From Leptolyngbya sp. BL0902 (GTDB lineage: Bacteria; Cyanobacteriota; Cyanobacteriia; Phormidesmidales; Phormidesmidaceae), in NCBI RefSeq assembly GCF_016403105.1, contig NZ_CP046155.1, positions 2,108,001-2,172,000 on the forward strand: a DNA stretch of 64,000 bases, in the 5' to 3' direction. Positions 1 to 64,000 of the stretch are shown piece after piece. The stretch's first letter is position 1. Each line of letters opens with the position of its first letter. The notes below the pieces were generated by a model, which made no database searches, was not told where the DNA came from, and saw only the letters and a list, made by a program, of their open reading frames with translations. Made by a program: the position numbers and the translations under genes.

Positions 1-1
1 T

Positions 2-316
2 TCCGTGCGCTGCACCCAGGAGCGCTCCCAACTGCAAAACCGCGAAAAGGCCATGGCTATCCTCATGGCTAAGCTGTTGATTATCGCCCAAGAGCAACAC
101 GCCCAAGCCATTGCCGAAATTCGCGGCGACATGGTGGAAGCGGCCTGGGGCACCCAAATCCGCAACTATGTGTTTCACCCTTACCAAATGGTGAAGGATT
201 TGCGCACCGGGGTTGAAACCACCGCCATTACCGATGTGATGGACGGCGAGTTGGAGGCGTTCATCCAAGCCTACCTGCGCCAGGAAAGTCAACTGATCCA
301 AGAACCTGCGGTGTAG
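2..316 (+). CDS. prfB: Peptide chain release factor 2, 3' part (cut by window edge)
   Basis: C-terminal ~104 residues of a class I release factor, which reads UGA/UAA stop codons and triggers peptide release on the ribosome. The visible part carries the family sequence RSQLQNREKAM, then QIRNYVFHPYQMVKDLRTG and an acidic helical end (DGELEAFIQAYLRQ), which I recognise as the RF2 tail. The GGQ loop and any programmed frameshift lie left of the window. The frame is open from base 2, so the GTG at base 5 is not the start. The stop is TAG. A GC-rich imperfect hairpin at about 373-405, without a T tract, is a weak terminator candidate. Confidence 0.9.
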   Translation, partial: SVRCTQERSQLQNREKAMAILMAKLLIIAQEQHAQAIAEIRGDMVEAAWGTQIRNYVFHPYQMVKDLRTGVETTAITDVMDGELEAFIQAYLRQESQLIQEPAV

Positions 317-601
317 GCTGTCCATTCTCCTGTCAGGTTCTTCGGTTGCAGGGAAACCATTGTCTAGAGTCGATCACCCTCCTGACTCCCAGAGGAGGGG
401 GGTGATTGGGGGTGAAGATGATCGCACAAGCGAGCAACCAGTTTATGAGGATTTTACAGTCCTCGGTTGATGCGGATTGATGTTGAACTAAGGCGACGTT
501 GCGGGGCCACATGCCCCCCAACAAAAGTAGTCTTGGATACGGTTCAAAATTTTTCCCATGATAGGGTATGGCCCAGTGACCGCTATCGAGGATGCATTGT
601 C

Positions 602-1834
602 ATGGCTAGTACCCTGATCAAAATCGATTTGGACAAGTCTCCCTACGAGAACGACATGATCCACAATCGCTGGCACCCAGATATTCCGATGGTGGCTATG
701 GTCAAGCCGGGGGATGACTTTATTATTGAGTGCTACGACTGGACAGGGGGCCAAATCCACAACAACGACAGCGCCGACGATGTGCGCGATGTGGATCTGA
801 CCCAGGTGCACTTTCTCTCTGGCCCCGTGGGCATTGAAGGGGCCGAACCGGGGGATCTGCTGGAGGTAGATATCCTCGATATTGGAGCTTTTGAGGCTAG
901 CCAATGGGGCTTTAATGGCTTCTTTTCCAAGAAAAACGGCGGCGGATTTCTCACCGAGCATTTCCCAGAAGCGCAGAAGTCGATCTGGGATTTCCACGGC
1001 ATGTTCACCAAGTCTCGCCATGTGCCCAACGTGGAGTTTGCGGGGCTGATTCACCCCGGATTGATTGGCTGCTTGCCCTCTAAGGAAATGCTGGCGGAGT
1101 GGAACCAACGGGAAAGCGCCCTGGTGGCCACCAACCCCGACCGGGTGCCGCCCCTCGCCGCCCTGCCCTACGCCGAAACCGCCCACATGGGCCGCATGCC
1201 CGCCGACCAAGCCAAAACCGCCGCCGCCGAAGCCGCCCGCACCGTTCCCCCCCGCGAACACGGCGGCAACTGCGACATCAAAGACCTCTCCCGTGGGGCC
1301 AAGGTGTACTTCCCGGTCTATGTCAATGGCGGCGGCCTGTCGGTGGGCGATTTGCACTTCAGCCAGGGCGATGGCGAAATCACCTTCTGCGGTGCCATCG
1401 AAATGGCGGGCTGGATTCATTTGCGGGTGAACCTGATCAAAGACGGCATGGCCAAGTACGGCATCAAAAACCCCATCTTCAAGCCCAGCCCCATCAAGCC
1501 CCGCTACGAGGACTACCTGATCTTCGAGGGCATTTCCGTCGATGAACAGGGCGAACAGCACTACCTAGATGTCCATGTGGCCTACCGTCAGGCTTGCTTG
1601 AACGCCATCGAATACCTGACCAAGTTTGGCTACAGCCGCGCCCAGGCCTACGCCATCCTCGGTTGTGCTCCGGTGCAGGGCCACATCAGCGGCGTGGTGG
1701 ATATCCCCAACGCCTGCGCCACCCTCTGGCTACCCACCGAAATCTTCGACTTCGACATCCAGCCCGGTGCCGCTGGCCCCCAAGCCCAAGCCAGCGGCAC
1801 CATGGATATTCCCCTATCCCCGGATAAGGAGTAG
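602..1834 (+). CDS. fmdA: Formamidase (acetamidase/formamidase family)
   Basis: 410-residue amidohydrolase that splits formamide into ammonia and formate in the cytoplasm, a nitrogen-scavenging reaction. Family features: the early segment HNRWHPDIP, the block GDDFIIECYDWTGGQIHNND, a long central part with HPGLIGCLPS, and the closing region with the conserved Cys in GCAPVQGHISG. The frame is open from 467, but I chose the ATG at 602 because family similarity begins there and the length then matches known formamidases (about 400-410 aa). An FmdB-like zinc ribbon follows after 5 bp, so the two are probably co-transcribed, as in the fmd region of Methylophilus. The residue string around 1200-1260 is rich in Ala/Pro and GC. 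Confidence 0.9.
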   Translation: MASTLIKIDLDKSPYENDMIHNRWHPDIPMVAMVKPGDDFIIECYDWTGGQIHNNDSADDVRDVDLTQVHFLSGPVGIEGAEPGDLLEVDILDIGAFEASQWGFNGFFSKKNGGGFLTEHFPEAQKSIWDFHGMFTKSRHVPNVEFAGLIHPGLIGCLPSKEMLAEWNQRESALVATNPDRVPPLAALPYAETAHMGRMPADQAKTAAAEAARTVPPREHGGNCDIKDLSRGAKVYFPVYVNGGGLSVGDLHFSQGDGEITFCGAIEMAGWIHLRVNLIKDGMAKYGIKNPIFKPSPIKPRYEDYLIFEGISVDEQGEQHYLDVHVAYRQACLNAIEYLTKFGYSRAQAYAILGCAPVQGHISGVVDIPNACATLWLPTEIFDFDIQPGAAGPQAQASGTMDIPLSPDKE

Positions 1835-1839
1835 CGCCC

Positions 1840-2208
1840 ATGCCGCTATACGACTACAAATGCCGGGAACATGGCTTGTTTCAGGAGTTGGTGCTGCTGT
1901 CGGCAGGGGATCAACCCCAGCCCTGCCCCCACTGCGGCACCCTCTCAGCCAAGGTGATTGTCCTGCCAGCCACCATCCTGGGGCTAGACCCGACCCACCA
2001 GGCCATGGCCCGCAACGAGCGCAGCCAGCACGAGCCCCAGTTTTCGACCCCAGAACAACGGATCGAAGACCGGGCCAAGCAGCGCCACGACCGAGGCTGT
2101 GGGTGCCAAAGCTGCCACGATCCAGCCCTCAGCCCGTCTAAGGCGCTCTATACCGCCGATGGCAAAAAGTGGTTCCCCTCCGCCAGACCCTGGATGATTA
2201 GCCACTAG
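1840..2208 (+). CDS. FmdB-type zinc ribbon protein
   Basis: 122-residue protein with an N-terminal zinc ribbon of the FmdB/putative regulatory protein family: MPLYDYKCREHGLFQ, then CPHCG at about residue 32. A second Cys-rich patch (GCGCQSC, about residue 87) could bind another metal. FmdB was named as a regulator of formamidase in Methylophilus; its true role is not settled. Here it begins 5 bp after the formamidase stop, which supports a functional link. The C-terminal half is less conserved and partly disordered (Gln/Arg/His-rich). Confidence 0.8.
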   Translation: MPLYDYKCREHGLFQELVLLSAGDQPQPCPHCGTLSAKVIVLPATILGLDPTHQAMARNERSQHEPQFSTPEQRIEDRAKQRHDRGCGCQSCHDPALSPSKALYTADGKKWFPSARPWMISH

Positions 2209-2235
2209 CCCACCATCCTGATTCCCTTGTTGCCT

Positions 2236-2631
2236 ATGCCGCAGTTCTCGAAAACATCGTAATTGGTGTTTTCGAGAATGAATCCATTGCTATCGTTTAA
2301 GTGCTTCGCGCCTGACATTTTGTGGTTCGGTAGTGCCTTTGCAATACTCACAGGTGTGTCCATACATACGATTAGCCCTCAAGTTCAGCTATCTAGTTGA
2401 AGATAGTGGTGAATTATTTCTATGGCGAGGCTTTCTGGGGGGTTTAGAAACAATTGTTCTAGCGCTTTTTGCCTGTCGTTTTCGCAAATCATCACAAATA
2501 GCTTTTAAATCATATTCAAAGGCTTTCGCGTAGTCTTCTCGATTTTTGTGGATTCTTCTAGAACTTCATTGTTCCATATATCTAGGCTCCCATTAACTCG
2601 TAAGGTATGCAAGTTGTGAGTAGTTTTTCTG
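2236..2631 (-). pseudogene. Decayed duplicate of the downstream zinc-finger/hypothetical gene pair
   Basis: This stretch is a diverged second copy of about 3022-3420, in the same orientation. On the minus strand it would encode the N-terminal part of the 3177-3452 protein (HTLRVNGSLD is still readable) followed by the start of the YgiT-type zinc finger (MYG.TCEYC). A one-base deletion near 2556 shifts the first frame, and an in-frame TAG plus indels near 2300 break the second. The last part of the zinc-finger gene is missing. Inside the copy, a short segment is inverted relative to the intact copy (see the repeat at 2245-2278). An open plus-strand frame here is only a shadow. Confidence 0.75.
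2245..2278. repeat. Perfect 12-bp inverted repeat with inverted loop
   Basis: Arms TTCTCGAAAACA (2245-2256) and TGTTTTCGAGAA (2267-2278) around the loop TCGTAATTGG. In the related intact copy (about 3031-3062) the arms are imperfect and the loop reads in the opposite orientation (CCAATTACGA). It is therefore a corrected quasipalindrome with a flipped centre. It lies 37 bp after the fmdB-like stop and could form a hairpin, but there is no T tract. Confidence 0.8.
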
Positions 2632-2684
2632 CGAGTAATTTTGATGCCGAGAATACATCCTCCAGTTGAAAATCAAACAAATTT

Positions 2685-2906
2685 CTATGCGACTGGCTGT
2701 TCGCCGTGACTTTCAATGTAATGGCGCAAAATTGAGTTAATTAAAGCTTTATATTCGCCACCTTGGGATTGAAACCAGTTCAACACATCGGGTTCAATTT
2801 CAACGAGCTGATGGGCTTGGGATGCAGGAATCCTCAGCGTGGCGTTTTCAAAAAATGCCTCGGTTAAGGGGGGAATGTCGGAGTAGTCGATGCCTTCTTC
2901 GTCCAT
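2685..2906 (-). CDS. BrnA-like antitoxin (helical DNA-binding protein)
   Basis: 73-residue protein ending a three-gene minus-strand run. It reads DIPPLTEAFFENATLRIP, then ...VLNWFQSQGGEYKALINSILRHYIE. The last part is the ribbon-helix-helix-like motif seen in the BrnA/CopG antitoxin family, where the pattern is 'D.V..WF..QG..Y...IN..LR.Y'. BrnA neutralises the RNase BrnT. No BrnT-like gene lies beside it; the upstream neighbour is a YgiT-type zinc finger ending 6 bp away. It may be an orphan antitoxin. Confidence 0.65.
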   Translation of the reverse strand: MDEEGIDYSDIPPLTEAFFENATLRIPASQAHQLVEIEPDVLNWFQSQGGEYKALINSILRHYIESHGEQPVA

Positions 2907-2912
2907 GAGTTT

Positions 2913-3170
2913 TTAGGCTGATTTTAGATGGGCGACTGGAATTCTTTCAGTTCTCTCAGGTGATACAGATCCAGTAGCAATGGCATGGACAGCATGAAGG
3001 ATATCGGCTGAATAGTATCGGTTGCCGCAGTTATCGCAAACACCAATTACGATATCTTCGAGGATGACAAATCCGTCTCTATGCTTGAATGCTTCGCGTT
3101 TGACGGTTCGAGGTTGAACGGTGCCTTCGCAATACTCACAGGTGTATCCATACATACGATTAGCCCTCAA
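2913..3170 (-). CDS. YgiT-type zinc finger protein (MqsA N-terminal domain-like)
   Basis: 85-residue protein with two CxxC pairs (TCEYC at residues 10-13 and VCDNC at about 43-47) binding one zinc, the fold of the MqsA antitoxin N-terminal domain. It lacks the C-terminal HTH half of MqsA, as is usual in the many short cyanobacterial YgiT proteins found beside small unknown genes. It starts 6 bp after the upstream gene stop, so it is co-transcribed. Probable role: the antitoxin or metal-binding partner of a TA-like pair. A broken duplicate lies at 2236-2631. Confidence 0.7.
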   Translation of the reverse strand: MRANRMYGYTCEYCEGTVQPRTVKREAFKHRDGFVILEDIVIGVCDNCGNRYYSADILHAVHAIATGSVSPERTERIPVAHLKSA

Positions 3171-3176
3171 GTTCGG

Positions 3177-3452
3177 TTATCTAGTTGAAGATAGTGACGT
3201 ATTATTTCTATGGCGAGGCTTTCTGAGGGGTTTAGAAACAATTTTTCTGCCGCTTTGTGCCTGTCGTTTCCGTAAGTCATCACAAATAGCATTTAAGTCA
3301 TACTTGAAGGATTTGGCATGGTCTTCTCGATTTTTGTAGATTCCTTCTAGAATTTCATTACTCCACATATCTAGACTCCCATTAACTCGTAAGGTGTGCA
3401 AGTTCTGAATATTTTCTGTTATTGGCGGCGATGTCTGACTCGGCCTTGGCAA
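3177..3452 (-). CDS. Small conserved hypothetical, partner of the zinc finger
   Basis: The recognisable part begins near residue 12: LHTLRVNGSLDMWSNEI, then IYKNREDHAKSFKYDL and DDLRKRQAQSGRKIVS. I remember this pattern (NREE.A..F.YDL.AI..DL..RQ..SGRKIV) from many small cyanobacterial proteins of unknown function beside TA-like genes. The first ~11 residues are translated from what looks like antitoxin DNA in another frame. Similarity to the degenerate copy ends near 3420, where the codon expected to be ATG reads ATA (Ile). The native start therefore seems to have been lost or moved. The start shown is only the longest ATG frame. Confidence 0.5.
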   Translation of the reverse strand: MPRPSQTSPPITENIQNLHTLRVNGSLDMWSNEILEGIYKNREDHAKSFKYDLNAICDDLRKRQAQSGRKIVSKPLRKPRHRNNTSLSSTR

Positions 3453-3603
3453 TCAGGGGATCGAGTTTTCCGGTGGCAACGTCGGATTCAAGTTGTCTAT
3501 TCCACATTTCGTCGAGATACTCTTGAAGCCAGGTTGCTAGGGCGCGAATTTCATCTTCTGGCAGTTGCTTGATTGCGGTCTCAACGTCTAAGCGCTTCGT
3601 CAT
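3382..3603 (-). CDS. Putative antitoxin, C-terminus replaced at a junction
   Basis: 73-residue helical protein: TAIKQLPEDEIRALATWLQEYLDEMWNRQLE, then DVATGKLDPLIAKAESD. This is the layout of small cyanobacterial antitoxin-like proteins (a 'LP..E.....W..E.....WD.Q...D...GKLD.L...A' pattern). After AESDIAANN the sequence changes and continues only 8 residues in DNA belonging to the next gene. The end therefore looks foreign, and the gene may have been interrupted when the zinc-finger unit arrived. No cognate toxin follows. Overlap with the downstream frame is about 70 bp. Confidence 0.5.
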   Translation of the reverse strand: MTKRLDVETAIKQLPEDEIRALATWLQEYLDEMWNRQLESDVATGKLDPLIAKAESDIAANNRKYSELAHLTS

Positions 3604-3713
3604 AGGATATTCATCCTTGAAGACTGCATCTATTCTATCGCTGAGGTAGGTGGTGCATTGCAGCCAAGGCGGTTGACTTAAGAGGTTCTGGCATTGGAGA
3701 TGTACCCGACAGG

Positions 3714-4115
3714 CTACTCAACAACCAGCACGGAAGCTAAGCCTAAGTGCTTAACGCAAGGAATAAAGTCTCTATCTGAAAATAGGAGGATATGATTTTC
3801 TTCAATACAAAAGGTGGCGATAATCATGTCAATTGTTTTGCGGACTGTGATTCCCTTTTTTCTGAGGAGACGAAAGTTATCTGCGCTCTTAATGGCCAGA
3901 CTTATGTTAATTAAGTTGAATATCGTGAGGGAGGTGAGCAACTGCTTGGCTGTTTCATAATCGGCATCTTGGCGAAATCCTTGCAATACTTCTGTAAGAA
4001 TGATGTCGCCAATGGCTAGGGGTTGAGTACTCAAGAGTTGGTCAAGGATCTTTACCTGAGGTGTGTTGCGACCATTAAAGTAATCAATCCACACGCTAGA
4101 ATCGACTAAAATCAT
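3714..4115 (-). CDS. vapC: VapC-type PIN-domain toxin
   Basis: 133-residue PIN-domain ribonuclease. It starts MILVDSSVWIDYFNG with the first catalytic Asp at residue 5. Glu follows in ILTEVLQGFR at about residue 42, then the Asp of KTIDMIIATFC at about 98 and the last acidic pair in FSDRDFIP. These are the four acidic positions that hold Mg2+ in PIN nucleases. VapC toxins cut tRNA or rRNA when freed from VapB. The start codon overlaps the antitoxin stop by 4 bp, the normal translational coupling in vapBC pairs. Confidence 0.85.
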   Translation of the reverse strand: MILVDSSVWIDYFNGRNTPQVKILDQLLSTQPLAIGDIILTEVLQGFRQDADYETAKQLLTSLTIFNLINISLAIKSADNFRLLRKKGITVRKTIDMIIATFCIEENHILLFSDRDFIPCVKHLGLASVLVVE

Positions 4116-4306
4116 GGGGATGTTCTCATCTCATCAAGGTCGCCACTCCAGGGTAGTTTGCCGCGAAAGGCTTTGATGGCTTCTTGTCGTTTAATTTGAA
4201 TGAGCATGGTTAGGGCTAGTTCAATGACTTGATCGGTTGCGGTTAGGCCAGTGGCTTGCAGGGCATCGGCCATGAGTGATTCGTCAACTTCTACATTGGT
4301 TTTCAT
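4112..4306 (-). CDS. vapB: VapB-type antitoxin
   Basis: 64-residue antitoxin partner of the PIN toxin. It begins MKTNVEVDESLMADALQATG, a ribbon-helix-helix start typical of VapB proteins that bind their own promoter. It ends with a toxin-binding tail (KAFRGKLPWSGDLDEMR) like that of the VapB2-type families. The frame is open to an ATG at 4345; I chose 4306 because the DNA-binding domain starts there. It overlaps vapC by 4 bp. Confidence 0.8.
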   Translation of the reverse strand: MKTNVEVDESLMADALQATGLTATDQVIELALTMLIQIKRQEAIKAFRGKLPWSGDLDEMRTSP

Positions 4307-4417
4307 GGTTTTAGCCGTGAAAGAGAATGTTTTATAGTGTTGCATAGCGCATTGCGAACAAGGCGATTAACCTAATATTTGCAAAGGATGTTGATGCTGT
4401 TAATGCAACCTATCGCG

Positions 4418-5566
4418 CTAGTTCTTACCTCGGTTGTTCAGCTTTCTTGCAAGTGAAGCCCAACTATTTGCAGAAACACCAAAGAAATCTTTTGCTTCCT
4501 TGAAACTTGAAAACTCTAATTTTAGAGATTCTTCAGTATATATTTTGATGTCATCGGAATTTTTATCGTCAAGTTGATCAGTTATACTTTCGCCGGAAGA
4601 GTCAGGAAACAAATTTTCGTTTTCATTATCCTCACGGTTTGAATTAACCTTCTCTGCTAAGTCCATCCAATCGTTAGCATCAATGTCAAGGCTGAGACAA
4701 GCATGTTCAAAAGTCACATAGTTCTCTTTAAGATGCTTGGCCAACTCTCGATTAAGATTGGCTTCTGCATTCTGGATTTCAGCGGCAGCAGCAACTTGAG
4801 CTTGATCAAGTTGAGCCTTAGAACCTTCATTAACCAGATTCAGAAAACTTTCCTCCTCCTCTTTTTCTTGCTTTTTCGATTCCTTCAAGAGCTTAGCCGA
4901 CTTTTCAGCATTTTCAAATCTCTCAGTCTCTTTTTGAATACGCTTGATTTGACTCAAAGAAAAATACACCCAAGCAGAAGCGAGAATAGGCGTCAACAAT
5001 AAAATTGCCAGAAGACTAGGAAGTACAGAATTGATCGCAATCCCAATAACTATTGGTGAAAGCCAGATCGAAACCCAAAATAATTGTTTCGTACTCTTAA
5101 GCGACTCATAATTCTTTCGTTGGCTTTTGGACTCTAAATAAATAGATTCATAGCGTTTTATGTCTGCCATTTTTACAAAGGTTAGACATTCTGCCAGCCT
5201 AACCTTTGCGATTTCATTATTTGATCGGGATGCTTCTATCATAATGTCAATTTTATTTAAGACAGAGTCATTAGCATTGCTAATAGAGGCGTTAAGGTTA
5301 GATCTTGTCCTAGAGACTCCTTTATAACGAAATACACGTCCATGATTTCTAACAGAAGCTCTTTGATCTCTTACCCAAAGCTTTAAACTGGTTTTCTCTT
5401 GCCTGTAATTTCGCTGAATTTCTTCATAGACCTGAATTGCTCTCAGGCAAATCACCCCTATTTCTTTTGCGTTATCAGCCGATATGATTATATTGTTTGT
5501 GGCAGCTAATTCCTCGTTTCGCTGAGAGAATTCAGAGGGATTGAGATATCTAAATGTGTACGTCAT
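4418..5566 (-). CDS. Hypothetical membrane protein with coiled coil and C-terminal repeats
   Basis: 382 residues, family not recognised. A mostly helical N-terminal half (1-160) is followed by a hydrophobic hairpin at about 162-205 (FWVSIWLSPIVIGIAI and LLAILLLTPILASAWVYF). Then comes a Lys/Glu-rich coiled coil (about 207-285: KRIQKETERFENAEKSAKLL). The C-terminus has two related motifs, ACLSLDIDANDWMDLAEKVN (about 290-310) and the final AKDFFGVSANSWASLARKLN, which look like small helical repeats, perhaps DNA- or ligand-binding. The gene is much richer in A+T than the flanking housekeeping genes, which suggests transfer. It stands alone next to the TA patch; a defence or phage-related role is possible but unsupported. 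Confidence 0.5.
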   Translation of the reverse strand: MTYTFRYLNPSEFSQRNEELAATNNIIISADNAKEIGVICLRAIQVYEEIQRNYRQEKTSLKLWVRDQRASVRNHGRVFRYKGVSRTRSNLNASISNANDSVLNKIDIMIEASRSNNEIAKVRLAECLTFVKMADIKRYESIYLESKSQRKNYESLKSTKQLFWVSIWLSPIVIGIAINSVLPSLLAILLLTPILASAWVYFSLSQIKRIQKETERFENAEKSAKLLKESKKQEKEEEESFLNLVNEGSKAQLDQAQVAAAAEIQNAEANLNRELAKHLKENYVTFEHACLSLDIDANDWMDLAEKVNSNREDNENENLFPDSSGESITDQLDDKNSDDIKIYTEESLKLEFSSFKEAKDFFGVSANSWASLARKLNNRGKN

Positions 5567-6002
5567 AGTTCTTCGTCTTGAGGTTTTCTACTATTTCCAC
5601 ATGGAGATGAATATTTGAATGAATGCCACTAATTTATTCTGTCAAAAAAGGACTTGCTGATAGATAAGCGGATCGGATTTTAAATCTTGAACGACTACGG
5701 TAGTGGAAAATTTTCGAGAGCTTTGTAATCCTCAAGAGTGTCTTCAGCATGGTAGCGACATCCACGGATTGCAAAAAACTGCCGTAGCTCTGACATTGAA
5801 ATAACAAAGGCTCCTTAGGGAGCCTTCGCCAAAAGCTAGTTTTGGTATTCAGAATCGTCCTTACCGGGTTTCCTCGACCTGTTCAGGTGACGGGATGTCA
5901 TGCTGTGGGCATGTCTACTGCATCCTATCCCAGACCTTAGCTCAGGACACTTGTTGCGTCAAGTGGCCGGAGTTGCTTGAATGCAAACGATGATCGGCCC
6001 AC
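5567..6002. other. Gap between divergently unrelated minus-strand genes
   Basis: No gene seen in these ~435 bp apart from the terminator at 5807-5826. The right part is AT-poor and the left part AT-rich, so the composition boundary of the accessory patch lies about here. Confidence 0.5.
5807..5826 (-). terminator. Rho-independent terminator for the GH57 gene
   Basis: Perfect 8-bp stem AAGGCTCC/GGAGCCTT with a 4-nt loop. Read on the minus strand it is followed by a T-rich run (TTGTTATTTC). It lies 177 bp beyond the stop of the glycoside hydrolase gene, which is read in that direction. Confidence 0.6.
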
Positions 6003-8648
6003 TCAAACCTGCTCCAGGGTCTTCAGCACAGCGGCCACATCCACCGAGAGATATTCGCCAAGGCGGAGGATTTCGCGGACTTGGGCGCGGCTTTCTAGGG
6101 AGAGGGATTTGCCGCTTTGGGCGGATTGTTTGAGCAGGGCAAACACCTGGCGGTGGAGGTGTTGGTAGAACAGTTCTTGGGGGCGTTCTAGGGACAGGCC
6201 CAGGCCCAGGCGGTCGCCGAGGTCGATTAGGCGGCCCAGCCATTCCACATCGGCGACGAGGGAATCGGTGGACTCTTGGCTAAGGATTTGCCAAACGGAG
6301 CGGCCAATCAGGCGTTCTAGCATGGGTTTGGCATCGGGCAGGGAGAGGCTGGCATGGAAATAGCTGGCCTCGGTGGCGATGGCATCCAATTCGTTGATGA
6401 AGTCTTCCCCTTGGCGGAGGGGGTTGGCGCTGGGGTCGCTGGTTTCCCGTTCTAGGGCGTGGAGCACCTCTAGGGTGCGCTGGCTGAGGGCGATATCGGC
6501 GGCGACTTGCAGTTCGCGGGGCACGGGCAGGCCATCGCGGTGGAAGGCACGCAGCACACCGTAGTTGTCGCGGTAGACCTGGGAATAGAGTTGGTCGAGG
6601 CGCAGCAGCGTGTCTTGGGAGAGCAGCTTCATCATCCGGTGGCGTTCTTCGGCAAACAGGTCTTGCAGGCTGTAGGCTTGGGTGCCGAAGGTGCGGTTCA
6701 TGGCCAGGATGGTTTGGGCGGCGCTGGCTTGGCTGAGGCAGTCGAACAGGTCGTCCTTGGCCTGGGTGTAGTCGAGGCGGGAGTGGAAACTGCGGATGCA
6801 GCAATGGAAATCCCAGCCGCCTAGGTGGACAACGGCAAAGGCGAGGCTGAGGGCTTCGCGGGTGATGGTGGAGGTGATATCCACCAGGCCAACGGCGAGG
6901 GAGATGGGGCCAAGGCGCTGGCGGCGATAGTCGTGCTGTTCGACGGTGTAGCAGTAGACAGACTGCTGGCGGCGATAGTCCGTAAACAGGGAACCCATGG
7001 CGTAGTGGGCGGCCACCTGCTCTAGGCTGATGCGGGAGGGTTTGACCAGGGCGCGATAGACCCCGGCTCCATCCTTGAACTCGTCCACATTGCTGGGAGC
7101 CTGGGCCAGCCGCATCACAAATTCCTGCTCCAGGGCGATCCCCGCCACTTCTCCGGCGAGTTCGAGGGCGCGGGCAGCGTAGCGCAAAATTTGGGTGCCT
7201 TCGGGCCGAGAGACTTCCTCAAAGAACCAGCCGCAACTGGTGTACATCAGCAGGGTGTGGCGCTGCATTTCCAGCAGGCGCAGGGTTTCCACCCGCTCGC
7301 TGGGGGAAAGCTCCCGCCTTTGGTGAGCGGCCAAAAAGGCGTTGAGGCTGTCGTCACTGCGGTCGCCCATCACCTGAATGTAGGCATCCCGCGCCGCCCA
7401 GGGATCGCGCAGGAGGTCAGCCCCCCGCTGTTCAAACACGATGGCCAGCTTGTCCCGCAGCCAATCCAGGGCATCCCGCAGCGGTCGCCGCCATTGTTGA
7501 TGCCACACATCGCCGCCGCCACAGCCGCAGTCCTCCTGCCAGCGGTCTACCCCGTGGGAGCAGCTCCAGGCAGTGACAGGCTTCAGTTCGGCTTCCCAGG
7601 TGGGGGGATGGGTGGCCAGATAGTGGGCGTAGTTGGTCACCGTCCAGCCCTGGCGGGGGAATTCTTCGGTGACGGCATAGGCCAGAGCTTTTTCGGCCCC
7701 GGCCTTGTGGTGGCCAAAGGTTTCGCCATCGGTGGCCACAGAAATGAGCTGGAAGGGACGGTGATCCCCATGGATCGCCTGCCCGATGCGTCCGGCAAAG
7801 TGGGAGGAAGCGGCCAGCACATCGTTAAAGCCCATGTCCCGCGAGATCGGGCCATCGTAGAAAAACACATCAATATAGCGGTTGGGATCAGCGCTACCGT
7901 CCTCGTTTTTGAGGAAACAGCGGTAGGGACGGCTGGGATCAATCTGGCCACCGCCCACCTCTTGCCAGTCTTCTCGCTCGCCGTGGTGGCTGGCCAAGGG
8001 CCGACAGCGCTGCACCTGGGAGGGAGCCAGGATGGTGAACTTGATCCCCTCCTGCACCAGCACTTCCAGGGTGGGGTAATCCACCGCCGTTTCCGCCAGC
8101 CAAATGCCTTCGGGATCGCGCCGGAACCGCCGCCGAAAATCCGCGATCCCCCATTTCACCTGGGTGACTTTGTCTCGTGGGTTGGCCAGGGGCAGAATGA
8201 TGTGGTTATAGACCTGGGCAATGGCGTTGCCGTGGCCCTGCAAGCGGGCGCAACTGTTGCGGTCGGCATCCAAAATGCGCTGGTAGGTCTCGATGTCGTG
8301 GCGCTCCATCCAGCTCAGCAGGGTGGCCCCCATGTTAAAGCTGATGTATTCAAAGGTGTTGACGATGCGTACCACCTCGCCCCGGTCGTTCAAAATCCGG
8401 GCGTAGGCGTTGGGCCGATAGCATTCGTGGTGGATGCGCTCGTTCCAGTTGTGGAAGGGGGCGGCGCTGGGCTGCTTCTCAATGGCATCCAGGTAGGGAT
8501 TTTCGCGGGGGGGCTGGTAGAAATGCCCATGCACACAGACAAATACTCCGGTGCTCACGGCGGGGATCAGCCCACTGCTAGGAATTTCGGCTTTAGACGC
8601 CGGATCAATTGCCGCGTCAATCACTGAATGCCGAGAGGAATCAGCCAT
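6003..8648 (-). CDS. Glycoside hydrolase family 57 protein with DUF3536
   Basis: 881-residue cytoplasmic GH57 enzyme; the family acts on alpha-glucans (amylase, branching enzyme, glucanotransferase). N-terminal domain: metal/substrate motif HGHFYQPPREN (residues 40-50), putative nucleophile Glu186 in GIWLAET, and the conserved ATDGETFGHH segment (305-314). The C-terminal half matches the DUF3536 extension that accompanies this GH57 subfamily in cyanobacteria. It has a Cys/Gly-rich spot (CGCGGGD). Exact substrate unknown; glycogen metabolism is the reasonable inference. The first ~30 residues are variable. It is monocistronic, with a terminator at 5807-5826. The long antisense open frames across it are GC-skew shadows. 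Confidence 0.85.
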   Translation of the reverse strand: MADSSRHSVIDAAIDPASKAEIPSSGLIPAVSTGVFVCVHGHFYQPPRENPYLDAIEKQPSAAPFHNWNERIHHECYRPNAYARILNDRGEVVRIVNTFEYISFNMGATLLSWMERHDIETYQRILDADRNSCARLQGHGNAIAQVYNHIILPLANPRDKVTQVKWGIADFRRRFRRDPEGIWLAETAVDYPTLEVLVQEGIKFTILAPSQVQRCRPLASHHGEREDWQEVGGGQIDPSRPYRCFLKNEDGSADPNRYIDVFFYDGPISRDMGFNDVLAASSHFAGRIGQAIHGDHRPFQLISVATDGETFGHHKAGAEKALAYAVTEEFPRQGWTVTNYAHYLATHPPTWEAELKPVTAWSCSHGVDRWQEDCGCGGGDVWHQQWRRPLRDALDWLRDKLAIVFEQRGADLLRDPWAARDAYIQVMGDRSDDSLNAFLAAHQRRELSPSERVETLRLLEMQRHTLLMYTSCGWFFEEVSRPEGTQILRYAARALELAGEVAGIALEQEFVMRLAQAPSNVDEFKDGAGVYRALVKPSRISLEQVAAHYAMGSLFTDYRRQQSVYCYTVEQHDYRRQRLGPISLAVGLVDITSTITREALSLAFAVVHLGGWDFHCCIRSFHSRLDYTQAKDDLFDCLSQASAAQTILAMNRTFGTQAYSLQDLFAEERHRMMKLLSQDTLLRLDQLYSQVYRDNYGVLRAFHRDGLPVPRELQVAADIALSQRTLEVLHALERETSDPSANPLRQGEDFINELDAIATEASYFHASLSLPDAKPMLERLIGRSVWQILSQESTDSLVADVEWLGRLIDLGDRLGLGLSLERPQELFYQHLHRQVFALLKQSAQSGKSLSLESRAQVREILRLGEYLSVDVAAVLKTLEQV

Positions 8649-9114
8649 AGGTAAAGAAGGGGATAAATTGCAAAAAATGTTTTATAAAAATGCCCAAAGC
8701 GCCCTATCAGACTGGCTTTGGGGCATGGGATAACACCATTCAAAGCCGAACTTTTATCATTGGATGACGATTTAAGCACCCCAGGTTTGCTTAGGAAGGG
8801 GTATTCATAATCTCCATTATGGTAGCGCCCTTTTTTCGATGGCCGCTGCAATACTTAACCTGCCGTGATATTTCGTCATTGGAATCAGGACTGGCTACGG
8901 AGATAGGATAGGCTCCAGCCCAAGGCAATCTGCATAGGCGGAACATGGCGATCTTGCCCCCTGACGGGCTGACACAACGCCGAAACGCCCGGATTTTTTG
9001 TAGGTTGGGTCTAGGCAAAACCTGATGGCAGAATCAGCGAGCGTTAATTTCGGCCAATACCGCCTAAACTTGGGCTGTTTAGGGATAGTTGCACCACTGC
9101 AAACGAGCACCGCC
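8649..9114. other. Intergenic region between divergent genes
   Basis: About 465 bp with no convincing gene; short minus-strand open frames here lack family features. It should carry the promoters of the GH57 gene and of the gene at 9115. Around 8816-8830 it contains TATGGTAGCGCCC, also found in the flanks of the uvrA-tail cassettes at 14704-14714 and 15710-15722. Confidence 0.5.
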
Positions 9115-9519
9115 ATGATTGATTTGGACATTACCAGCACCCGCGTTGAAGAGTTGATTGTGAGCCTGGGTGAGGAGGGCGAGGAGGTGCTCAGCGGCTA
9201 CACCATCACGGGCACTCTGGCCGATGGCCGTACCCTATGGCTGGCGGATGTCACCGCCAACACGCATCCTGCCATGGAGGACTTGGATATTGAGGAAAAC
9301 TTGAGCAGCCCCACGGTGGAGGAGGCGCAGGTAATTGCTCACCTGCTGGCGGCGGCTCCGCAGATGCAGAGCATCATTTTGGCCCTGGCCACCGAGGCGA
9401 TCCAAAACGACGGACGCATTGACATTGACCACGCCGTCTATGCCCTAGAGGTGCTGGCGTCCCTCAGCGAGGAGGAGATAGACGACAGCGATGAGGGCGA
9501 AGGGGACTGGGACGACTGA
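9115..9519 (+). CDS. Acidic hypothetical protein
   Basis: 134 residues, family not recognised. Strongly acidic throughout, ending SLSEEEIDDSDEGEGDWDD. The middle is predicted helical (EEAQVIAHLLAAAPQMQSIILALATEA). No signal peptide or membrane segment. The frame opens at 9025, but the ATG at 9115 gives a natural start (MIDLDITSTRVEELIVSL), so the upstream 30 codons are probably not coding. Stand-alone gene; the next gene is convergent. Confidence 0.6.
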   Translation: MIDLDITSTRVEELIVSLGEEGEEVLSGYTITGTLADGRTLWLADVTANTHPAMEDLDIEENLSSPTVEEAQVIAHLLAAAPQMQSIILALATEAIQNDGRIDIDHAVYALEVLASLSEEEIDDSDEGEGDWDD

Positions 9520-9613
9520 TCACAACTCCGCCCATTGGCCCCTGAGGAGCCTCCCAACTAGCCGTGGGGGGCAAGAGGCTGGGTCGATCTCAGCCGAAAC
9601 ACCGCCCCTGCGG

Positions 9614-10297
9614 CTACATCCGCCCCGCCAAGTGGGCGAGTTGTTTGGGCGATTTGAGGGTGAGCACGGCCCGGTCGGTATCTTGGCTGAGCCAGCCTTT
9701 TTCCACCAGCTTAGCCATAATTTTCTGGGCTTCATCGGCGGTGATGTCTGAGAGATCCGCCATATCCTGGGCGCTCATATCCAGCAGTTCCACCCCGGCT
9801 TCCACGGGCTGACCGTAGGCTTCCTGGAGCGAGACGAGGGTGTTGGCCAGTTTTACGGCGGGGGGCTGTTGGCGCAGTTGCAGGCGCAGGTTAGTTTGGC
9901 GCAGCCGTTGCACCATCAGTTGCAGCAGACGGTGGTGCAGTTGGGGATCTTTAAACAGGGTTTGGATGAAGCGCTGGGCGGAAATACTCATCAGCTTGAC
10001 GGCGGTCATCGCCACCACATCGGTGGAGCGAGGGGATTCGTCCAAAATCGCCATTTCCCCAAAGAAATCGCCCTTGCCCAACACCGCCAGGGTAATGAAA
10101 CGGTCATCCACATGGCGGCGCACCTTCACCCATCCGGCCTCAATAAAGTAAACGGCGTTGCCCCAGGCGTCTTCCATCACCACGGCCCGGTTGGCGGGGT
10201 ATTCGTGGTGGGTGGACACCGAGAGCAACCACTCCACAGTTTCGGGGCTGGCGGCACTAAACAGGGGATAAAGCTCGGTAAAGATATCAGGCTGCAT
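9614..10297 (-). CDS. Crp/Fnr-family cyclic-nucleotide-binding regulator
   Basis: 227 residues. Residues ~15-125 form a cyclic-nucleotide-binding beta-barrel (ANRAVVMEDAWGNAVYFIEAG, then GKGDFFGEMAILDESPRSTDV, the phosphate-binding cassette region). The long dimer helix (~115-140) contains LMVQRLRQTNLRLQLRQQ. The C-terminal winged HTH spans ~165-215 (MSAQDMADLSDITADEAQKI). It probably binds cAMP or a related ligand and controls transcription; target genes unknown. The frame is open to 10333; I prefer the ATG at 10297 (MQPDIFTELYPLF) because family similarity starts there. Not NtcA: the sequence and HTH differ. Confidence 0.8.
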   Translation of the reverse strand: MQPDIFTELYPLFSAASPETVEWLLSVSTHHEYPANRAVVMEDAWGNAVYFIEAGWVKVRRHVDDRFITLAVLGKGDFFGEMAILDESPRSTDVVAMTAVKLMSISAQRFIQTLFKDPQLHHRLLQLMVQRLRQTNLRLQLRQQPPAVKLANTLVSLQEAYGQPVEAGVELLDMSAQDMADLSDITADEAQKIMAKLVEKGWLSQDTDRAVLTLKSPKQLAHLAGRM

Positions 10298-10412
10298 AGC
10301 AGACAAGCATAAAGGGAGAAGCGACGAAAGCACCAGGGCTGACTGTCCCTATTGTGCCCTGCGAAGCGGCGAAACCGATCCCTAGGTGAATCGGAGTTGG
10401 GTGGGAGATCCC

Positions 10413-11273
10413 CTAAATTAGGGCAGGGGCAGTGGCCACAACGCGCTGAATGACAGGCCGAAACTGCGCCATATAGGGGGGCCAACCCACGAGAATTGGC
10501 TGCCGATGGGTGACGGTATCTGGATCAACGTGGGGTTCGCTAAAGCGTAGGGGGTTGCCGTCTAGGTCGCAGCAGACCAGCCCCGCCGCATGGGCGAGGG
10601 CCAAGGGGCCAACGGTATCCCACAGCTTCACCCGGCCATTGAGGTAGATATACAGCCCCGCCTGCCCGGTGATGACCTGCAACACCTTGAGGCCAAAGCT
10701 GCCCAGGGATACAAAGGACATCCCCGGCAGGTGGCGAACCAGATCTGCCCCATACCGTCGCCGATCCTGATCGCCAATCACCAGGTTCCACCGTTGGCCA
10801 GAAATCAGGGGCGGATGAACGGGCGTTAACGGCTGTGGCGAGTCATACCCTTGCTGCCAAAATAACCCCTGTTCTCGGCTTCCCCAGTAGATTTTCCCGT
10901 GGGCAGGAGCGTGGATCCATCCGGCCTGGGGCTGACCATCCAGCAGATAACCCACCATCACCGCATAGTTGGGCCGTCCGTGGATAAAATCATCGGTGCC
11001 GTCGATGGGGTCAACGAACCACAGCCGCCGCTGGGATACCTGGATCTGGCGCACCGTGGCTCGATTTTCCTCGGTGATGATGCCATCCTCGGGAAAGAGC
11101 GTCTGGAGTCCCGCCAACAACTTAGCATCCAAGGCTCGATCTACCGTGGTGACGTAGTCATCAACGCCCTTTTCAAAGACCTGAAAGCCAATCTGCGCCT
11201 GCTGACGGGCATAGTCACCACAGACCGTCACCAAGTGACGAATGGCATAACAATCTGCGGGGCGGAGGGACAT
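10413..11273 (-). CDS. Inositol monophosphatase/CysQ-like bisphosphate nucleotidase
   Basis: 286-residue Mg2+/Li+-sensitive phosphatase fold. Metal-binding residues: Glu in ITEENR (about 68), the motif WFVDPIDGTDDFIHG (about 86-100), and WDTVGPLALAHAAG near residue 220. Closest in type to 3'(2'),5'-bisphosphate nucleotidases (CysQ), which clear PAP made in sulfate assimilation, but inositol-phosphate hydrolysis cannot be excluded. Start set at the ATG at 11273 (MSLRPADCYAIRHLV); the longer frame to 11399 runs into the next gene. A second family member lies at 62035-62874. Confidence 0.75.
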   Translation of the reverse strand: MSLRPADCYAIRHLVTVCGDYARQQAQIGFQVFEKGVDDYVTTVDRALDAKLLAGLQTLFPEDGIITEENRATVRQIQVSQRRLWFVDPIDGTDDFIHGRPNYAVMVGYLLDGQPQAGWIHAPAHGKIYWGSREQGLFWQQGYDSPQPLTPVHPPLISGQRWNLVIGDQDRRRYGADLVRHLPGMSFVSLGSFGLKVLQVITGQAGLYIYLNGRVKLWDTVGPLALAHAAGLVCCDLDGNPLRFSEPHVDPDTVTHRQPILVGWPPYMAQFRPVIQRVVATAPALI

Positions 11274-11355
11274 GGTGCTGAGGCCAACGGGGGAACACGT
11301 AACCAACCCTTCCCAGTCTAGCCGGAAGGTTGCCCCTGACGGGCGCTGGCTGGCG

Positions 11356-11733
11356 TTAGGAAATGCGCTGAAAGCGGCGACCGAAGGGAAACAGCGCAAT
11401 CACCACCAGCTTGACGTGCTGTTTGGCGAAGGGCAGGCCAATGATGGTGATGGCCAAAATGAGGGCGTGGGTGAGATGGGTAATGGCAATGCCCCAGCCC
11501 ACCACCAGCATCCACACCACGTTGAGGATAATGTTCACCACGCTGTTGGCGTTGGTGTCCTCCACAATTTCGCGACCAAAGGGGGTCATGGTGGCGGTGC
11601 CCAGCTTAATGGCTTGCAGGCCAAAGGGAATGCCGATGATGGTCAGACACAGCAACAGCCCGCCTAGGATGTAGCCCAGTCCGGCCAGAAATCCACCAAA
11701 AATTAGCCAGATGATATTGCCCAGTAAGCTCAT
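11356..11733 (-). CDS. YccF family inner-membrane protein
   Basis: 125 residues with two copies of the YccF pattern: helix 1 IIWLIFGGFLAGLGYILGGL then LTIIGIPFG (about 29-38), and a second half IILNVVWMLVVGWGIAITH then ITIIGLPFAKQ. The G-[IL]-P-F motif after each hydrophobic stretch is diagnostic of the family. Function unknown; predicted 3-4 membrane segments in the plasma membrane. 82 bp upstream of the CysQ-like gene on the same strand, so possibly one transcript. Confidence 0.8.
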   Translation of the reverse strand: MSLLGNIIWLIFGGFLAGLGYILGGLLLCLTIIGIPFGLQAIKLGTATMTPFGREIVEDTNANSVVNIILNVVWMLVVGWGIAITHLTHALILAITIIGLPFAKQHVKLVVIALFPFGRRFQRIS

Positions 11734-11932
11734 GGTTGGGTGCTCCTCAGAACGGGATGTTCCTTCAACAGATGATCGTTGGATCGTTCACCATCGCCTT
11801 CAGGATACCCAATGGAGCCCCCGATGGCAGGGCGGTTTGGGCCAGTTTATGGGTACGGATTGACCCACCCCGTCGAGGTGCGACCGTCGGGTTTCCTGGT
11901 AGGGTAGTCCATGACCCTCTGCCCCATGCCCT

Positions 11933-12667
11933 ATGGCCGCTACCGATTGGTTTTACCCCTTTCCTCCCCTCCAGGAGGGCACCCTGCTCAAGCGCTACAA
12001 ACGTTTTTTTGCCGACATTGAACTAGACAGCGGCGACATCATCACCGCCCACTGCCCCAACACTGGCCCCATGACGGGCATTTGCCACATCGGCGGACGG
12101 GTGATGGTTTCCCACAACCCCAGCCCCAAGCGCAAGCTGGCCTATACCTGGGAACTGGCGGCGGTGAACGACACCGTACCTACCTGGGTAGGCACCAATA
12201 CGGCCCTCCCCAACCGGGTGATGAAATCGGTGCTAGAAGCGCGGCTGATTCCTGAACTGGGCGATTACACCACCATCCAGCCGGAGGTGCGCTACGGCCA
12301 CGATGGCAAAAGCCGGATTGATTTTGTGGTATCCGGCGAGGAGGGCCAGCCCCCCACCTACATCGAAATTAAAAACACCACCTGGGCCAAGGACACCCTC
12401 GCCCTATTCCCCGATACGGTGACGACCCGGGGCCAAAAGCACCTCCGGGAACTGATGGGCCTGATCCCCAACGCCAAGGCTGCCATGGTGTACTTCATCA
12501 ACCGAGGCGACTGCACCCACTTTGCACCGGGCGATGCAGCCGACCCCACCTACGGCGACCTGCTGCGGCAAGCCATGGCCGCTGGGGTACAGGTGCTGCC
12601 CTGTCGGTTTGACATCACCCCCCAAGGATTGCGCTATCTGGGCTTGGCTCCCCTGGCGTTTGAATGA
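11933..12667 (+). CDS. sfsA: SfsA family DNA/RNA nuclease
   Basis: 244 residues. N-terminal OB-like part (LLKRYKRFFADIEL...AHCPNTGPMTGI), then a PD-(D/E)xK-like core with the acidic residue in GKSRIDFVV and the Glu/Lys of YIEIKNTTW. This matches the SfsA family, named in E. coli as a sugar fermentation stimulation protein and later viewed as a nucleic-acid-binding/nuclease protein. Length is normal for the family. The gene faces the minus-strand DUF1622 gene with 36 bp between stops and no obvious terminator. Confidence 0.88.
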   Translation: MAATDWFYPFPPLQEGTLLKRYKRFFADIELDSGDIITAHCPNTGPMTGICHIGGRVMVSHNPSPKRKLAYTWELAAVNDTVPTWVGTNTALPNRVMKSVLEARLIPELGDYTTIQPEVRYGHDGKSRIDFVVSGEEGQPPTYIEIKNTTWAKDTLALFPDTVTTRGQKHLRELMGLIPNAKAAMVYFINRGDCTHFAPGDAADPTYGDLLRQAMAAGVQVLPCRFDITPQGLRYLGLAPLAFE

Positions 12668-12703
12668 TGACGTCCCGCTAGGAGGCGCTGCCGATGGAGG
12701 CCC

Positions 12704-13093
12704 CTACCCCTGCCGTAGATTTTCCTGGGCAAGACGTTCCCGCTCTAGGGCCAACTCCATCTCCATCTCCTTGCCCAAAAAGTAGTTCAAAAACGTCCGA
12801 ATCACGGCAATCAGCCCCAGACGGGCCAAATCTTGGCTGGTGGGAGCCACGGTGGTGCCCAGGATATCTGCCCCTAGCTGAAATTCCAGCGCCAGGGCCA
12901 GCCAACTGCCAAAGGCCAACCGCACCTGGTTAAAGGGAAATTCCCGCCCCCGCGACTGTCGCCGCAACTGAACCCACAGGTGGAGGGTTCTCAGCAGTCC
13001 CACAACAATACACAGCACCGAAATGGCCTCTAGCACAAAGGTCGTCAGCACGACCACCTGCTCTAGCCCCTGTTCTAGGGATTCCACCAACAT
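12704..13093 (-). CDS. DUF1622 membrane protein
   Basis: 129 residues, DUF1622 family. A hydrophobic first helix (VVVLTTFVLEAISVLCIVVGLL) is followed by a second membrane region with RLAFGSWLALALEFQLGADILGT, the conserved block of the family. Then comes a third segment near LGLIAVIRTFLNYFLG and a charged C-terminal tail (KEMEMELALERERLAQE). Function unknown. Single gene. Confidence 0.8.
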   Translation of the reverse strand: MLVESLEQGLEQVVVLTTFVLEAISVLCIVVGLLRTLHLWVQLRRQSRGREFPFNQVRLAFGSWLALALEFQLGADILGTTVAPTSQDLARLGLIAVIRTFLNYFLGKEMEMELALERERLAQENLRQG

Positions 13094-13228
13094 CGACTTA
13101 TCTCCTCTGTTCTGTGGCGCTTTCGCTGCGTTTGATTCGGTTAATGCCGTTCATGGCCATTCTCCCTCCCTTGTCCCCTGATTTGGTAGGCTTGAGGCTC
13201 ATTCCCCCTAACCTCTCCCCGTTGATTT

Positions 13229-13570
13229 ATGTCTCAAGCCCTAGAAACCCCCGATCAGCAGATTGCGGTGCTCGAAGCCAACGTCCTGAAAATTTGCCAG
13301 GTTTGCGACCAAGGCTACCAAGCACTGGGCGAAAAAGGCACCGTCATTGTGCTGCGCCAGCTCGAAAACCCTACTCTAGAACTGGAGGATTGGCAGGTAA
13401 AATATCGCCCCCTCAGCCGCATTGACGATATTCTCTCAGACTGGAAGCAAACGCCCCTCCAGGATATGATTATTCGCTACAACCCTGATGTATCAGTGGT
13501 TTGCACCTTTCTTTACCCCAACGGTGCCCACACCAGCTACCACTTTGGCAAGGTTTCCCCCAGCGACTGA
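13229..13570 (+). CDS. Conserved hypothetical cyanobacterial protein
   Basis: 113 residues, soluble, no recognised domain. Sequence spans MSQALETPDQQIAVLEANVL, a CQVCDQGY stretch with two nearby cysteines (CxxC at about 24-27), and VVCTFLYPNGAHTSYHFGK at the end. The CxxC could bind metal or be redox-active, but there is no second pair. It is the last ordinary gene before the accessory island that begins near 13.8 kb. Confidence 0.6.
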   Translation: MSQALETPDQQIAVLEANVLKICQVCDQGYQALGEKGTVIVLRQLENPTLELEDWQVKYRPLSRIDDILSDWKQTPLQDMIIRYNPDVSVVCTFLYPNGAHTSYHFGKVSPSD

Positions 13571-13828
13571 AGGTGAGGGCTAAATCTGCCCAAGAGCGCC
13601 CTCTGGATCAACTCACCTGCGGTTCCAACCCTCAACGCCAACCCCTCGTAAAGTCCCTTGATTAAAGTTGAGCATGGAACTTTAACCTGTGCAGCCCTCC
13701 ATAGACGCTCTCCACAGACAAAGACTTAACGCCATTGGCGAAGCCGCAGCAATACTAATCCAAGCTGTAGAGGCCATTAAATAAGCAATAGCCTAGTCCT
13801 ATCAGGCTACAGAGCCTCCATGGCAGCG

Positions 13829-13926
13829 CCCTTATCCTGTCGGATGCCGCTCTAGCGCCTTGGCCCAATACTTGCCCGTGTAGGAACCCGCCACCTGGGC
13901 CACCGCGTCTGGGGTGCCCTGGGCAA
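13829..13926 (-). pseudogene. uvrA 3'-tail fragment (copy a)
   Basis: About 97 bp closely similar to the last ~97 bp of uvrA at 19994-20090, same orientation, with scattered substitutions and the stop region changed (TTATCC for CTACCC). It lies 20 bp past the stop of the PIN toxin at 13946. Its outer flank (13799-13828, CTATCAGGCTAC...) matches the flanks of copies b and c. It marks the left end of the uvrA-tail array; the 13571-13828 stretch beyond it holds no gene. Confidence 0.85.
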
Positions 13927-13945
13927 CTAGGAAGAGCTATTGAGC

Positions 13946-14398
13946 CTACGCCAGGATGTTTTGCCATTGCTCTGCCGCAATAAATCTAGATAGATGTCCC
14001 ACATTAGTTGTGGCAATGACCACCGAGGATACCGTTATCGTTTGGGCCTGGGCAATGAGGATCATATCACCGTCAATGGTTTTATCGCCTGCGGTGGGCT
14101 GTCCCTGCTGCCGTGCCTGCGCCCATAATGCCGCCGCCTGACGCATAGCAGCGGTGGTAAGGGGCAAATACTCAACCCGCTCACACAAGCTATCCAGCCT
14201 AGCGAGTCCCTTCAGCTTATTGGCTCGTAACAATTCCCGCCGAACTTCGTAATCCGCAATTTCAGGAACAATGATGCGAGTACCCGCATTCAGATGAGCC
14301 TGAAGCCACTGATTACAGGCGATGCCATAGGACGAAAGCTTTGGATTCGTGATCAACCTGATTGGCCCGGTATCCAAGACAATGGCCCGTTCTACCAT
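13946..14398 (-). CDS. PIN-domain toxin
   Basis: 150-residue PIN-like nuclease. Acidic residues: LDTGPIRLITNP (Asp at residue 9), Glu in VPEIADYEVRREL (about 45-52), the pair in DKTIDGDMILIAQA (about 106-114), and the late TTNVGHLSRF, where the fourth acidic site is Asn. This is the VapC-like subfamily with a long middle (LANKLKGLARLD-type linker). Likely RNA-cleaving toxin. The start overlaps the antitoxin stop by 7 bp. The stop is 20 bp from uvrA tail a. Confidence 0.75.
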   Translation of the reverse strand: MVERAIVLDTGPIRLITNPKLSSYGIACNQWLQAHLNAGTRIIVPEIADYEVRRELLRANKLKGLARLDSLCERVEYLPLTTAAMRQAAALWAQARQQGQPTAGDKTIDGDMILIAQAQTITVSSVVIATTNVGHLSRFIAAEQWQNILA

Positions 14399-14676
14399 GT
14401 CTGTCCCTTCATCTCGCTGGGGAATAATTCGCGGTCAGACAGCCGATCCTCGTCTAGCACTTGCAGCAGATAGCGGCCTGTCTCCTGCTGCTCCGCTTCG
14501 TCCTCATCGTCAATCCAAGACTGAAGCATATCCACCGTTTCGGCTTGGTTTTGCTTAACGATGAGCGATGTCGCCAAAAGCTGAAGGGTCATGGCTTCAA
14601 CCGATAGCCCGTGTTGCGCGGCTGCTTGCGCTAAGTATTGCTCTAACTCGGGGGGCAGATCGAGGGTTAAGGTCAT
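14392..14676 (-). CDS. Antitoxin with shared N-terminus (cassette 1)
   Basis: 94-residue antitoxin. Residues 1-36 (MTLTLDLPPELEQYLAQAAA then QHGLSVEAMTLQLLA) form a ribbon-helix-helix start almost identical to that of the protein at 15302-15685. After residue 36 the two differ completely; here the tail is acidic (QSWIDDEDEAEQQETGRYLL) and fits binding to the PIN toxin. The gene starts 35 bp after the end of uvrA tail b, with only that space for a promoter, so it may depend on transcription from upstream or a promoter inside the tail. Confidence 0.75.
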   Translation of the reverse strand: MTLTLDLPPELEQYLAQAAAQHGLSVEAMTLQLLATSLIVKQNQAETVDMLQSWIDDEDEAEQQETGRYLLQVLDEDRLSDRELFPSEMKGQTW

Positions 14677-14759
14677 CGTTCTATCAGGCTACATGGCCTC
14701 TATGGTAGCGCCCCTACCCCGCCGGATGCTGCCCTAGCACCTTGGCCAAATACTTGCCC
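14571..14759 (-). repeat. 189-bp direct repeat, copy 1 (antitoxin front + flank + uvrA tail end)
   Basis: Matches 15580-15768 over its whole length with about 13 differences counted by eye (about 93% identity) and no gaps. It spans the last ~49 bp of the uvrA tail, the 34-bp flank and the first ~105 bp of the antitoxin gene. Confidence 0.85.
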
Positions 14760-14940
14760 TAAAAAACAGGAAATAACCGGGAACCCGCCACCTGGGCCAC
14801 CTCTTCCGGGGTGCCTTGGGCGATCAGTTCGCCGCCTCGGTCGCCGCCCTTTGGGCTGAGGTCAACAATCCAGTCGGCGCAGCGGATGACGTCGAGGTTG
14901 TGTTGGCCTATGAAGACAGCATTGCCCCTCCCCATTGCAA
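14711..14940 (-). pseudogene. uvrA 3'-tail fragment (copy b)
   Basis: Longest partial copy. On the minus strand it reads [20 protein letters not shown], then [20 protein letters not shown], matching the uvrA C-terminus. About 20 bp (14760-14779) then replace the last codons, ending in GSRLFPVF and a stop. Similarity to uvrA continues past the stop to the terminal CCCCTACCCCGCC motif. Its upstream end fades out just before the stop of the DUF5615 toxin (14953). An open frame of 78 codons covers it, but it has no own start signal and lacks the ATPase core, so I call it a fragment. Confidence 0.85.
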
Positions 14941-14952
14941 CTAATTTTCGTC

Positions 14953-15309
14953 TCAGGATCGCCATTGGTTTAACCAGCCAACTTGCCCCAGCCAAGTATC
15001 CGCCGTAGTCTCCTGCAACAAGCGATCCAGGGCGTGGATCAAATTAGCCAAGCTCCAGCTACTCTGAGCCGCCAGGATGATACCGCTATGTTCGGGATAT
15101 TGCACCGCCAGCGCCAGAAAATCCTTCACATTAAAGGTAAAAATACATCGGCCCTGGGCTGTCGCTTGCAGAAGCTGGGCTTTATCGCTGGCGTCTTCCG
15201 GCATCCAGGGGTTGGGGGTTCGGGTAACATCATGTCCACGGGCCACCAAGGTTGAATGCAGGGCTTTGATGGAGGTATCTGCATCCAAGTGCAGTTTTGG
15301 GCTAGGCAT
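14953..15309 (-). CDS. DUF5615 PIN-like toxin
   Basis: 118 residues, DUF5615 family (Mut7-C/PIN-like). Starts [24 protein letters not shown] with the first Asp pair near residues 8-10. The later conserved [12 protein letters not shown] (about 58-69) and the segment [12 protein letters not shown] follow the family plan D...T.N..DF...A......HAGI. Partner of the DUF433 antitoxin upstream, whose stop overlaps its start by 8 bp. DUF433-DUF5615 pairs are common in cyanobacteria and predicted to be TA modules. Confidence 0.8.
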
Positions 15310-15685
15310 GGGAGGCCTCGATTGCAGCCTCTAGTACCATCGCACCCTCTATCTCGACTTGGTTTGCCGCATAGAAGGCGAGGGCATCCTCAATTTGAGG
15401 AATACTCAGGCTGTATTCTTCTGCCAGTTGTTCCTTGGTGAGGCCCCACTGGTGGAGGGCAATGGCGAGGGTTTGTACCCGAATACCCGTACCCGCGACC
15501 ACTGGCACAGGCTGACCGCTGGCTCCCTGGCGATAGACCACGTTGGGGAATGCCGGATCGGTAGCCTGATGTAAGACTTTCGCCAAAAGCTTAAGGGTCA
15601 TGGCTTCAACCGATAGCCCGTGTTGCGAGGCTTCTTTCGTCAAGTATTGCTCTAATTCGGGGGGCAGATCGAGGGTTAAGGTCAT
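15302..15685 (-). CDS. DUF433 antitoxin with shared N-terminus (cassette 2)
   Basis: 127 residues. Residues 1-36 are nearly the same as in the antitoxin at 14392-14676 (MTLTLDLPPELEQYL... HGLSVEAMTLKLLA). From ~50 it becomes a DUF433 winged-helix domain (VVAGTGIRVQTLAIALHQWG, then LTKEQLAEEYSLSIPQIEDAL). It is therefore a two-module protein: RHH-like start plus DUF433. It pairs with the DUF5615 toxin (8-bp overlap). It begins 34 bp beyond the stop motif of uvrA tail c. Confidence 0.8.
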   Translation of the reverse strand: MTLTLDLPPELEQYLTKEASQHGLSVEAMTLKLLAKVLHQATDPAFPNVVYRQGASGQPVPVVAGTGIRVQTLAIALHQWGLTKEQLAEEYSLSIPQIEDALAFYAANQVEIEGAMVLEAAIEASHA

Positions 15686-15768
15686 CGTTCTATCAGGCTA
15701 CATAGCCCCTATGGTAGCGCCCCTACCCCGCCGAATGTTGCTCTAGCACTTTGGCCAAATACTTGCCC
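15580..15768 (-). repeat. 189-bp direct repeat, copy 2
   Basis: Second copy of the block at 14571-14759: first part of the antitoxin gene, 30-bp flank beginning CTATCAGGCTACAT, and the end of the uvrA tail. Confidence 0.85.
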
Positions 15769-15771
15769 GTG
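15720..15771 (-). pseudogene. uvrA 3'-tail fragment (copy c)
   Basis: 52 bp matching the uvrA end at 19993-20044 with about 3 substitutions, same orientation. It stops exactly before the end of the next small gene (stop at 15779). Shortest of the three tail copies. Confidence 0.8.
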
Positions 15772-15778
15772 ACGGCTA

Positions 15779-15958
15779 CTATTCTGCGGATAACCACTGA
15801 TCGTTAGGTTCTGGCGCAATGTCAGCGACCTTAGCTAATACGGCCTCGTAGCTAGAGCGATTGCCTTGGCTGGCACGTTCTTTTAGATACCCTTCGGTGG
15901 TTAGGGCTGAAATTTTTTCAGCAATTTTTGATTGCAATACGGCTTTGAGGATGTTCAT
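15779..15958 (-). CDS. Small hypothetical protein (59 aa), TA-like
   Basis: 59 residues: MNILKAVLQSKIAEKISALT, then EGYLKERASQGNRSSYEAVL and a tail ending PNDQWLSAE. The 'KERASQG.R..Y..VLAKV.D..PE..D' pattern recalls small cyanobacterial proteins next to RelE or PIN genes, but I cannot name the family. It lies 31 bp after the RelE-type toxin stop on the same strand, and its stop is 7 bp from uvrA tail c. Probably co-transcribed with the RelE pair. Confidence 0.55.
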   Translation of the reverse strand: MNILKAVLQSKIAEKISALTTEGYLKERASQGNRSSYEAVLAKVADIAPEPNDQWLSAE

Positions 15959-15989
15959 CGCTTACGCCTCCCGTTTTACTGCATTCCCT

Positions 15990-16253
15990 TTATGGTTCAT
16001 AGGCTTCGCTGCGGTGGGCGATGGCTATGACGAAGACCTGCACTATATCATCGTTCACGGAGTAAATGACTCGGTAGTCGCCAATTCGATAACGATAGTA
16101 GCCTGCGTACTCGCCTTTGAGAGCTTTGATGTTGGGGTGAAACCGGGGAGTTTGCTCTAGCTGCTGCAAACATCGAGCAATTTTCTTGGCTAGGGCTTTA
16201 TCTGCATTGGCATAGGTTTTTGCGGCATCTGGGTGAAGGAGAACGTCATACAT
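15990..16253 (-). CDS. RelE/ParE-type toxin
   Basis: 87-residue RelE-fold protein: MYDVLLHPDAAKTYANADKA, then HPNIKALKGEYAGYYRYRIG and DYRVIYSVNDDIVQVFVIAIAHRSE. The 'LKG....YR.RIGDYRVIY.........V..I.HR...Y' pattern is diagnostic. RelE members cut ribosome-bound mRNA and ParE members block gyrase; which applies is not clear. The start overlaps the antitoxin stop by 8 bp. Confidence 0.85.
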   Translation of the reverse strand: MYDVLLHPDAAKTYANADKALAKKIARCLQQLEQTPRFHPNIKALKGEYAGYYRYRIGDYRVIYSVNDDIVQVFVIAIAHRSEAYEP

Positions 16254-16524
16254 CGGAGCGAATGGTTCTCCATGCGGTGTACTGGGCTTGGGGCGTTGCC
16301 TGGTTTTGCTTAATGCGTTCTAATAATCCAGGAATGGCTAAAAGTTCTTGGGTGGCGGCTTCGCTTTCTGCATTTGCTAGGTAAGCAGCAAAATCGACCA
16401 GAACTTGTAGACGCTCTGGGGAGAGTTGTTTAAGGGAATTATTAAGCTGGCATTGTAGTTCTGCTACAGATACTGCAACGACTGAATCCATATCTTCGAC
16501 TGGGAAATTATCGGTAGAGTTCAT
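16246..16524 (-). CDS. Antitoxin partner of the RelE-type toxin
   Basis: 92-residue helical protein: VAVSVAELQCQLNNSLKQLSP, then ERLQVLVDFAAYLANAESEA and a tail PGLLERIKQNQ. The pattern 'L..LSPE.L..L.DFA.YLA..ES..AT.ELL.IPG' belongs to the cyanobacterial antitoxin group near DUF2281. The overlap with the RelE gene supports the pairing. Confidence 0.7.
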   Translation of the reverse strand: MNSTDNFPVEDMDSVVAVSVAELQCQLNNSLKQLSPERLQVLVDFAAYLANAESEAATQELLAIPGLLERIKQNQATPQAQYTAWRTIRSDV

Positions 16525-16545
16525 AGCAGTTACCGCTTAGTGACT

Positions 16546-16704
16546 TTAATGAGGTGTAAAAAATGGTTTTGATTGGACTGAAATTACATCGTATACTTTT
16601 CCTGAAACTGAAGCTTTCTGAAGTTCGCGCTCTAGCCATTGCCGTTTTTCGTCAGACAGAGAAAGAATGACCTGCGCTAAGGATTCCACTATTTCTTGAT
16701 TCAT
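16546..16704 (-). CDS. Mini-protein (52 aa), paralogue of the one at 17449
   Basis: 52 residues, MNQEIVESLAQVILSLSDEK, then RQWLERELQK and a tail ending KPFFTPH. The first ~30 residues match the 34-residue ORF at 17449-17553 (MNQKLVESFVQVILALSDEE). Both look like short antitoxin helices of the type 'Q.I..L..LSDEER..LERE'. It lies 32 bp after the retropepsin-like gene and 22 bp before the RelE antitoxin. Confidence 0.5.
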   Translation of the reverse strand: MNQEIVESLAQVILSLSDEKRQWLERELQKASVSGKVYDVISVQSKPFFTPH

Positions 16705-16735
16705 GGAATATCTCCAAAACACAGCATTAGACTAT

Positions 16736-17143
16736 CTATGGCGACTTGGGTTTAACCTCAAATTCCATTTTGGAGCGATAGAAACAGACATCAAATTCCA
16801 TGAAAAAGTTTGTCTGTCCTAAAATGAGAGGAGCATCCTGACTTTTTGTCCAGGCAAATGCTAGCCGAGTCGGTGCAATATCTCCAACTTGAACCATCGC
16901 AAAGAAAGGTATAGCAGGCTGGGCGCTCAAGTTGCCTGCTAGTTGAATGATGGCCTTGCTGTCGTCCCAAGTGGCTCCCAAGCGGAGTCCCAAGTCATAG
17001 GGCATCACATTGATGGTCGCACCGCTGTCTACCAGTCCAATCGCCTCAACCGTTTGATCTTCACGGCGAAGAATGAGCGGTACCCTTGGCAAGCTATCAA
17101 ACTCGTCTTGGGATGAATCGGTGGTGGAATAGCGGAAACGCAT
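16736..17143 (-). CDS. Retropepsin-like aspartic protease domain protein
   Basis: 135-residue single-domain aspartic protease. The active-site motif is GLVDSGATINVMPYDL (Asp39), followed by flap-like strands and LILGQTNFFMEFDVCF near the end, the 'ILG...F......' helper motif of pepsin/retropepsin folds. Such proteins work as dimers, one Asp from each chain. In cyanobacteria they occur in small operons with short helical proteins; the substrate is unknown. The partner gene at 17150-17359 ends 6 bp upstream, so they are coupled. Confidence 0.75.
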   Translation of the reverse strand: MRFRYSTTDSSQDEFDSLPRVPLILRREDQTVEAIGLVDSGATINVMPYDLGLRLGATWDDSKAIIQLAGNLSAQPAIPFFAMVQVGDIAPTRLAFAWTKSQDAPLILGQTNFFMEFDVCFYRSKMEFEVKPKSP

Positions 17144-17149
17144 GGTGAT

Positions 17150-17359
17150 TTAGGGCTGATTCTCTGACTCTAGAGCTTGCATCAAGGTAGCACCAGCCCC
17201 AAAGTTGTTGTAAGGGGTTGGCAAGTCATAGACTTTGAAGGGTTTTAGAGGTGAGATATCCTCGGCTGCTTCTAGATCCTCTGCCAGAATCCGAATCAGT
17301 TTTAGCTTCTCAATAATGGAGAGCTGACGGACGGATGGAAGAACTTCAGACAAAGTCAT
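17150..17359 (-). CDS. Small helical protein coupled to the retropepsin
   Basis: 69 residues: MTLSEVLPSVRQLSIIEKLK, then LIRILAEDLEAAEDISPL, and YDLPTPYNNFGAGATLMQAL at the end. The 'SV..LS..EK..L...LA..L' start is common to small cyanobacterial proteins preceding retropepsin or PIN genes, like an antitoxin. Six bp separate it from the protease start, so the two probably form one functional unit. Confidence 0.65.
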   Translation of the reverse strand: MTLSEVLPSVRQLSIIEKLKLIRILAEDLEAAEDISPLKPFKVYDLPTPYNNFGAGATLMQALESENQP

Positions 17360-17448
17360 ATAGTGTCTCCAAGCTTAAAGCCCTGTACTGCAAGTGTAAA
17401 TCTTTAGAGAATGTTTGAGCAGTGATCTGCTGTAACTTTAGTCATCTA

Positions 17449-17553
17449 TCAATCCCCCTCCTCAAAAAGAATTTCACGCTCTAGCGATTTTCGTTCCTCG
17501 TCAGACAAAGCAAGAATGACCTGCACAAAGGATTCTACCAACTTTTGATTCAT
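17449..17553 (-). CDS. Mini-protein (34 aa)
   Basis: 34 residues: MNQKLVESFVQVILALSDEE then RKSLEREILFEEGD. Shorter paralogue of the 52-residue ORF at 16546-16704, with the same start MNQ.(IL)VES...VIL.LSDE. It precedes the 69-residue gene by 89 bp. Either a real micro-protein or a truncated duplicate. Confidence 0.4.
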   Translation of the reverse strand: MNQKLVESFVQVILALSDEERKSLEREILFEEGD

Positions 17554-17781
17554 GGGCTATCTACAACTTTTAAGAGAGTGCTTACACAAAATTTTAATTG
17601 GCCTCATTTTTGAAAAACATGAACTTAGCAAACCCTGTATTTTGTTGACAGTAAATTTATGCGATAGCAAACAATCTTAAACTCCTAGAAATGACTTCTC
17701 TGCCGTCCGTACCAATGAATTACCAAAGTGATTAATATTGATATTGAATTAGCATTATGTTTTCTCAACTTATATTTTTAA

Positions 17782-18489
17782 TCAGCCACTTTCTTCAGCC
17801 ATTTGAACCATAATATTCTTGACTTTTTCACAGAACTCCAAAAAAAGCTGGAAGGTTAGGAGATCTTTCGGCTGGTCTTGAACCCTTTTCTGAAGCTCAT
17901 CAAAATAGTATTTCTCTTTTGCATCTTTAGGGTTTTTCTTGCTATATATTGTGTTTCTTGACCTAAAAACTTCTCTCAGATATTCATAATGAAAATCAGC
18001 ATGATTTCTCATTTCATATTTCCCCATTTCTTCAGGGTTACTTCGAGAGACATCATAGTAATTCACATAATCTGCCAAGGGTCGCTCTAATGGTTGCCTA
18101 GAGTCGAAAATCTTCCTGTTGCCCAGCAGCCAAGTCTCTATACATCGATTTTGTATAATAATTTCAACTTTAGTTCTTCCCAGGTTGACTTCTTCATTGC
18201 TGATAAAGTCACGAATATATTGAACTCTTTCCTCTACTGACTCCTCGTCTGCATCGACACATATAACAAGATAATCATATCTTGCAACTTCTGAAATTTT
18301 GTCAACGGCATTTTCAAGGCCATCATACAAAATTCTAGGATAACCCTCTCCACTAACGAGGTAATAATTATTGGCTTTAACTTGGTCGTGATACCTAACT
18401 CTTACTAGATTCGGAACAAGATACTCAAGCCATCTTGGATATATCTTTCTCTCTGTGCTATTCCCCTCAACTAAGAAGTAAATATTCAT
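17782..18489 (-). CDS. TOPRIM-like protein of an ATPase-linked defence pair
   Basis: 235 residues. It begins MNIYFLVEGNSTERKIYPRW, with Glu8 as the TOPRIM acid, and has YDYLVICVDADEESVE, giving the DxD pair Asp79/Asp81. This is the metal-binding set of TOPRIM nucleases and RloB/DUF4276/DUF4435-like proteins. The rest is helical, with IIIQNRCIETWLLGNRKIF, the 'N.CIE.WLL' signature typical of such TOPRIM families. It overlaps the AAA gene by 4 bp (upstream gene stop on its ATG). Probably a nuclease effector controlled by the ATPase. AT-rich compared with the genome. Confidence 0.65.
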   Translation of the reverse strand: MNIYFLVEGNSTERKIYPRWLEYLVPNLVRVRYHDQVKANNYYLVSGEGYPRILYDGLENAVDKISEVARYDYLVICVDADEESVEERVQYIRDFISNEEVNLGRTKVEIIIQNRCIETWLLGNRKIFDSRQPLERPLADYVNYYDVSRSNPEEMGKYEMRNHADFHYEYLREVFRSRNTIYSKKNPKDAKEKYYFDELQKRVQDQPKDLLTFQLFLEFCEKVKNIMVQMAEESG

Positions 18490-19625
18490 CTCTGCTCTTC
18501 TAAATCTGCTTCATCTTCCAGAACATTTATTAAATCGATAAATGCTTTCTGTCTAGACTGAGATATATGAAAATCTTCTGGACTTTTGGCAGTTACTAAG
18601 CCAGCCTTTCGAATTATTATCTTCCAATAGGCGGGACTAAAATTATTTATTATGTAGGGATGATGGCTAGTAATAATAAATTGTGAATTTTTATCATCCA
18701 GCACAAGTTCGGTCACACTGTCTAGACAGTTAATGCCTAAACTATTTTCAAACTCGTCAATCAGGATAATGCAGTTTTCAGGAGCTAGATATAGCTCACT
18801 AATATACATTAACGTCTTCATCATTCCTGATGAGATATTTTCGATCCAACCATCTACGCCTTTTTCTCTAATACTGATTGTGGTAGCCTCCTTTAGGAGT
18901 TTAGATAGCGCGATAGGGATATCCTCGTCTTTTATTGTCTCAATTTTTACGTCTGAGACATTTGGGAAGATCGACATGAAAGCTTCTTTAATTCTATTGA
19001 ATTCTTCTGGAAGTATCCTGTAGAGAATAGCTAGCTTTATAGGTACTGGCAAGCCACTTTCCTTCAAAACAGAAAGCGAAGATTTTTCAAACTTTTTAAA
19101 GATAGATATTGGCAAACGCCAAACCCGATCAATACTGTCAGAATCAGCCAATATAATTTTATCTAATGACTCTTTTACGGGAGCAATTTGATCCTCTTGC
19201 TTCAATAGCTCAACAACACTTTCAAAAGGTGATAGCTTAGGAGTCTTGACCCCATTAAATATTATTTCCGAGTCTTTTCGCTCTATCAAAACACTTTCAT
19301 TATTGCAGACTAGCTTTTCACTTATAAGTTTTACCTGCTCATTTTCTTCTGGACTCTCGTCGATTGAGATGGCATTTTCTTTTGTTTCAAACTCCCCACT
19401 CCAAGTATATTCAAGATTGTTGTCTGCAATGAAACAAACATTCCATTTAACTCCGTTAAGGGATGCGCCATTAGCTATAGACTTCAAGCTATAAATGGAT
19501 CTGAGTATTCTTGTTTTCCCAACACCAGATACACCAACTAGGAGGTTTAGATTTGGCAAAAAATCGACTTCTGCTAGCTTCCACTTATACTCATCATCGT
19601 AGTACTCTAATCTTTTTATTTGCAT
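18486..19625 (-). CDS. AAA/ABC-type ATPase of the OLD/RloA/AriA kind
   Basis: 379 residues, SMC/ABC-like ATPase. Walker A GVSGVGKT (31-38); ABC-like signature ENISSGMMKTL (262-272); Walker B CIILIDEFENSLG (285-297, Asp290/Glu291); switch His in FIITSHHPYIINN (about 321). The middle (60-250) is a lid/helical insertion. The gene pair ATPase then TOPRIM protein resembles known abortive-infection pairs (PARIS AriA/AriB, RloA/RloB), but neither identity is proven and the lengths differ. AT-rich. The 4-bp overlap with the TOPRIM gene argues for a two-protein complex. Confidence 0.7.
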   Translation of the reverse strand: MQIKRLEYYDDEYKWKLAEVDFLPNLNLLVGVSGVGKTRILRSIYSLKSIANGASLNGVKWNVCFIADNNLEYTWSGEFETKENAISIDESPEENEQVKLISEKLVCNNESVLIERKDSEIIFNGVKTPKLSPFESVVELLKQEDQIAPVKESLDKIILADSDSIDRVWRLPISIFKKFEKSSLSVLKESGLPVPIKLAILYRILPEEFNRIKEAFMSIFPNVSDVKIETIKDEDIPIALSKLLKEATTISIREKGVDGWIENISSGMMKTLMYISELYLAPENCIILIDEFENSLGINCLDSVTELVLDDKNSQFIITSHHPYIINNFSPAYWKIIIRKAGLVTAKSPEDFHISQSRQKAFIDLINVLEDEADLEEQR

Positions 19626-19995
19626 AGTAGTGATAATCTCCTAACCATCTTAAGGACAGATCAAAACTGTAACAACTCTTTTGGTGGGTTCTAGTGCTTG
19701 TATAGAAATTTATATTACTCCAGGCATAACTAAGTGAATGACAAAGGAATCAGAAGCTCCAGGAGCTATGCTAAGCCAACCAGCATCTAAATTGCATATC
19801 GGCTTTCTCTAAAGCTCTTGCTGTAAGGCTTTTGGGTGATTTGGTCATTACATTTTAGATGACTAATAGCTCAGTAGCATTTTAACTATTTCATAAACGT
19901 TGGATCCGGATAATAATCACCACTATGATAGGTATTCTCCATCACACCTGCGGGATAACGCCCAGACTTTAAGGAATTAATTATCATCCTTGCCC
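19626..19995. other. Gap between uvrA and the ATPase/TOPRIM pair
   Basis: 370 bp with no gene. AT-rich near the ATPase start, GC-richer near uvrA. Contains, at 19931-19963, a stretch weakly resembling the 8803-8830 region (both have GGTATTC, CCAT and a GCCC end), perhaps a dispersed motif. The promoter of the ATPase/TOPRIM pair should lie in 19626-19750. Confidence 0.4.
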
Positions 19996-22900
19996 CTACC
20001 CCGCCGGATGCTGCTCTAGCACCTTGGCCAAATACTTGCCCGTGTAGGAACCCACCACCTGGGCCACCGCTTCCGGGGTGCCCTGGGCGATCAATTCGCC
20101 GCCTCGGTCGCCGCCCTCTGGGCCGAGGTCAACAATCCAGTCGGCGCAGCGGATGACGTCCAGGTTGTGTTCAATCATCAGCACCGAGTTGCCCTTGTCC
20201 ACCAGGCGTTGCACCACATCCAGCAGTTTGTGGACATCGTAGAAGGACAGCCCGGTGGTGGGTTCGTCGATGAGATAGAGGGTTTTTCCGGTGGAGCGGC
20301 GGGCCAGTTCGGAGGCGAGTTTCATCCGTTGGGCTTCGCCACCGGAGAGGGTGGGGGCGGTTTGGCCCAGGCGGATATAGCCCAGGCCCACGTCCACCAT
20401 CGTTTGCAGGCGGCTGGCGGCCTGGGGGATATTTTCAAAGAAGGCGAGGGCTTCTTCGGCGGTCATGTTCAGCACGTCGGAGATGTTTTTGCCCTTGTAG
20501 GTGACTTGCAGGGTTTCGCGGTTGTAGCGCGCCCCTTTGCACACCTCGCACTGCACATAGACATCGGGCAAAAAGTTCATTTCAATCACGTTCACGCCCT
20601 GGCCACCGCAGGCTTCGCAGCGTCCGCCCTTGACGTTGAAGGAAAACTGCCCCGCCTTGTAGCCCCGCGCCTTGGCCTCGATGGTTTCGGTGAACAGGTT
20701 GCGGATGACGTCGAACACGCCCGTGTAGGTGGCGGGGTTGGAGCGGGGGGTGCGGCCAATGGGGGATTGGTCGATGACGATGACTTTATCCAGGGCTTTG
20801 AGGCCATCCAGCTTTTCCAGGTCTTTGGGGAAGGGGACTTTGCTGCCGAAGTGGTGTTGTAGGGCGGGATAGAGCAACTCGTTGACCAGGGTGGATTTGC
20901 CGGAGCCGGATACCCCCGTAATGCAAACCAGCTTGCCCAGGGGCAGCTCCACGTCCAGGTTTTTCAGGTTGTTGCGGTGGGCATTTTTGAGGGTGAGGGA
21001 TCGCCCGTTGCCGCTGCGCCGTTCTGCTGGGGTGGGAATGCTGAGCCGCCCGGAGAGGTACGCGCCCGTGAGGGAATCCTTCGCCGTGGTCAGCGCCTTC
21101 AGGTCGCCCTCGGCCACAATCGCACCGCCGTGGATGCCCGCCCCAGGGCCGATATCGACGAGGTGATCGGCGGCGCGGATGGTGTCTTCGTCGTGCTCCA
21201 CTACGATCAGGGTGTTGCCCAGATCCCGCAGGCGGGTGAGGGTGTTGAGCAGGCGGTCGTTGTCCCGCTGGTGCAGACCGATGCTGGGTTCATCCAACAC
21301 GTAGAGCACCCCGGTTAGGCCAGAGCCGATTTGGGTGGCCAGTCGGATGCGCTGGGCCTCGCCACCGGAGAGGGTCATCGCCGTGCGGTGCAGGGTGAGG
21401 TAGTCCAGCCCCACGTCCATCATGAACTGCAAGCGGGCGCGGATTTCCCGCAGCACCAAGGCCCCAATTTGCAGTTGGCGGGCCGAGAGCTTGGGCGCGT
21501 CGCCTTCTTCGCCCACCAGGTTACGAATGCGGCTGAGGCATTCCCGAATCGAGACATTGGTGAGGTCGCTGATCGAGTGGGGGCCAATGCGGACGGCGTT
21601 GGATTCCGGCTTCAGGCGGGTGCCGTGGCAGACTTCGCAGGTCTGATCGACCAGGTATTTCTCTAGCTTTTGCTTGTAGAGTTCCGAGGTGGTTTCCTTA
21701 TACTGTCGTTCCAGGATGGGCAAAACGCCCTCATACTGGCGATAGTAGCCCTTGCGCTCCCGGTAGCGCGAGTCGGATTCAATGTAGATTTTTTCCTCGC
21801 TGCCGTGGAGAACGATGTGCTGCTGTTCGGGGGTGAGGCTGTCCCAGCGGGATTGGATTTCAAAGCCAAAGGCTTGGCCGACGCTGTAGAGCAGCGAGAA
21901 ATAATAGGTGTTGTCCTTTTCCGACCAGGGGGCCACGGCGGCGTAGACGGGCAGGGTGGGATCGGGCACCACCAAATCCGCCGAAAAGGTGCGCAGACTG
22001 CCCAACCCGTGGCAGTGGGGACAAGCGCCATAGGGCGAGTTGAAGGAGAATAATCGCGGCGACAATTCCTCCATCACCGCCCCATGTTCGGGACAGGCGA
22101 AGTTTTCCGAAAAGACCAGTTCCTTCGGCAACGCATCGGCCAAGGCCGCACCATAGCTACCCCCGGCCTCCGCCGCCTGGGGGACTCGATCCGGTAGGCG
22201 ATCCGATAAAGACACGACATTATCCTTGGCGGCCACTGCTTCGGATCCTGATTCCTGGTTCTTGTCGGCCAGAATGTCAATCACCGCGATCCCCTCCGAC
22301 CGCTTTAGACAAGTGGCCAAGGAATCCGCCAAACGTTCCTGCAAACCGTCTTTTTTCACCAAACGATCTACGACGACTTCGATATGGTGGCTATGGTTTT
22401 TGTCGAGTTCAATGTTGTCGGTCAGTTCGCGAATTTCCCCATTCACCCGCACCCGCACAAAACCTTCCGACGCAAGGCTGGAGATCAGCTTTTTGTGAGT
22501 TCCCTTCTTGCCGCGCACCACGGGGGCGAGGATTTGGAATCGCGTCCGATCCGGCAGGGCCATTACCCGGTCGATCATTTGGTCGATGGTTTGGGGCGAA
22601 ATGCTGCGGTCGCAGTGGGGACAGTGGGGATCCCCGGCCCGCCCGTAGAGCAGACGCAGATAGTCGTAGATTTCCGTCACCGTACCCACCGTGGAGCGGG
22701 GGTTGTGGGAGGTGGACTTTTGGTCGATGGAAATGGCGGGACTCAGTCCCTCAATGGCATCCACATCGGGCTTATCCACCTGGCCCAAAAACTGCCGCGC
22801 ATAGGCACTGAGGGATTCCACATAGCGGCGCTGACCCTCGGCAAAAATCGTGTCGAAGGCCAGGGAGGACTTGCCGGAACCGGAGACCCCCGTAAACACC

Positions 22901-23184
22901 ACCAGCTTGTTGCGGGGAATCTCTAAGTCCAGATTCTTGAGATTATGCTGGCGCGCTCCCCGAATGCGAATCACGTTGTCATCGAGGGCGGAATGGTGGT
23001 GGGCGAGTCCAGCGTGGCCGAGGTCAATCCCGGATTCCGCGGGACTGTCCTGACCGTTGACGGCCTGTTTGCTGGTGGATTTTTTCCTGCTTGTCTTGCC
23101 CGTGGTGGAGGCTTTACCCGTTGTGGACGCTCGCCCGTTGCGAGAGTTGTCGGATTTCTTAGCAGCAGCGTCCGATTTCGGCAT
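19996..23184 (-). CDS. uvrA: Excinuclease ABC subunit A
   Basis: 1062-residue DNA-damage sensor of nucleotide excision repair; a dimer loads UvrB at lesions. Two ABC ATPase halves: Walker [15 protein letters not shown] and [15 protein letters not shown]; signatures [12 protein letters not shown] and [12 protein letters not shown]. Zinc-finger Cys pairs [12 protein letters not shown] and CEACGGQG...CEVCKGAR are present. It is longer than the usual ~940 residues because of a ~75-residue low-complexity Ser/Thr/Lys N-terminus (repeats ASTTGK) and an insert near 310-350 in the first half. Its 3' end occurs in three further partial copies at 13829, 14711 and 15720. The stop is TAG. Confidence 0.95.
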
Positions 23185-23391
23185 ATTGGGGGGCTTCGTG
23201 ACAATGCCCTATCAATTTAACATTTATACACACAGGTGTCTGAGGCCCGACGCTCTTTAGGAAGGCTTACCCAGATCACGCTGCCCAGCCGCAGGAAGCC
23301 CCCCAACCCCCGCCCCTTATGCGGGAGAGGATCCAAAAGGATGTGCCCCGGCGCTACGGACGGGTCAAGGCATGTGTCCGAGGAACGAAAC

Positions 23392-24114
23392 CTACAACAC
23401 TTTTTCCAAAAACTGCTGGGCGCGATCACTCTTGGGGCTGCTGAAGAACACATCGGGCGGGGCATCTTCCACCAAATAGCCGCCATCGAGAAACAGCACC
23501 CGGTCGGCCACTTCGCGGGCAAACCCCATTTCGTGGGTGACGATGCACATGGTAATGCCCGTATCGGCTAGCCCCTTCATCACGTCTAGCACTTCTTTCA
23601 CCATTTCGGGGTCGAGGGCGCTGGTGGGTTCATCGAAGAGCATGGTGTCGGGCTGCATGGCCAGGGCGCGGGCAATGGCCACCCGCTGTTTTTGTCCACC
23701 GGAAAGCCGGGAAGGATACTGATCTGCCTTTTCGGCAAGCCCCACCTTGGTGAGCAAATCCAGGGCAATTTGGCTGGCGTCGGCCTTAGACAGTCCCTTC
23801 ACCTTCATGGGGGCGTAGGTGAGGTTTTCCATCACCGTTTTGTGGGGAAATAGGTTGAAGTGTTGGAATACCATGCCCACATTTTGGCGCACTTTTAGGA
23901 TGTCGCACTTGGGGGAGGTGATATCCATGCCGTCCACAAAAATGTGGCCAGCAGTGGGGGTTTCTAGCAAATTAATGCAGCGCAAAAGGGTGGATTTTCC
24001 TGACCCAGAAGGGCCAATAATCGCCACGACCTGACCCGTTTCTACCTCCGTGGAAATGTCCTTGAGGACTTCCAATGGCCCAAAGGATTTGACCAGACGT
24101 TCGATTCTAATCAC
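23392..24114 (-). CDS. glnQ: Polar amino-acid ABC transporter ATP-binding protein
   Basis: 240 residues. Walker A GPSGSGKS (residues 33-40), Q-loop [13 protein letters not shown], signature [15 protein letters not shown], Walker [14 protein letters not shown] and switch His [13 protein letters not shown]. These are the hallmarks of GlnQ/HisP/ArtP ATPases. Start set at the GTG at 24114, which fits the family N-terminus ([16 protein letters not shown]) and overlaps the permease stop by 8 bp. The longer frame upstream belongs to the permease gene. It powers uptake through the membrane complex of the two upstream genes. Confidence 0.9.
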
Positions 24115-24766
24115 TGCGGCGCATCCTCCGTTCCAACACTTGGGCGGCCTGGGTGAGACCCATAACCATGATGTAGTAGATAACGCCGACCACAATCAGC
24201 GGCTCGAAATACAAAAAGGTTTGCCCCGCCACCACCTGCGCCCGCCGCATCAAATCCAGCACGCCGATGGTGGAGACCAGGGCAGAATCCTTCAGCAGGG
24301 CGATGCTTTCGTTCACCATGGCAGGCAAGATATTTTTGAACGCCTGGGGCAAAATGATGTCCAGCATCATCAGCTTGTAGGGCACCCCCAAGGACAGCGC
24401 CGCCTCCCGCTGTCCCTTATCCACCGCCATAATGCCCGCCCGGATGGTTTCGGAACTGTAGGCGGCGGAGTTGAGGGCAAAGGTGAGCACCCCGGCCTCA
24501 ATGGGGGTAATGCGGTAGCCGATGAGCTGAGGAGTGGCAAAGTAGACCAGGGCCAACTGCAAAATCAGCGGCGTACCCCGAAAAATGGAGGTGTAAAACT
24601 CCGCAAACCACCGCACAGGCTTCACTGAGGAAATTTTCAGCAGTGACAACAGCGTGCCCAGGGTGAACCCAAACACCGCCGACAGCAGCGTGAACTGAAG
24701 CGTCACCACAACGCCCCTAAGGATGAAGGGCAGCGATGGAACAATTTGACTAAAATCTAGGTTCAT
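24107..24766 (-). CDS. Polar amino-acid ABC transporter permease
   Basis: 219 residues, HisM/GlnP family. About five membrane segments, starting with [20 protein letters not shown], and the EAA loop [25 protein letters not shown], which docks the ATPase. Only one permease gene is present, so it probably forms a homodimer. It lies 9 bp after the binding-protein stop. Confidence 0.9.
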
Positions 24767-24775
24767 GGCGATGCC

Positions 24776-25567
24776 CTAACTTTCCCGGTCGCCAAACCAC
24801 TTCAGCACCAACTCTTCCATCAGGCCGCTGCTCTTCATTTCCGCCAGCACCCGGTTAAAGTCCTCCACTCTTTCGGAGTCCTTGGGGAAGGCAATGGCTG
24901 AGCCTGCTGCTTCTTGGTCTTCGATTTCCACGGCTCTCAGGTCGGGGTTGTTGGCCAAAAAGCCATCGGCCACGGTGTTCTCCATGATGGCAGCGTCAAT
25001 CCGGCCCGACCGCAGCTCTTGGACGATTTCGTTAATCCGGTTGAGGGGGGCCAAGGTGAGGTTTGGCACCTCCGCCACGAGGTCGTTGCCCAGCCCCTCT
25101 TGGATGGATCCTAACTGCACGCCCAGGGTTTTTCCCGCCAGGTCTTGTGGCCCGGTGATGGCTTGATCCGCCGGGAACACCAGCATATTTCTGGCTTCAA
25201 AGTAGATTTCGGAGAAGTCTACATTCTGCTTGCGTTCTTCGGTGGGGGTCATGCCCGCCATCACAAAGTCGGCCCGTCCAGCCTGCAACGCCGGAATTAG
25301 GCCATTGAAATCCATATTGGTGATTTCTAGCTCGTAGCCCAACTCCGTGGCAATGTGGCGGGCAATGTCGATATCAAACCCCACAATTTCCTCGGTGCCG
25401 CCGGAGGTCTCCACAAATTCGTAGGGGGGATAGTCTGCCGAGGTGGCCATCACCAAGGTTTGCCCCCCGCTCCCTCCTGTTGAGGAGCCACCGCCACAGG
25501 CTGAGGTGAGCCCCACCGTCAAGCAGGCCACAGCGGCGGTAGAAGCCAAAAACCAACGGCGTTTCAT
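24776..25567 (-). CDS. Polar amino-acid ABC transporter substrate-binding lipoprotein
   Basis: 263 residues, SBP_bac_3 family. Lipoprotein signal peptide MKRRWFLASTAAVACLTVGL ending TSAC|GGGS, so Cys24 is lipidated. The family core includes VMATSADYPPYEFVE, GFDIDIARHIATELGY and ADFVMAGMTPTEERKQNVDFS, the ligand-pocket block of polar amino-acid binders. Likely glutamine, glutamate or arginine type; not determined. First gene of the operon, preceded by the palindrome at 25594-25628. Confidence 0.9.
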   Translation of the reverse strand: MKRRWFLASTAAVACLTVGLTSACGGGSSTGGSGGQTLVMATSADYPPYEFVETSGGTEEIVGFDIDIARHIATELGYELEITNMDFNGLIPALQAGRADFVMAGMTPTEERKQNVDFSEIYFEARNMLVFPADQAITGPQDLAGKTLGVQLGSIQEGLGNDLVAEVPNLTLAPLNRINEIVQELRSGRIDAAIMENTVADGFLANNPDLRAVEIEDQEAAGSAIAFPKDSERVEDFNRVLAEMKSSGLMEELVLKWFGDRES

Positions 25568-25593
25568 GGGGACTCCTTAAAACCAGTTCTAAA

Positions 25594-25628
25594 GGGGGTA
25601 TTCCTAACAGTTAGGAAGATTAACCCCC
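25594..25628. promoter_or_regulatory. Nested palindrome upstream of the amino-acid ABC operon
   Basis: Perfect 17-bp palindrome TTCCTAACAGTTAGGAA (25601-25617) framed by GGGGGT (25594-25599) and ACCCCC (25623-25628). It sits 34-61 bp before the lipoprotein start. The odd centre base would suit a dimeric repressor operator. It could also fold as RNA, but the tight loop makes that less likely. Confidence 0.5.
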
Positions 25629-25804
25629 GAATATAGTGCATAGCTTGGGCTTTCGCCATACCCAGGCTAATCACCCCCGTGATCTGGTGCTGGCGCGTAG
25701 ATTACATTTTGGGGGTTTGGTGTCTTGGGTGGCCGAGGATTTCCAGAATGCCTCTCCTGGCGTTCTGGACTCCCCCAAGGGTGATATAACAGAAATACTC
25801 ACCG

Positions 25805-25889
25805 GGAGAGGTGGCAGAGTGGTCGAATGCGTCCGACTTGAAATCGGATGAGCCGCAAGGTTCCGTGGGTTCGAATCCCACCCTCTCCG
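25805..25889 (+). tRNA. tRNA-Ser (anticodon UGA)
   Basis: 85-nt class II tRNA. Acceptor arms GGAGAGG/CCTCTCC with discriminator G, D-loop region GCAGAGTGGTC, anticodon stem CCGA/TCGG with loop CTTGAAA (anticodon TGA), a long variable arm and T-loop GGGTTCGAATCCC. No CCA is encoded. Confidence 0.96.
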
Positions 25890-25922
25890 TCAAGATAGAC
25901 AATACGGGATATCTCATAGGCG

Positions 25923-26774
25923 ATGGCTGCTGCGGTTTGTCTGCAAAATGTGCACAAGGTCTACAACGGGGTGCCCGTCGTCAATGATCTTTCCCTGTCC
26001 ATTGAGGCGGGGGAGGTGTTTGGGCTACTGGGGCCAAACGGGGCCGGAAAATCCACCACCATCCGCATGGTGACGACCCTGACCCGCCCCAGCCAGGGAG
26101 ACATTGTGGTGGCCGGGTATGACGTCAACCGCCAGCAGCTTGAGGTGCGCCGCCAGATTGGGGTGGTGCTGCAACAAACCAGCGTGGATGGCGACCTGAC
26201 GGTGTGGGAAAACATGGAATTCCATGGCCGGATGCACCACATCCCCACGGCCCAGCGGCGGCGCAGCATCGACACCTGGCTGGAGTATGTGGAACTGCAA
26301 GATCGCCGGGACGACAAGGTAAAAACCCTCTCCGGCGGCATGAAGCGGCGTCTGCAAATTGCCCGTGCCCTGCTGCACAACCCCAAAATTTTGTTCCTCG
26401 ATGAACCCACCGTCGGGCTAGATCCCCAAACCCGTCGCCGCCTCTGGGAAATCATCCAGCGCCTCAACCAGCAAGGTATGACCATGCTGCTCACCACCCA
26501 CTATATGGATGAGGTGGAATACCTCTGCAACCGGATTGGGGTGATGGATCAGGGCAAGCTGATCGAACTGGGGACGCTGGATCAACTGCGTCAGCGCCAC
26601 GGCCAGGGCATCATCATGACCCAACGGGACGACCGCTGGGACTATCAGTTCTTCCCTACCCTGGAAGCCGCCAATGCCCACCTCGACCAACAACCCGACA
26701 AAACGGGCATGATGGTACGCCCCTCCAACCTGGAGGATATTTTTGTGGAACTGACGGGACGAAACCTGGATTAA
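25923..26774 (+). CDS. ABC transporter ATP-binding protein (DrrA/CcmA type)
   Basis: 283 residues. Walker A GPNGAGKSTT (residues 38-47), signature LSGGMKRRLQIARAL, Walker B ILFLDEPTVGLDPQ, and TTHYMDEVEYLCNRIGVMDQGK. The C-terminal extension with SNLEDIFVELTGRNL is typical of the daunorubicin-resistance (DrrA) exporter class. No permease gene follows; the partner must lie elsewhere. It starts 33 bp after the tRNA-Ser. Confidence 0.85.
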   Translation: MAAAVCLQNVHKVYNGVPVVNDLSLSIEAGEVFGLLGPNGAGKSTTIRMVTTLTRPSQGDIVVAGYDVNRQQLEVRRQIGVVLQQTSVDGDLTVWENMEFHGRMHHIPTAQRRRSIDTWLEYVELQDRRDDKVKTLSGGMKRRLQIARALLHNPKILFLDEPTVGLDPQTRRRLWEIIQRLNQQGMTMLLTTHYMDEVEYLCNRIGVMDQGKLIELGTLDQLRQRHGQGIIMTQRDDRWDYQFFPTLEAANAHLDQQPDKTGMMVRPSNLEDIFVELTGRNLD

Positions 26775-26823
26775 AGGCGGTATGGTATAGGCGACGTATC
26801 CTTGCCCCTAGGAAACATTTGCC

Positions 26824-27267
26824 ATGGATTTAATGGGTTTAGTCAACCAAGTCATCGCCAGCAGCGACACCGAAGCCAGCAAAGGGCTGGTGGGATCGTT
26901 GCTAGGCAGCCTCAACCAAGCCCCCGTTGAGAACACCCAAATTGGAGCCATCGCCGGACAGTTGCAGGGGGTGCTGCAAACCAAGGCCCAAGGTCAGGCC
27001 GATGCGGGATCCCTGATGGGCGTGCTGCAAACCGTGGCCAGCAGTGGAGCCATTGAACAACTCCTTGCCTCCGATCAGATCTCCGCCATTGCCAAGCAGG
27101 TCGGCGTCGATCCGACCATGGTGAGAAGCGTGACGCCGCTGATTGCCCAGTTTTTGGTGAAGGGATCGAACCAGCAGGGCGGTGGGATGCTGCAAAAGGT
27201 GCTGTCTGGGGAAGTGGATCTGGCCCAGATGGCCAACCTGATCGGCATGGCCAGCAAGTTCCTGTAG
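26824..27267 (+). CDS. Hypothetical helical protein
   Basis: 147 residues, almost all Ala/Gln/Leu/Val-rich helix: MDLMGLVNQVIASSDTEASK, then DAGSLMGVLQTVASSGAIEQ and QISAIAKQVGVDPTMVRSVTP. The 'I..IA..VG.D......V.P.I...L.KG' part resembles DUF937-like bacterial proteins, but I cannot confirm the family. No membrane segment. It ends 9 bp before scpB, so it is probably in one transcript with it. Confidence 0.55.
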   Translation: MDLMGLVNQVIASSDTEASKGLVGSLLGSLNQAPVENTQIGAIAGQLQGVLQTKAQGQADAGSLMGVLQTVASSGAIEQLLASDQISAIAKQVGVDPTMVRSVTPLIAQFLVKGSNQQGGGMLQKVLSGEVDLAQMANLIGMASKFL

Positions 27268-27276
27268 TCTGTCCCT

Positions 27277-27888
27277 ATGTCGAGCCTAGCCACCACCATC
27301 GAAGCGATTTTGTACCTCAAGGGCCAGCCCCTTTCCCTGGCCAAGCTGGCGGAACTGGCCCGCTGCGAACGGGAAGACATTGAGGAAGGGCTGATTGACC
27401 TGATGGACGAGTATGCCCACCGGGATGGAGCCCTGGAAATTGTGGAGACGGTGGATGGCTACTGCCTGCAACTGAAGGAGCGCTATCGGTTTTTGGTGGA
27501 TATGCTGATCCCCCTCGATCTGGGGGTGGGGGCGCTGCGAACCCTCGCCGCCATTGCCCTGCGCGGCCCCATCAGCCAAACGGATTTGGTGGATCTGCGC
27601 GGGTCGGGGGCCTATCAGCATGTGCAGGAACTCCTGGCCCAGGGCTTTATCCGCAAGCGCAAGCAGTCCGATAGCCGATCTTCTCTGGTGCAGGTGACGG
27701 ATAAGTTCTACCAGCATTTTGAAATTGACCAACTGCCGGAACTGCGCCCCAAAGCCGCCCGCCCACCCAGCCCCGCTGATGTGGAAGAGGATGATCCTGA
27801 CGGGGCTGACCCCGAATCTGACCCCGAAGCGGCGGATGCGGTGGACAGCCCCCCAACGGCCCCATCTGCCGTGGATTCCCTAGCTTGA
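27277..27888 (+). CDS. scpB: SMC-ScpA complex subunit ScpB
   Basis: 203 residues. Two winged-helix domains: ATTIEAILYLKGQPLSLAKL (N-terminal) and LRTLAAIALRGPISQTDLVD...GSGAYQHVQELLAQGFIRKRK (C-terminal). This is the ScpB pattern. It joins ScpA and SMC in chromosome condensation. The final ~40 residues are acidic and disordered (EEDDPDGADPESDPEAAD). 7 bp separate it from the cobyrinate synthase gene. Confidence 0.9.
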   Translation: MSSLATTIEAILYLKGQPLSLAKLAELARCEREDIEEGLIDLMDEYAHRDGALEIVETVDGYCLQLKERYRFLVDMLIPLDLGVGALRTLAAIALRGPISQTDLVDLRGSGAYQHVQELLAQGFIRKRKQSDSRSSLVQVTDKFYQHFEIDQLPELRPKAARPPSPADVEEDDPDGADPESDPEAADAVDSPPTAPSAVDSLA

Positions 27889-27895
27889 GGCGGCC

Positions 27896-29419
27896 ATGAA
27901 CGGGAACCCCACGGGCGGAGTGGTGATTGCCGGGGAGCGTAGCGGCGTGGGCAAAACCACCGTAACCCTGGCGCTGTTGTCGGCCTTGGCCCAGCGTTCT
28001 CAGCGGGTGCAGTCCTTCAAGGTGGGGCCGGATTATATCGACCCCATGTTTCACCGTCGGGTGACGGGTCGCCCGTGCTACAACCTTGACCCGGTGCTGA
28101 CCTCAGCGGCCTACGTGCGCCAGTGTTTTGAGGAACGCTGCCGGGATGCCGACTTTGCTGTGGTAGAAGGGGTGATGGGCCTGTTTGACGGAGCCACCGG
28201 ATCGTCGGACACCGCCAGCACCGCCCACATCGCCAAGCTGCTGAACCTGCCCGTGGTGCTGGTGGTGGATTGCAGCCGCCTCTCCCGGTCGGTGTTGGCC
28301 ATTGTGCATGGCTATCGCAGCTTGGATCCAGACCTGACCCTGGCGGGGGTGGTGCTGAACCGGGTGGGTAGTGATCGCCACTTGGAACTGTTGCAGGATG
28401 CCCTGGGCACCCTCGATCTACCCATCCTCGGCGTCCTGCGTCGGCAGAGTGATATCACCATCCCCGACCGCCACCTGGGCCTGGTGCCAACGGCGGAACT
28501 GCCCCAACTTCAGGACTGCCTAGATCGCCTCGCTGACCTGGGCCAAACCTGCTTTGACTGGGCGCGGCTGCTGCCCCATCTCACCCCATCCCGCCCACCG
28601 TCTCCGGCAGAGGCATCCCCAGAAGCATCCCCAGAGGCATCCCCAGAAGCATCCGCCCAGAACAAACCCTCACATCACCTCCCTACGGCCAGCCCGTCGC
28701 CGTGGGGGCTGTTCTCGCCCAATCAGCAAGGGGCCTGTGACCGTATCCGGCGCACTCGCCCCCGCCTCGCCGTGGCCCAGGATGCGGCCTTTAGCTTTTA
28801 CTATGCCGACGGGCTGGATTACCTGGCCGAGTTGGGGGCCGAACTGGTGCCCTGGAGTCCCCTGGCGGATGCAACCCTGCCCGAAGCGGTGGATGGGCTG
28901 TACCTTGGGGGCGGTTTCCCAGAAATGTTTGGGGCGGCCTTGGCGGATAATCAGCCCCTGCGGCAGCAGCTTCGGCAGCGCATCACCGCCGGATTGCCCA
29001 CCTACGCCGAGTGCGGCGGCTTGATGTACTTGGCCGAAACCCTGGTGGACTTGCAGGGGCAGGCGTGGCCCATGGTCGGGGTGCTGCCCACCACGGTAAC
29101 GATGGAATCGCGGTTGACCCTGGGCTATCGACAGGCCACCGCCACCGTCGCCAGCGTCGCCCTTCAGGCCCACCAGCAGGTGTGGGGCCACGAGTTTCAC
29201 CATTCCCAGGTGACGGTGCCGCCCACGCCGCCGCTGTTTCAACTGCGCCGCTTTGATGCGAAAAACCCCCACGCCACCGAGGGCTGGGGGTCTCGCCATG
29301 TCCATGCGTCCTATGTCCATCTCCATTGGCAGGGCTGTCAGGTTCAGGCGGTGCAGTTTCTCTCGGCCTGCGCCGACTACCGGGCTACGGCCAGTCTCTC
29401 CGCGTTCCCCAGGGCCTAG
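27896..29419 (+). CDS. cbiA: Cobyrinate a,c-diamide synthase
   Basis: 507 residues. It amidates the a and c side chains of cobyrinate in B12 synthesis, using ATP and glutamine. P-loop AGERSGVGKTTVTL near the start, then SFKVGPDYIDPMFH (substrate region). The C-terminal class I glutamine amidotransferase domain has nucleophile Cys373 in TYAECGGLMYLAET and a later His (GHEFHHSQV). Between the halves sits a Pro/Ala/Ser/Glu linker with repeats of ASPE (about 240-262), longer than usual. The start ATG follows scpB closely. Confidence 0.9.
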   Translation: MNGNPTGGVVIAGERSGVGKTTVTLALLSALAQRSQRVQSFKVGPDYIDPMFHRRVTGRPCYNLDPVLTSAAYVRQCFEERCRDADFAVVEGVMGLFDGATGSSDTASTAHIAKLLNLPVVLVVDCSRLSRSVLAIVHGYRSLDPDLTLAGVVLNRVGSDRHLELLQDALGTLDLPILGVLRRQSDITIPDRHLGLVPTAELPQLQDCLDRLADLGQTCFDWARLLPHLTPSRPPSPAEASPEASPEASPEASAQNKPSHHLPTASPSPWGLFSPNQQGACDRIRRTRPRLAVAQDAAFSFYYADGLDYLAELGAELVPWSPLADATLPEAVDGLYLGGGFPEMFGAALADNQPLRQQLRQRITAGLPTYAECGGLMYLAETLVDLQGQAWPMVGVLPTTVTMESRLTLGYRQATATVASVALQAHQQVWGHEFHHSQVTVPPTPPLFQLRRFDAKNPHATEGWGSRHVHASYVHLHWQGCQVQAVQFLSACADYRATASLSAFPRA

Positions 29420-29513
29420 GATTTGGGCACTGTCGCGTCAGTCGCTGGACTGCACCGTTCACAAGCCTCTGGCCTGCGGCAGGCGGGACGCCCACGCGAC
29501 GATGATATCGAGG

Positions 29514-29693
29514 CTATAGGCCGGGATTGTAGCCACGGCCCAGCATTTGGGCGGTGCGGCACTGAGTTTGCGTCGTCCAGGTTTTGTCCCTAGGAGCATC
29601 ATCCCCCAGGCCGGGATCATAGCCAACGCTGAGGATGTGGCCAAATTGGGTCAGTTTTTTGGCATTCCAGCCTTTGGATTGGGTCGTAATCAT
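29514..29693 (-). CDS. Small protein with internal repeat (59 aa)
   Basis: 59 residues: MITTQSKGWNAKKLTQFGHI, then LSVGYDPGLGDDAPRDKTWT and TQTQCRTAQMLGRGYNPGL. The segments GHILSVGYDPGL and AQMLGRGYNPGL are tandem-related at protein and DNA level. A good Shine-Dalgarno (GGAG, 5 bp before the ATG) supports translation. No known family. It lies alone in the gap after cbiA. Confidence 0.45.
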   Translation of the reverse strand: MITTQSKGWNAKKLTQFGHILSVGYDPGLGDDAPRDKTWTTQTQCRTAQMLGRGYNPGL

Positions 29694-29844
29694 AACGTCT
29701 CCGGTTTGTTAAGCGGTTTTATTGACCTCTAAATCCTAACAAACCGTATCTTGTGTTACCAAAACCATCGTTTATGTTATCCATGAGAAGGTTTGATGGA
29801 ACGATGGCGAGGCCCCATTTCCCCTGAGCACCTTGGACGAGCCG

Positions 29845-31443
29845 CTAAGCCGACAGGGAAGCCAGGGGGCGTTTTTCTTCCTGGATGGGCGCACTCAGGG
29901 CTTCCTCTAGGGGGGCGCGGCCTAGGCGTTCTTCCAGGATGTCCATTACCTCGCGGCCAAAGTCGTCGGGGTTGCGCTGCCACGCTTCTAGGCAGACTTC
30001 CCCAAAGAAGGAACCCAGCGGTTCGGGGTTCCACAGCAGCTTTTTCGACACCCAGGGCAGATGGATATCGAGGGGGTTGTAGTCACGCTTGAGGATGTTT
30101 TTCTCGAAGGCGTATTCTTCGAGGTGGGTGTGGGGTTGCAGGCCGATGAAGAAGATGGCGGGTTCTACCTTGTCGCGGCCAAAGACTTCTTCGAGGGCGC
30201 GGTGGTAGGCCAGGGTTTGGCGGATGGTTTCGGGCCGTTCGTCAATCACATTAAAGGAGTAGTTGACGGACACTAGGTCGTTGAAGCCAGCGGCCTTCAG
30301 GTCTTTGCAGTTTTGCAGCACCGTCCGCAGGTTGTAGCCCATTCGCATTTTGCGCACCAGTTCTTGGGAACCGCTGGTAATGCCGATTTCAAAGTAGTTC
30401 ATGCCCGTGGCGACCATCAGGTCGGCCAGCTTGGGCGTGATGTTGTCGGCGCGGATGTACGCGGCCCAGTGGATGTCCTTCATTCCAGCATCGAGGATTT
30501 TTTGCAGCAGTTCTTCGGCATCCTGCATGAAGCGGCGGGCCGGGATGAACTGGGCATCGGTGAACCAGAAGTTCCGCACGCCCCGGTCGTAGAGTTGGCG
30601 CATTTCGGCGACGACTTCATCGGCGGGGTTAATGCGAACCTGCTTGCCTTCCACCACGGTGTAGACGCAGTAGCAGCAGTTGTGGGGACAGCCGCGCTTG
30701 GTTTGCACGCCGATGTAGAAGTCTTGATCTTGCAGGTAATAGTCAAATTCGGGCCAAATTTGCTCAATATAGCCGTAGTTGCAGGCGCTTTTCTCGATGG
30801 GTTCCGGTTCTTCGTGGATCAGGCGCTGGCGGGGGGTGGTTTCTCCGGCAATGTAGCAGCGCTGATCGGAGAAATCTTGCCCCCGCAGTAGCCGCTCTAG
30901 CAAGGTTTCCCCTTCGCCCACGGAGATAATGGTGCCCTTGGGCAGGCGCTTATTCAGTTGTTCGTAGAACACGCTGACGGCCCCGCCGCCCACCACCACG
31001 GTGACGTTATCGTGATGGCGTTTGGCCCGTTTTAGCCCCCGCTTAATCAATCCCTGGTTGCGCCACAGTTCCGCCAGGTAGGTCGTCGCCATCCGCAGAC
31101 CACCCATCGCCCCCCGCGCCTTCAGAAAGGGGTTGCGGGCATAGAAGAATTCAAAGGCGTTTTGCAGCGGGTTGCCGCCCCGTCCGCCCACGGGGGCAAA
31201 AATCTGGATATCTCGCCAGGAGAAGACCAGCAGCGTGGGCCGAAATTCGTCGATGCAGCGATCTAACGCCGCCCCATAATCCAAGGGCGGCACGGCTCCG
31301 AGGTCGAAAATCCGCTGTTCTAACTGGGGGAACTGCTTGTGAAGATGATCGGCCAAGTACACCACCCCAATGGGAAAAATCGGGTTGCAGGGCAACCGAA
31401 CGTAAAGCACACGGGGCAGATCGGCAGATTGAGGGGTCATCAT
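29845..31443 (-). CDS. B12-binding-type radical SAM protein, photosystem II high-light acclimation type
   Basis: 532 residues. The N-terminal ~200 residues resemble the cobalamin-binding-like part of B12 radical SAM proteins (VLYVRLPCNPIFPIGVVYLA, GGGAVSVFYEQL, SVGEGETLLERLL). The radical SAM core follows, with the [4Fe-4S] motif CPHNCCYC near residue 250 (CxxxCxxC), then TDAQFIPARRFMQDAEELL and GITSGSQELVRKMRMGYN. I recognise it as the cyanobacterial family named for photosystem II high-light acclimation; its reaction is not known. Single gene, probably cytoplasmic. Confidence 0.8.
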   Translation of the reverse strand: MMTPQSADLPRVLYVRLPCNPIFPIGVVYLADHLHKQFPQLEQRIFDLGAVPPLDYGAALDRCIDEFRPTLLVFSWRDIQIFAPVGGRGGNPLQNAFEFFYARNPFLKARGAMGGLRMATTYLAELWRNQGLIKRGLKRAKRHHDNVTVVVGGGAVSVFYEQLNKRLPKGTIISVGEGETLLERLLRGQDFSDQRCYIAGETTPRQRLIHEEPEPIEKSACNYGYIEQIWPEFDYYLQDQDFYIGVQTKRGCPHNCCYCVYTVVEGKQVRINPADEVVAEMRQLYDRGVRNFWFTDAQFIPARRFMQDAEELLQKILDAGMKDIHWAAYIRADNITPKLADLMVATGMNYFEIGITSGSQELVRKMRMGYNLRTVLQNCKDLKAAGFNDLVSVNYSFNVIDERPETIRQTLAYHRALEEVFGRDKVEPAIFFIGLQPHTHLEEYAFEKNILKRDYNPLDIHLPWVSKKLLWNPEPLGSFFGEVCLEAWQRNPDDFGREVMDILEERLGRAPLEEALSAPIQEEKRPLASLSA

Positions 31444-32014
31444 TCGCTATTGGAGACGCTATCGGAGAAACAGGCCAAGTGTTCCAAACGGGACAGCCCT
31501 TGCCAGGGGATCGCTCACCCTGAGAATGGTTCACCTATCTTTACAATAACACTGCCCACCGAGGGCGGCAGCGGTAGGAAATTCGCTTCTAGGTCAAGAG
31601 GGATAGACTTGGATCAATAGGGGCATCACGGCTCTGCCCCAGGCGCATGGCACAACGGGGCCTAAGCCATCGCCTAAAACCAAAGAAAATATTAAGTTTT
31701 TCGGCTCTAGAGAGGCTGAGATTGGGGCGGATGAGCCCCTGCTGTCCCCTTAATGTCTTTTTCAAATATCTTCCCGAAGACTGTGCCCTAGGACATAGAA
31801 CCAGCCCAGAAAAATAGTCCTTTAGTATGAGTCCGTCGTTGGTCAAGTTGGGCCGTCAAGCCCTTGCAGATAGGTAAAGTCTTCCAAAGAAACGTTACTT
31901 TGTATGCCTTATCATTACAGTCTCCCAGGGGTTGGTAGTCGCCTTTACAGCCATTGGGGATCACCAAGTGCTAGGGTCTCTCTAGTGATTCATGCAGTTA
32001 TGCCCGCAGCATCA
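31444..32014. other. Intergenic region before the DUF1830 gene
   Basis: About 570 bp without a supported gene. Includes the divergent promoters. An AT-rich patch around 31680-31710 could hold a -10-like element. Short open frames have no family match. Confidence 0.4.
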
Positions 32015-32347
32015 ATGGCACAAATTCTTGATCCCATCCCTTCCGATAGCTCCAAGCAGGTGCTCTGTTGCTATGTCAACGCCACCAGCAAAATTCAGAT
32101 TGCTCGCATCACAAATGTAGCCGATTGGTATTTTGAACGGGTTGTCTTTCCGGGTCAACGCCTGATGTTTGAAACGGTTCCCAAGGCCTTGCTAGAGATT
32201 CACACGGGTATGATGGCGAGCGCCATTTTGTCGGACACCATTCCCTGCGAACGCCTCGCCGTTGACCAAGACACCCTTGAGGTCATTGCCGAACCGCCCC
32301 CGTCCCCAGAGTCCAGTGCCGAGCAGCCAGTGGCAGCGGCATCCTAG
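32015..32347 (+). CDS. DUF1830 protein
   Basis: 110 residues. MAQILDPIPSDSSKQVLCCY, then VNATSKIQIARITNVADWYF and ERVVFPGQRLMFE, with the end SAILSDTIPCERL. This is the full DUF1830 block, almost restricted to cyanobacteria; function unknown. The frame is open from 31904 and an ATG also occurs at 32000; I chose the ATG at 32015 because family members begin M.QILDPLP. The C-terminus is Pro/Glu-rich and variable. Confidence 0.85.
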   Translation: MAQILDPIPSDSSKQVLCCYVNATSKIQIARITNVADWYFERVVFPGQRLMFETVPKALLEIHTGMMASAILSDTIPCERLAVDQDTLEVIAEPPPSPESSAEQPVAAAS

Positions 32348-32445
32348 GAAGGTATCGAGCTGTAACATCCCGTGCCATAGATCGCGCCGTGGTCGCGAGG
32401 TCGTGCTATTGAAAAGGTAAGTCTTCCTGCGTTTGGGCTCAAACT

Positions 32446-32880
32446 TTGGACTTACCTTCTTTTTTATGGCTATGGCGCATTGCCGCGTGGTCGATGGGGC
32501 TCACCCTCACGGGCTACGGGCTCTTGGCCGCGACGGGGGCGTACTGGGCCTATCGTCGTCGCCAACCGGATCCTCCATCCTGGCTGCGGCTGTTGCACCT
32601 CACCCTAGGCGTCACGCTGGTGATCTTGGTGTTGCTGCTGTTGTCCATCGGCATCGTCGGTACCCTGGGCGAATACGGAAACCTCGGCCATTCTGTACAT
32701 TTGCCTTTGGGACTGTCGGTGGTGAGCTTGGTTCTGGCCTCCGCCTGGAGTGCCAGCCGTATTAGTGTAGAACGGCCCTGGGCCAGAAAACTTCATCTCG
32801 CCCTGAATGGCGGACTCGCCCTAGCCCTAGCGGGAGTGGGCCTATCGGGTTGGCAGGTTGTTCAAAAGTATTTACCTTAG
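32446..32880 (+). CDS. DUF4079 membrane protein
   Basis: 144 residues with four predicted membrane helices: FLWLWRIAAWSMGLTLTGYG, LLHLTLGVTLVILVLLLLSI, LPLGLSVVSLVLASAWSASR and LALNGGLALALAGVGLSGWQ. The start SFLWLWRIAAWSMGL fits DUF4079, a cyanobacterial/plastid family with cytochrome b561-like layout. The likely start is TTG at 32446 (M-DLPSF), chosen because the family N-terminus begins there; an ATG inside (32494) would cut helix 1. Confidence 0.7.
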   Translation: MDLPSFLWLWRIAAWSMGLTLTGYGLLAATGAYWAYRRRQPDPPSWLRLLHLTLGVTLVILVLLLLSIGIVGTLGEYGNLGHSVHLPLGLSVVSLVLASAWSASRISVERPWARKLHLALNGGLALALAGVGLSGWQVVQKYLP

Positions 32881-32909
32881 GGGAAGCCCATCCACTGCCG
32901 ACGTCCCCC

Positions 32910-33557
32910 ATGGATTCCACGCCCCTTGAGACCGCCGATGCTTCCGGTGTTGCCGTCCCTGAACTTTCAGCGAAGCCCAGGCTAGAAGACACCGGGGAGA
33001 ACCGCCAGGTGTTTCCCATTGCGCCCTTCATTCGCCTCACGCTGTTGTTGTTGTACGTGGCGTTGATGGGGCCATTGCCCTTTCTGGCCAAGGCGACGGA
33101 GGCTCCCGTATCGCCTCTGGTTCTCACGGTGGGGATTGTTCTCGGTTGGATCGGGCTCTATGGTGCCCTCGGGCAACGGGTGGTGGTGGATGATCAGGCC
33201 ATCGAAGTCACCTATCCCGCCTGGATTCGCTGGCTATTTCGGGGTGGCTGGCGGTTGCCGTGGGATCAGGCCCAGGCGATTAAGCCTCGTTCTACCGGGC
33301 AGGGCGGCATCGTCTACTACTTTGTAGGGGCTGATCCGGTGGGGGGCCAGCCCAAAGCCTACTTGCTACCGATGCGCGTGGCGGGTTTTGCGCGATTGGT
33401 GGGCCTGGTGCAGCGCTACACCAATCTCGACACCCAGGACATCAAACCCCTCGCCCAGCCCTGGATGTACGGCATTTTGCTGCTGTTTACCCTGTTTTTG
33501 CTGCTCATTGACCTGTGGACGATTTCCACCGCCCTCTCCCTCCCCGGTGCGGCCTAA
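32910..33557 (+). CDS. Hypothetical membrane protein with PH-like middle
   Basis: 215 residues. A disordered N-terminus is followed by two membrane helices (IRLTLLLLYVALMGPLPFL and PLVLTVGIVLGWIGLYGALG). Then comes a soluble beta-rich segment (QRVVVDDQAIEVTYPAWIRW, GGIVYYFVG) resembling bacterial PH domains, and a final helix LLLFTLFLLLIDLWTISTAL. The ATG at 32910 is preferred; the frame extends upstream into the DUF4079 gene. 29 bp after that gene, so likely co-transcribed. No family name. Confidence 0.55.
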   Translation: MDSTPLETADASGVAVPELSAKPRLEDTGENRQVFPIAPFIRLTLLLLYVALMGPLPFLAKATEAPVSPLVLTVGIVLGWIGLYGALGQRVVVDDQAIEVTYPAWIRWLFRGGWRLPWDQAQAIKPRSTGQGGIVYYFVGADPVGGQPKAYLLPMRVAGFARLVGLVQRYTNLDTQDIKPLAQPWMYGILLLFTLFLLLIDLWTISTALSLPGAA

Positions 33558-33658
33558 AGCCCTATCCTGAAGCGGCTGTCTAGGTCGTGAATTGCGGCTA
33601 TACGTTTCACCGCTTCATTCCCATCCGACTGGGTGCTCGGTAGCACGAACAACCTACG

Positions 33659-33710
33659 GTAGAGCGGGCATCCTGCCTGCCAGAGAGACAGCCATCTTGG
33701 CTGTTCTACA
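33659..33710. repeat. Interspersed hairpin repeat of cyanobacterial type
   Basis: Starts GTAGAGCGGGCATCCTGCC and ends GCCATCTTGGCTGTTCTACA. It contains the small palindromes GGGCATCCTGCC and AGCCATCTTGGCT. The ends GTAGAGC and GTTCTACA are near-inverted. I know this element type from intergenic regions of many cyanobacteria. It lies in the gap before the TPR gene. Confidence 0.5.
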
Positions 33711-33785
33711 TTAGGTTTATGATCAAGTGACGTCACTCAACACCCTTAACGTTACGCCGCCCCTGCGGGGGAAATGCTTGCTACC

Positions 33786-34313
33786 ATGACCGCCGATTCC
33801 CGTGCCCAGGCCCAGACCGAATATGCCTATGGCCAAGCGGCCTTTGAACATGGCCAATATCGACAGGCGGTGGAGCACTTTGAAGCAGCGGTGGGCCTTG
33901 CCAAGGCCGCGACTCCCCTCGGAGGAGAAATCCAGATTTGGTTAGTCAACGCCTACAACGCCGTCGGTCGGGCGCAAGAGGCCGAAGCCCTGTGCGAAAC
34001 CCTCACCCGCCATCCCGACCTGGAGGTACGCAAGCAGGCCAAAAACCTGCTGTACATTCTGCAAGCGCCCCAACTGCGCCGTCCCGGCAACTGGATGAGC
34101 CAAATTCCCGACCTGGGCACCCTAGAAGAAGGTGATTCCTTTAGCGGTCGCGGACTGGCCACGGTAGCTCCCCGCAGCGCTCCCAAACGTGCCGCCAAAC
34201 CAGAGCCGGAACCCCTTGATCCCAGCCAGATCAACACCCGCGACAATGGCTTTTTGTGGTTGGCCCTAGGGTTTGTGGGGCTGGTGCTAGGTGGCCTGCT
34301 GTGGCTGAGCTAA
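33786..34313 (+). CDS. TPR protein with C-terminal membrane anchor
   Basis: 175 residues. Two TPR-like helical pairs (EYAYGQAAFEHGQYRQAVEH, then IQIWLVNAYNAVGRAQEAEA, about 8-85). A Pro/Ala/Lys linker follows (about 105-148), then a single membrane helix at the very end (GFLWLALGFVGLVLGGLLWL). Tail-anchored topology, TPRs in the cytoplasm. ATGs at 33774 and 33786 are both possible; neither has an ideally spaced ribosome site. Function unknown; such proteins usually scaffold other proteins at the membrane. Confidence 0.6.
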   Translation: MTADSRAQAQTEYAYGQAAFEHGQYRQAVEHFEAAVGLAKAATPLGGEIQIWLVNAYNAVGRAQEAEALCETLTRHPDLEVRKQAKNLLYILQAPQLRRPGNWMSQIPDLGTLEEGDSFSGRGLATVAPRSAPKRAAKPEPEPLDPSQINTRDNGFLWLALGFVGLVLGGLLWLS

Positions 34314-34404
34314 TAAGCTAGGCAGAAGATGAAGGGGTAGAAACTGCTGATATAATGTCGGATCTGTCTAAAGCGTTACGTCAGTTTAGGGATTTCGGTT
34401 TAAA

Positions 34405-34494
34405 TTTGGGCCAAGCCCTCTGGGGATAGGCTCATTTGGGCCAAGCCCGTTGGGGGTCAGCCAAGTTGGCGCAAGCCCGTTGGGGTCAATTTGC
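34405..34494. repeat. 30-bp tandem repeat, three copies
   Basis: Three units of about TTTGGGCCAAGCCCGTTGGG, with start points at 34405, 34435 and 34465. The third is diverged. It lies about 100 bp upstream of the aspartate kinase start and includes the palindrome GGGCCAAGCCC-like core. A minus-strand open frame across it repeats the decapeptide pattern PNGLGPNE but lacks a gene context. Confidence 0.7.
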
Positions 34495-34597
34495 TTAGCC
34501 CACCGTTGAAACGGGTTCATAGGCAGATTGGCAAAACGATGGGAGCCGCTAGGGGCTTGGTCGGGTAGCTGTTGCAGGGATGAGGAAGGCAAGAACT

Positions 34598-36415
34598 ATG
34601 GCGCTGATCGTACAGAAATATGGGGGCACCTCCGTGGGCACCGTGGAGCGCATCCAGGCGGTGGCGCAGCGGGTAAAGGCGACGGTGGAGGCCGGGAATA
34701 GCGTGGTCGTCGTCGTTTCGGCCATGGGCAAAACCACCGACGGTTTGGTGAAACTGGCCACCGAAATTACCGATCAGCCCAGCCGCCGCGAGATGGATAT
34801 GCTGCTTTCCACCGGAGAACAGGTGTCCATTTCGCTGCTCTCCATGGCGCTACACAGCATTGGCCAAGACGCCATTTCCCTCACCGGGGCGCAGGTGGGC
34901 ATCATCACCGAGGCCGAACATACCCGTGCCCGCATCCTCACCATCAACCCAGAGCGGATGCAGCGCCATCTAGCTGAGGGAAAAGTGATTGTGGTGGCGG
35001 GCTTCCAGGGCATTAGCCAAACCACGGATTTAGAAATTACCACCCTGGGTCGGGGCGGCTCCGACACCTCAGCGGTGGCTCTAGCAGCGGCTCTCCAGGC
35101 CGATAAGTGCGAAATCTACACCGACGTACCGGGGATTCTCACCACCGACCCGCGCCTAGTGCCCGAAGCACAACTGATGGAAGAAATTACCAGCGACGAA
35201 ATGCTGGAACTGGCCAGCCTGGGGGCCAAGGTGCTGCATCCCCGCGCGGTAGAAATTGCCCGCAACTACGGCGTGACCCTAGTAGTGCGCTCGAGCTGGA
35301 CGGACGAACCCGGCACCCGCGTGATTTCGCCCCAGCCCCAGCCCCGCCCCCTGGAAGGCTTGGAACTGGCCCACCCCGTCGATGGCGTGGAGTTTGACAC
35401 CGACCAAGCCAAGGTCGCCCTGCTGCGCATTCCCGACCGTCCTGGCATTGCCGCTCGGTTGTTTGGCGAACTGGCTGGCCAGGATCTCAACGTAGACCTA
35501 ATCATCCAGTCCATCCATGAGGGCAACACCAACGACATCGCCTTCACGATGGTGCGCTCCAACCTCAACCGGGCCGAAGCCGTGGCCGAAGCTATCGCCC
35601 CCGCCCTCCGCAGCAACCCCACCGACACCACCCAAGCCGAGGTGATGGTAGACACCAACATGGCCAAAATCAGCATCGCCGGAGCTGGAATGATTGGCCG
35701 TCCGGGGGTAGCCGCCAAAATGTTCTCCACCCTGGCCGAGGCGGGCATCAACATTCAGCTCATCTCCACCTCAGAGGTGAAGGTAAGCTGCACCATCGAC
35801 ACAGCAGACTGCGACCGCGCCCTCGCGGCCCTGTGCGAAGCCTTTGAGGTTACATCTTCTTCCATGCCCCAGTCCGAGGGGCCAGCCCTCGCTTCTACCA
35901 AAAGCACCCCGGTGGTGCGCGGTGCCGCCCTCGACATCAAACAGGCCCAGGTGGCCATCCGCCATGTGCCCGACCAACCCGGCATGGCGGCGAAAATCTT
36001 CCAACTCCTGGCTAATAACGGGGTTAGCGTGGATATGATCATCCAGTCCCAGCGCTGCCGTTTGGTGAACGGCCAGCCCACCCGCGACATCGCCTTCACC
36101 GTGGCCCAGGCCGATGCCCGCATGGCCAAGGAACTGATGGAACAGGCCGCCACCGACCTCGGCTTTGGGGAAGTCGTCGTCAACGAAGCCATTGCCAAGG
36201 TGAGCGTGGTCGGCATTGGCATGATCTACGCCCCCGGCGTGGCCGCTCGGATGTTCAAGGCGCTTTCTGAACAGGGGATCAACCTGCAAATGATCGCCAC
36301 TTCGGAAATCAAAATTAGCTGCGTGGTGGATGAAGCGGAAGGGGTCAAAGCCCTTCAAGCCGTTCACCATGCCTTTGGCCTCGCAGGCACTCAAGCTATC
36401 GTTGTCCCCGCTTAG
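34598..36415 (+). CDS. lysC: Aspartate kinase with four ACT domains
   Basis: 605 residues. First step of the Lys/Thr/Met branch: phosphorylation of aspartate. Catalytic domain residues 1-~245: [19 protein letters not shown] (KYGGTSV), [30 protein letters not shown] and LYTDVPG-like EIYTDVPGI. The C-terminal ~350 residues contain two pairs of ACT domains (e.g. [20 protein letters not shown] and [40 protein letters not shown] and [20 protein letters not shown]). This doubled set is typical of cyanobacterial enzymes and of allosteric control by Lys/Thr. The ATG at 34598 fits the family N-terminus better than the one at 34580. Confidence 0.95.
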
Positions 36416-36576
36416 CAGGATACTGAAGCATCTGACCGTCTGACCGCTAGACCTTGGATGCTCACTCCAGATGCTCACTCCATCGGCCTGCCCCCCTTGT
36501 TGCCCTTGGGTGGGTTAACCCGTGCATCCCCTCGTCAATACAAATTATGAATGGCAACCAAGGAGGGGGAAAGCCC

Positions 36577-36693
36577 ATGCCTATGATGGTTGAGGTGGAC
36601 GACGCGCAAGGCATTATCCTGTCTGCGATTGAGGCGATTGACCACCGTTTTCGTTCACGACAACTCTCACGACAATTTTATTCGGCAGTTTGA
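36577..36693 (+). CDS. Short ORF (38 aa) leading into the Usp gene
   Basis: 38 codons: MPMMVEVDDAQGIILSAIEA then IDHRFRSRQLSRQFYSAV. A strong ribosome site (GGAGGGGG, 7 bp before the ATG) and position 12 bp before the universal stress gene suggest a translated leader peptide or small co-translated protein. The frame continues upstream to 36547 (ATGAATGGCAACC...), less likely. Family unknown. Confidence 0.45.
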   Translation: MPMMVEVDDAQGIILSAIEAIDHRFRSRQLSRQFYSAV

Positions 36694-36705
36694 GACGAGG
36701 ATCCC

Positions 36706-37560
36706 ATGATAGAAAAAATTCTTTTGGCCGACTCTGGCACTGGGAATACCGAAGCCATGATGAAGGTGCTGATGGATATTCCCCTCATCCAGCGGGCGGC
36801 GGTGACAGTGCTCCATGTGGTGCCCTCCCAGGTGTCTGCCGAAACCATGGCCAGCAAGTGGGAAGAGGGCGGACGCACCCTAGCCACGGCCATCCAAAAC
36901 CTCAACCTCGACCCCGGCAAGGTAACGGCGGTGCTGCGGGAGGGCGACCCCAAGGATGTGGTGGTGCAGGTAGCCGACGAAACCGACGCCAGCCTGATCG
37001 TGATGGGATCGCGGGGGCTGCAAGGGCTGAAGGCGATTCTGGAAAATTCCGTCAGCCAGTACGTCTTTCAGTTGGCGTCTCGTCCCATGCTGCTGGTGAA
37101 GGACGACCTCTACACCATTCGCCCCATCAAGCGGGTGCTGGTGGCCATGGATAAATCCGACTCGGCCAAGGAAGGGCTGAACATCGCCCTCACCCTGCTG
37201 CGCGACATCAAGGGCGGCGAACTCACCCTCGTCCACTCAGTCTCCAGCCTGAAGGCCAAACCCTTTGATATCACCAGTATTGACGCCAACCAAGATCCTG
37301 TGCTTGTTGCAGCGGCAGAAGAGGCCCGCAAGTATGGTGTGACCTGCAAGCTAGCCGCCCCCGAAGGCAAGGCCGGACAGCGCATTTGCCAACTGGCGGA
37401 AGACCGCAATATCGATCTGCTAATCCTCGGTTCCCCCGACCGTCGGCCCACCATTGCCAAGGGCTTGCCCGATTTGGATAAGGTGCTGGGCGAATCCCTC
37501 ACCGACTATGTGCGGGTCTATGCGCCTTGCCCGGTGCTAATCACCCGCATGAAGGGCTAG
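36706..37560 (+). CDS. Tandem-domain universal stress protein
   Basis: 284 residues with two Usp domains. Domain 1 (1-~130): MIEKILLADSGTGNTEAMMK, VTVLHVVP, ASLIVMGSRGLQGLKAILEN. Domain 2 (~140-284): IKRVLVAMDKSDSAKEGLNIAL, LTLVHSVS, IDLLILGSPDRR and APCPVLITRMKG. The double-domain layout is common in cyanobacteria; such proteins may bind ATP and respond to stress. A hairpin terminator follows at 37674. Confidence 0.85.
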   Translation: MIEKILLADSGTGNTEAMMKVLMDIPLIQRAAVTVLHVVPSQVSAETMASKWEEGGRTLATAIQNLNLDPGKVTAVLREGDPKDVVVQVADETDASLIVMGSRGLQGLKAILENSVSQYVFQLASRPMLLVKDDLYTIRPIKRVLVAMDKSDSAKEGLNIALTLLRDIKGGELTLVHSVSSLKAKPFDITSIDANQDPVLVAAAEEARKYGVTCKLAAPEGKAGQRICQLAEDRNIDLLILGSPDRRPTIAKGLPDLDKVLGESLTDYVRVYAPCPVLITRMKG

Positions 37561-37673
37561 GCTGAGGTTCGATCAATCTTAGGGTTCTCTAACTTATAGC
37601 CCATTGATAGCGGCATCCCAGCTAGAGTCCTGGGATCTGGTGAATCGGCATCCCAGCTGCAAACCGCCCAATA

Positions 37674-37699
37674 GCAGGGGTCTCTTCGGAGGCCCCTGC
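37674..37699 (+). terminator. Terminator-like hairpin after the Usp gene
   Basis: Stem GCAGGGGTCTC / GAGGCCCCTGC with loop TTCG, one mismatched pair; followed by TTTGCGTT. A stable GC stem with TTCG tetraloop. The T tail is short. Confidence 0.6.
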
Positions 37700-37781
37700 T
37701 TTGCGTTGGGGCCAAGAAACCGCTGTATTATGCAAAATCTACATGTGAGTCATGCATAAAAAGTATCGCCTAGGGGAAAAC

Positions 37782-37823
37782 GTAACGAAACATACAAAAG
37801 CACCTTGAGAGTTTGAATAATTT
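37782..37823 (+). promoter_or_regulatory. NtcA-activated promoter of the nrt operon
   Basis: GTA (37782-37784), 8 bp, TAC (37793-37795), 22 bp, then TAATTT (37818-37823) fitting the -10 form TAN3T. This is the class II NtcA arrangement GTAN8TAC-N22-TAN3T known for nitrogen-regulated cyanobacterial genes. The implied transcription start is near 37830, leaving a leader of about 367 nt before nrtA. An 8-bp hairpin (GTGTTTGA/TCAAACAC, 38081-38101) lies in the leader. Confidence 0.8.
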
Positions 37824-38197
37824 GTTAACAAACATAACTAAGCTTTTTTCAAGGTCTAACTTTGCCGAAATTTTGTTTAGCCGATGGAAGCCAATTCATG
37901 TTTGAAAAGGTCGCGTTTTATTGGGCTTAGGTCGGCTTGTCTACTTTTATGGGATTGGATTTTTGCAATCTTCCCACGGCCTTGCTTTAAGGTTCAGCCG
38001 CCCATAGGCCAGAGGTGTAGATAAAGCCGAAATGCGGATCTGTTGATCCTAATTCTGGTTTTTGATTTGCTTCTGCGACGGTGTTTGAGACTATCAAACA
38101 CGCTGTCTATTACAGATTTATTCGTTGCAATGACGTCAATGTGTTCCCTGTTGAAGGGTGGCGTTGCCCTAGGTTATTAGGATTTTAAGGATCAACC

Positions 38198-39520
38198 ATG
38201 ACTCGTCTCAATCGTCGTAAGTTTTTGTTCACTGCTAGCACCGCCGCCGCTGGTACAGTTTTCCTCCACGCCTGTAGCCAAGGGGGGTCTAATACCTCTG
38301 CTGATGCGGGATCGACAACGTCTCCCATTGCTGACACTGGGCCTGTGGAAGGGCTGGAAACCACCACCGCCAAGCTGGGTTTCATTGCCCTCACCGATTC
38401 GGCCCCGCTGATTATTGCCAAGGTGAAGGGCTTTTTCGACAAGTACGGTATGACCGATGTGTCGGTGGAAAAGCAAGCCTCCTGGGGCACCACCCGCGAC
38501 AACATCGTGCTGGGTTCCAGCGGCGGCGGCATTGATGGGGCGCACATTCTCACCCCCATGCCCTACCTGATTTCCCAGGGCATCGTCACCGATGGCCGCA
38601 AAATTCCCATGTACATCCTGTCTCGTCTGAACGTCAACGGCCAGGGCATCTCCCTCTCCAACGACTACAAAGACCTCAATGTGGGCCTAGACAGCAGCAC
38701 CCTCAAGGATGTGTTTGCCCAGCGCAAGTCTGAAGGCCGGGATCTGAAGGCGGCGATGACCTTCCCCGGTGGCACCCACGACATGTGGATTCGCTACTGG
38801 CTGGCCGCTGGCGGCATCAATCCCGACAGCGACATTTCCACCATTGTGGTGCCGCCCCCGCAGATGGTAGCCAACGTCAAGGTGGGCAACATGGACGCCT
38901 TCTGCGTGGGCGAACCCTGGCCCCTGCAAACCGTGAACCAGCAGATCGGCTTCAACGCCCTCACCACCGGGGAAATGTGGAAAGACCACCCCGAAAAAGC
39001 CTTTGCCATGCGGGCCGACTGGGTGGATGCCAACCCCAACGCCACTAAGGCGCTGCTGATGGGCGTTCTGGAAGCCGCCATCTGGTGCGACCAGCCCGAA
39101 AACAAAGAGGAAATGTGCCGCATCCTCTCCGAGCGGGCTTGGTTCAATGTGCCCTTTGAGGACATCATCGACCGATCCATGGGCAAGTTTGACTTTGGCA
39201 ATGGTCGGGTGGAGGAACTGCCTGAACTGATGCAGAAATACTGGAACGACAACGCCTCCTACCCCTACAAGAGCCACGACCTCTGGTTCTTGGTAGAGAA
39301 TATTCGCTGGGGTCTGCTGCCCAAGGATACCGATGTCAACGCCTGGGTAGACGAGGTGAACCGCGAAGACCTCTGGCGCGAAGCGGCCACTGCCCTCGGC
39401 CAAGAATCCGCCATTCCATCCAGCCCCTCTCGCGGCGTGGAAACCTTCTTCGATGGCGTCACCTTCGACCCCGAAAATCCCCAGGCTTACCTGGACAGCC
39501 TCCAGATCAAGAAGGTCTAG
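38198..39520 (+). CDS. nrtA: Nitrate/nitrite ABC transporter substrate-binding lipoprotein
   Basis: 440 residues. Twin-arginine-type leader LNRRKFLFT with lipobox FLHAC (Cys26), so a membrane-attached binding protein. Core: KLGFIALTDSAPLIIAKVKG (about 60-80), [40 protein letters not shown] and NMDAFCVGEPWPLQTVNQQI, conserved in NrtA/CmpA. NrtA binds nitrate and nitrite for high-affinity uptake; CmpA binds bicarbonate. The NtcA promoter favours NrtA. First gene of nrtABCD; Shine-Dalgarno AAGGA before the ATG. Confidence 0.9.
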   Translation: MTRLNRRKFLFTASTAAAGTVFLHACSQGGSNTSADAGSTTSPIADTGPVEGLETTTAKLGFIALTDSAPLIIAKVKGFFDKYGMTDVSVEKQASWGTTRDNIVLGSSGGGIDGAHILTPMPYLISQGIVTDGRKIPMYILSRLNVNGQGISLSNDYKDLNVGLDSSTLKDVFAQRKSEGRDLKAAMTFPGGTHDMWIRYWLAAGGINPDSDISTIVVPPPQMVANVKVGNMDAFCVGEPWPLQTVNQQIGFNALTTGEMWKDHPEKAFAMRADWVDANPNATKALLMGVLEAAIWCDQPENKEEMCRILSERAWFNVPFEDIIDRSMGKFDFGNGRVEELPELMQKYWNDNASYPYKSHDLWFLVENIRWGLLPKDTDVNAWVDEVNREDLWREAATALGQESAIPSSPSRGVETFFDGVTFDPENPQAYLDSLQIKKV

Positions 39521-39555
39521 CCCCAACGCTGAACCTACCCTTTTCCCCCACCCTG

Positions 39556-39638
39556 GAGATCCCCCTAAATCCCCCTTAGAAAGGGGGACTTTGGCCACCA
39601 TCTACTCCCCCCTTCCCAAGGGGGGCTGGGGGGATCCA
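39556..39638. repeat. Interspersed inverted-repeat element between nrtA and nrtB
   Basis: Two hairpin-forming blocks: CCCCCTTAGAAAGGGGG and CCCCCCTTCCCAAGGGGGG, framed by GGAGATCCCCC on the left and GGGGGGATCC on the right. This is the widespread cyanobacterial intergenic element type. It could stabilise or attenuate the nrtA message. Confidence 0.6.
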
Positions 39639-39677
39639 ACCTAAGTCGCCCCACCACCTCGCCACTGGAGATTTCCC

Positions 39678-40523
39678 ATGACCGCACCCCTCGATATTCG
39701 TCCGGCGCGATCGCGCTTTAACGTTGCCCGATTGGGTAATCAAGCCCTCAACTGGCTGAAAGGTCTGATTGCCCCCGCCGTTGCCATCGCTGTTTTCTTG
39801 GTGGTGTGGCAAATTTTGACCATGAGCCCCGATGCCAACCTGCCCACGCCCATCCGCACAGTTCAAGACACCTGGGAACTGATTATCAATCCCTTCTTTG
39901 ACTATGGCGGCACCGATAAGGGGCTATTTTGGCAGGTCTGGAGCAGTCTGCAACGGGTGGCCATTGGCTTTTCTTTGGCAGCAGTAGTGGGCGTGGCTCT
40001 GGGCATTTTGGTGGGTACCAGCCCGCTGATGTACAGCGCCCTTGACCCCATTTTTCAAATTCTGAGAACGGTGCCTCCCCTGGCCTGGTTGCCGATTTCC
40101 CTGGCAGCGCTGCAACAGGCTGGCCCTTCTGCCATTTTCGTGATTTTTATCACCGCCATTTGGCCGATTATTATCAACACCACCGAGGGTGTGCGCCAAA
40201 TTCCCCAAGATTACAACAACGTCGCCAAAGTTCTCAAACTGTCCAAACCCACCTATTTCTTCAAGATTCTCTTTCCCGCCACCGTGCCCTATATTTTCAC
40301 GGGCCTGCGGATTGGGATTGGCCTCTCTTGGCTGGCCATTGTGGCGGCAGAAATGTTGATTGGCGGCGTCGGCATCGGCTTCTTTATCTGGGATGCCTGG
40401 AACAGTTCCCGCATCAGCGATATCATTATCGCCATCATTTATGTAGGCGTTGTGGGTCTGTTGCTGGATCGGCTGATTGTCTTCATCGGCACCCTGGTGC
40501 TGCCTGAAGAACAGAAGAAATAG
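39678..40523 (+). CDS. nrtB: Nitrate ABC transporter permease
   Basis: 281 residues, BPD_transp_1 permease. Six predicted membrane segments; first at AVAIAVFLVVWQILTM, a loop NLPTPIRTVQDTW, the central DPIFQILRTVPPLAWLPISLAALQQAG and the EAA-type loop DYNNVAKVLKLSKPTYFFKI. Partner of the two ATPases NrtC and NrtD. It lies 157 bp after nrtA with a repeat between. An HIP1 octamer (GCGATCGC) sits at 39707-39714 within the gene. Confidence 0.9.
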   Translation: MTAPLDIRPARSRFNVARLGNQALNWLKGLIAPAVAIAVFLVVWQILTMSPDANLPTPIRTVQDTWELIINPFFDYGGTDKGLFWQVWSSLQRVAIGFSLAAVVGVALGILVGTSPLMYSALDPIFQILRTVPPLAWLPISLAALQQAGPSAIFVIFITAIWPIIINTTEGVRQIPQDYNNVAKVLKLSKPTYFFKILFPATVPYIFTGLRIGIGLSWLAIVAAEMLIGGVGIGFFIWDAWNSSRISDIIIAIIYVGVVGLLLDRLIVFIGTLVLPEEQKK

Positions 40524-40534
40524 CCCTCACCCCC

Positions 40535-40580
40535 AGCCTAGAACCCTCACCCCCAACCCCTCTCCCATGGGGAGAGGGGA
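40535..40580. repeat. GC-rich hairpin element after nrtB
   Basis: Repeated CCCTCACCCCCA motif followed by a perfect 10-bp inverted repeat CCCCTCTCCC (40557-40566) / GGGAGAGGGG (40570-40579) with a 3-nt loop. Typical intergenic repeat of cyanobacteria; a possible attenuator between nrtB and nrtC. Confidence 0.6.
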
Positions 40581-40677
40581 GCTAGAAGGGGAGACGGATA
40601 GGAAATCCTAGGGTTCTTTGACTTTGTTCAAGACGGTAGCCAATCACCCAAACCCAAACCCTCAAATCTGGTTTAAG

Positions 40678-40840
40678 TAGGTTGGGTGAAACGAAGCGGA
40701 ACCCAACAGACGAGATCCCAGGGTTCTGAAGTTTGTTACTGCACTAACCTCGATACTTTAGTTAGAACCCTGGGATCTGAAGCTGATTACGCCACACCAC
40801 AGAATTTTGTTGGGTTCTGTCATCGCGCCACCCAACCTAC
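40678..40840. repeat. MITE-like nested inverted repeat between nrtB and nrtC
   Basis: Outer arms GTAGGTTGGGTG...GAACCCAACA (40678-40709) and the inverted partner at 40808-40840. Inner perfect 15-bp arms AGATCCCAGGGTTCT (40713-40727) and AGAACCCTGGGATCT (40764-40778). The outer arm sequence is a common cyanobacterial intergenic repeat. No open frame of its own. It sits immediately before nrtC. Confidence 0.75.
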
Positions 40841-40879
40841 GCCAAGCCTTATTCCCTGACCCTAATCCCCCCACGAACC

Positions 40880-42874
40880 ATGGCTGTTTTTGTTGAAGTT
40901 GACCACGTTGATCGCGTCTTTAACCTGCCCGATGGTGGGGAATATATTGCCCTCAAAAATATTGATCTGAATATCCACAAAGGGGAATTTGTCTCCCTGG
41001 TGGGGCACTCTGGCTGCGGCAAATCCACCCTGCTGAATATTCTTTCTGGATTGGATAAACCCAGCAGTGGCGGCATCATCCTAGAGGGGCGGCAGGTGAC
41101 GGAACCTGGCCCCGACCGGATGGTGGTGTTCCAAAACTATTCCCTCCTGCCCTGGCTGACGGTGCGCCAAAACATCGAGCTGGCGGTGGATCAGGTGATG
41201 GGGCACCATCCCAAGGCGGTGCGGAAGCGGATGGTGGATCACCACATTGACATGGTGGGGCTGCAAAAGGCGGCGGACAAGCGACCGGGGCAGATTTCCG
41301 GCGGCATGAAGCAGCGGGTGGCGATTGCCCGTGCCCTGGCGATTAGGCCCAAGCTGCTGTTGTTGGATGAACCCTTTGGGGCGCTGGATGCGTTGACCCG
41401 TGGCGGTTTGCAGGAACAGCTCATGCAGATTTGCCAAGAGCATGAAGTCACCTGTGTGATGGTGACGCATGATGTGGATGAGGCGCTGCTGCTGAGCGAC
41501 CGCATTGTGCTGATGACCAACGGCCCCGAAGCCCACGTGGGTCAGATTGTGGATGTGCCCTTCCCTCGCCCCCGCGAGCGCATGGAGGTGGTGAAGCACC
41601 CCAACTACTACAGCCTGCGGAACGAGATTGTCTATTTCCTCAACCAGCAAAAGCGGGCCAAGCTGCAACGGGCCAAGCCTGCGGTGGCGGTGGCGGCCAA
41701 CGGCCTGGAAAAGGTGAACCTGGAGCTGGGGTTCATTCCCCTGGTGGACTGTGCGCCGCTGATTGTCGCTAAGGAAAAGGGCCTGTTTGAAGCCAACGGT
41801 CTCAGCCAAGTGACCCTGAACCGAGAGCCGAGCTGGAATGCCATTGCCGATGGGGTCACCAAGGGACGGCTGGATGCGGCGATGATGGTGGCGGGGATGC
41901 CCCTGGGCTTGACCCTAGGCTATGGCAACCAGCGCCCGATGCCCATGGTCAGCGCCCTCACCCTCAGCCGCAACGGCAACGCCATCACCTTTAGTAAGCG
42001 CCTGTTTGATCAGGGCGTGCGTTCCCTAGAAGATTTCAAAGCAGCTCTCGACCGTCGGCCCGACCAAGTGCATACCCTGGCGGCGGTGCATCCCACCTCC
42101 ATGCACAACCTACTGCTGCGCTACTGGCTGGCGGCGGGCGGCATCGACCCCGACCGGGACGTGAGCGTGACGGTGATTCCCCCGGCTCAAATGGCCTCGA
42201 ACCTGAAGTCGGGCACCATCGACGGCTACTGCGTGGGCGAACCCTGGAATGCGCGGGCGGTGGCCGAAGGGCAAGGCGTGGTGCTGGCCACCGATAACGA
42301 CATCTGGCCGGGGCACCTCGAAAAGGTTCTGGGCGTCACCGAAGCCTGGGCGAACCAGTATCCCAAAACTCACCTCGCCCTGGTGAAGGCGCTGCTGGAA
42401 GCCTGCGAATACTGCGACGACCGCCGCAACCGGGAGGAAATTGCCGAAATGCTGGCCCGTCCTGAATACGTGGGTGCCGACGAAGACCTGATTCGCCAAG
42501 GCTTTATCGACCCCTACGACCGAGGCGACGGCAGCGAACCCCAGCAAGTGCTCAACTACATCCAGTTCTTTACGGGCAAGGCCAACTTCCCCGATGTCAC
42601 CGAGGCGGTGTGGATGATGACCCAAATGGCCCGCTGGGGAATCACCCCCTTCCCCCGCAACTGGCTAGAAATTGCCGAACGGGTGAAGCGATCCGACATC
42701 TTCGGCCAAGCGGCCCGCGAACTGGGCCTGCTCGACATTGGCCGCGACCGTCACACCATCACCCTCTTCGATGGCATCCCCTTCGACCCCGATCATCCCC
42801 TCGACTACCTCAACCAATTCGCCATCAAACGCGATTTGCGTATTGAGGAAATGCCGATGGAAAGCCGCCGATAA
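40880..42874 (+). CDS. nrtC: Nitrate ABC transporter ATPase fused to NrtA-like domain
   Basis: 664 residues. Residues 1-~255: ABC ATPase (Walker [12 protein letters not shown], signature [16 protein letters not shown], Walker [27 protein letters not shown]). Residues ~275-664: NrtA-like domain ([56 protein letters not shown]), a regulatory nitrate-binding module. In Synechococcus this domain mediates ammonium inhibition of uptake. The fused layout is diagnostic of NrtC/CmpC. Confidence 0.93.
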
Positions 42875-42882
42875 TTTTGCCT

Positions 42883-42922
42883 TTTGAACTTTGAACTTTG
42901 CATTTTGAATTCAAAGTTCAAA
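42883..42922. repeat. 13-bp inverted repeat between nrtC and nrtD
   Basis: Perfect arms TTTGAACTTTGAA (42883-42895) and TTCAAAGTTCAAA (42910-42922) with a 14-nt loop. An AT-rich hairpin in the 88-bp gap; similar filler motifs are frequent in cyanobacterial spacers. Confidence 0.75.
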
Positions 42923-42962
42923 TTTGAGCCTTCAAAACTCACCCCATCCTCTTTAACTGACC

Positions 42963-43802
42963 ATGCAAGTGTTAAACTCTCCCACCCAATCCCCCTCTGA
43001 GCGCCTGACCCAGGAACCCTTCTTGGTGATCGACAACCTCTCGAAGGTCTACCCCACCCCCACCGGAGACTACGTGGTGCTGGATGGCATCAATCTCGCG
43101 GTGAAGGAAGGGGAATTTGTCTGCGTCATCGGCCACTCTGGCTGCGGCAAATCCACCCTGCTGGATATGGTGGCGGGCTTTCGGCAACCCACCGAGGGCC
43201 AAGTACGCCTAGAGACTCAGCCGATCCAAGAACCCGGCCCCGACCGCATGGTGGTGTTCCAAAACTACTCCCTGCTGCCCTGGCTCACGGCCTACGAGAA
43301 TATCTATTTAGGGGTGAATTCCGTCTTCCCCAACAAGCCGGAAAAGGTGAAGAAGCGGATTGTGATGGAGCACCTCGCCCTGGTGGGCCTAGAGGAAGCC
43401 GCCCACAAAAAGCCCGGTGCCCTCTCCGGCGGCATGAAGCAGCGGGTTTGCATTGCTCGTGCCCTAGCCCTGCGGCCCAAGGTGTTGATTTTGGACGAAC
43501 CCTTCGGTGCCCTCGACCCCATCACCCGCGAGGAACTTCAGGAGGAACTGCTGAAAATCTGGCAAGACCACAAAATTACGGTGTTGATGATCACCCACGA
43601 CATCGATGAAGCCCTGTTTTTGAGCGACCGGGTAGTGATGATGACCAACGGCCCAGCGGCGCAAATCGGCGAAGTGATGAGCGTTCCCTTTGCCCGTCCC
43701 CGCGACCGCAGCCGGATTATGGAAGACCCCCGCTTCTACGAACTGCGCAACGAAGCCCTCGACTTCCTCTACCACCGCTACGCCCACGACGATACGGAGT
43801 AA
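42963..43802 (+). CDS. nrtD: Nitrate ABC transporter ATP-binding protein
   Basis: 279 residues, single ATPase domain: [20 protein letters not shown] (Walker A), [18 protein letters not shown] (signature), [20 protein letters not shown] (Walker B), ITHDIDEALFLSDRVVMMTN (switch). Very close to the NrtC ATPase half. Pairs with NrtC on the NrtB dimer. Last gene of the operon here; neither narB nor nirA follows. Confidence 0.9.
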   Translation: MQVLNSPTQSPSERLTQEPFLVIDNLSKVYPTPTGDYVVLDGINLAVKEGEFVCVIGHSGCGKSTLLDMVAGFRQPTEGQVRLETQPIQEPGPDRMVVFQNYSLLPWLTAYENIYLGVNSVFPNKPEKVKKRIVMEHLALVGLEEAAHKKPGALSGGMKQRVCIARALALRPKVLILDEPFGALDPITREELQEELLKIWQDHKITVLMITHDIDEALFLSDRVVMMTNGPAAQIGEVMSVPFARPRDRSRIMEDPRFYELRNEALDFLYHRYAHDDTE

Positions 43803-43990
43803 CGGAACAAGCCCAGCAATATCAAGCGTGACCCATCTGTACTACAGGGCCTCTAGCATTGGCTTTTGCGCTACTTTCAGGGCAGGGTCGCAAGGCTCTA
43901 GCGTGGGCAATCATCGGCCAGAAAGGTGAATAAGTCGTCTGGGGCAGGGCAGATATAGTGGTGTCATCCCCTAGATGGAGCATTGCCCCC

Positions 43991-46900
43991 ATGCGACAGG
44001 CTAGAAAGTGGTTGGGTTTAATGGTGCTGACGGCTCCGCTGGTCTTTATTGGATCAGCTTGGGCCAAAGCCTCTGAATGGCCCAACATCAAAGATACGCA
44101 ATTACTGACACCAGGCATTCAGACCAAGGAAAGTACCTCAGGTACCTTTAGCACTACGTACCACCTAGATGACCGCAGCGGGAATATTACGCTGCAATCG
44201 GGTAACGATGGCGCTGATTCGGTGCGGTTGGTCAACGCACATCAGTTTGAAGGTCGGGCAGGTCAGACAATGACCATCCAGGTTAGAAGTCGTGACTTTC
44301 CGCCCTACCTCCTCCTGCTCGATGAATCCACCAAGGCGCTGGTGGGTGTTGGATTGATCACCCTAGTTTCCAATGAGGATGCTTGGCTGGTGGCTACCCT
44401 GCCAGCAGACGGCACCTACAGCCTCTATGTGACCACCCACAACGACAATGGTCGGGGAGCCTATCAGTTTCGGATTGCCAACGCAACGGAGGCGGAGATT
44501 TTGACCGCTGAAGCTGCGTTCCTATCAGAGCGGGGAGGGGGGCAGTACGATGATGGGAACTTTGCCGCCGCACTACAGTTTTATGGGCAAGCCTTGAACA
44601 ACCTCCAATCTGTAGATGCGATGGGCCGTGAGGCCATACCCGAAACGCTGTGGGCGATCCATAGCCGAGAGAAGGCCAGGATATTGCTGATGATGGGCAA
44701 TGCCCACGACCCCCTAGGCAATTATGAGCAGGCCATCGACTTTCAGCAGCAGGCCATTGACCTTCGGCGTCAACTTCAAGATCAGCGAGGTGTGGCTGTT
44801 GCGCTGACGGCCCTCGGCAATACCCACAGCCGTCAGCAGCAGCATGAAGCGGCCATCGCCGCCTACGAACAAGCCTTAGAGATTTGGCAAGCCCTAGACA
44901 ATAGAGCAGAGACAGAGTCCCTGTTAGATCGACTGGGAAACCTCTACAGCGTCACCCACCAGCACCAACGCGCTATCGAGGCCCACGAGCAATCCCTAGC
45001 CATCAAGCAGGCCAACCAGAACCGCCGTGGTGAGGCAGAAGTGCTGCGGTATCTTGGCATCTCCCATCGCATCCTCAGTAACTATCCCCAAGCCCTTGAC
45101 CTTCATCAGCAGTCTCTCACCGTCGCCCGTGCGATTTCAGATCGCACCCAGGAGGCAGCAGCCATTGGTAATTTAGGGCTCGTTTATGGGGCGATGGGCA
45201 ACCCCGCGCAGGCCCTTGACTGGCATCAACAAGCCCTAGAGATTTACACCGAGCTTAGCGACATTAACGGGCAAAGTAATGCTCTAGACAGCCTTGGTAT
45301 TGCCCATTTCAATCTAGGGCAGTATCCGCAGGCGATGGAGTCCTATCAGCAGGCACTGACGTTATCCCATGGGGCCAATGACACCGCTGGGATTCGCCGC
45401 ACAACCAATAACCTGGGCTTTTTGTACCAAACCCTAGGCCGAGACGAGCAAGCTTTTGAACTGTATGAACAAAGTTTGAGTTTGGCCCGCCAGTTGCAAG
45501 ATCGCTCTAGTGAAGCTCTAGCACTTAGAAACCTGGCATCCGTTCACCCCAACTATTTTCGCCGCATTGAACTGTTGAACCAAAGCATTGAGATCGCCAA
45601 CAACTTAGACGAACCTCTCGCCTTGATTCGAGCTTGGGTTGACCTAGGCCAATGGTACTTTGCCAACCCTAGGACGTTAGGAGTGTCAGAGGGTGCGTTA
45701 CAGGTTGATTGGAGATACCCAGAAATTCTAGAGTTCTATCAACGAGCACTCACCCTTGCTCAGCAGCGTGGCCTGCGGGCCGCAGAGGCTTCTATTCTGA
45801 ATGACTTGGGCAATGTTTACCGGAGTATCAATCCATCCCTAACTCCAGATGCAATCATCGCCTACGAGCAAAGTCTTGCCATTTACCGCGAACGGGACAA
45901 TCAAGCGGAGGTAGGGAATAGTCTCTATCGGCTGGCTCTTGCTCACCTAGATTTAGCGCAGTATGCCCAGGCAGAACAGTACCTACAGAGCGCTCTAGAC
46001 GTGCTCGATAACCTGCGCGAAGGCGACCTCAGCGATGCGGATAAGTTAGCGCTGTTTGAAACCCAACGGGGAGCCTATGGGACTCTACAACGTATTCTGA
46101 TCAATCAGGGGCGGACGGAAGATGCCTTGGTGGCCTCAGAGCGGGGAAGGGCCAGGGTGTTGGTCGAAACATTAGCCAATCCAACAGGCAACTCAGTGGA
46201 GCTAGAGCGTCTTGATACCGTCCCTAATTTGGCCCAAATTCGGCGCATTGCCCAGCAGCAAAACGTCACCCTTGTGAGCTATGCCAGACCCCAGGGGGCC
46301 AACCAACTCTATATCTGGGTTGTGCAGCCCACGGGCAACATTGCCTTTGAGTCGGTAGCCCTGGCCTCAGAGACCAGTCTTGCGGTAGAAAATGCAGCGG
46401 GAAACATCGAACTTCAGCGTCAACCCTCAAGCGAGCCTCGCCTACAAGACTTGGTCACGATAGCCCGCCAGTCCCTTGGCGTGCGCGGCGACCGTTTTGC
46501 CACTGCCCTTGTGGAACTTACCCCCGAAGCCCTGGCCCGTCAGCAGGCCGAAACCGAAGCCAACCTCCGCCAGCTCTACGATGTGCTGATTGCCCCCATC
46601 GCCGACCTGCTGCCCACCGACCCCACGCAGCCCGTGGTCTTTGTGCCCCAAGACGAGCTGTTTCTGGTGCCCTTCGCCGCCCTCAAAGCGCCCGATGGCC
46701 AATACCTGATTGAGAACCACACCCTTCTCACCTCTCCCTCCATTCAGGTGTTTGGCCTTGCCACCGAAGCTAGGGCCAGCGGCGGTTCCTTTGCGGTTCG
46801 CAACCCGCTGATTGTGGGCAACCCCACCATGCCCACAGTCACCTTCCTCAGCGAGGGCGGCACTTTCCAGGATGTGCGGCTCGATCCACTGCCCGGTGCC

Positions 46901-47443
46901 CAGCGAGAGGCCGAAGCCATTTCGGGCTTTCTGCAAACTCCCGCTTTGCTAGGAAATGCCGCCACCAAAACGGCGGTGCAGCAGCGCATGGCGGGGGCCG
47001 ATGTGATCCACCTAGCCACCCATGGCCTGCTAGAGTATGGCGACCCGCAACAGACTGGAACCCGTGACTTTCCCGGTGCCATTGCCCTCGCCCCTGGTGG
47101 TGGCGATGACGGCTTGCTAACGGCGGCGGACATTTTGCAGATGAACTTGCAGGCGGATCTGGCCGTCCTCAGCGCCTGCGACACCGGGCGGGGGCGAATT
47201 ACGGGGGATGGCGTAGTGGGTCTATCTCGCGCCTTTGTGGCGGCGGGGGTGCCCAGCATCATCGTGTCCCTGTGGGCGGTAGATGACGAGGCCACGGCTG
47301 ACCTGATGGTGGCCTTTTACGACCATTGGCAACAGAGCGGCGACAAGGCCCAGGCATTGAGACAGGCCATGCTCACCACCCTGGAGCAACACCCCGACCC
47401 GCGCCTGTGGTCGGCGTTTACGCTGATTGGTTCTCCCAATTAG
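43991..47443 (+). CDS. Exported TPR-CHAT protease-domain protein
   Basis: 1150 residues. Signal peptide MRQARKWLGLMVLTAPLVFI with cleavage after AWA, so exported. Residues ~45-150 form a beta domain (pre-peptidase-like: LPADGTYSLYVTTHNDNGRG). TPR array from about 165 to 680 (units such as GVAVALTALGNTHSRQQQHE). C-terminal CHAT caspase-fold domain at ~830-1150, with catalytic His1011 (IHLATHGLLEY) and Cys1063 (LSACDTGRG). CHAT proteins are caspase relatives. The ATG at 43991 gives the signal peptide; a GTG at 43958 would extend it. Neighbours are two further exported proteases. Confidence 0.85.
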   Translation: MRQARKWLGLMVLTAPLVFIGSAWAKASEWPNIKDTQLLTPGIQTKESTSGTFSTTYHLDDRSGNITLQSGNDGADSVRLVNAHQFEGRAGQTMTIQVRSRDFPPYLLLLDESTKALVGVGLITLVSNEDAWLVATLPADGTYSLYVTTHNDNGRGAYQFRIANATEAEILTAEAAFLSERGGGQYDDGNFAAALQFYGQALNNLQSVDAMGREAIPETLWAIHSREKARILLMMGNAHDPLGNYEQAIDFQQQAIDLRRQLQDQRGVAVALTALGNTHSRQQQHEAAIAAYEQALEIWQALDNRAETESLLDRLGNLYSVTHQHQRAIEAHEQSLAIKQANQNRRGEAEVLRYLGISHRILSNYPQALDLHQQSLTVARAISDRTQEAAAIGNLGLVYGAMGNPAQALDWHQQALEIYTELSDINGQSNALDSLGIAHFNLGQYPQAMESYQQALTLSHGANDTAGIRRTTNNLGFLYQTLGRDEQAFELYEQSLSLARQLQDRSSEALALRNLASVHPNYFRRIELLNQSIEIANNLDEPLALIRAWVDLGQWYFANPRTLGVSEGALQVDWRYPEILEFYQRALTLAQQRGLRAAEASILNDLGNVYRSINPSLTPDAIIAYEQSLAIYRERDNQAEVGNSLYRLALAHLDLAQYAQAEQYLQSALDVLDNLREGDLSDADKLALFETQRGAYGTLQRILINQGRTEDALVASERGRARVLVETLANPTGNSVELERLDTVPNLAQIRRIAQQQNVTLVSYARPQGANQLYIWVVQPTGNIAFESVALASETSLAVENAAGNIELQRQPSSEPRLQDLVTIARQSLGVRGDRFATALVELTPEALARQQAETEANLRQLYDVLIAPIADLLPTDPTQPVVFVPQDELFLVPFAALKAPDGQYLIENHTLLTSPSIQVFGLATEARASGGSFAVRNPLIVGNPTMPTVTFLSEGGTFQDVRLDPLPGAQREAEAISGFLQTPALLGNAATKTAVQQRMAGADVIHLATHGLLEYGDPQQTGTRDFPGAIALAPGGGDDGLLTAADILQMNLQADLAVLSACDTGRGRITGDGVVGLSRAFVAAGVPSIIVSLWAVDDEATADLMVAFYDHWQQSGDKAQALRQAMLTTLEQHPDPRLWSAFTLIGSPN

Positions 47444-47577
47444 GGTGGGCTGTCTATGGCTTACAGAGTCCTAGACTACGGATCTTCCTCAAGGTTGCCA
47501 TGAAATAATGTGGTGGAGCTGTATAAGTCTCATCACGTCAGACGTAGATCACACTGTTTACCCACGTTGTGATTCTG

Positions 47578-48597
47578 ATGAAACGACTGTCTTTGTCTAA
47601 TCTGTCTTTGTCTAATCTGTCCTTGTTCAGAGCCGCAGGGCTGATGGCCACGGGTGCGGCCCTGCTCGGCGCGGGGGTGGCCACTCCCCTAGCAGCCCAG
47701 GCGGGGTCTGCGGTGCTGGAGGCGTTTACCCAGGCACAACACGCCGCCGCCGAAAAAGCGCGTAGCTTTGGCCTAGGGCCGGATCTTGAGTCCCAGATTC
47801 CAGAGGAATTGAACCAGTCTCAACATCCAACCGCGCAGGATGCTGATGGGAGTGGTCGAGGTATTATCGGCCTCAGCGATGATCGCGCTCCGATGACCAG
47901 CCGTAGCTATCCGTGGTCGGCGATTGGGCGACTGCAAAGCCCGGTAGATGAGAACACCATCACCATCTGTAGCGGCACCTTGGTGGCTCCAGATATCGTC
48001 CTCACCAATGCCCACTGTGTGATCAACCCCGAAACCAGCGAAATCAAGCCCGACATCACCTTTCATCCCAATATGATTGATGGCCGCGTGGCCGACCCCA
48101 GCCACATCGCCCAGGCCGTAGACCTGATCTATGGCACCGATTTTCGCAACGACAACCGCGCCCCCCACCCCCAAGATTGGGCTTTTGTGCAGCTAGATCG
48201 TCCCCTCGGCGACACCTACGGCACCCTGGGCTGGACGCCCCTTTCTGTGGGCGACCTGGTGCGGAACCACCGCAACCAAATCATTACCGTGGGCTACTCT
48301 GGCGACTTTCCGGCGGAGGCACCGGGGCGCACCGCTGGCGTCCACATGGGCTGCAATGTGCTGGGCGAAGTGGAAGGTAGCCTCATCCACGACTGCGACA
48401 CTCACCCCGGCTCCTCCGGTGGCCCAATGATGACGGTGATTAACGGCGAGTACCGCATCATTGGCATCAACTCCGCCGAACGCACCGAACGCGCCACCAA
48501 CCCCACCACGGGCGAGGTGGTCGCCAGCCGAGGCATCGTCAACTACGGCGTTAAAATTCAGCCCATCATCGACTTCCTCCGTCAGGCCCAACGATAG
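47578..48597 (+). CDS. Exported trypsin-like serine protease
   Basis: 339 residues. Leader with a SLSNL repeat and a hydrophobic stretch (GLMATGAALLGAGVATPLAA), so secreted. Chymotrypsin-fold catalytic triad: His146 in VLTNAHCVI, Asp200 in HPQDWAFVQLD, Ser280 in HPGSSGGPMM. Cysteines near the triad could form disulphides. The closest type is V8/glutamyl endopeptidase-like. Start set at the ATG at 47578; a GTG lies 9 bp earlier. It sits between the CHAT and the caspase genes. Confidence 0.85.
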   Translation: MKRLSLSNLSLSNLSLFRAAGLMATGAALLGAGVATPLAAQAGSAVLEAFTQAQHAAAEKARSFGLGPDLESQIPEELNQSQHPTAQDADGSGRGIIGLSDDRAPMTSRSYPWSAIGRLQSPVDENTITICSGTLVAPDIVLTNAHCVINPETSEIKPDITFHPNMIDGRVADPSHIAQAVDLIYGTDFRNDNRAPHPQDWAFVQLDRPLGDTYGTLGWTPLSVGDLVRNHRNQIITVGYSGDFPAEAPGRTAGVHMGCNVLGEVEGSLIHDCDTHPGSSGGPMMTVINGEYRIIGINSAERTERATNPTTGEVVASRGIVNYGVKIQPIIDFLRQAQR

Positions 48598-48711
48598 CCC
48601 CCCAGCCAGATCGGGCCATCAAAATCCCCAAAACCCTCCGATCTGGCCTAACCTTATCCCAACTCCCGACTCCCTGTCCCCGACTCCCTGTCCCCGACTC
48701 CCCCCTTCCCC

Positions 48712-51018
48712 ATGCCCCCCATCAAACGCCGCCACTTCCTACAAGCTGCCGGATCCACCCTCGCCGCCCTTGGCCTCAGCCAAACGGACTTTTTACGCCA
48801 AACCCAGTCGTACAGTCGCGCCCTGGCCCAAACCACGCCCCGCAAACTGGCCCTGCTGGTGGGCATCAATCAATACAGTGCCCTCAATATCCCAAACCTG
48901 AACGGTTGCGTTCGCGATGTGGAAATGCAGTACGAGGTGCTGGTACACCGCTACGGCTTCAACCCCAGCGACATTGTGATGCTCAAAGACGGCTCGGATT
49001 TGCTGCCTACACGGGCCAACATCCTGCAAGCCTTTGAGGAACATTTGATTGCCCAGGCCCGCCCCGGTGATGTGGTGGTGTTTCACTATTCCGGCCACGG
49101 GTCGCGGGTGTTGGATCCTAACCCGATTGTGGTGAGCCAGTGCGGCCCCAACAGCAATCCCAACGGCATCAACGGCACCCTCGTCCCCAGCGATGCCACC
49201 TTTACCCGCATCAGCGACATCGAGTGGGGCGTAACGGACATCATGGGTCGCAGTCTGTTTTTGCTCACCCAGCGCCTCCAGACCGACCAGGTTTGCATGG
49301 TGCTGGATAGCTGTTTTTCGGGGGCGGGCACGCGCGGCAATGCCCAGGTGAGATCCACCACCAACTCCCGCCTCAGCAATGGGGCAAGAATCCTCCGGCC
49401 CAGTGAGGCCGAACTGGACATGCAGGCTCGATGGAAGCAAGATTTGGGGCTAGAACTCGATGCCTTTAACCGCCGCCGTTCCGAGGGCATTGCCCAGGGC
49501 ATCGCCATTGGCTCCGCCAGTTGCGACCAAGAAGCCTACGAACTGCCCTTTGACACCAACGCCGTCGCCGGAGCCTTCACCTACCTGTTGACTAGCTACC
49601 TGTGGCAGCTTCCCGCGCCAGAATCCGCCCGCACCACCCAGATCAACCTCGTTCGCAGCACCCGCCTCGCCGCCCAAAGCCGAGGTACCCAGGTGCCCAT
49701 CTTCGAGGCTGCTCCCGGCAGCAATGTTCTGGATCAGCCGCTGTATTTTGCCAATACCCTGGCCCCCTTTGCCGAAGGCGTGGTGCTCAGTGTCATCAGC
49801 GACCAAATTGAACTGTGGCTGGGGGGCATGTCAGAACACACCCTCCAAACCGCCCAACCGGGCAGCGTCTATGCCCTGATCGACCCGGCCACCGCTCAAG
49901 AGGTCGGAGATATTCGGCTAGAGTCGCGCATCGGCCTGCGAGGCATTGCCCGCCCGGTCGGAACCGTCAACGCCCGGTCAGGGCTGCTGGTACGCGAGAA
50001 GGTCGCCGCCCTCGCCCTGCCCACCCTGCGAGTCGGCCTAGATCCTTCCCTCGCTGCCGAACAGCAGGTGGCCACCACCGCCCTCACGAGTGCCCTCAGC
50101 ACCAGCAACGGCGACAGTCGTGTCACCGTGCTGCCCCTCGACCAGCAAAGCAACGTAGCCTACGTGCTCGCCCGCACCGATGACGACACCCAAGCCCGTC
50201 TGCGGCAGGCCGGAATCCCCCCCGAACATCTTCCTGCGGTGGGTTCCATCGCCCTCTACTCGGCAGACTTATCCACCGTGGTGCTGGGCACCGCCGGAGG
50301 AGCCGTCAACGAAACATCAGCGGCGGCGGTACAGCGGCTACGGCCCCGATTGCGCGGCTTGCTGGCGGCCCAAGTGCTGCAATCCCTAGCCGGACTCTCC
50401 TCAGATTTGCGGGTCAGCGGGGAGATCATCCCCCGTAGCGGCCAGGGCGGCACCGTGCCCTTTGCCAGCCGAGGCTCCCGGGGCCAGGGAAGCGTTCGCA
50501 CCCAAATTGCCCCCGCCACCTATCAATCTGAGGAACTGATCGACGTTCGCATCACCAACGAAGAAAGCACCCCCGTCTACGTCGCTTGCCTGATCATCGA
50601 CAGCAGCGGCAATTTAATTACCCTACACCCCGCCCGCTGGGATGCCCCTGACCTAGCCTCCCAAATTGCCCCCGGCGAGTCGCTGGTGGTGCCCCGCGCC
50701 GAAGATGGCGTGCAGTTTAGAGTCAAGGGTGCAGGCTTTTTAGAAATTTTGACCATCATCAGCCAAACTCCGCTGCGGGGGCTGCTGCGCAATATGCAGG
50801 CCATCGCCAGCCGAGATGGGCGCACCCGTGGGGCCGTCCGTTTTGGTGACGGCGCAGGGGATCACCTGACGATGCTGGATGACCTCTTGGGAGACGTAGA
50901 TACCCTCTCCCGCAGCCGCGCCACCGGGGCGCTAGAAAGCCGCATAGACAGTCAATCTACAGCGGTTGAAGCCGGGGCCATTGCCGCCTTTTCTACCATT
51001 CTCGAAATTGTGGAGTAA
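48712..51018 (+). CDS. Tat-exported orthocaspase (caspase family protein)
   Basis: 768 residues. Tat leader IKRRHFLQAAGSTLAALGLS. Caspase domain (residues ~45-330): KLALLVGINQYS, His129 in VVFHYSGHGSRV, Cys201 in VCMVLDSCFSGAG, so the dyad is complete. The C-terminal part (about 600-700) resembles DUF4384 (VDVRITNEESTPVYVACLII). Orthocaspases cleave after Arg/Lys and are linked to stress and death in cyanobacteria. The spacer upstream (48657-48706) has a tandem CCCTGTCCCCGACT repeat. Confidence 0.9.
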   Translation: MPPIKRRHFLQAAGSTLAALGLSQTDFLRQTQSYSRALAQTTPRKLALLVGINQYSALNIPNLNGCVRDVEMQYEVLVHRYGFNPSDIVMLKDGSDLLPTRANILQAFEEHLIAQARPGDVVVFHYSGHGSRVLDPNPIVVSQCGPNSNPNGINGTLVPSDATFTRISDIEWGVTDIMGRSLFLLTQRLQTDQVCMVLDSCFSGAGTRGNAQVRSTTNSRLSNGARILRPSEAELDMQARWKQDLGLELDAFNRRRSEGIAQGIAIGSASCDQEAYELPFDTNAVAGAFTYLLTSYLWQLPAPESARTTQINLVRSTRLAAQSRGTQVPIFEAAPGSNVLDQPLYFANTLAPFAEGVVLSVISDQIELWLGGMSEHTLQTAQPGSVYALIDPATAQEVGDIRLESRIGLRGIARPVGTVNARSGLLVREKVAALALPTLRVGLDPSLAAEQQVATTALTSALSTSNGDSRVTVLPLDQQSNVAYVLARTDDDTQARLRQAGIPPEHLPAVGSIALYSADLSTVVLGTAGGAVNETSAAAVQRLRPRLRGLLAAQVLQSLAGLSSDLRVSGEIIPRSGQGGTVPFASRGSRGQGSVRTQIAPATYQSEELIDVRITNEESTPVYVACLIIDSSGNLITLHPARWDAPDLASQIAPGESLVVPRAEDGVQFRVKGAGFLEILTIISQTPLRGLLRNMQAIASRDGRTRGAVRFGDGAGDHLTMLDDLLGDVDTLSRSRATGALESRIDSQSTAVEAGAIAAFSTILEIVE

Positions 51019-51069
51019 TTGAGCAGCAGTTCTATACTGGACGTATTCCACCCACCCAGGGGGAGACCC

Positions 51070-51384
51070 ATGCAAACCGAAACCCTCAACGACCAAGCCC
51101 TCGAAGATCAAGCACATCAAGACCAAACCCTCAAGGCCCAAATTCTGGCCGAGTTGGATCACCTATCGGGCGAAACCCTAGCGGAAATTCTGGCCTACGT
51201 GCAGTCCCTCAATCCTGAGTCTGCTTCGACGGCCTCAACACCGACAGAGGAAGCGATCAATAGGGCGGCGGCGTCCACAGATGAACCAGATGTTGTTTTT
51301 GCAGATCAAGAGGCTGTTTGGCAAGCCTATTTAGAAACCGAAGCCGAGCGAGAAGAGGTGTATTGTCGCCTTGCAAACTCCTAA
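51070..51384 (+). CDS. Antitoxin of a Doc-type pair
   Basis: 104 residues. N-terminus rich in Gln/Asp/Leu (TETLNDQALEDQAHQDQTLK), a helix ILAELDHLSGETLAEILAYV (the 'L..LS.E.L.E...Y...L' antitoxin pattern), and the C-terminal tail DQEAVWQAYLETEAEREEVY, probably contacting the toxin. The ATG at 51070 is chosen; upstream codons come from the spacer. Its stop overlaps the toxin start by 14 bp. Confidence 0.7.
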   Translation: MQTETLNDQALEDQAHQDQTLKAQILAELDHLSGETLAEILAYVQSLNPESASTASTPTEEAINRAAASTDEPDVVFADQEAVWQAYLETEAEREEVYCRLANS

Positions 51385-51769
51385 ATTTCTGACGATTGAA
51401 GCCGTCCTGCGCCTTCATGACAGGCAAATTGAACGGTTCGGCGGCACCGCTGGCCTGCGCGATCAGGGCTTGCTAGATTCGGCCTTGGCTCAGCCCCAGG
51501 CTACCTTCGGCGGCGAGTGGTTGCATCCCACCCTGGCGGATCAGGCGGCGGCATATCTTTATCACCTGTCGCGCAATCATCCCTTTGTGGATGGCAACAA
51601 GCGCACAGCCTTTGCGGTGATGATGACGTTTTTGCGGGTCAATGGCTACCGCCTGACGCTGACCGATGATGACGCCTACGACCTGGTGATGCAGGTGGCC
51701 CAAAGGCAAGTGGAGAAGGATGCGCTGGCGGCTCGCTTGGCGGCGGCGTTGGTGCCCACGGAAGACTAA
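51371..51769 (+). CDS. doc: Death-on-curing (Doc) toxin, Fic fold
   Basis: 132 residues. The Fic/Doc motif HPFVDGNKRTAFAV (His70) is complete, with the preceding ...LADQAAAYLYHLSRN helix. Doc phosphorylates elongation factor EF-Tu and stops translation. The start is a TTG at 51371 (M-QTPKFLTIEAV), which fits the family N-terminus. The pair stands alone between the orthocaspase and CPBP genes. Confidence 0.88.
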   Translation: MQTPKFLTIEAVLRLHDRQIERFGGTAGLRDQGLLDSALAQPQATFGGEWLHPTLADQAAAYLYHLSRNHPFVDGNKRTAFAVMMTFLRVNGYRLTLTDDDAYDLVMQVAQRQVEKDALAARLAAALVPTED

Positions 51770-51913
51770 ACGCCAACGAAGATCAAGATCTACGCAATCG
51801 GGGATGAATTGCCCTTAAAATAGCGCCATTCCGACGTTAAGGATGATGGCCCCTAGGGTTTTCTGGGGAATGTCTGTCCTTATAATTGGCCTTGCCCCCC
51901 ATCTAATGTGCCG

Positions 51914-54532
51914 ATGGCTAACCGTAGTGCTGTGTATTCTGGGTCTTCTACTAGGTTTTGGCGTCGGTCGATAGGGTCGATAGGATTGCGGCTGAAGGGC
52001 TGGCGGCGATGGTTAGCCTTGGCCCTCAGTGTGGCCTGCTTGGTGCTGCTGGGTTCGGTGGCGTGGGGGCAAGATCACTCAGAAACCGGGGGGCTCACCC
52101 CAAGACCCATGCCCCTGTCTAACTACGAACTGGCCCAGGCTCAGCCCTTCAACCGGGCGGAGAACTACCCCATCACGCCCCTGCCCACTTCGCCCCTGCT
52201 GCGACCCAACGGGGATTGGCTTGGGCGGTTGATTTTGCCCAGTGAGAACGAGTATGCCGCCGATCCGGGGGATTGGGCCTGGTTTGAGGTGTGGCATGGG
52301 GCGGATCCGGCCATGGTGGGGCAGGTGGTGAAGCTGACCTGGCAACCGGGGGAAGACAACACCCGCTACATCCAGGCGGTGACGAAGGATATTACCTTTT
52401 CCCCCCAGGCCGAGCGGTTTTGGGAGAATGGCAATATTGTCCCGATTCGACTGAATGGGCGCAAGCAGGTGGGGCCGATGCAGTCTTTGGCCGGGGCGCG
52501 TCCCCAGGATGATGTGACGGTGCGGCTGGTGGAGCCGGAACGGGTAGATGAAAACGGTCGGCCCGTGCTGCAAACCACCCTAGAGCCCATTCAAATTACT
52601 GGGCGCGAGTATGGTTTGGTGAAGCTGTTAGAGCCGGACGAGGCGGTGAATGCAACCCTGCCGACAGAATGCCCTGGCCCTGCGCCTTGCCCGACGGAAT
52701 TCTTCCGGGTGCAGTTCTACGATGCAGCGACCCAGGATTTTACTGGCCCCATCGGCACGGTGCGGATTCCCCAGCAACCCATGGCTCGCAGCGAGCGGTT
52801 TTTCTCCAATATTCGCGACCTAGTGGATTCCCCCGCCGGACGGGAGGGCTGGTATATCTACGGTTCGCGGGATGGCGATGGGATGTTTACGGTGCAGTCC
52901 CTCAAGCCGAGGGCGCTGTTTCAGCTTCAGCCCGACCAAGTGGTGCTGGGGCGCGATCCGGGGCTGAAGTACATCAATCGAGGCAACTGGCGGGATACGC
53001 CCCAGCGCAAGGGCACCCTCCAGCGCGTCCTAGTTAGCCCCAACGGTGGCAGTTCCGATGCGGCCCGCGCCCAATGGAAAGAGGGCGACTATGGCCTGCT
53101 GGTTCACCTGTTTGGCGGCATTGGCGGCGAAAATAGCGAGTTTGCCCCCGTGGGAACGGTCACAGGCCACTTTTCCTACGGCCTCACCCGCGTGGTGCGA
53201 GAGCCCATCACTAACGAGCTTCAGTTTGCGGTGCAGTATCAGCAAGTCTATGCCCACAACGGCGGCGGCATTATCTCCGGCACCCACGACTGGGCTGACT
53301 ATACGGGGGACATGCAGCGGGGCTGGTTGGGGCTGCGTCCCCTGTCGGACATTGTGGTGAAGCTCGATTCCTTCATCACGCCCTTGCAGTTTGGCGATGT
53401 GACGGTGTCGCTGTTTCGCGAACTGCTGATTCAAACCCAGGTGATGATGGCCCGCTACCGCACCGGGGACGGCACCGGATTTTCCGGCGTAACCCCGGCC
53501 ACCTCCTGCGTGCAGGATTCCAACCAGGCGTTATTTATCGCCATGCAGCAAATCCGCCGACAGATTGAGGAAAACCCGCAGATTGTGGCGTGGGTGCGGC
53601 AAAACCCCAACAGTCCTGAAGCCCGCCGCGCCCTAGAATTTGTGGCCCTAGGGGAAGACTTGGAAGCGCTACTCACCCCCTACGGCGTCATCCGGCCCGA
53701 CTGGCAAAGCAACGCCGACACCCTGGCAGGGGTGGATACGACCGGGGTGTTCGCCAACAATCGCGGCCTCTTTAGCGGTGCCCTGAGCTGGCAGTCGATG
53801 ATGCCCCGCTGGGGTCATGATGCGGTAGCCCGTGTGTTCCTGCGCCACGGGGGCCAGCTTTGGTTTTTGCGAACGAACATGGTGGGCGGCAACGATCCCC
53901 GCATAGAGCCCATTCCTCCCACCGGGCTGATGGGCGGCATTCCCGTCGTTGGCACCGTGGCCCAGCGGTTGGCCGATGCCTTTGTCACCTGGCCCCAACC
54001 CGACACGATTTTAGTGAGTCTATTGGGCCTGCTTCTCTACGGAGCCGTGGCCCTGCCCTTTGGCCGTCGCAGCGGATTTTTGGTGGGCAAAAACGCCATG
54101 GAGTCGCCCATCTATACCCTCTTGGCCGGGGTGAAGCTCTGGTTTGTGCCCTGCCTGGTGGAGGAACTGATCTTCCGGGTGGCGATGCTGCCCCACCCCA
54201 TGGAGGGCGTGCCGGGGTGGCGCTGGCTGCTGTGGACGGTGCTAAGCGTGACGCTGTTTGTGCTGTACCACTACGGCTTAGGAAAAACCCTGTACCGGGA
54301 AGCTAAGGACACCCTACAAGATCGCCGCTTCCTCACCCTGGTGGGCTGGCTGGGGCTGCTATTGGCGGGGCTGTATTGGATCACGGGCTCCCTGTGGCTG
54401 GTGGTGTGGGTGCATTGGGCCGTGGTGGTGGTGTGGCTTTTCACCCTCGGCGGCTTTGACCGAATGCCCAGACTGGGCCGCCGCGCCCCCAAACCCGACC
54501 CTGCGCTACCCCCTGCCGAGGTGTTGCCATGA
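51914..54532 (+). CDS. Large CPBP intramembrane protease with exported N-terminal region
   Basis: 872 residues. A membrane or signal segment at ~30-48 (WLALALSVACLVLLGSVAWG) follows a basic leader. A large extracytoplasmic, beta-rich region of unknown family follows (about 60-640). Near the end lie membrane helices and the CPBP core: LVEELIFRVAMLPHP (EExxxR), VLSVTLFVLYHYGLGKTLYR and VVWVHWAVVVVWLFTLGGFD. The Glu-Glu and His residues needed for the metalloprotease site are present. Usual CPBP proteins have 200-300 residues, so this is an unusual fusion. It overlaps the next gene by 4 bp. Confidence 0.75.
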   Translation: MANRSAVYSGSSTRFWRRSIGSIGLRLKGWRRWLALALSVACLVLLGSVAWGQDHSETGGLTPRPMPLSNYELAQAQPFNRAENYPITPLPTSPLLRPNGDWLGRLILPSENEYAADPGDWAWFEVWHGADPAMVGQVVKLTWQPGEDNTRYIQAVTKDITFSPQAERFWENGNIVPIRLNGRKQVGPMQSLAGARPQDDVTVRLVEPERVDENGRPVLQTTLEPIQITGREYGLVKLLEPDEAVNATLPTECPGPAPCPTEFFRVQFYDAATQDFTGPIGTVRIPQQPMARSERFFSNIRDLVDSPAGREGWYIYGSRDGDGMFTVQSLKPRALFQLQPDQVVLGRDPGLKYINRGNWRDTPQRKGTLQRVLVSPNGGSSDAARAQWKEGDYGLLVHLFGGIGGENSEFAPVGTVTGHFSYGLTRVVREPITNELQFAVQYQQVYAHNGGGIISGTHDWADYTGDMQRGWLGLRPLSDIVVKLDSFITPLQFGDVTVSLFRELLIQTQVMMARYRTGDGTGFSGVTPATSCVQDSNQALFIAMQQIRRQIEENPQIVAWVRQNPNSPEARRALEFVALGEDLEALLTPYGVIRPDWQSNADTLAGVDTTGVFANNRGLFSGALSWQSMMPRWGHDAVARVFLRHGGQLWFLRTNMVGGNDPRIEPIPPTGLMGGIPVVGTVAQRLADAFVTWPQPDTILVSLLGLLLYGAVALPFGRRSGFLVGKNAMESPIYTLLAGVKLWFVPCLVEELIFRVAMLPHPMEGVPGWRWLLWTVLSVTLFVLYHYGLGKTLYREAKDTLQDRRFLTLVGWLGLLLAGLYWITGSLWLVVWVHWAVVVVWLFTLGGFDRMPRLGRRAPKPDPALPPAEVLP

Positions 54533-55542
54533 TGCCCAACGATAACGCCAATCCGAAACAAGACCATCTAGGACAGGATGCCCCAGGGGGAAGCACCCCA
54601 GACGACCGCAGTCCCGGCAACGATCTCGAATCGAGTGCTTTGGAAACGGAGAATCTCGAAACGGAGAATCTCGAAACGGGGAACCTGGGAGCAACTGATT
54701 GGGAAAGGAACGATCTGGAAAAACGCGCCTGCCTCCATACCCTCGCCGCTGTGGCCAATTTGGACGGCACCCCCACCCCGCTGGAGCTAGACGCCTTCCT
54801 CAAGGCCCTCACCACCTTCCAGCCCTGGCCTGCTGACCTCACCCCGGAGGGCTTGCTGAATCAGCACCCAAACTTGGCGGAGCATCTGCCCTCCATCACT
54901 ACTCCAGAACGCCAGCAGCAGGTGTACCAAGCCGCCTTTGGCATTCTGCGATCTAAGGGCATCACCCGACAAGAAGCCGCCGCCCTGGCCCAAATACGCT
55001 CGGCCTTTGGGATAGCACCCGCCCTGGCCAGACGGTTAGAGCGTCGGCCCCTGCAAGCCCTCCCCCCCGAAACCGTCAACTCTACCCTAACGGGCATGGT
55101 GGCGATGATCTACCGCGAAGGCCAAGTGCGCCGCATGATTATCGACTACTGCATGGCCACCGCCATTGTGGGCCTAGTGCCGATTCGGGGCGGGGGCAGT
55201 TTGGAAGTCAAATTCCTCGTCGTGCTAGGGCTGATTTTGAAGATGATCTGGGATATTCGCAACCAGTGGGGCAAACCCCAGGGCCAGGATGCGCTGGCGG
55301 TTTTGGGCAACTTTTTCGGCTTTGTGTGGGCGGTGATGGCCGGATTTTTGGCCTGGGGCACCATGATTGCCCTCGGCGTGATTGTGCCCTATGCCGGAGC
55401 TTTTGCCGTCGCCGCTGGATTCACCACCGCCACCTGGATCGCCGGACAATCTACCAACCAGTTCTACACCAGCCCCCAACGGCCCGATTTAGTCGCCCTC
55501 CGCCGCGCCTTCCCCACGCTGCTGCCCCCTGCGGATTCCTAG
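54529..55542 (+). CDS. Hypothetical membrane protein coupled to the CPBP protease
   Basis: 337 residues. A disordered acidic N-terminus with LETEN repeats (about 35-60) leads into a helical TerB-like domain (LHTLAAVANLDGTPTPLELD). The C-terminal membrane part (about 200-300) has MIIDYCMATAIVGLVPIRGG and LKMIWDIRNQWG, then GFVWAVMAGFLAWGTMIALG and PYAGAFAVAAGFTTATWIAG. This resembles DUF697/YcjF-like proteins. The start overlaps the CPBP stop by 4 bp, so the proteins are made together and may interact. Confidence 0.65.
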   Translation: MMPNDNANPKQDHLGQDAPGGSTPDDRSPGNDLESSALETENLETENLETGNLGATDWERNDLEKRACLHTLAAVANLDGTPTPLELDAFLKALTTFQPWPADLTPEGLLNQHPNLAEHLPSITTPERQQQVYQAAFGILRSKGITRQEAAALAQIRSAFGIAPALARRLERRPLQALPPETVNSTLTGMVAMIYREGQVRRMIIDYCMATAIVGLVPIRGGGSLEVKFLVVLGLILKMIWDIRNQWGKPQGQDALAVLGNFFGFVWAVMAGFLAWGTMIALGVIVPYAGAFAVAAGFTTATWIAGQSTNQFYTSPQRPDLVALRRAFPTLLPPADS

Positions 55543-55611
55543 CCCTGGCCCCCATTCAATTTCCCGATTGCGTTCCCTCTTACCCCTTTACTGCCCTGTC
55601 GGAGCCTTGTG

Positions 55612-56811
55612 ATGGATATCAACCCTGGAAAAGTCAACCGCCGACACTTTTTATTGGGCGGTGTCGCCGCTGGCAGTGCCGCCACCTTTGGCACCGAGTC
55701 GATTCGCCGACAGCGAGCCGCCGAGCGACAGGCCATGATTGACGCCTACGCCGCCCAGTTCTACAACCCCAACGACATCATTCAGGCGGCAGTAACGGGC
55801 GATACCCGCATGGTGGAGGAGTTTCAATCTATCCAGGCTTCGGCGGCTTTTCCGGCTCCTCCCATTCCCTACAATCGCGAGATGTCTAAACGGCTGATTT
55901 TGCTGAGCCGTCTGGCCACCCAGCAGTACATCACCGGGCGCAACGACCCCACCTACGACGGCAATCTTCAGCAGTTGTTGGATTACGACGAAAGTTTGGA
56001 CAAGTACCGCTTGGTGACGAATTTTCGCGGCCAGGAACGCCAGGTCAACGACACCGTAGAAATTCAGATTCCCCAGGAGATCATCGACGACCCCACCCTG
56101 ATCAACAACCCCACCACCCTAGAAGACAACCTCTCCCAAACCGAGGACGCCATCCGCACGGGTGTCACCACCGCCGTCAGCATTGGTCGCCGCATCGAGG
56201 TGTTTTTTGGCTTTTTGCTAGAGTCCGACGACGACAGCATTCTGGTGTTTCGCGGCACCCAGCGCACCTCCGAATGGATCGGCAACATCTACGCCGTACA
56301 GCAAGACTACCTCAACCCCAACACCGATCAGTCCATCGGGCGCATCCACATGGGGTTTCGCCGCATTGCCGACGGTATCATCAACCCCCTGGCGGTGGAT
56401 GCGGTGCGGCAAATTAACCCCAACAAACCCTGCTATGTGTCGGGCCACAGTCTCGGTGCAGCCCTGGCGACGGTTTTGGCCCTTGATATCGCCTTCGCCG
56501 TGCCCGAACTCCAGCCCCAGCTCCAGGTCTACGTTTATGCTAGCCCTAGGGTGGGCAATCCCAATTTTGTGCGGAGCTACGCCCAAATTTTGCCCAACAG
56601 CTACCGCATCACCAATCTGGCCGACCCCATCCCCACCATGCCCCCCACCCGAATGCGGGCGGAATTTGTGCATATTGGCGAAGAATGGGCCTTTCTCAGC
56701 CAGGGCGGAGACGTGCTGCCCAACCACATTGTGGATACCTACCGCCGCGCCATCAACGCCGAGGTGGAAAGCAACCAATCAAGAAATTTCCCCCTGGCAG
56801 GACTGGCCTAG
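55612..56811 (+). CDS. Tat-exported class 3 lipase
   Basis: 399 residues. Tat leader NRRHFLLGGVAAGSAATFG. Alpha/beta-hydrolase of the lipase 3 family: oxyanion region DDDSILVFRGTQRTSEWIGN, nucleophile Ser280 in CYVSGHSLGAALATVLA, likely Asp in ADPIPTMPP, and late His in LPNHIVDTY. Probably an esterase/lipase acting in the periplasm. Start at the ATG at 55612; a GTG lies 3 bp before. Confidence 0.85.
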   Translation: MDINPGKVNRRHFLLGGVAAGSAATFGTESIRRQRAAERQAMIDAYAAQFYNPNDIIQAAVTGDTRMVEEFQSIQASAAFPAPPIPYNREMSKRLILLSRLATQQYITGRNDPTYDGNLQQLLDYDESLDKYRLVTNFRGQERQVNDTVEIQIPQEIIDDPTLINNPTTLEDNLSQTEDAIRTGVTTAVSIGRRIEVFFGFLLESDDDSILVFRGTQRTSEWIGNIYAVQQDYLNPNTDQSIGRIHMGFRRIADGIINPLAVDAVRQINPNKPCYVSGHSLGAALATVLALDIAFAVPELQPQLQVYVYASPRVGNPNFVRSYAQILPNSYRITNLADPIPTMPPTRMRAEFVHIGEEWAFLSQGGDVLPNHIVDTYRRAINAEVESNQSRNFPLAGLA

Positions 56812-57023
56812 GGTTCAGGGATCCATCGAGCCATGGACGCCCCAACCCTGCTGTGAGAGAAATCATGAATTGGCATGAACCGGATCGGTTGCTGAATCTT
56901 GGTTCCTCAATTCGGTAGATTGGTATAGGCCAACCGCAGACGGGCCTGGGCCAACCGCCCGCCACCGACCCCCTAGGCCACCTTTAGCCCCCCAGCAGCC
57001 CCCAATCGCCCCTTGAATCGGTT

Positions 57024-57650
57024 ATGACAGACAACTTCGAGATTTTTGACCGCGACCTTTCCACCGACGTCCTCAACCGCTACCTCCAAGCCGAGGTGAT
57101 GGCCTGCGACACCGAAACCATGGGCCTGTTGCCCCAGCGAGATCGGCTTTGCCTGGTGCAGCTCAGCAATCCAGAGGGCTATGTGGCTGTGGTGCGAATT
57201 GAACGGGGCCAGACCGAAGCCCCCAATCTGAAGCGGCTCTTAGAAGCGGAACACAGCCTCAAACTGTTTCACTTTGCCCGGTTTGACCTCGCCACCCTGC
57301 GCTATCACCTCGGCATTCACGTTAACCCGGTATTTTGTACCAAAATTGCCAGCAAACTAGGCCGCACCTACAGCCCCAAACACGGCCTCAAGGATGTGGT
57401 CAAGGAGCTCGACGGCACCGAACTAGACAAAACCGCCCAAAGCTCCGACTGGGGCAACGCCATGAACCTCTCGGAGGAGCAACTGCGCTATGCCGCCAAC
57501 GATGTGCGCTATCTCCACAGCATCCACCGCAGCCTAGAAACCATGCTGAAGCGAGAAGACCGCTGGGAACTGGCCCAGGATTGCTTCCGCTGCCTACCCA
57601 CCTTCGTCAGCCTCGATCTACTGCAATACAACAACCTGTTTGAGCACTAA
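57024..57650 (+). CDS. RNase D-like 3'-5' exonuclease
   Basis: 208 residues, DEDDy exonuclease domain only. DxE motif ACDTETMGL (Asp30/Glu32), FHFARFDLATLRYHLG (second motif, Asp), and the Tyr motif YAANDVRYLHSIHRSLE (final D..Y). RNase D trims tRNA 3' ends; this protein lacks the HRDC domain, as is common in the short cyanobacterial form. Confidence 0.85.
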   Translation: MTDNFEIFDRDLSTDVLNRYLQAEVMACDTETMGLLPQRDRLCLVQLSNPEGYVAVVRIERGQTEAPNLKRLLEAEHSLKLFHFARFDLATLRYHLGIHVNPVFCTKIASKLGRTYSPKHGLKDVVKELDGTELDKTAQSSDWGNAMNLSEEQLRYAANDVRYLHSIHRSLETMLKREDRWELAQDCFRCLPTFVSLDLLQYNNLFEH

Positions 57651-57806
57651 CGCAGATCGCCAGTAGAGCGCCCATAAATGGCAAAGTCTCCGCCGTGGGA
57701 ACGGATCGGGGGTGGGGAGTTCTGTCTGGGAAAAGAGGAACTATGATGAACGAGTTCTGACTGATCACAGACTTCTCATTACCGATCCCTATCCACGAGA
57801 CGCCCC

Positions 57807-59777
57807 ATGGGAACTTGGGTTAAGCAAACCGACCAGGCCATTTACTTGATGTCCGGGAATACCTACCTGGAGGTGATTCCCAAGCGTCCTTCTACCACCA
57901 ACCCCAAGGAGCAGGTGGCCAATGTATCGGCCATGAAGGGCTGGTTTGCCCGTGGAGATCGGCCCAGGGGCATGACCTTTGCCATCGGCACGGGGGATCC
58001 AGAACCGCTGCCCACGCCGCCGCCGCCGGGGGCCGGGGACGGGCTGTTGATTCCAGACAACAACCAAATCATTGTCACTAGCGACACGTTCTTTAAGATT
58101 CGGCCCGTGCAGTCCAGCGGGCTCACCTCCTCGGAGAAGGTGTGGGTGCGGCGGGGTACCCAACTGGCCCTGCGCTACTACGCCGATGGCGGCAGCGACC
58201 ACTGGCGGGTGGAGTTGGCAGACCCCTTGGGCGATGGCAACCGCACCCTTTGGTACGTCTACAATCTTCACGCCCGTCTCGGCACCGAAGCCACCCTCAC
58301 CGTCACCCGCGACACCCTGTTTAAGCGAGAACCCAAGCCCTCCACCAGCCTGCCCAACAGCGCCAAGGTGTTTGTGTCCGAGGCGCAAACCTTTAGGCTC
58401 AAATCCTTTCGCCCTGCGGCGGACAATCACACCCTAATTGAACTGGCCGATACCACCCTTGGCCCCAGCAACGAAACCCTGTGGTACGTCTACAACCTCC
58501 ACGCCAGCGCCAGCACGGGCGGCGGCACCATCCCTCGCCCCCACGATGGCCTTCAGGTGCAGACGGTGCGGGATACGGTGTTTACCCTGCGGCCCGAAGC
58601 GCCGGAAACCCTGCCAGAGTCGCAAAAGGTGGCGGTACCCAGGGGCCAAGTGTTGAACATTCAGTACTACATCGACCAGGGCAGCGACCGCTGGCTGATT
58701 GACCTGGTGAGGCCAGAACTGGGCGATGGTCGGGCCACCCAGTGGTACATCAACACCCAGGACACCAAGCTGATCTCCGCCATCACCCTGACGGCGGTGA
58801 CAAATACGGTGTTCAAAGCCGAGCCGATAGCTTCCTCGTCCCTCGCTCCGGAGGACAAGGTAGACATTCCGGCCAACACCCAGTTCAGCCTGATTGGCCA
58901 TCTGCCAGCGGCGGGCAACCATGCCAAGGTGCGCTTGGCCGATACCACCCTGGGCGAAGACGAAATCGATACCTGGTACGCCTACAACCCCCATGTGCGG
59001 ATTGTGGGCCAGCGACAACTGCTCCAGGTGCGGGGAGATACCATCTTCAAAACCAGCCCCGCCCTATCGAGCGAACTGCCGGAAACCGACAAAGTGCTGG
59101 TGAAATCCAACACGGTGCTAGAAATTAGCTCCTACTCCCAGCCGGAGAAAAACCATGTGCGGGTGGCCTTCAAGGGGGCGTTCCTGGGTTCCCAACGGCG
59201 CAATACCTGGTTCTGCTACGTGCCGGATATCTACATCATCGGCACCGAAATCGGCAACAACCCCACCGACCAAGGCCCGCCGCCGCCCCCCTCCGGCAGT
59301 CGCGGCATGGCCCTTCAGTTTCCGGGCTTTAGCGGCACCTATTATTCCAATGACCCGATTTACTGGACAACCCAGTACGGCGACCGGGGCAACTTTACCT
59401 GGGGCGAAGCCCTCCACGTCAACACCAGCACCGGGCAGTATCGCCGCCCCGCCAATGCCGAGGTGATCTACGGCATTCTCCGCATTGCTAAGGCGCTGGA
59501 GGACATCCGCAAACGCTACGGCAGACCCGTGATCATCACCTCCTGGTATCGCGATCCGGCCACCAATGCGGCGGTGGGTGGGGCGTCCCAGTCGCGCCAT
59601 TTGCTGGGGGATGGGGTGGATTTCGTCGTCTCTGGTCGCCATCCCTACGATGTCTACGCGGATTTGGATAGATGGTGGGGCAACCAGGGTGGCTTGGCCA
59701 GCTCCCGATCCTTCACCCACATTGATGCCAGGGGCTATCGCGCCCGCTGGAACTACGACGGCACTGGCCCCGCTTAG
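57807..59777 (+). CDS. M15-type peptidoglycan peptidase with N-terminal module and SH3-like repeats
   Basis: 656 residues without a signal peptide. Module 1-~72 (MGTWVKQTDQAIYLMSGNTY, ending PEPLPTPPPPG) is shared with the next gene. Then five tandem repeats of ~85 residues (e.g. TSDTFFKIRPVQSSGLTSSE; each with KV.V.......L..Y...........W....LH), resembling SH3-like cell-wall-binding domains. The C-terminal M15 peptidase domain (about 490-656) has the motif SRHLLGDGVDF and the last zinc ligand in FTHIDARG. It is likely to cut peptide crosslinks of murein. Followed by the GH24 gene after 11 bp. Confidence 0.75.
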   Translation: MGTWVKQTDQAIYLMSGNTYLEVIPKRPSTTNPKEQVANVSAMKGWFARGDRPRGMTFAIGTGDPEPLPTPPPPGAGDGLLIPDNNQIIVTSDTFFKIRPVQSSGLTSSEKVWVRRGTQLALRYYADGGSDHWRVELADPLGDGNRTLWYVYNLHARLGTEATLTVTRDTLFKREPKPSTSLPNSAKVFVSEAQTFRLKSFRPAADNHTLIELADTTLGPSNETLWYVYNLHASASTGGGTIPRPHDGLQVQTVRDTVFTLRPEAPETLPESQKVAVPRGQVLNIQYYIDQGSDRWLIDLVRPELGDGRATQWYINTQDTKLISAITLTAVTNTVFKAEPIASSSLAPEDKVDIPANTQFSLIGHLPAAGNHAKVRLADTTLGEDEIDTWYAYNPHVRIVGQRQLLQVRGDTIFKTSPALSSELPETDKVLVKSNTVLEISSYSQPEKNHVRVAFKGAFLGSQRRNTWFCYVPDIYIIGTEIGNNPTDQGPPPPPSGSRGMALQFPGFSGTYYSNDPIYWTTQYGDRGNFTWGEALHVNTSTGQYRRPANAEVIYGILRIAKALEDIRKRYGRPVIITSWYRDPATNAAVGGASQSRHLLGDGVDFVVSGRHPYDVYADLDRWWGNQGGLASSRSFTHIDARGYRARWNYDGTGPA

Positions 59778-59788
59778 GAGGAGAAACC

Positions 59789-60460
59789 ATGGGCACCTGG
59801 ATTAAAGAAACCGATCTGGCCATGTACCTGATGCAGGGCGGCGTGTGGATTTCCCGCATCACCAAAGCCCCCTCAGCGGCCAACCCCAAGGAAAAAGTGG
59901 CCGACATCACCGGAATGGAAGCCTGGTTTTCCCGCGCCGATGCCCCCACCGCCATGACCATTTCCCTCGGCACCGGAGCCCCAGAACCCGACCCCTGGCA
60001 ACCGCCCCCCACCGCTGGCAAAATCAACGCCGAAGGGCTGGCCCTGGTCAAACACTTTGAAGGACTACGCACCACTGCCTACCAAGATTCCGTCGGCGTG
60101 TGGACGATTGGCTATGGCCACACCAGCATGGCTGGCCCGCCCCCGGTCTACCCCGGTATGACCATCACTACCGCCGAAGCCGAAGCGATTCTTCAGCAGG
60201 ATTTGGAGGTGTTCGAGCGGGGCGTTTCCCAGGCGTTGACCATCACCACCACCGCAAACCAGTTTTCGGCCATGGTGTCCTTCGCCTTTAATGTGGGCCT
60301 CAGCGCCTACCGAAGTTCTACCCTGCTCCGCAAGCATAACGCCGGAGACTTCGCGGGAGCCGCCGCCGAATTTCCCCGCTGGGTCTATGCCGGGGGCGAA
60401 GTGCTGCCCGGTCTCGTCCGCCGCCGCGACGCCGAACGCACCCTCTACCTCAAACCCTAG
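59789..60460 (+). CDS. GH24 lysozyme with the shared N-terminal module
   Basis: 223 residues, no signal peptide. Residues 1-~72 repeat the module of the upstream protein (MGTWIKETDLAMYLMQGGVW, ending GAPEPDPWQPPP). Residues ~80-223 are a T4-type lysozyme: the catalytic triad Glu91 (FEGL), Asp100 (YQDS) and Thr106 (WTIGYGH) has exactly the T4 spacing. It probably cuts the glycan chain. It starts 11 bp after the M15 gene, so the two make one unit attacking both parts of murein. Phage-like or effector-like in character. Confidence 0.88.
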   Translation: MGTWIKETDLAMYLMQGGVWISRITKAPSAANPKEKVADITGMEAWFSRADAPTAMTISLGTGAPEPDPWQPPPTAGKINAEGLALVKHFEGLRTTAYQDSVGVWTIGYGHTSMAGPPPVYPGMTITTAEAEAILQQDLEVFERGVSQALTITTTANQFSAMVSFAFNVGLSAYRSSTLLRKHNAGDFAGAAAEFPRWVYAGGEVLPGLVRRRDAERTLYLKP

Positions 60461-60655
60461 CCCTACTTAAACAAAATTGATTCAGCAGATGAAGAAACCG
60501 ATCTAACAGTAATTAGCCACGAAGCTTGGGACATTAGGACTCATCATCAGTCTGAAGAGGGAGAAGCCCCATCATTTCATGATATGCAGTATCTTCTTGA
60601 ACTAATCGCTGCTGATTTTAAGATCGAGCAAATGTTGCTTTTCCAAACAATGTAG
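60461..60655 (+). pseudogene. Open reading remnant after the lysozyme gene
   Basis: The lysozyme frame stays open for 64 codons beyond its TAG, to the next TAG at 60653-60655: PYLNKIDSADEETDLTVISH, then EAWDIRTHHQSEEGEAPSFH. There is no start codon before MQYLLELIAADFKIEQMLL, and AT content jumps. It looks like the end of a former gene, not part of the lysozyme. Origin unknown. Confidence 0.4.
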
Positions 60656-60694
60656 GGTGACGGCAGGAACGCATTCATAGCACCATGAAAAGAC

Positions 60695-60865
60695 ATGAAA
60701 AAACTATTGTCAGAGGCGTCCGGGTTCCTGAAAGTTGCCATTAAAGAAGAGGTAGAGCCAGGAATTTGGCTTGGCCAGCCGCTTGACCAAGACCTTAATC
60801 AACCGATCATGGTTTACGCCCACGACTACCTTCAATGCTATCCATGGCATGAACTAGCTCTCTAA
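60695..60865 (+). CDS. Small ORF (56 aa)
   Basis: 56 residues: MKKLLSEASGFLKVAIKEEV, then EPGIWLGQPLDQDLNQPIMV and YAHDYLQCYPWHELAL. Not recognised. No clear ribosome site. It lies in the AT-richer gap after the lysozyme gene. It may be the tail of a decayed gene or an immunity-like small protein; both are guesses. Confidence 0.35.
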   Translation: MKKLLSEASGFLKVAIKEEVEPGIWLGQPLDQDLNQPIMVYAHDYLQCYPWHELAL

Positions 60866-60966
60866 AACCCATCCAATTTTTGTTCACCATAGATTACGAT
60901 TTGCACATCCATCCTACGTTCTACATAAACCAACGGGGAGGATGTAGTTTCTAGAAAGAGTTCTCC

Positions 60967-61863
60967 GTGCTGTTAAAAATTCTGCCGCTGCTGCTGGTCT
61001 GCGTTTTGGGTTTTGGGCTGCGGCGGGTTGGTCTGATAGGCTCTAGGGATGCCCAAACCATCGGCACACTCTTGACCTATTTGGCTTTGCCAGCAGTAAT
61101 TTTACGCGCCCTGGCCACCGCCACTCTCACGCCTGACCTCATCTACCTGCCCCTCTCCGCGCTGATTGTTGTCCTAGGGCTGACCCTGATTGGGGCATTG
61201 ATTCTCAAACCGCTGAACTGGCCACGACCCCAGGCTGGGGCTTGGATGATCACCTTTCTCACCTTTGAGGGCGGGGCCGTGGGCTATCCCACCATGCTGC
61301 TGGCCTTTGGAGAAGAGGGATTGAGTCGGCTGGTGTTGTTTGATCTGGCCCAAGCCGTCTACCTGCTAACGGTAGTCTACGGCATTGCCACTTGGTATGG
61401 ATCCGCCGAAATCACCCTAGGGCGAGTGGGTCTGAAACTGGTCAAAACTCCCTTCTTTTGGGCAATCTGGATTGGCCTAGGCCTAAATTTCCTAGGCTGG
61501 CAACCGCCCCCGCTGATGGCGTTGCTGGATATTTTGGCCAACAGTTTTGTATTTCTGGTGCTGGTGCTGCTGGGGCTAGAATTTCACCTGCAAATCGCCT
61601 CAGTAGGGCGGTTTCTGGCCCTAGCCCTGCTAAAGGTGAGCATTGGGCTGGGGTTGGGTTGGGGCATCTCTGCCCTATTTAGTCTGACGGGGCTAGAGCG
61701 GGCAGCGGTGTTGGTGGGATCGGCTCTGCCCCCCAGTATGCTAGCCCTTTTGTTTGCCCAGGAAAACCAGCTTGACACCCGCTTTGTGATGAGTTTTATC
61801 TCCGTTGCTGTTCCCATCTATTGGCTGGTTATGGCGTTTTTTCTGCCCCAATTATCTGTCTAG
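60967..61863 (+). CDS. AEC family (auxin efflux carrier-like) permease
   Basis: 298 residues with ~8-10 membrane segments, starting MLLKILPLLLVCVLGFGLRR and ending VAVPIYWLVMAFFLPQLS. Family features are the N-terminal GLLL-like motif and the second half block SALPPSMLALLFAQENQLDT with FVMSFISVAVPI. AEC carriers export organic anions or auxin-like compounds; the substrate here is unknown. The start is a GTG at 60967. Convergent with the next gene. Confidence 0.75.
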   Translation: MLLKILPLLLVCVLGFGLRRVGLIGSRDAQTIGTLLTYLALPAVILRALATATLTPDLIYLPLSALIVVLGLTLIGALILKPLNWPRPQAGAWMITFLTFEGGAVGYPTMLLAFGEEGLSRLVLFDLAQAVYLLTVVYGIATWYGSAEITLGRVGLKLVKTPFFWAIWIGLGLNFLGWQPPPLMALLDILANSFVFLVLVLLGLEFHLQIASVGRFLALALLKVSIGLGLGWGISALFSLTGLERAAVLVGSALPPSMLALLFAQENQLDTRFVMSFISVAVPIYWLVMAFFLPQLSV

Positions 61864-62034
61864 ACTAGAGGCTCTATTCGATCCTATTCGGGCCTTCTAA
61901 AGGAAGATCGGCAGAAGGCTAGGATTGTCATTCCTACGCTCAATCTGAATCAAAAAACATAGCAGTTCTCTGATTGATGCCGTACACCTATAGCCCTAGT
62001 TGACTGACAAAAGATTATGCATCGGATGCACGCC

Positions 62035-62874
62035 CTAGGGATGGGGTAGGGGTGTGAAGTCGAGGGGTTTCACCTGCTGAAGCACCTGAGCCATGGCGTC
62101 ATGGAGGTGGCCATTGGTGGCCAATAGCCGACCGCTCTGGACGATCAGGGGGCTTTGGTCGTAGGCGGTGACTTTCCCTCCGGCCTCGCGGATGAGGGCA
62201 ATGCCAGCGGTAATATCCCAGGGAGACAGGCCCCGTTCCCAGTAGCCATCGAGGCGACCGCAGGCGACGTAGGCCAGGTCTACCGCCGCCGATCCCCCCC
62301 GCCGCACGCCCTGGGTGAGGTGGGTGAACTGGCAGAATTCGGCATAGTTATTGTCGGCGGTGTCGCGGCGGTCGTAGGCAAACCCGGTGACGAGCAGGCT
62401 TTGGGCCAAATTATCCGTTGTCGAAACCTGCATCGGCTGGCGGTTGAAGGTAGCCCCTTGCCCCTTCGCCGCTTGAAACAGCTCGTTCAGGATGGGGTTA
62501 TAGACCACGCCCAAAATCGGCTCGCCCTCAAACAGCAGGCCAATGGAAACCGAGCAGAAGGGATATTGGTGGGTGTAGTTGGTGGTGCCATCGAGGGGAT
62601 CAATCGCCCAGAGAAAATCGCTGTTGGCTTGCCCTCCGGCTCCCGATTCCTCGGCCAAGATGCCGTGACTGGTGGGCAGATGACGGCCCATCACCGCCAT
62701 AACCGCCGCCTCTGCGGCCCGATCCGCCTCGGTTACAAGGTCGCCAGATCGCCCCTTTTCCCGCACATCCTGGAGATTGCCCCAGTAGTGCTGAAGCACC
62801 GCCCCAGCTGATTGCGCCGCTTCGGTGGCTACATCTAGCCAAGTGAGTAGATCACGGTCGGAGGGAAAGGTCAT
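62035..62874 (-). CDS. Inositol monophosphatase family protein
   Basis: 279 residues. Motifs: GDLVTEADRAAE, ILAEESGAGG (metal-binding Glu), FLWAIDPLDGTTNYTHQYPF (about 88-107) and the C-terminal WDITAGIALIREAGG (Trp-Asp). A full set for IMPase activity on inositol or other sugar phosphates. Start at the ATG at 62874 (MTFPSDRDLLTWLDV); the longer frame to 63000 enters an unrelated spacer. Distinct from the CysQ-like gene at 10413. Confidence 0.85.
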   Translation of the reverse strand: MTFPSDRDLLTWLDVATEAAQSAGAVLQHYWGNLQDVREKGRSGDLVTEADRAAEAAVMAVMGRHLPTSHGILAEESGAGGQANSDFLWAIDPLDGTTNYTHQYPFCSVSIGLLFEGEPILGVVYNPILNELFQAAKGQGATFNRQPMQVSTTDNLAQSLLVTGFAYDRRDTADNNYAEFCQFTHLTQGVRRGGSAAVDLAYVACGRLDGYWERGLSPWDITAGIALIREAGGKVTAYDQSPLIVQSGRLLATNGHLHDAMAQVLQQVKPLDFTPLPHP

Positions 62875-63011
62875 GGGAGCCAGTACAGATGACAAAGGAC
62901 AAAGGGCTACCGTTGGGTAGTGCTGAGGAGACGTGACCTCTTCAGCGGATAGCCTAGTAGGATGCGTTGGTCGACGGCATGAGCCAAGCCCGTGGGCCAA
63001 CCAACCGACGG

Positions 63012-63380
63012 CTAATCGTCTTCTAGGGGGAGGCCAAAGCGCACCTTGCCCTTGCCGAAGTAGCGGCCAAACTGAAGTTCGTAGACCTCGTCTTCGTCTT
63101 GGGTTTCCACGCGCAGGTCGCTGCGGGCATAGCTGACGCAGAGCAACGCATAGCCCTGGGCCCGCAGGTCGGGAGAGAGCCCCATGGCCTCTGGCTGCAC
63201 GAGATCGCCCTCCAGCACCCGCACGGCGCAGGTAGTGCAGGCTCCGTTGCGGCAGGAGAAGGGGAGGTCGATGCCTTGGCTTTCGGCGGTGTGAAGGATA
63301 TAGCGATCCTCGGGCACCTGAAACTGGTAGGTTTTGTTGGTATCGCGGTGGTGAACGATAACGGTGTGGGTAGGAGCCAT
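63012..63380 (-). CDS. FdC2-type 2Fe-2S ferredoxin
   Basis: 122 residues. Cluster ligands Cys43, Cys48, Cys51 (SCRNGACTTC) and Cys81 (YALLCVSYA). Plant-type ferredoxin fold with a C-terminal extension DEVYELQFGRYFGKGKVRFG, the mark of the FdC2 (extended-tail) group in cyanobacteria and plastids. Such ferredoxins are linked to redox transfer at photosystem I or other enzymes; the partner is not established. 137 bp from the IMPase gene on the same strand. Confidence 0.85.
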   Translation of the reverse strand: MAPTHTVIVHHRDTNKTYQFQVPEDRYILHTAESQGIDLPFSCRNGACTTCAVRVLEGDLVQPEAMGLSPDLRAQGYALLCVSYARSDLRVETQDEDEVYELQFGRYFGKGKVRFGLPLEDD

Positions 63381-63520
63381 AGCGCCGATGAAAACCAGGA
63401 CAATGAGGGGTTTATCCTCCTATGCTCTCATGAAAAATTCCTTCCAAAACAAATTGTGGCATTTTGGGCCTTTTCTTTGGTAGGATATCTATCCGGTGGC
63501 GAAATGCTACCCCACACCCT

Positions 63521-63607
63521 GGAGAGATGGCCGAGCGGTTGAAGGCGCAGCACTGGAAATGCTGTTTAGGGGTGACTCTAACGAGGGTTCGAATCCCTCT
63601 CTCTCCG
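63521..63607 (+). tRNA. tRNA-Ser (anticodon GGA)
   Basis: 87-nt class II tRNA. Acceptor GGAGAGA/TCTCTCC, discriminator G, anticodon stem CAGCA/TGCTG with loop CTGGAAA (anticodon GGA), a long variable arm and T-loop GGGTTCGAATCCC. No encoded CCA. Confidence 0.96.
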
Positions 63608-63700
63608 TCCCTAGCCCTGACATAGTCCTAAGCGTAGTCTTCCCTAGCGCTGAGCTAATGGATTGACCTCAACGCATGGTTGTCTACGGATCGTGATTCT

Positions 63701-64000
63701 GTGCTTCAGTTTCAGCCAGCGGGTTTTGTGCAGCGGGTGATGGCCACGCCCCTTGGCGTCATGGCCTACTATACCCATCCCCCTGCGGAAGAGGGCCAGG
63801 ATGATCGCCCGCCCCTGGTGTTTTTGCACAGCCTGGGGGGTGGGTCTTCTGCCTTTGAATGGTCGAAGGTCTATCCTGCCTTTGGCCACAGCCACCGGGT
63901 GATCGCCCCTGATCTGGTGGGCTGGGGGCAATCGGCCCATCCGGCGCGAGATTATCACGTCCAAGATTATTTTCAGGTCATCACCCACCTGCTCGAAGCT
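63701..64000 (+). CDS. Alpha/beta hydrolase, 5' part (cut by window edge)
   Basis: First 100 codons. GTG start giving M-LQFQPAGFVQRVMATPLG, a start I recognise from cyanobacterial alpha/beta hydrolases. The oxyanion region LVFLHSLGGGSSAFEWSKVY and APDLVGWGQSAHPARDY follow. The nucleophile and the other catalytic residues lie beyond the window. The frame begins after a TAA at 63656-63658, so no longer ATG start exists; a TTG at 63680 is the only alternative upstream start. Confidence 0.8.
   Translation, partial: MLQFQPAGFVQRVMATPLGVMAYYTHPPAEEGQDDRPPLVFLHSLGGGSSAFEWSKVYPAFGHSHRVIAPDLVGWGQSAHPARDYHVQDYFQVITHLLEA

Follow-up and report, generated by a model that had tools for sequence, protein, structure and literature searches.

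An inverted hairpin loop in a decayed zinc-finger gene copy of Leptolyngbya, most economically read as the scar of a template switch

When a two-gene unit has been duplicated and one copy has decayed, how does the loop of a hairpin in the decayed copy come to face the opposite way from its counterpart in the intact copy, while the arms on either side of it have become perfect? The question is raised by a run of small genes in Leptolyngbya sp. BL0902. All positions below refer to the window, i.e. the whole 64,000-nucleotide stretch of contig NZ_CP046155.1 that was analysed (2,108,001 to 2,172,000).

The decayed unit and its intact sister

The genome comprises 4.7 Mb, and the hairpin segment lies inside a contig of 4.3 Mb. 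The run of small genes occupies positions 2209-6002 between two convergent genes: an fmdB-like gene ending at 2208, the second of what we take to be an fmdA/fmdB-like pair, and an 881-residue gene on the minus strand (6003-8648), presumably a GH57 gene. The run starts with a decayed two-gene unit (2237-2632, minus strand), followed by a BrnA-like antitoxin gene (2685-2906, PF14384), the intact two-gene unit (2913-3365), an unnamed gene of 73 residues (3382-3603), a VapC/VapB pair (3714-4345) and, after that pair, an unnamed 382-residue gene with no Pfam match. Two parts of this toxin-antitoxin (TA)-like run, 2794-3679 and 4117-4306, are found again in the closest relative, genome G002, in a changed order. 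The fmdA/fmdB-like DNA is present in three further genomes (G025, G022 and G012), where its similarity to the window stops at 2209-2211 and no GH57 gene adjoins it; the flank of the GH57 contig of G002 is unrelated to the window DNA, and none of these four genomes yielded an empty site, that is, a locus without the small-gene run.

The intact zinc-finger gene (2913-3170, minus strand) encodes a YgiT-type protein that matches TIGR03831 (E 1.6e-8; 34.6 bits against a cut-off of 20.2) and carries two CxxC pairs, with cysteines at residues 11, 14, 45 and 48. The full MqsA-family model scores 18.7 bits, under its cut-off of 61.8 bits, and a structure search by sequence returned no PDB match for the zinc finger. 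Its partner gene (3177-3365, minus strand) belongs to an unnamed small family and lies upstream of the zinc-finger gene in G002 as well, where the two genes keep the same order; the partner matches no Pfam family, finds chance-level matches only in NCBIfam and none in PADLOC. The original prediction called the duplicated element a TA unit, a name that is only partly supported: one gene is a YgiT-type zinc finger, and the partner has no convincing Pfam or NCBIfam family; a recognised toxin partner, as expected of a type II toxin-antitoxin system, was not found. The partner family shows the motif MW.DEI.EEIYRIREEHAKAFNYDL and occurs in many cyanobacterial genomes (L007-L014, L018 and L019) without a zinc-finger match beside it. 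A second zinc-finger copy, sometimes partial, is present in the fetched DNA of 4 of 66 loci (L033, L045, L050 and L086), so that the family shows repeated decay of one copy next to an intact one.

The decayed unit, an unnamed small gene plus a YgiT-type zinc-finger gene, aligns in BLASTN with 3023-3420 on the plus strand at 83% identity (333/401), and frameshifts have broken both of its genes, in keeping with its earlier description as decayed. Within this alignment, a second BLASTN match between the two copies runs on the minus strand (28/32) and falls exactly on the hairpin. On the plus strand the hairpin consists of the left arm TTCTCGAAAACA (2245-2256), the 10-bp loop TCGTAATTGG (2257-2266) and the right arm TGTTTTCGAGAA (2267-2278), the two 12-bp arms being exact reverse complements of each other. 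The homologous segment of the intact gene is an imperfect inverted repeat that extends over 3031-3064, two bases further to the right than the 3031-3062 first proposed, with the left arm TTATCGCAAACA (3031-3042), the loop CCAATTACGA (3043-3052) and the right arm TATCTTCGAGGA (3053-3064). Arm pairing amounts to 12/12 in the decayed copy, 7/12 in the intact copy and 8/12 in G002, and the two loops, which differ at 8 of 10 positions when both are read forward, are exact reverse complements. Perfect arms, imperfect intact arms and opposite loops had all been noted before, and all three are borne out. When five arm bases are added to the loop, reverse-complement identity covers 15 bp (the loop plus 2267-2271 against 3038-3052). 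At least 15 bp, with the equivalent of 3038-3052 as their source, have been inverted in place, and the arms are now perfect.

On the coding strand the flip is in frame: it turns ILEDIVIGVCDN into ILENTNYDVFEN, changes 7 of the 12 residues and replaces the third cysteine of the zinc finger with phenylalanine in the decayed copy. The cysteine lost, Cys45, is a zinc ligand, and it is removed from a gene that is otherwise broken as well; no added function of the flip can be demonstrated. As plus-strand RNA the hairpin of the decayed copy has a predicted folding energy of -20.8 kcal/mol (z -6.35). A role as transcription terminator behind the fmdB-like gene was considered; the fold is strong, but the hairpin has no T run and is not listed by a terminator scan.

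One inverted segment against many point changes

Admitting a single reverse-complement segment raises the alignment score over the region from 17 to 35, and one switch with the intact copy as source lowers the mismatches in 45 aligned columns from 14 to 4, a reduction of 10, while the net length of the 45-base window is unchanged. A centre that aligned better forward than inverted had been named as the result that would speak against the inversion, and the comparison comes out the other way. With the G002 copy as source, one inversion leaves 6 mismatches. The size of this gain was compared with several nulls. Two sets of 12,000 simulations each gave largest reductions of 6 (10 runs), with the number of substitutions fixed at 14, and of 5, with divergence set to 17%. 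Along the alignment of the decayed and intact units, five sliding windows over the hairpin reach 10, and the next best of 117 reaches 4. Control alignments gave at most 3 (G002) and 6 and 6 (two alignments of the fmdA/B region). Pairs drawn from 69 family sequences, restricted to those that aligned over 180 columns or more and differed by no more than 22%, gave at most 7 (1,121 pairs, 24,074 windows). The pair with this top value, L047/L067, owes it to the other end of the gene, where the edge of L067 aligns poorly; the signal at L067 4001-4045, the 5' end of the homologue, could be due to misalignment at the edge or to a small event in its own right. Across the family no second event was seen at the site of the hairpin that would mark it as a hotspot.

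The ancestral orientation, which the original prediction proposed to read from related strains, can be taken from the homologues. The loop has its forward form in G002, G015 and G073, and in a tblastn survey of 66 named loci, 67 of 71 rows, from 64 of these loci, reach across the loop; every one of the 67 has the forward orientation and retains the cysteine, and the other four rows stop short of the loop. Because all 67 spanning homologous segments share the orientation of the intact gene, the flipped form is, on this comparison of sequences, the derived one. An inverted copy was found neither among 25 other genomes of the genus, which gave partial or forward matches only, nor among 62 other genomes of the order, and neither set contained an intermediate. 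The tree of the copies is weakly supported (0.52 and 0.70), and the duplication may be older or younger than the split from G002.

A template switch and the competing explanations

Loop inversion and arm perfection coincide, they do so far beyond the null expectation, and the inverted state is derived; for these reasons a template switch within an imperfect inverted repeat, as originally predicted, is the most economical reading. We put at roughly 0.85 the probability that a single short inter-strand template switch in the course of DNA synthesis left segment 2245-2278 behind as its scar. In such an event the growing strand would copy one arm, leave its template at the inverted repeat and, with the opposite strand as template, run back across the loop and the arm copied first; upon its return to the proper template the loop would be turned and the second arm would be the exact complement of the first.

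It is important to point out that the state before the switch was probably not that of today's intact copy, in view of the 4 residual mismatches in 45 columns, the 7/12 pairing of the arms and a hairpin that does not fold. The DNA of the intact form has a predicted folding energy of -1.7 kcal/mol with a different pairing, and the hairpin of the decayed copy is not formed; a candidate intermediate, with a forward loop between arms TTCTCGAAAACA / TGTCTTCGAGAA-like, reaches -6.3 kcal/mol (z -3.0), and the derived form -11.4 kcal/mol (z -6.0). This progression suggests that the left arm probably changed first. At the time of the switch the repeat would thus have been better already than that of the present intact copy, with the left arm changed beforehand at two positions, whether through point substitution, through a previous correction of the arm or through the joining of a truncated end to a remnant of a 23S rRNA-intervening sequence protein (IVP) gene that carried both bases. 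The idea that before and after states survive side by side in the window holds for the derived form and an intact sister, but probably not for an exact 'before' state.

The geometry of the switch was modelled from several starting points. With the intact copy as source, a copied tract of 14-25 bases leaves 4 mismatches; with a right arm given synonymous G002-like bases, a tract of 24-27 bases leaves 2; with a left arm that already reads TTCTCGAAAACA, a tract of 14-25 bases leaves 0, the derived arm being built in by construction. From either of two candidate intermediates with a changed left arm, one switch reproduces all 45 bases, although the perfect-fit intermediate is written with the derived left arm and its zero residual is partly built in. 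Whether there was a single event or several turns on this difference between 4 residual mismatches from the intact copy and 0 from the candidate intermediates only. Several geometries tie, with copy lengths of 14 to 27 bases, and the jump points and the strand are a matter of inference. Later changes may in addition have blurred the record of the switch in a copy that is 16% diverged outside the hairpin.

The best-surviving alternative, possible although we rate it below an even chance, elaborates the joining route into two steps. The 3' part of the zinc-finger gene would have been lost when the gene was joined to an IVP gene remnant within a CGA-AACTGCGG sequence common to both; this junction would have made a nearly perfect repeat, and its loop would then have been flipped by a template switch or by an inverted templated insert in end joining. 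It draws on a match of 37/45 between 2210-2254 (minus strand), which overlaps the left arm, and the 5' end of an intact G002 gene (L101, 965-1008) whose product belongs to Pfam PF05635, the four-helix-bundle 23S rRNA-intervening sequence protein. The match begins at 2209-2211, where the fmdB-like similarity to the three other genomes ends, and contains the two bases at which the left arm departs from the zinc-finger gene, and zinc-finger homology stops at 2237, 8 bases off the arm. The intermediate formed in this way would pair at 11/12, fold at -6.3 kcal/mol and yield the derived sequence with no mismatch. However, the match is short, has an indel and has lost its frame, and it was found after the fact; its E value is 5.2e-5 in one genome, with the next-best chance matches at 0.006, and becomes about 0.005 over the 96 genomes searched. 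Among 26 other IVP-like loci that were aligned, close likeness does not reach beyond L104 and L105, and the IVP-like gene of the window's own genome is only 32% identical. The assignment of 2210-2254 as an IVP gene remnant is accordingly tentative and somewhat doubtful. Rather unlikely, and a step further out, is the proposal that a near-perfect palindrome arose at the very point of the truncating fusion and immediately served as substrate for a loop-flipping switch; if true, a pseudogene in a tandem TA-like island would have decayed through breakage and micro-inversion as two connected steps.

Compared with a template switch, the remaining explanations fare poorly. Reciprocal recombination between the arms, a true small inversion of site-specific or homologous kind with the arms corrected later, would account for a loop inverted in place and a 45-base length that is unchanged; yet a crossover would swap the inner parts of the arms, whereas both arms hold the same mixture of bases, so that extra conversion steps are needed. 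Arms of this length, 12 bp on either side of a 10-bp loop, are also very short for recombination, and we consider this route improbable. An assembly or sequencing artefact at the hairpin might be suspected with a single assembly of the species, but it is more improbable still, given that the segment is placed inside a large contig and that the decayed copy differs from the intact one along its full length, as a mis-joined piece of the intact copy would not. A chance build-up of point changes and small indels, conceivable in a duplicate as diverged as this one, is refuted at the level of simulations and controls, with none of 24,000 simulations above a reduction of 6 and no control above 7 against the 10 observed.

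Relation to known template-switch mutations

As a bacterial protein-coding case that combines inversion of a 10-bp loop with perfection of the arms, the segment is a clean example of a class that is rare according to passages of two surveys (PMC8604942, PMC8794818). In one step such events alter a gene at many positions, and the result would be taken for a series of substitutions or for rapid evolution. Since the intact sister in a duplicated unit serves as reference for the earlier state, tandem gene islands are well suited to counting such events across genomes. A literature search, which was not by locus name, found no report of the locus.

Quasipalindrome mutation has long been studied in Escherichia coli with lacZ reporters and at a thyA hotspot, according to the sections of PMC7202029 that treat it. 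The likeness lies in an imperfect inverted repeat that is made perfect by a template switch in a bacterium; the classical event described there is intra-strand and leaves the loop unchanged, whereas the loop inversion seen here needs an inter-strand route.

Related events are known from the rRNA and microRNA hairpins of PMC8794818, parts of which describe template switches that invert the loop with or without correction of the stem, and a figure legend of which shows bacterial rRNA loop inversions. Stem change together with loop inversion is called extremely rare in that account, with six cases tabulated, and it is this combination that the present segment shares. The hairpins covered there belong to RNA genes under structural selection and mostly have loops of four, unlike the decaying protein gene considered here.

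A further parallel comes from genes of Saccharomyces cerevisiae (Abraham and Hazkani-Covo 2021, PMC8604942), in which a template switch at short inverted repeats makes the arms perfect and turns the spacer round; ten spacer inversions are described there, and one case, REG2, in which the spacer was inverted and the arms perfected together. Both settings concern coding DNA in which the arms have become alike and the spacer has been turned, and REG2 shows both effects, as here. The yeast cases fall within one species and have strain-level ancestors, whereas the present comparison is between paralogues, one of them a cyanobacterial pseudogene, with a 10-bp spacer and 8 positions changed. Overall, the kind of event is already published (PMC8604942, PMC8794818), and the segment is a clear example of a known mutation type rather than a new system; what is particular to it is the size of the loop, the paralogue kept as a reference and, possibly, the fusion junction.
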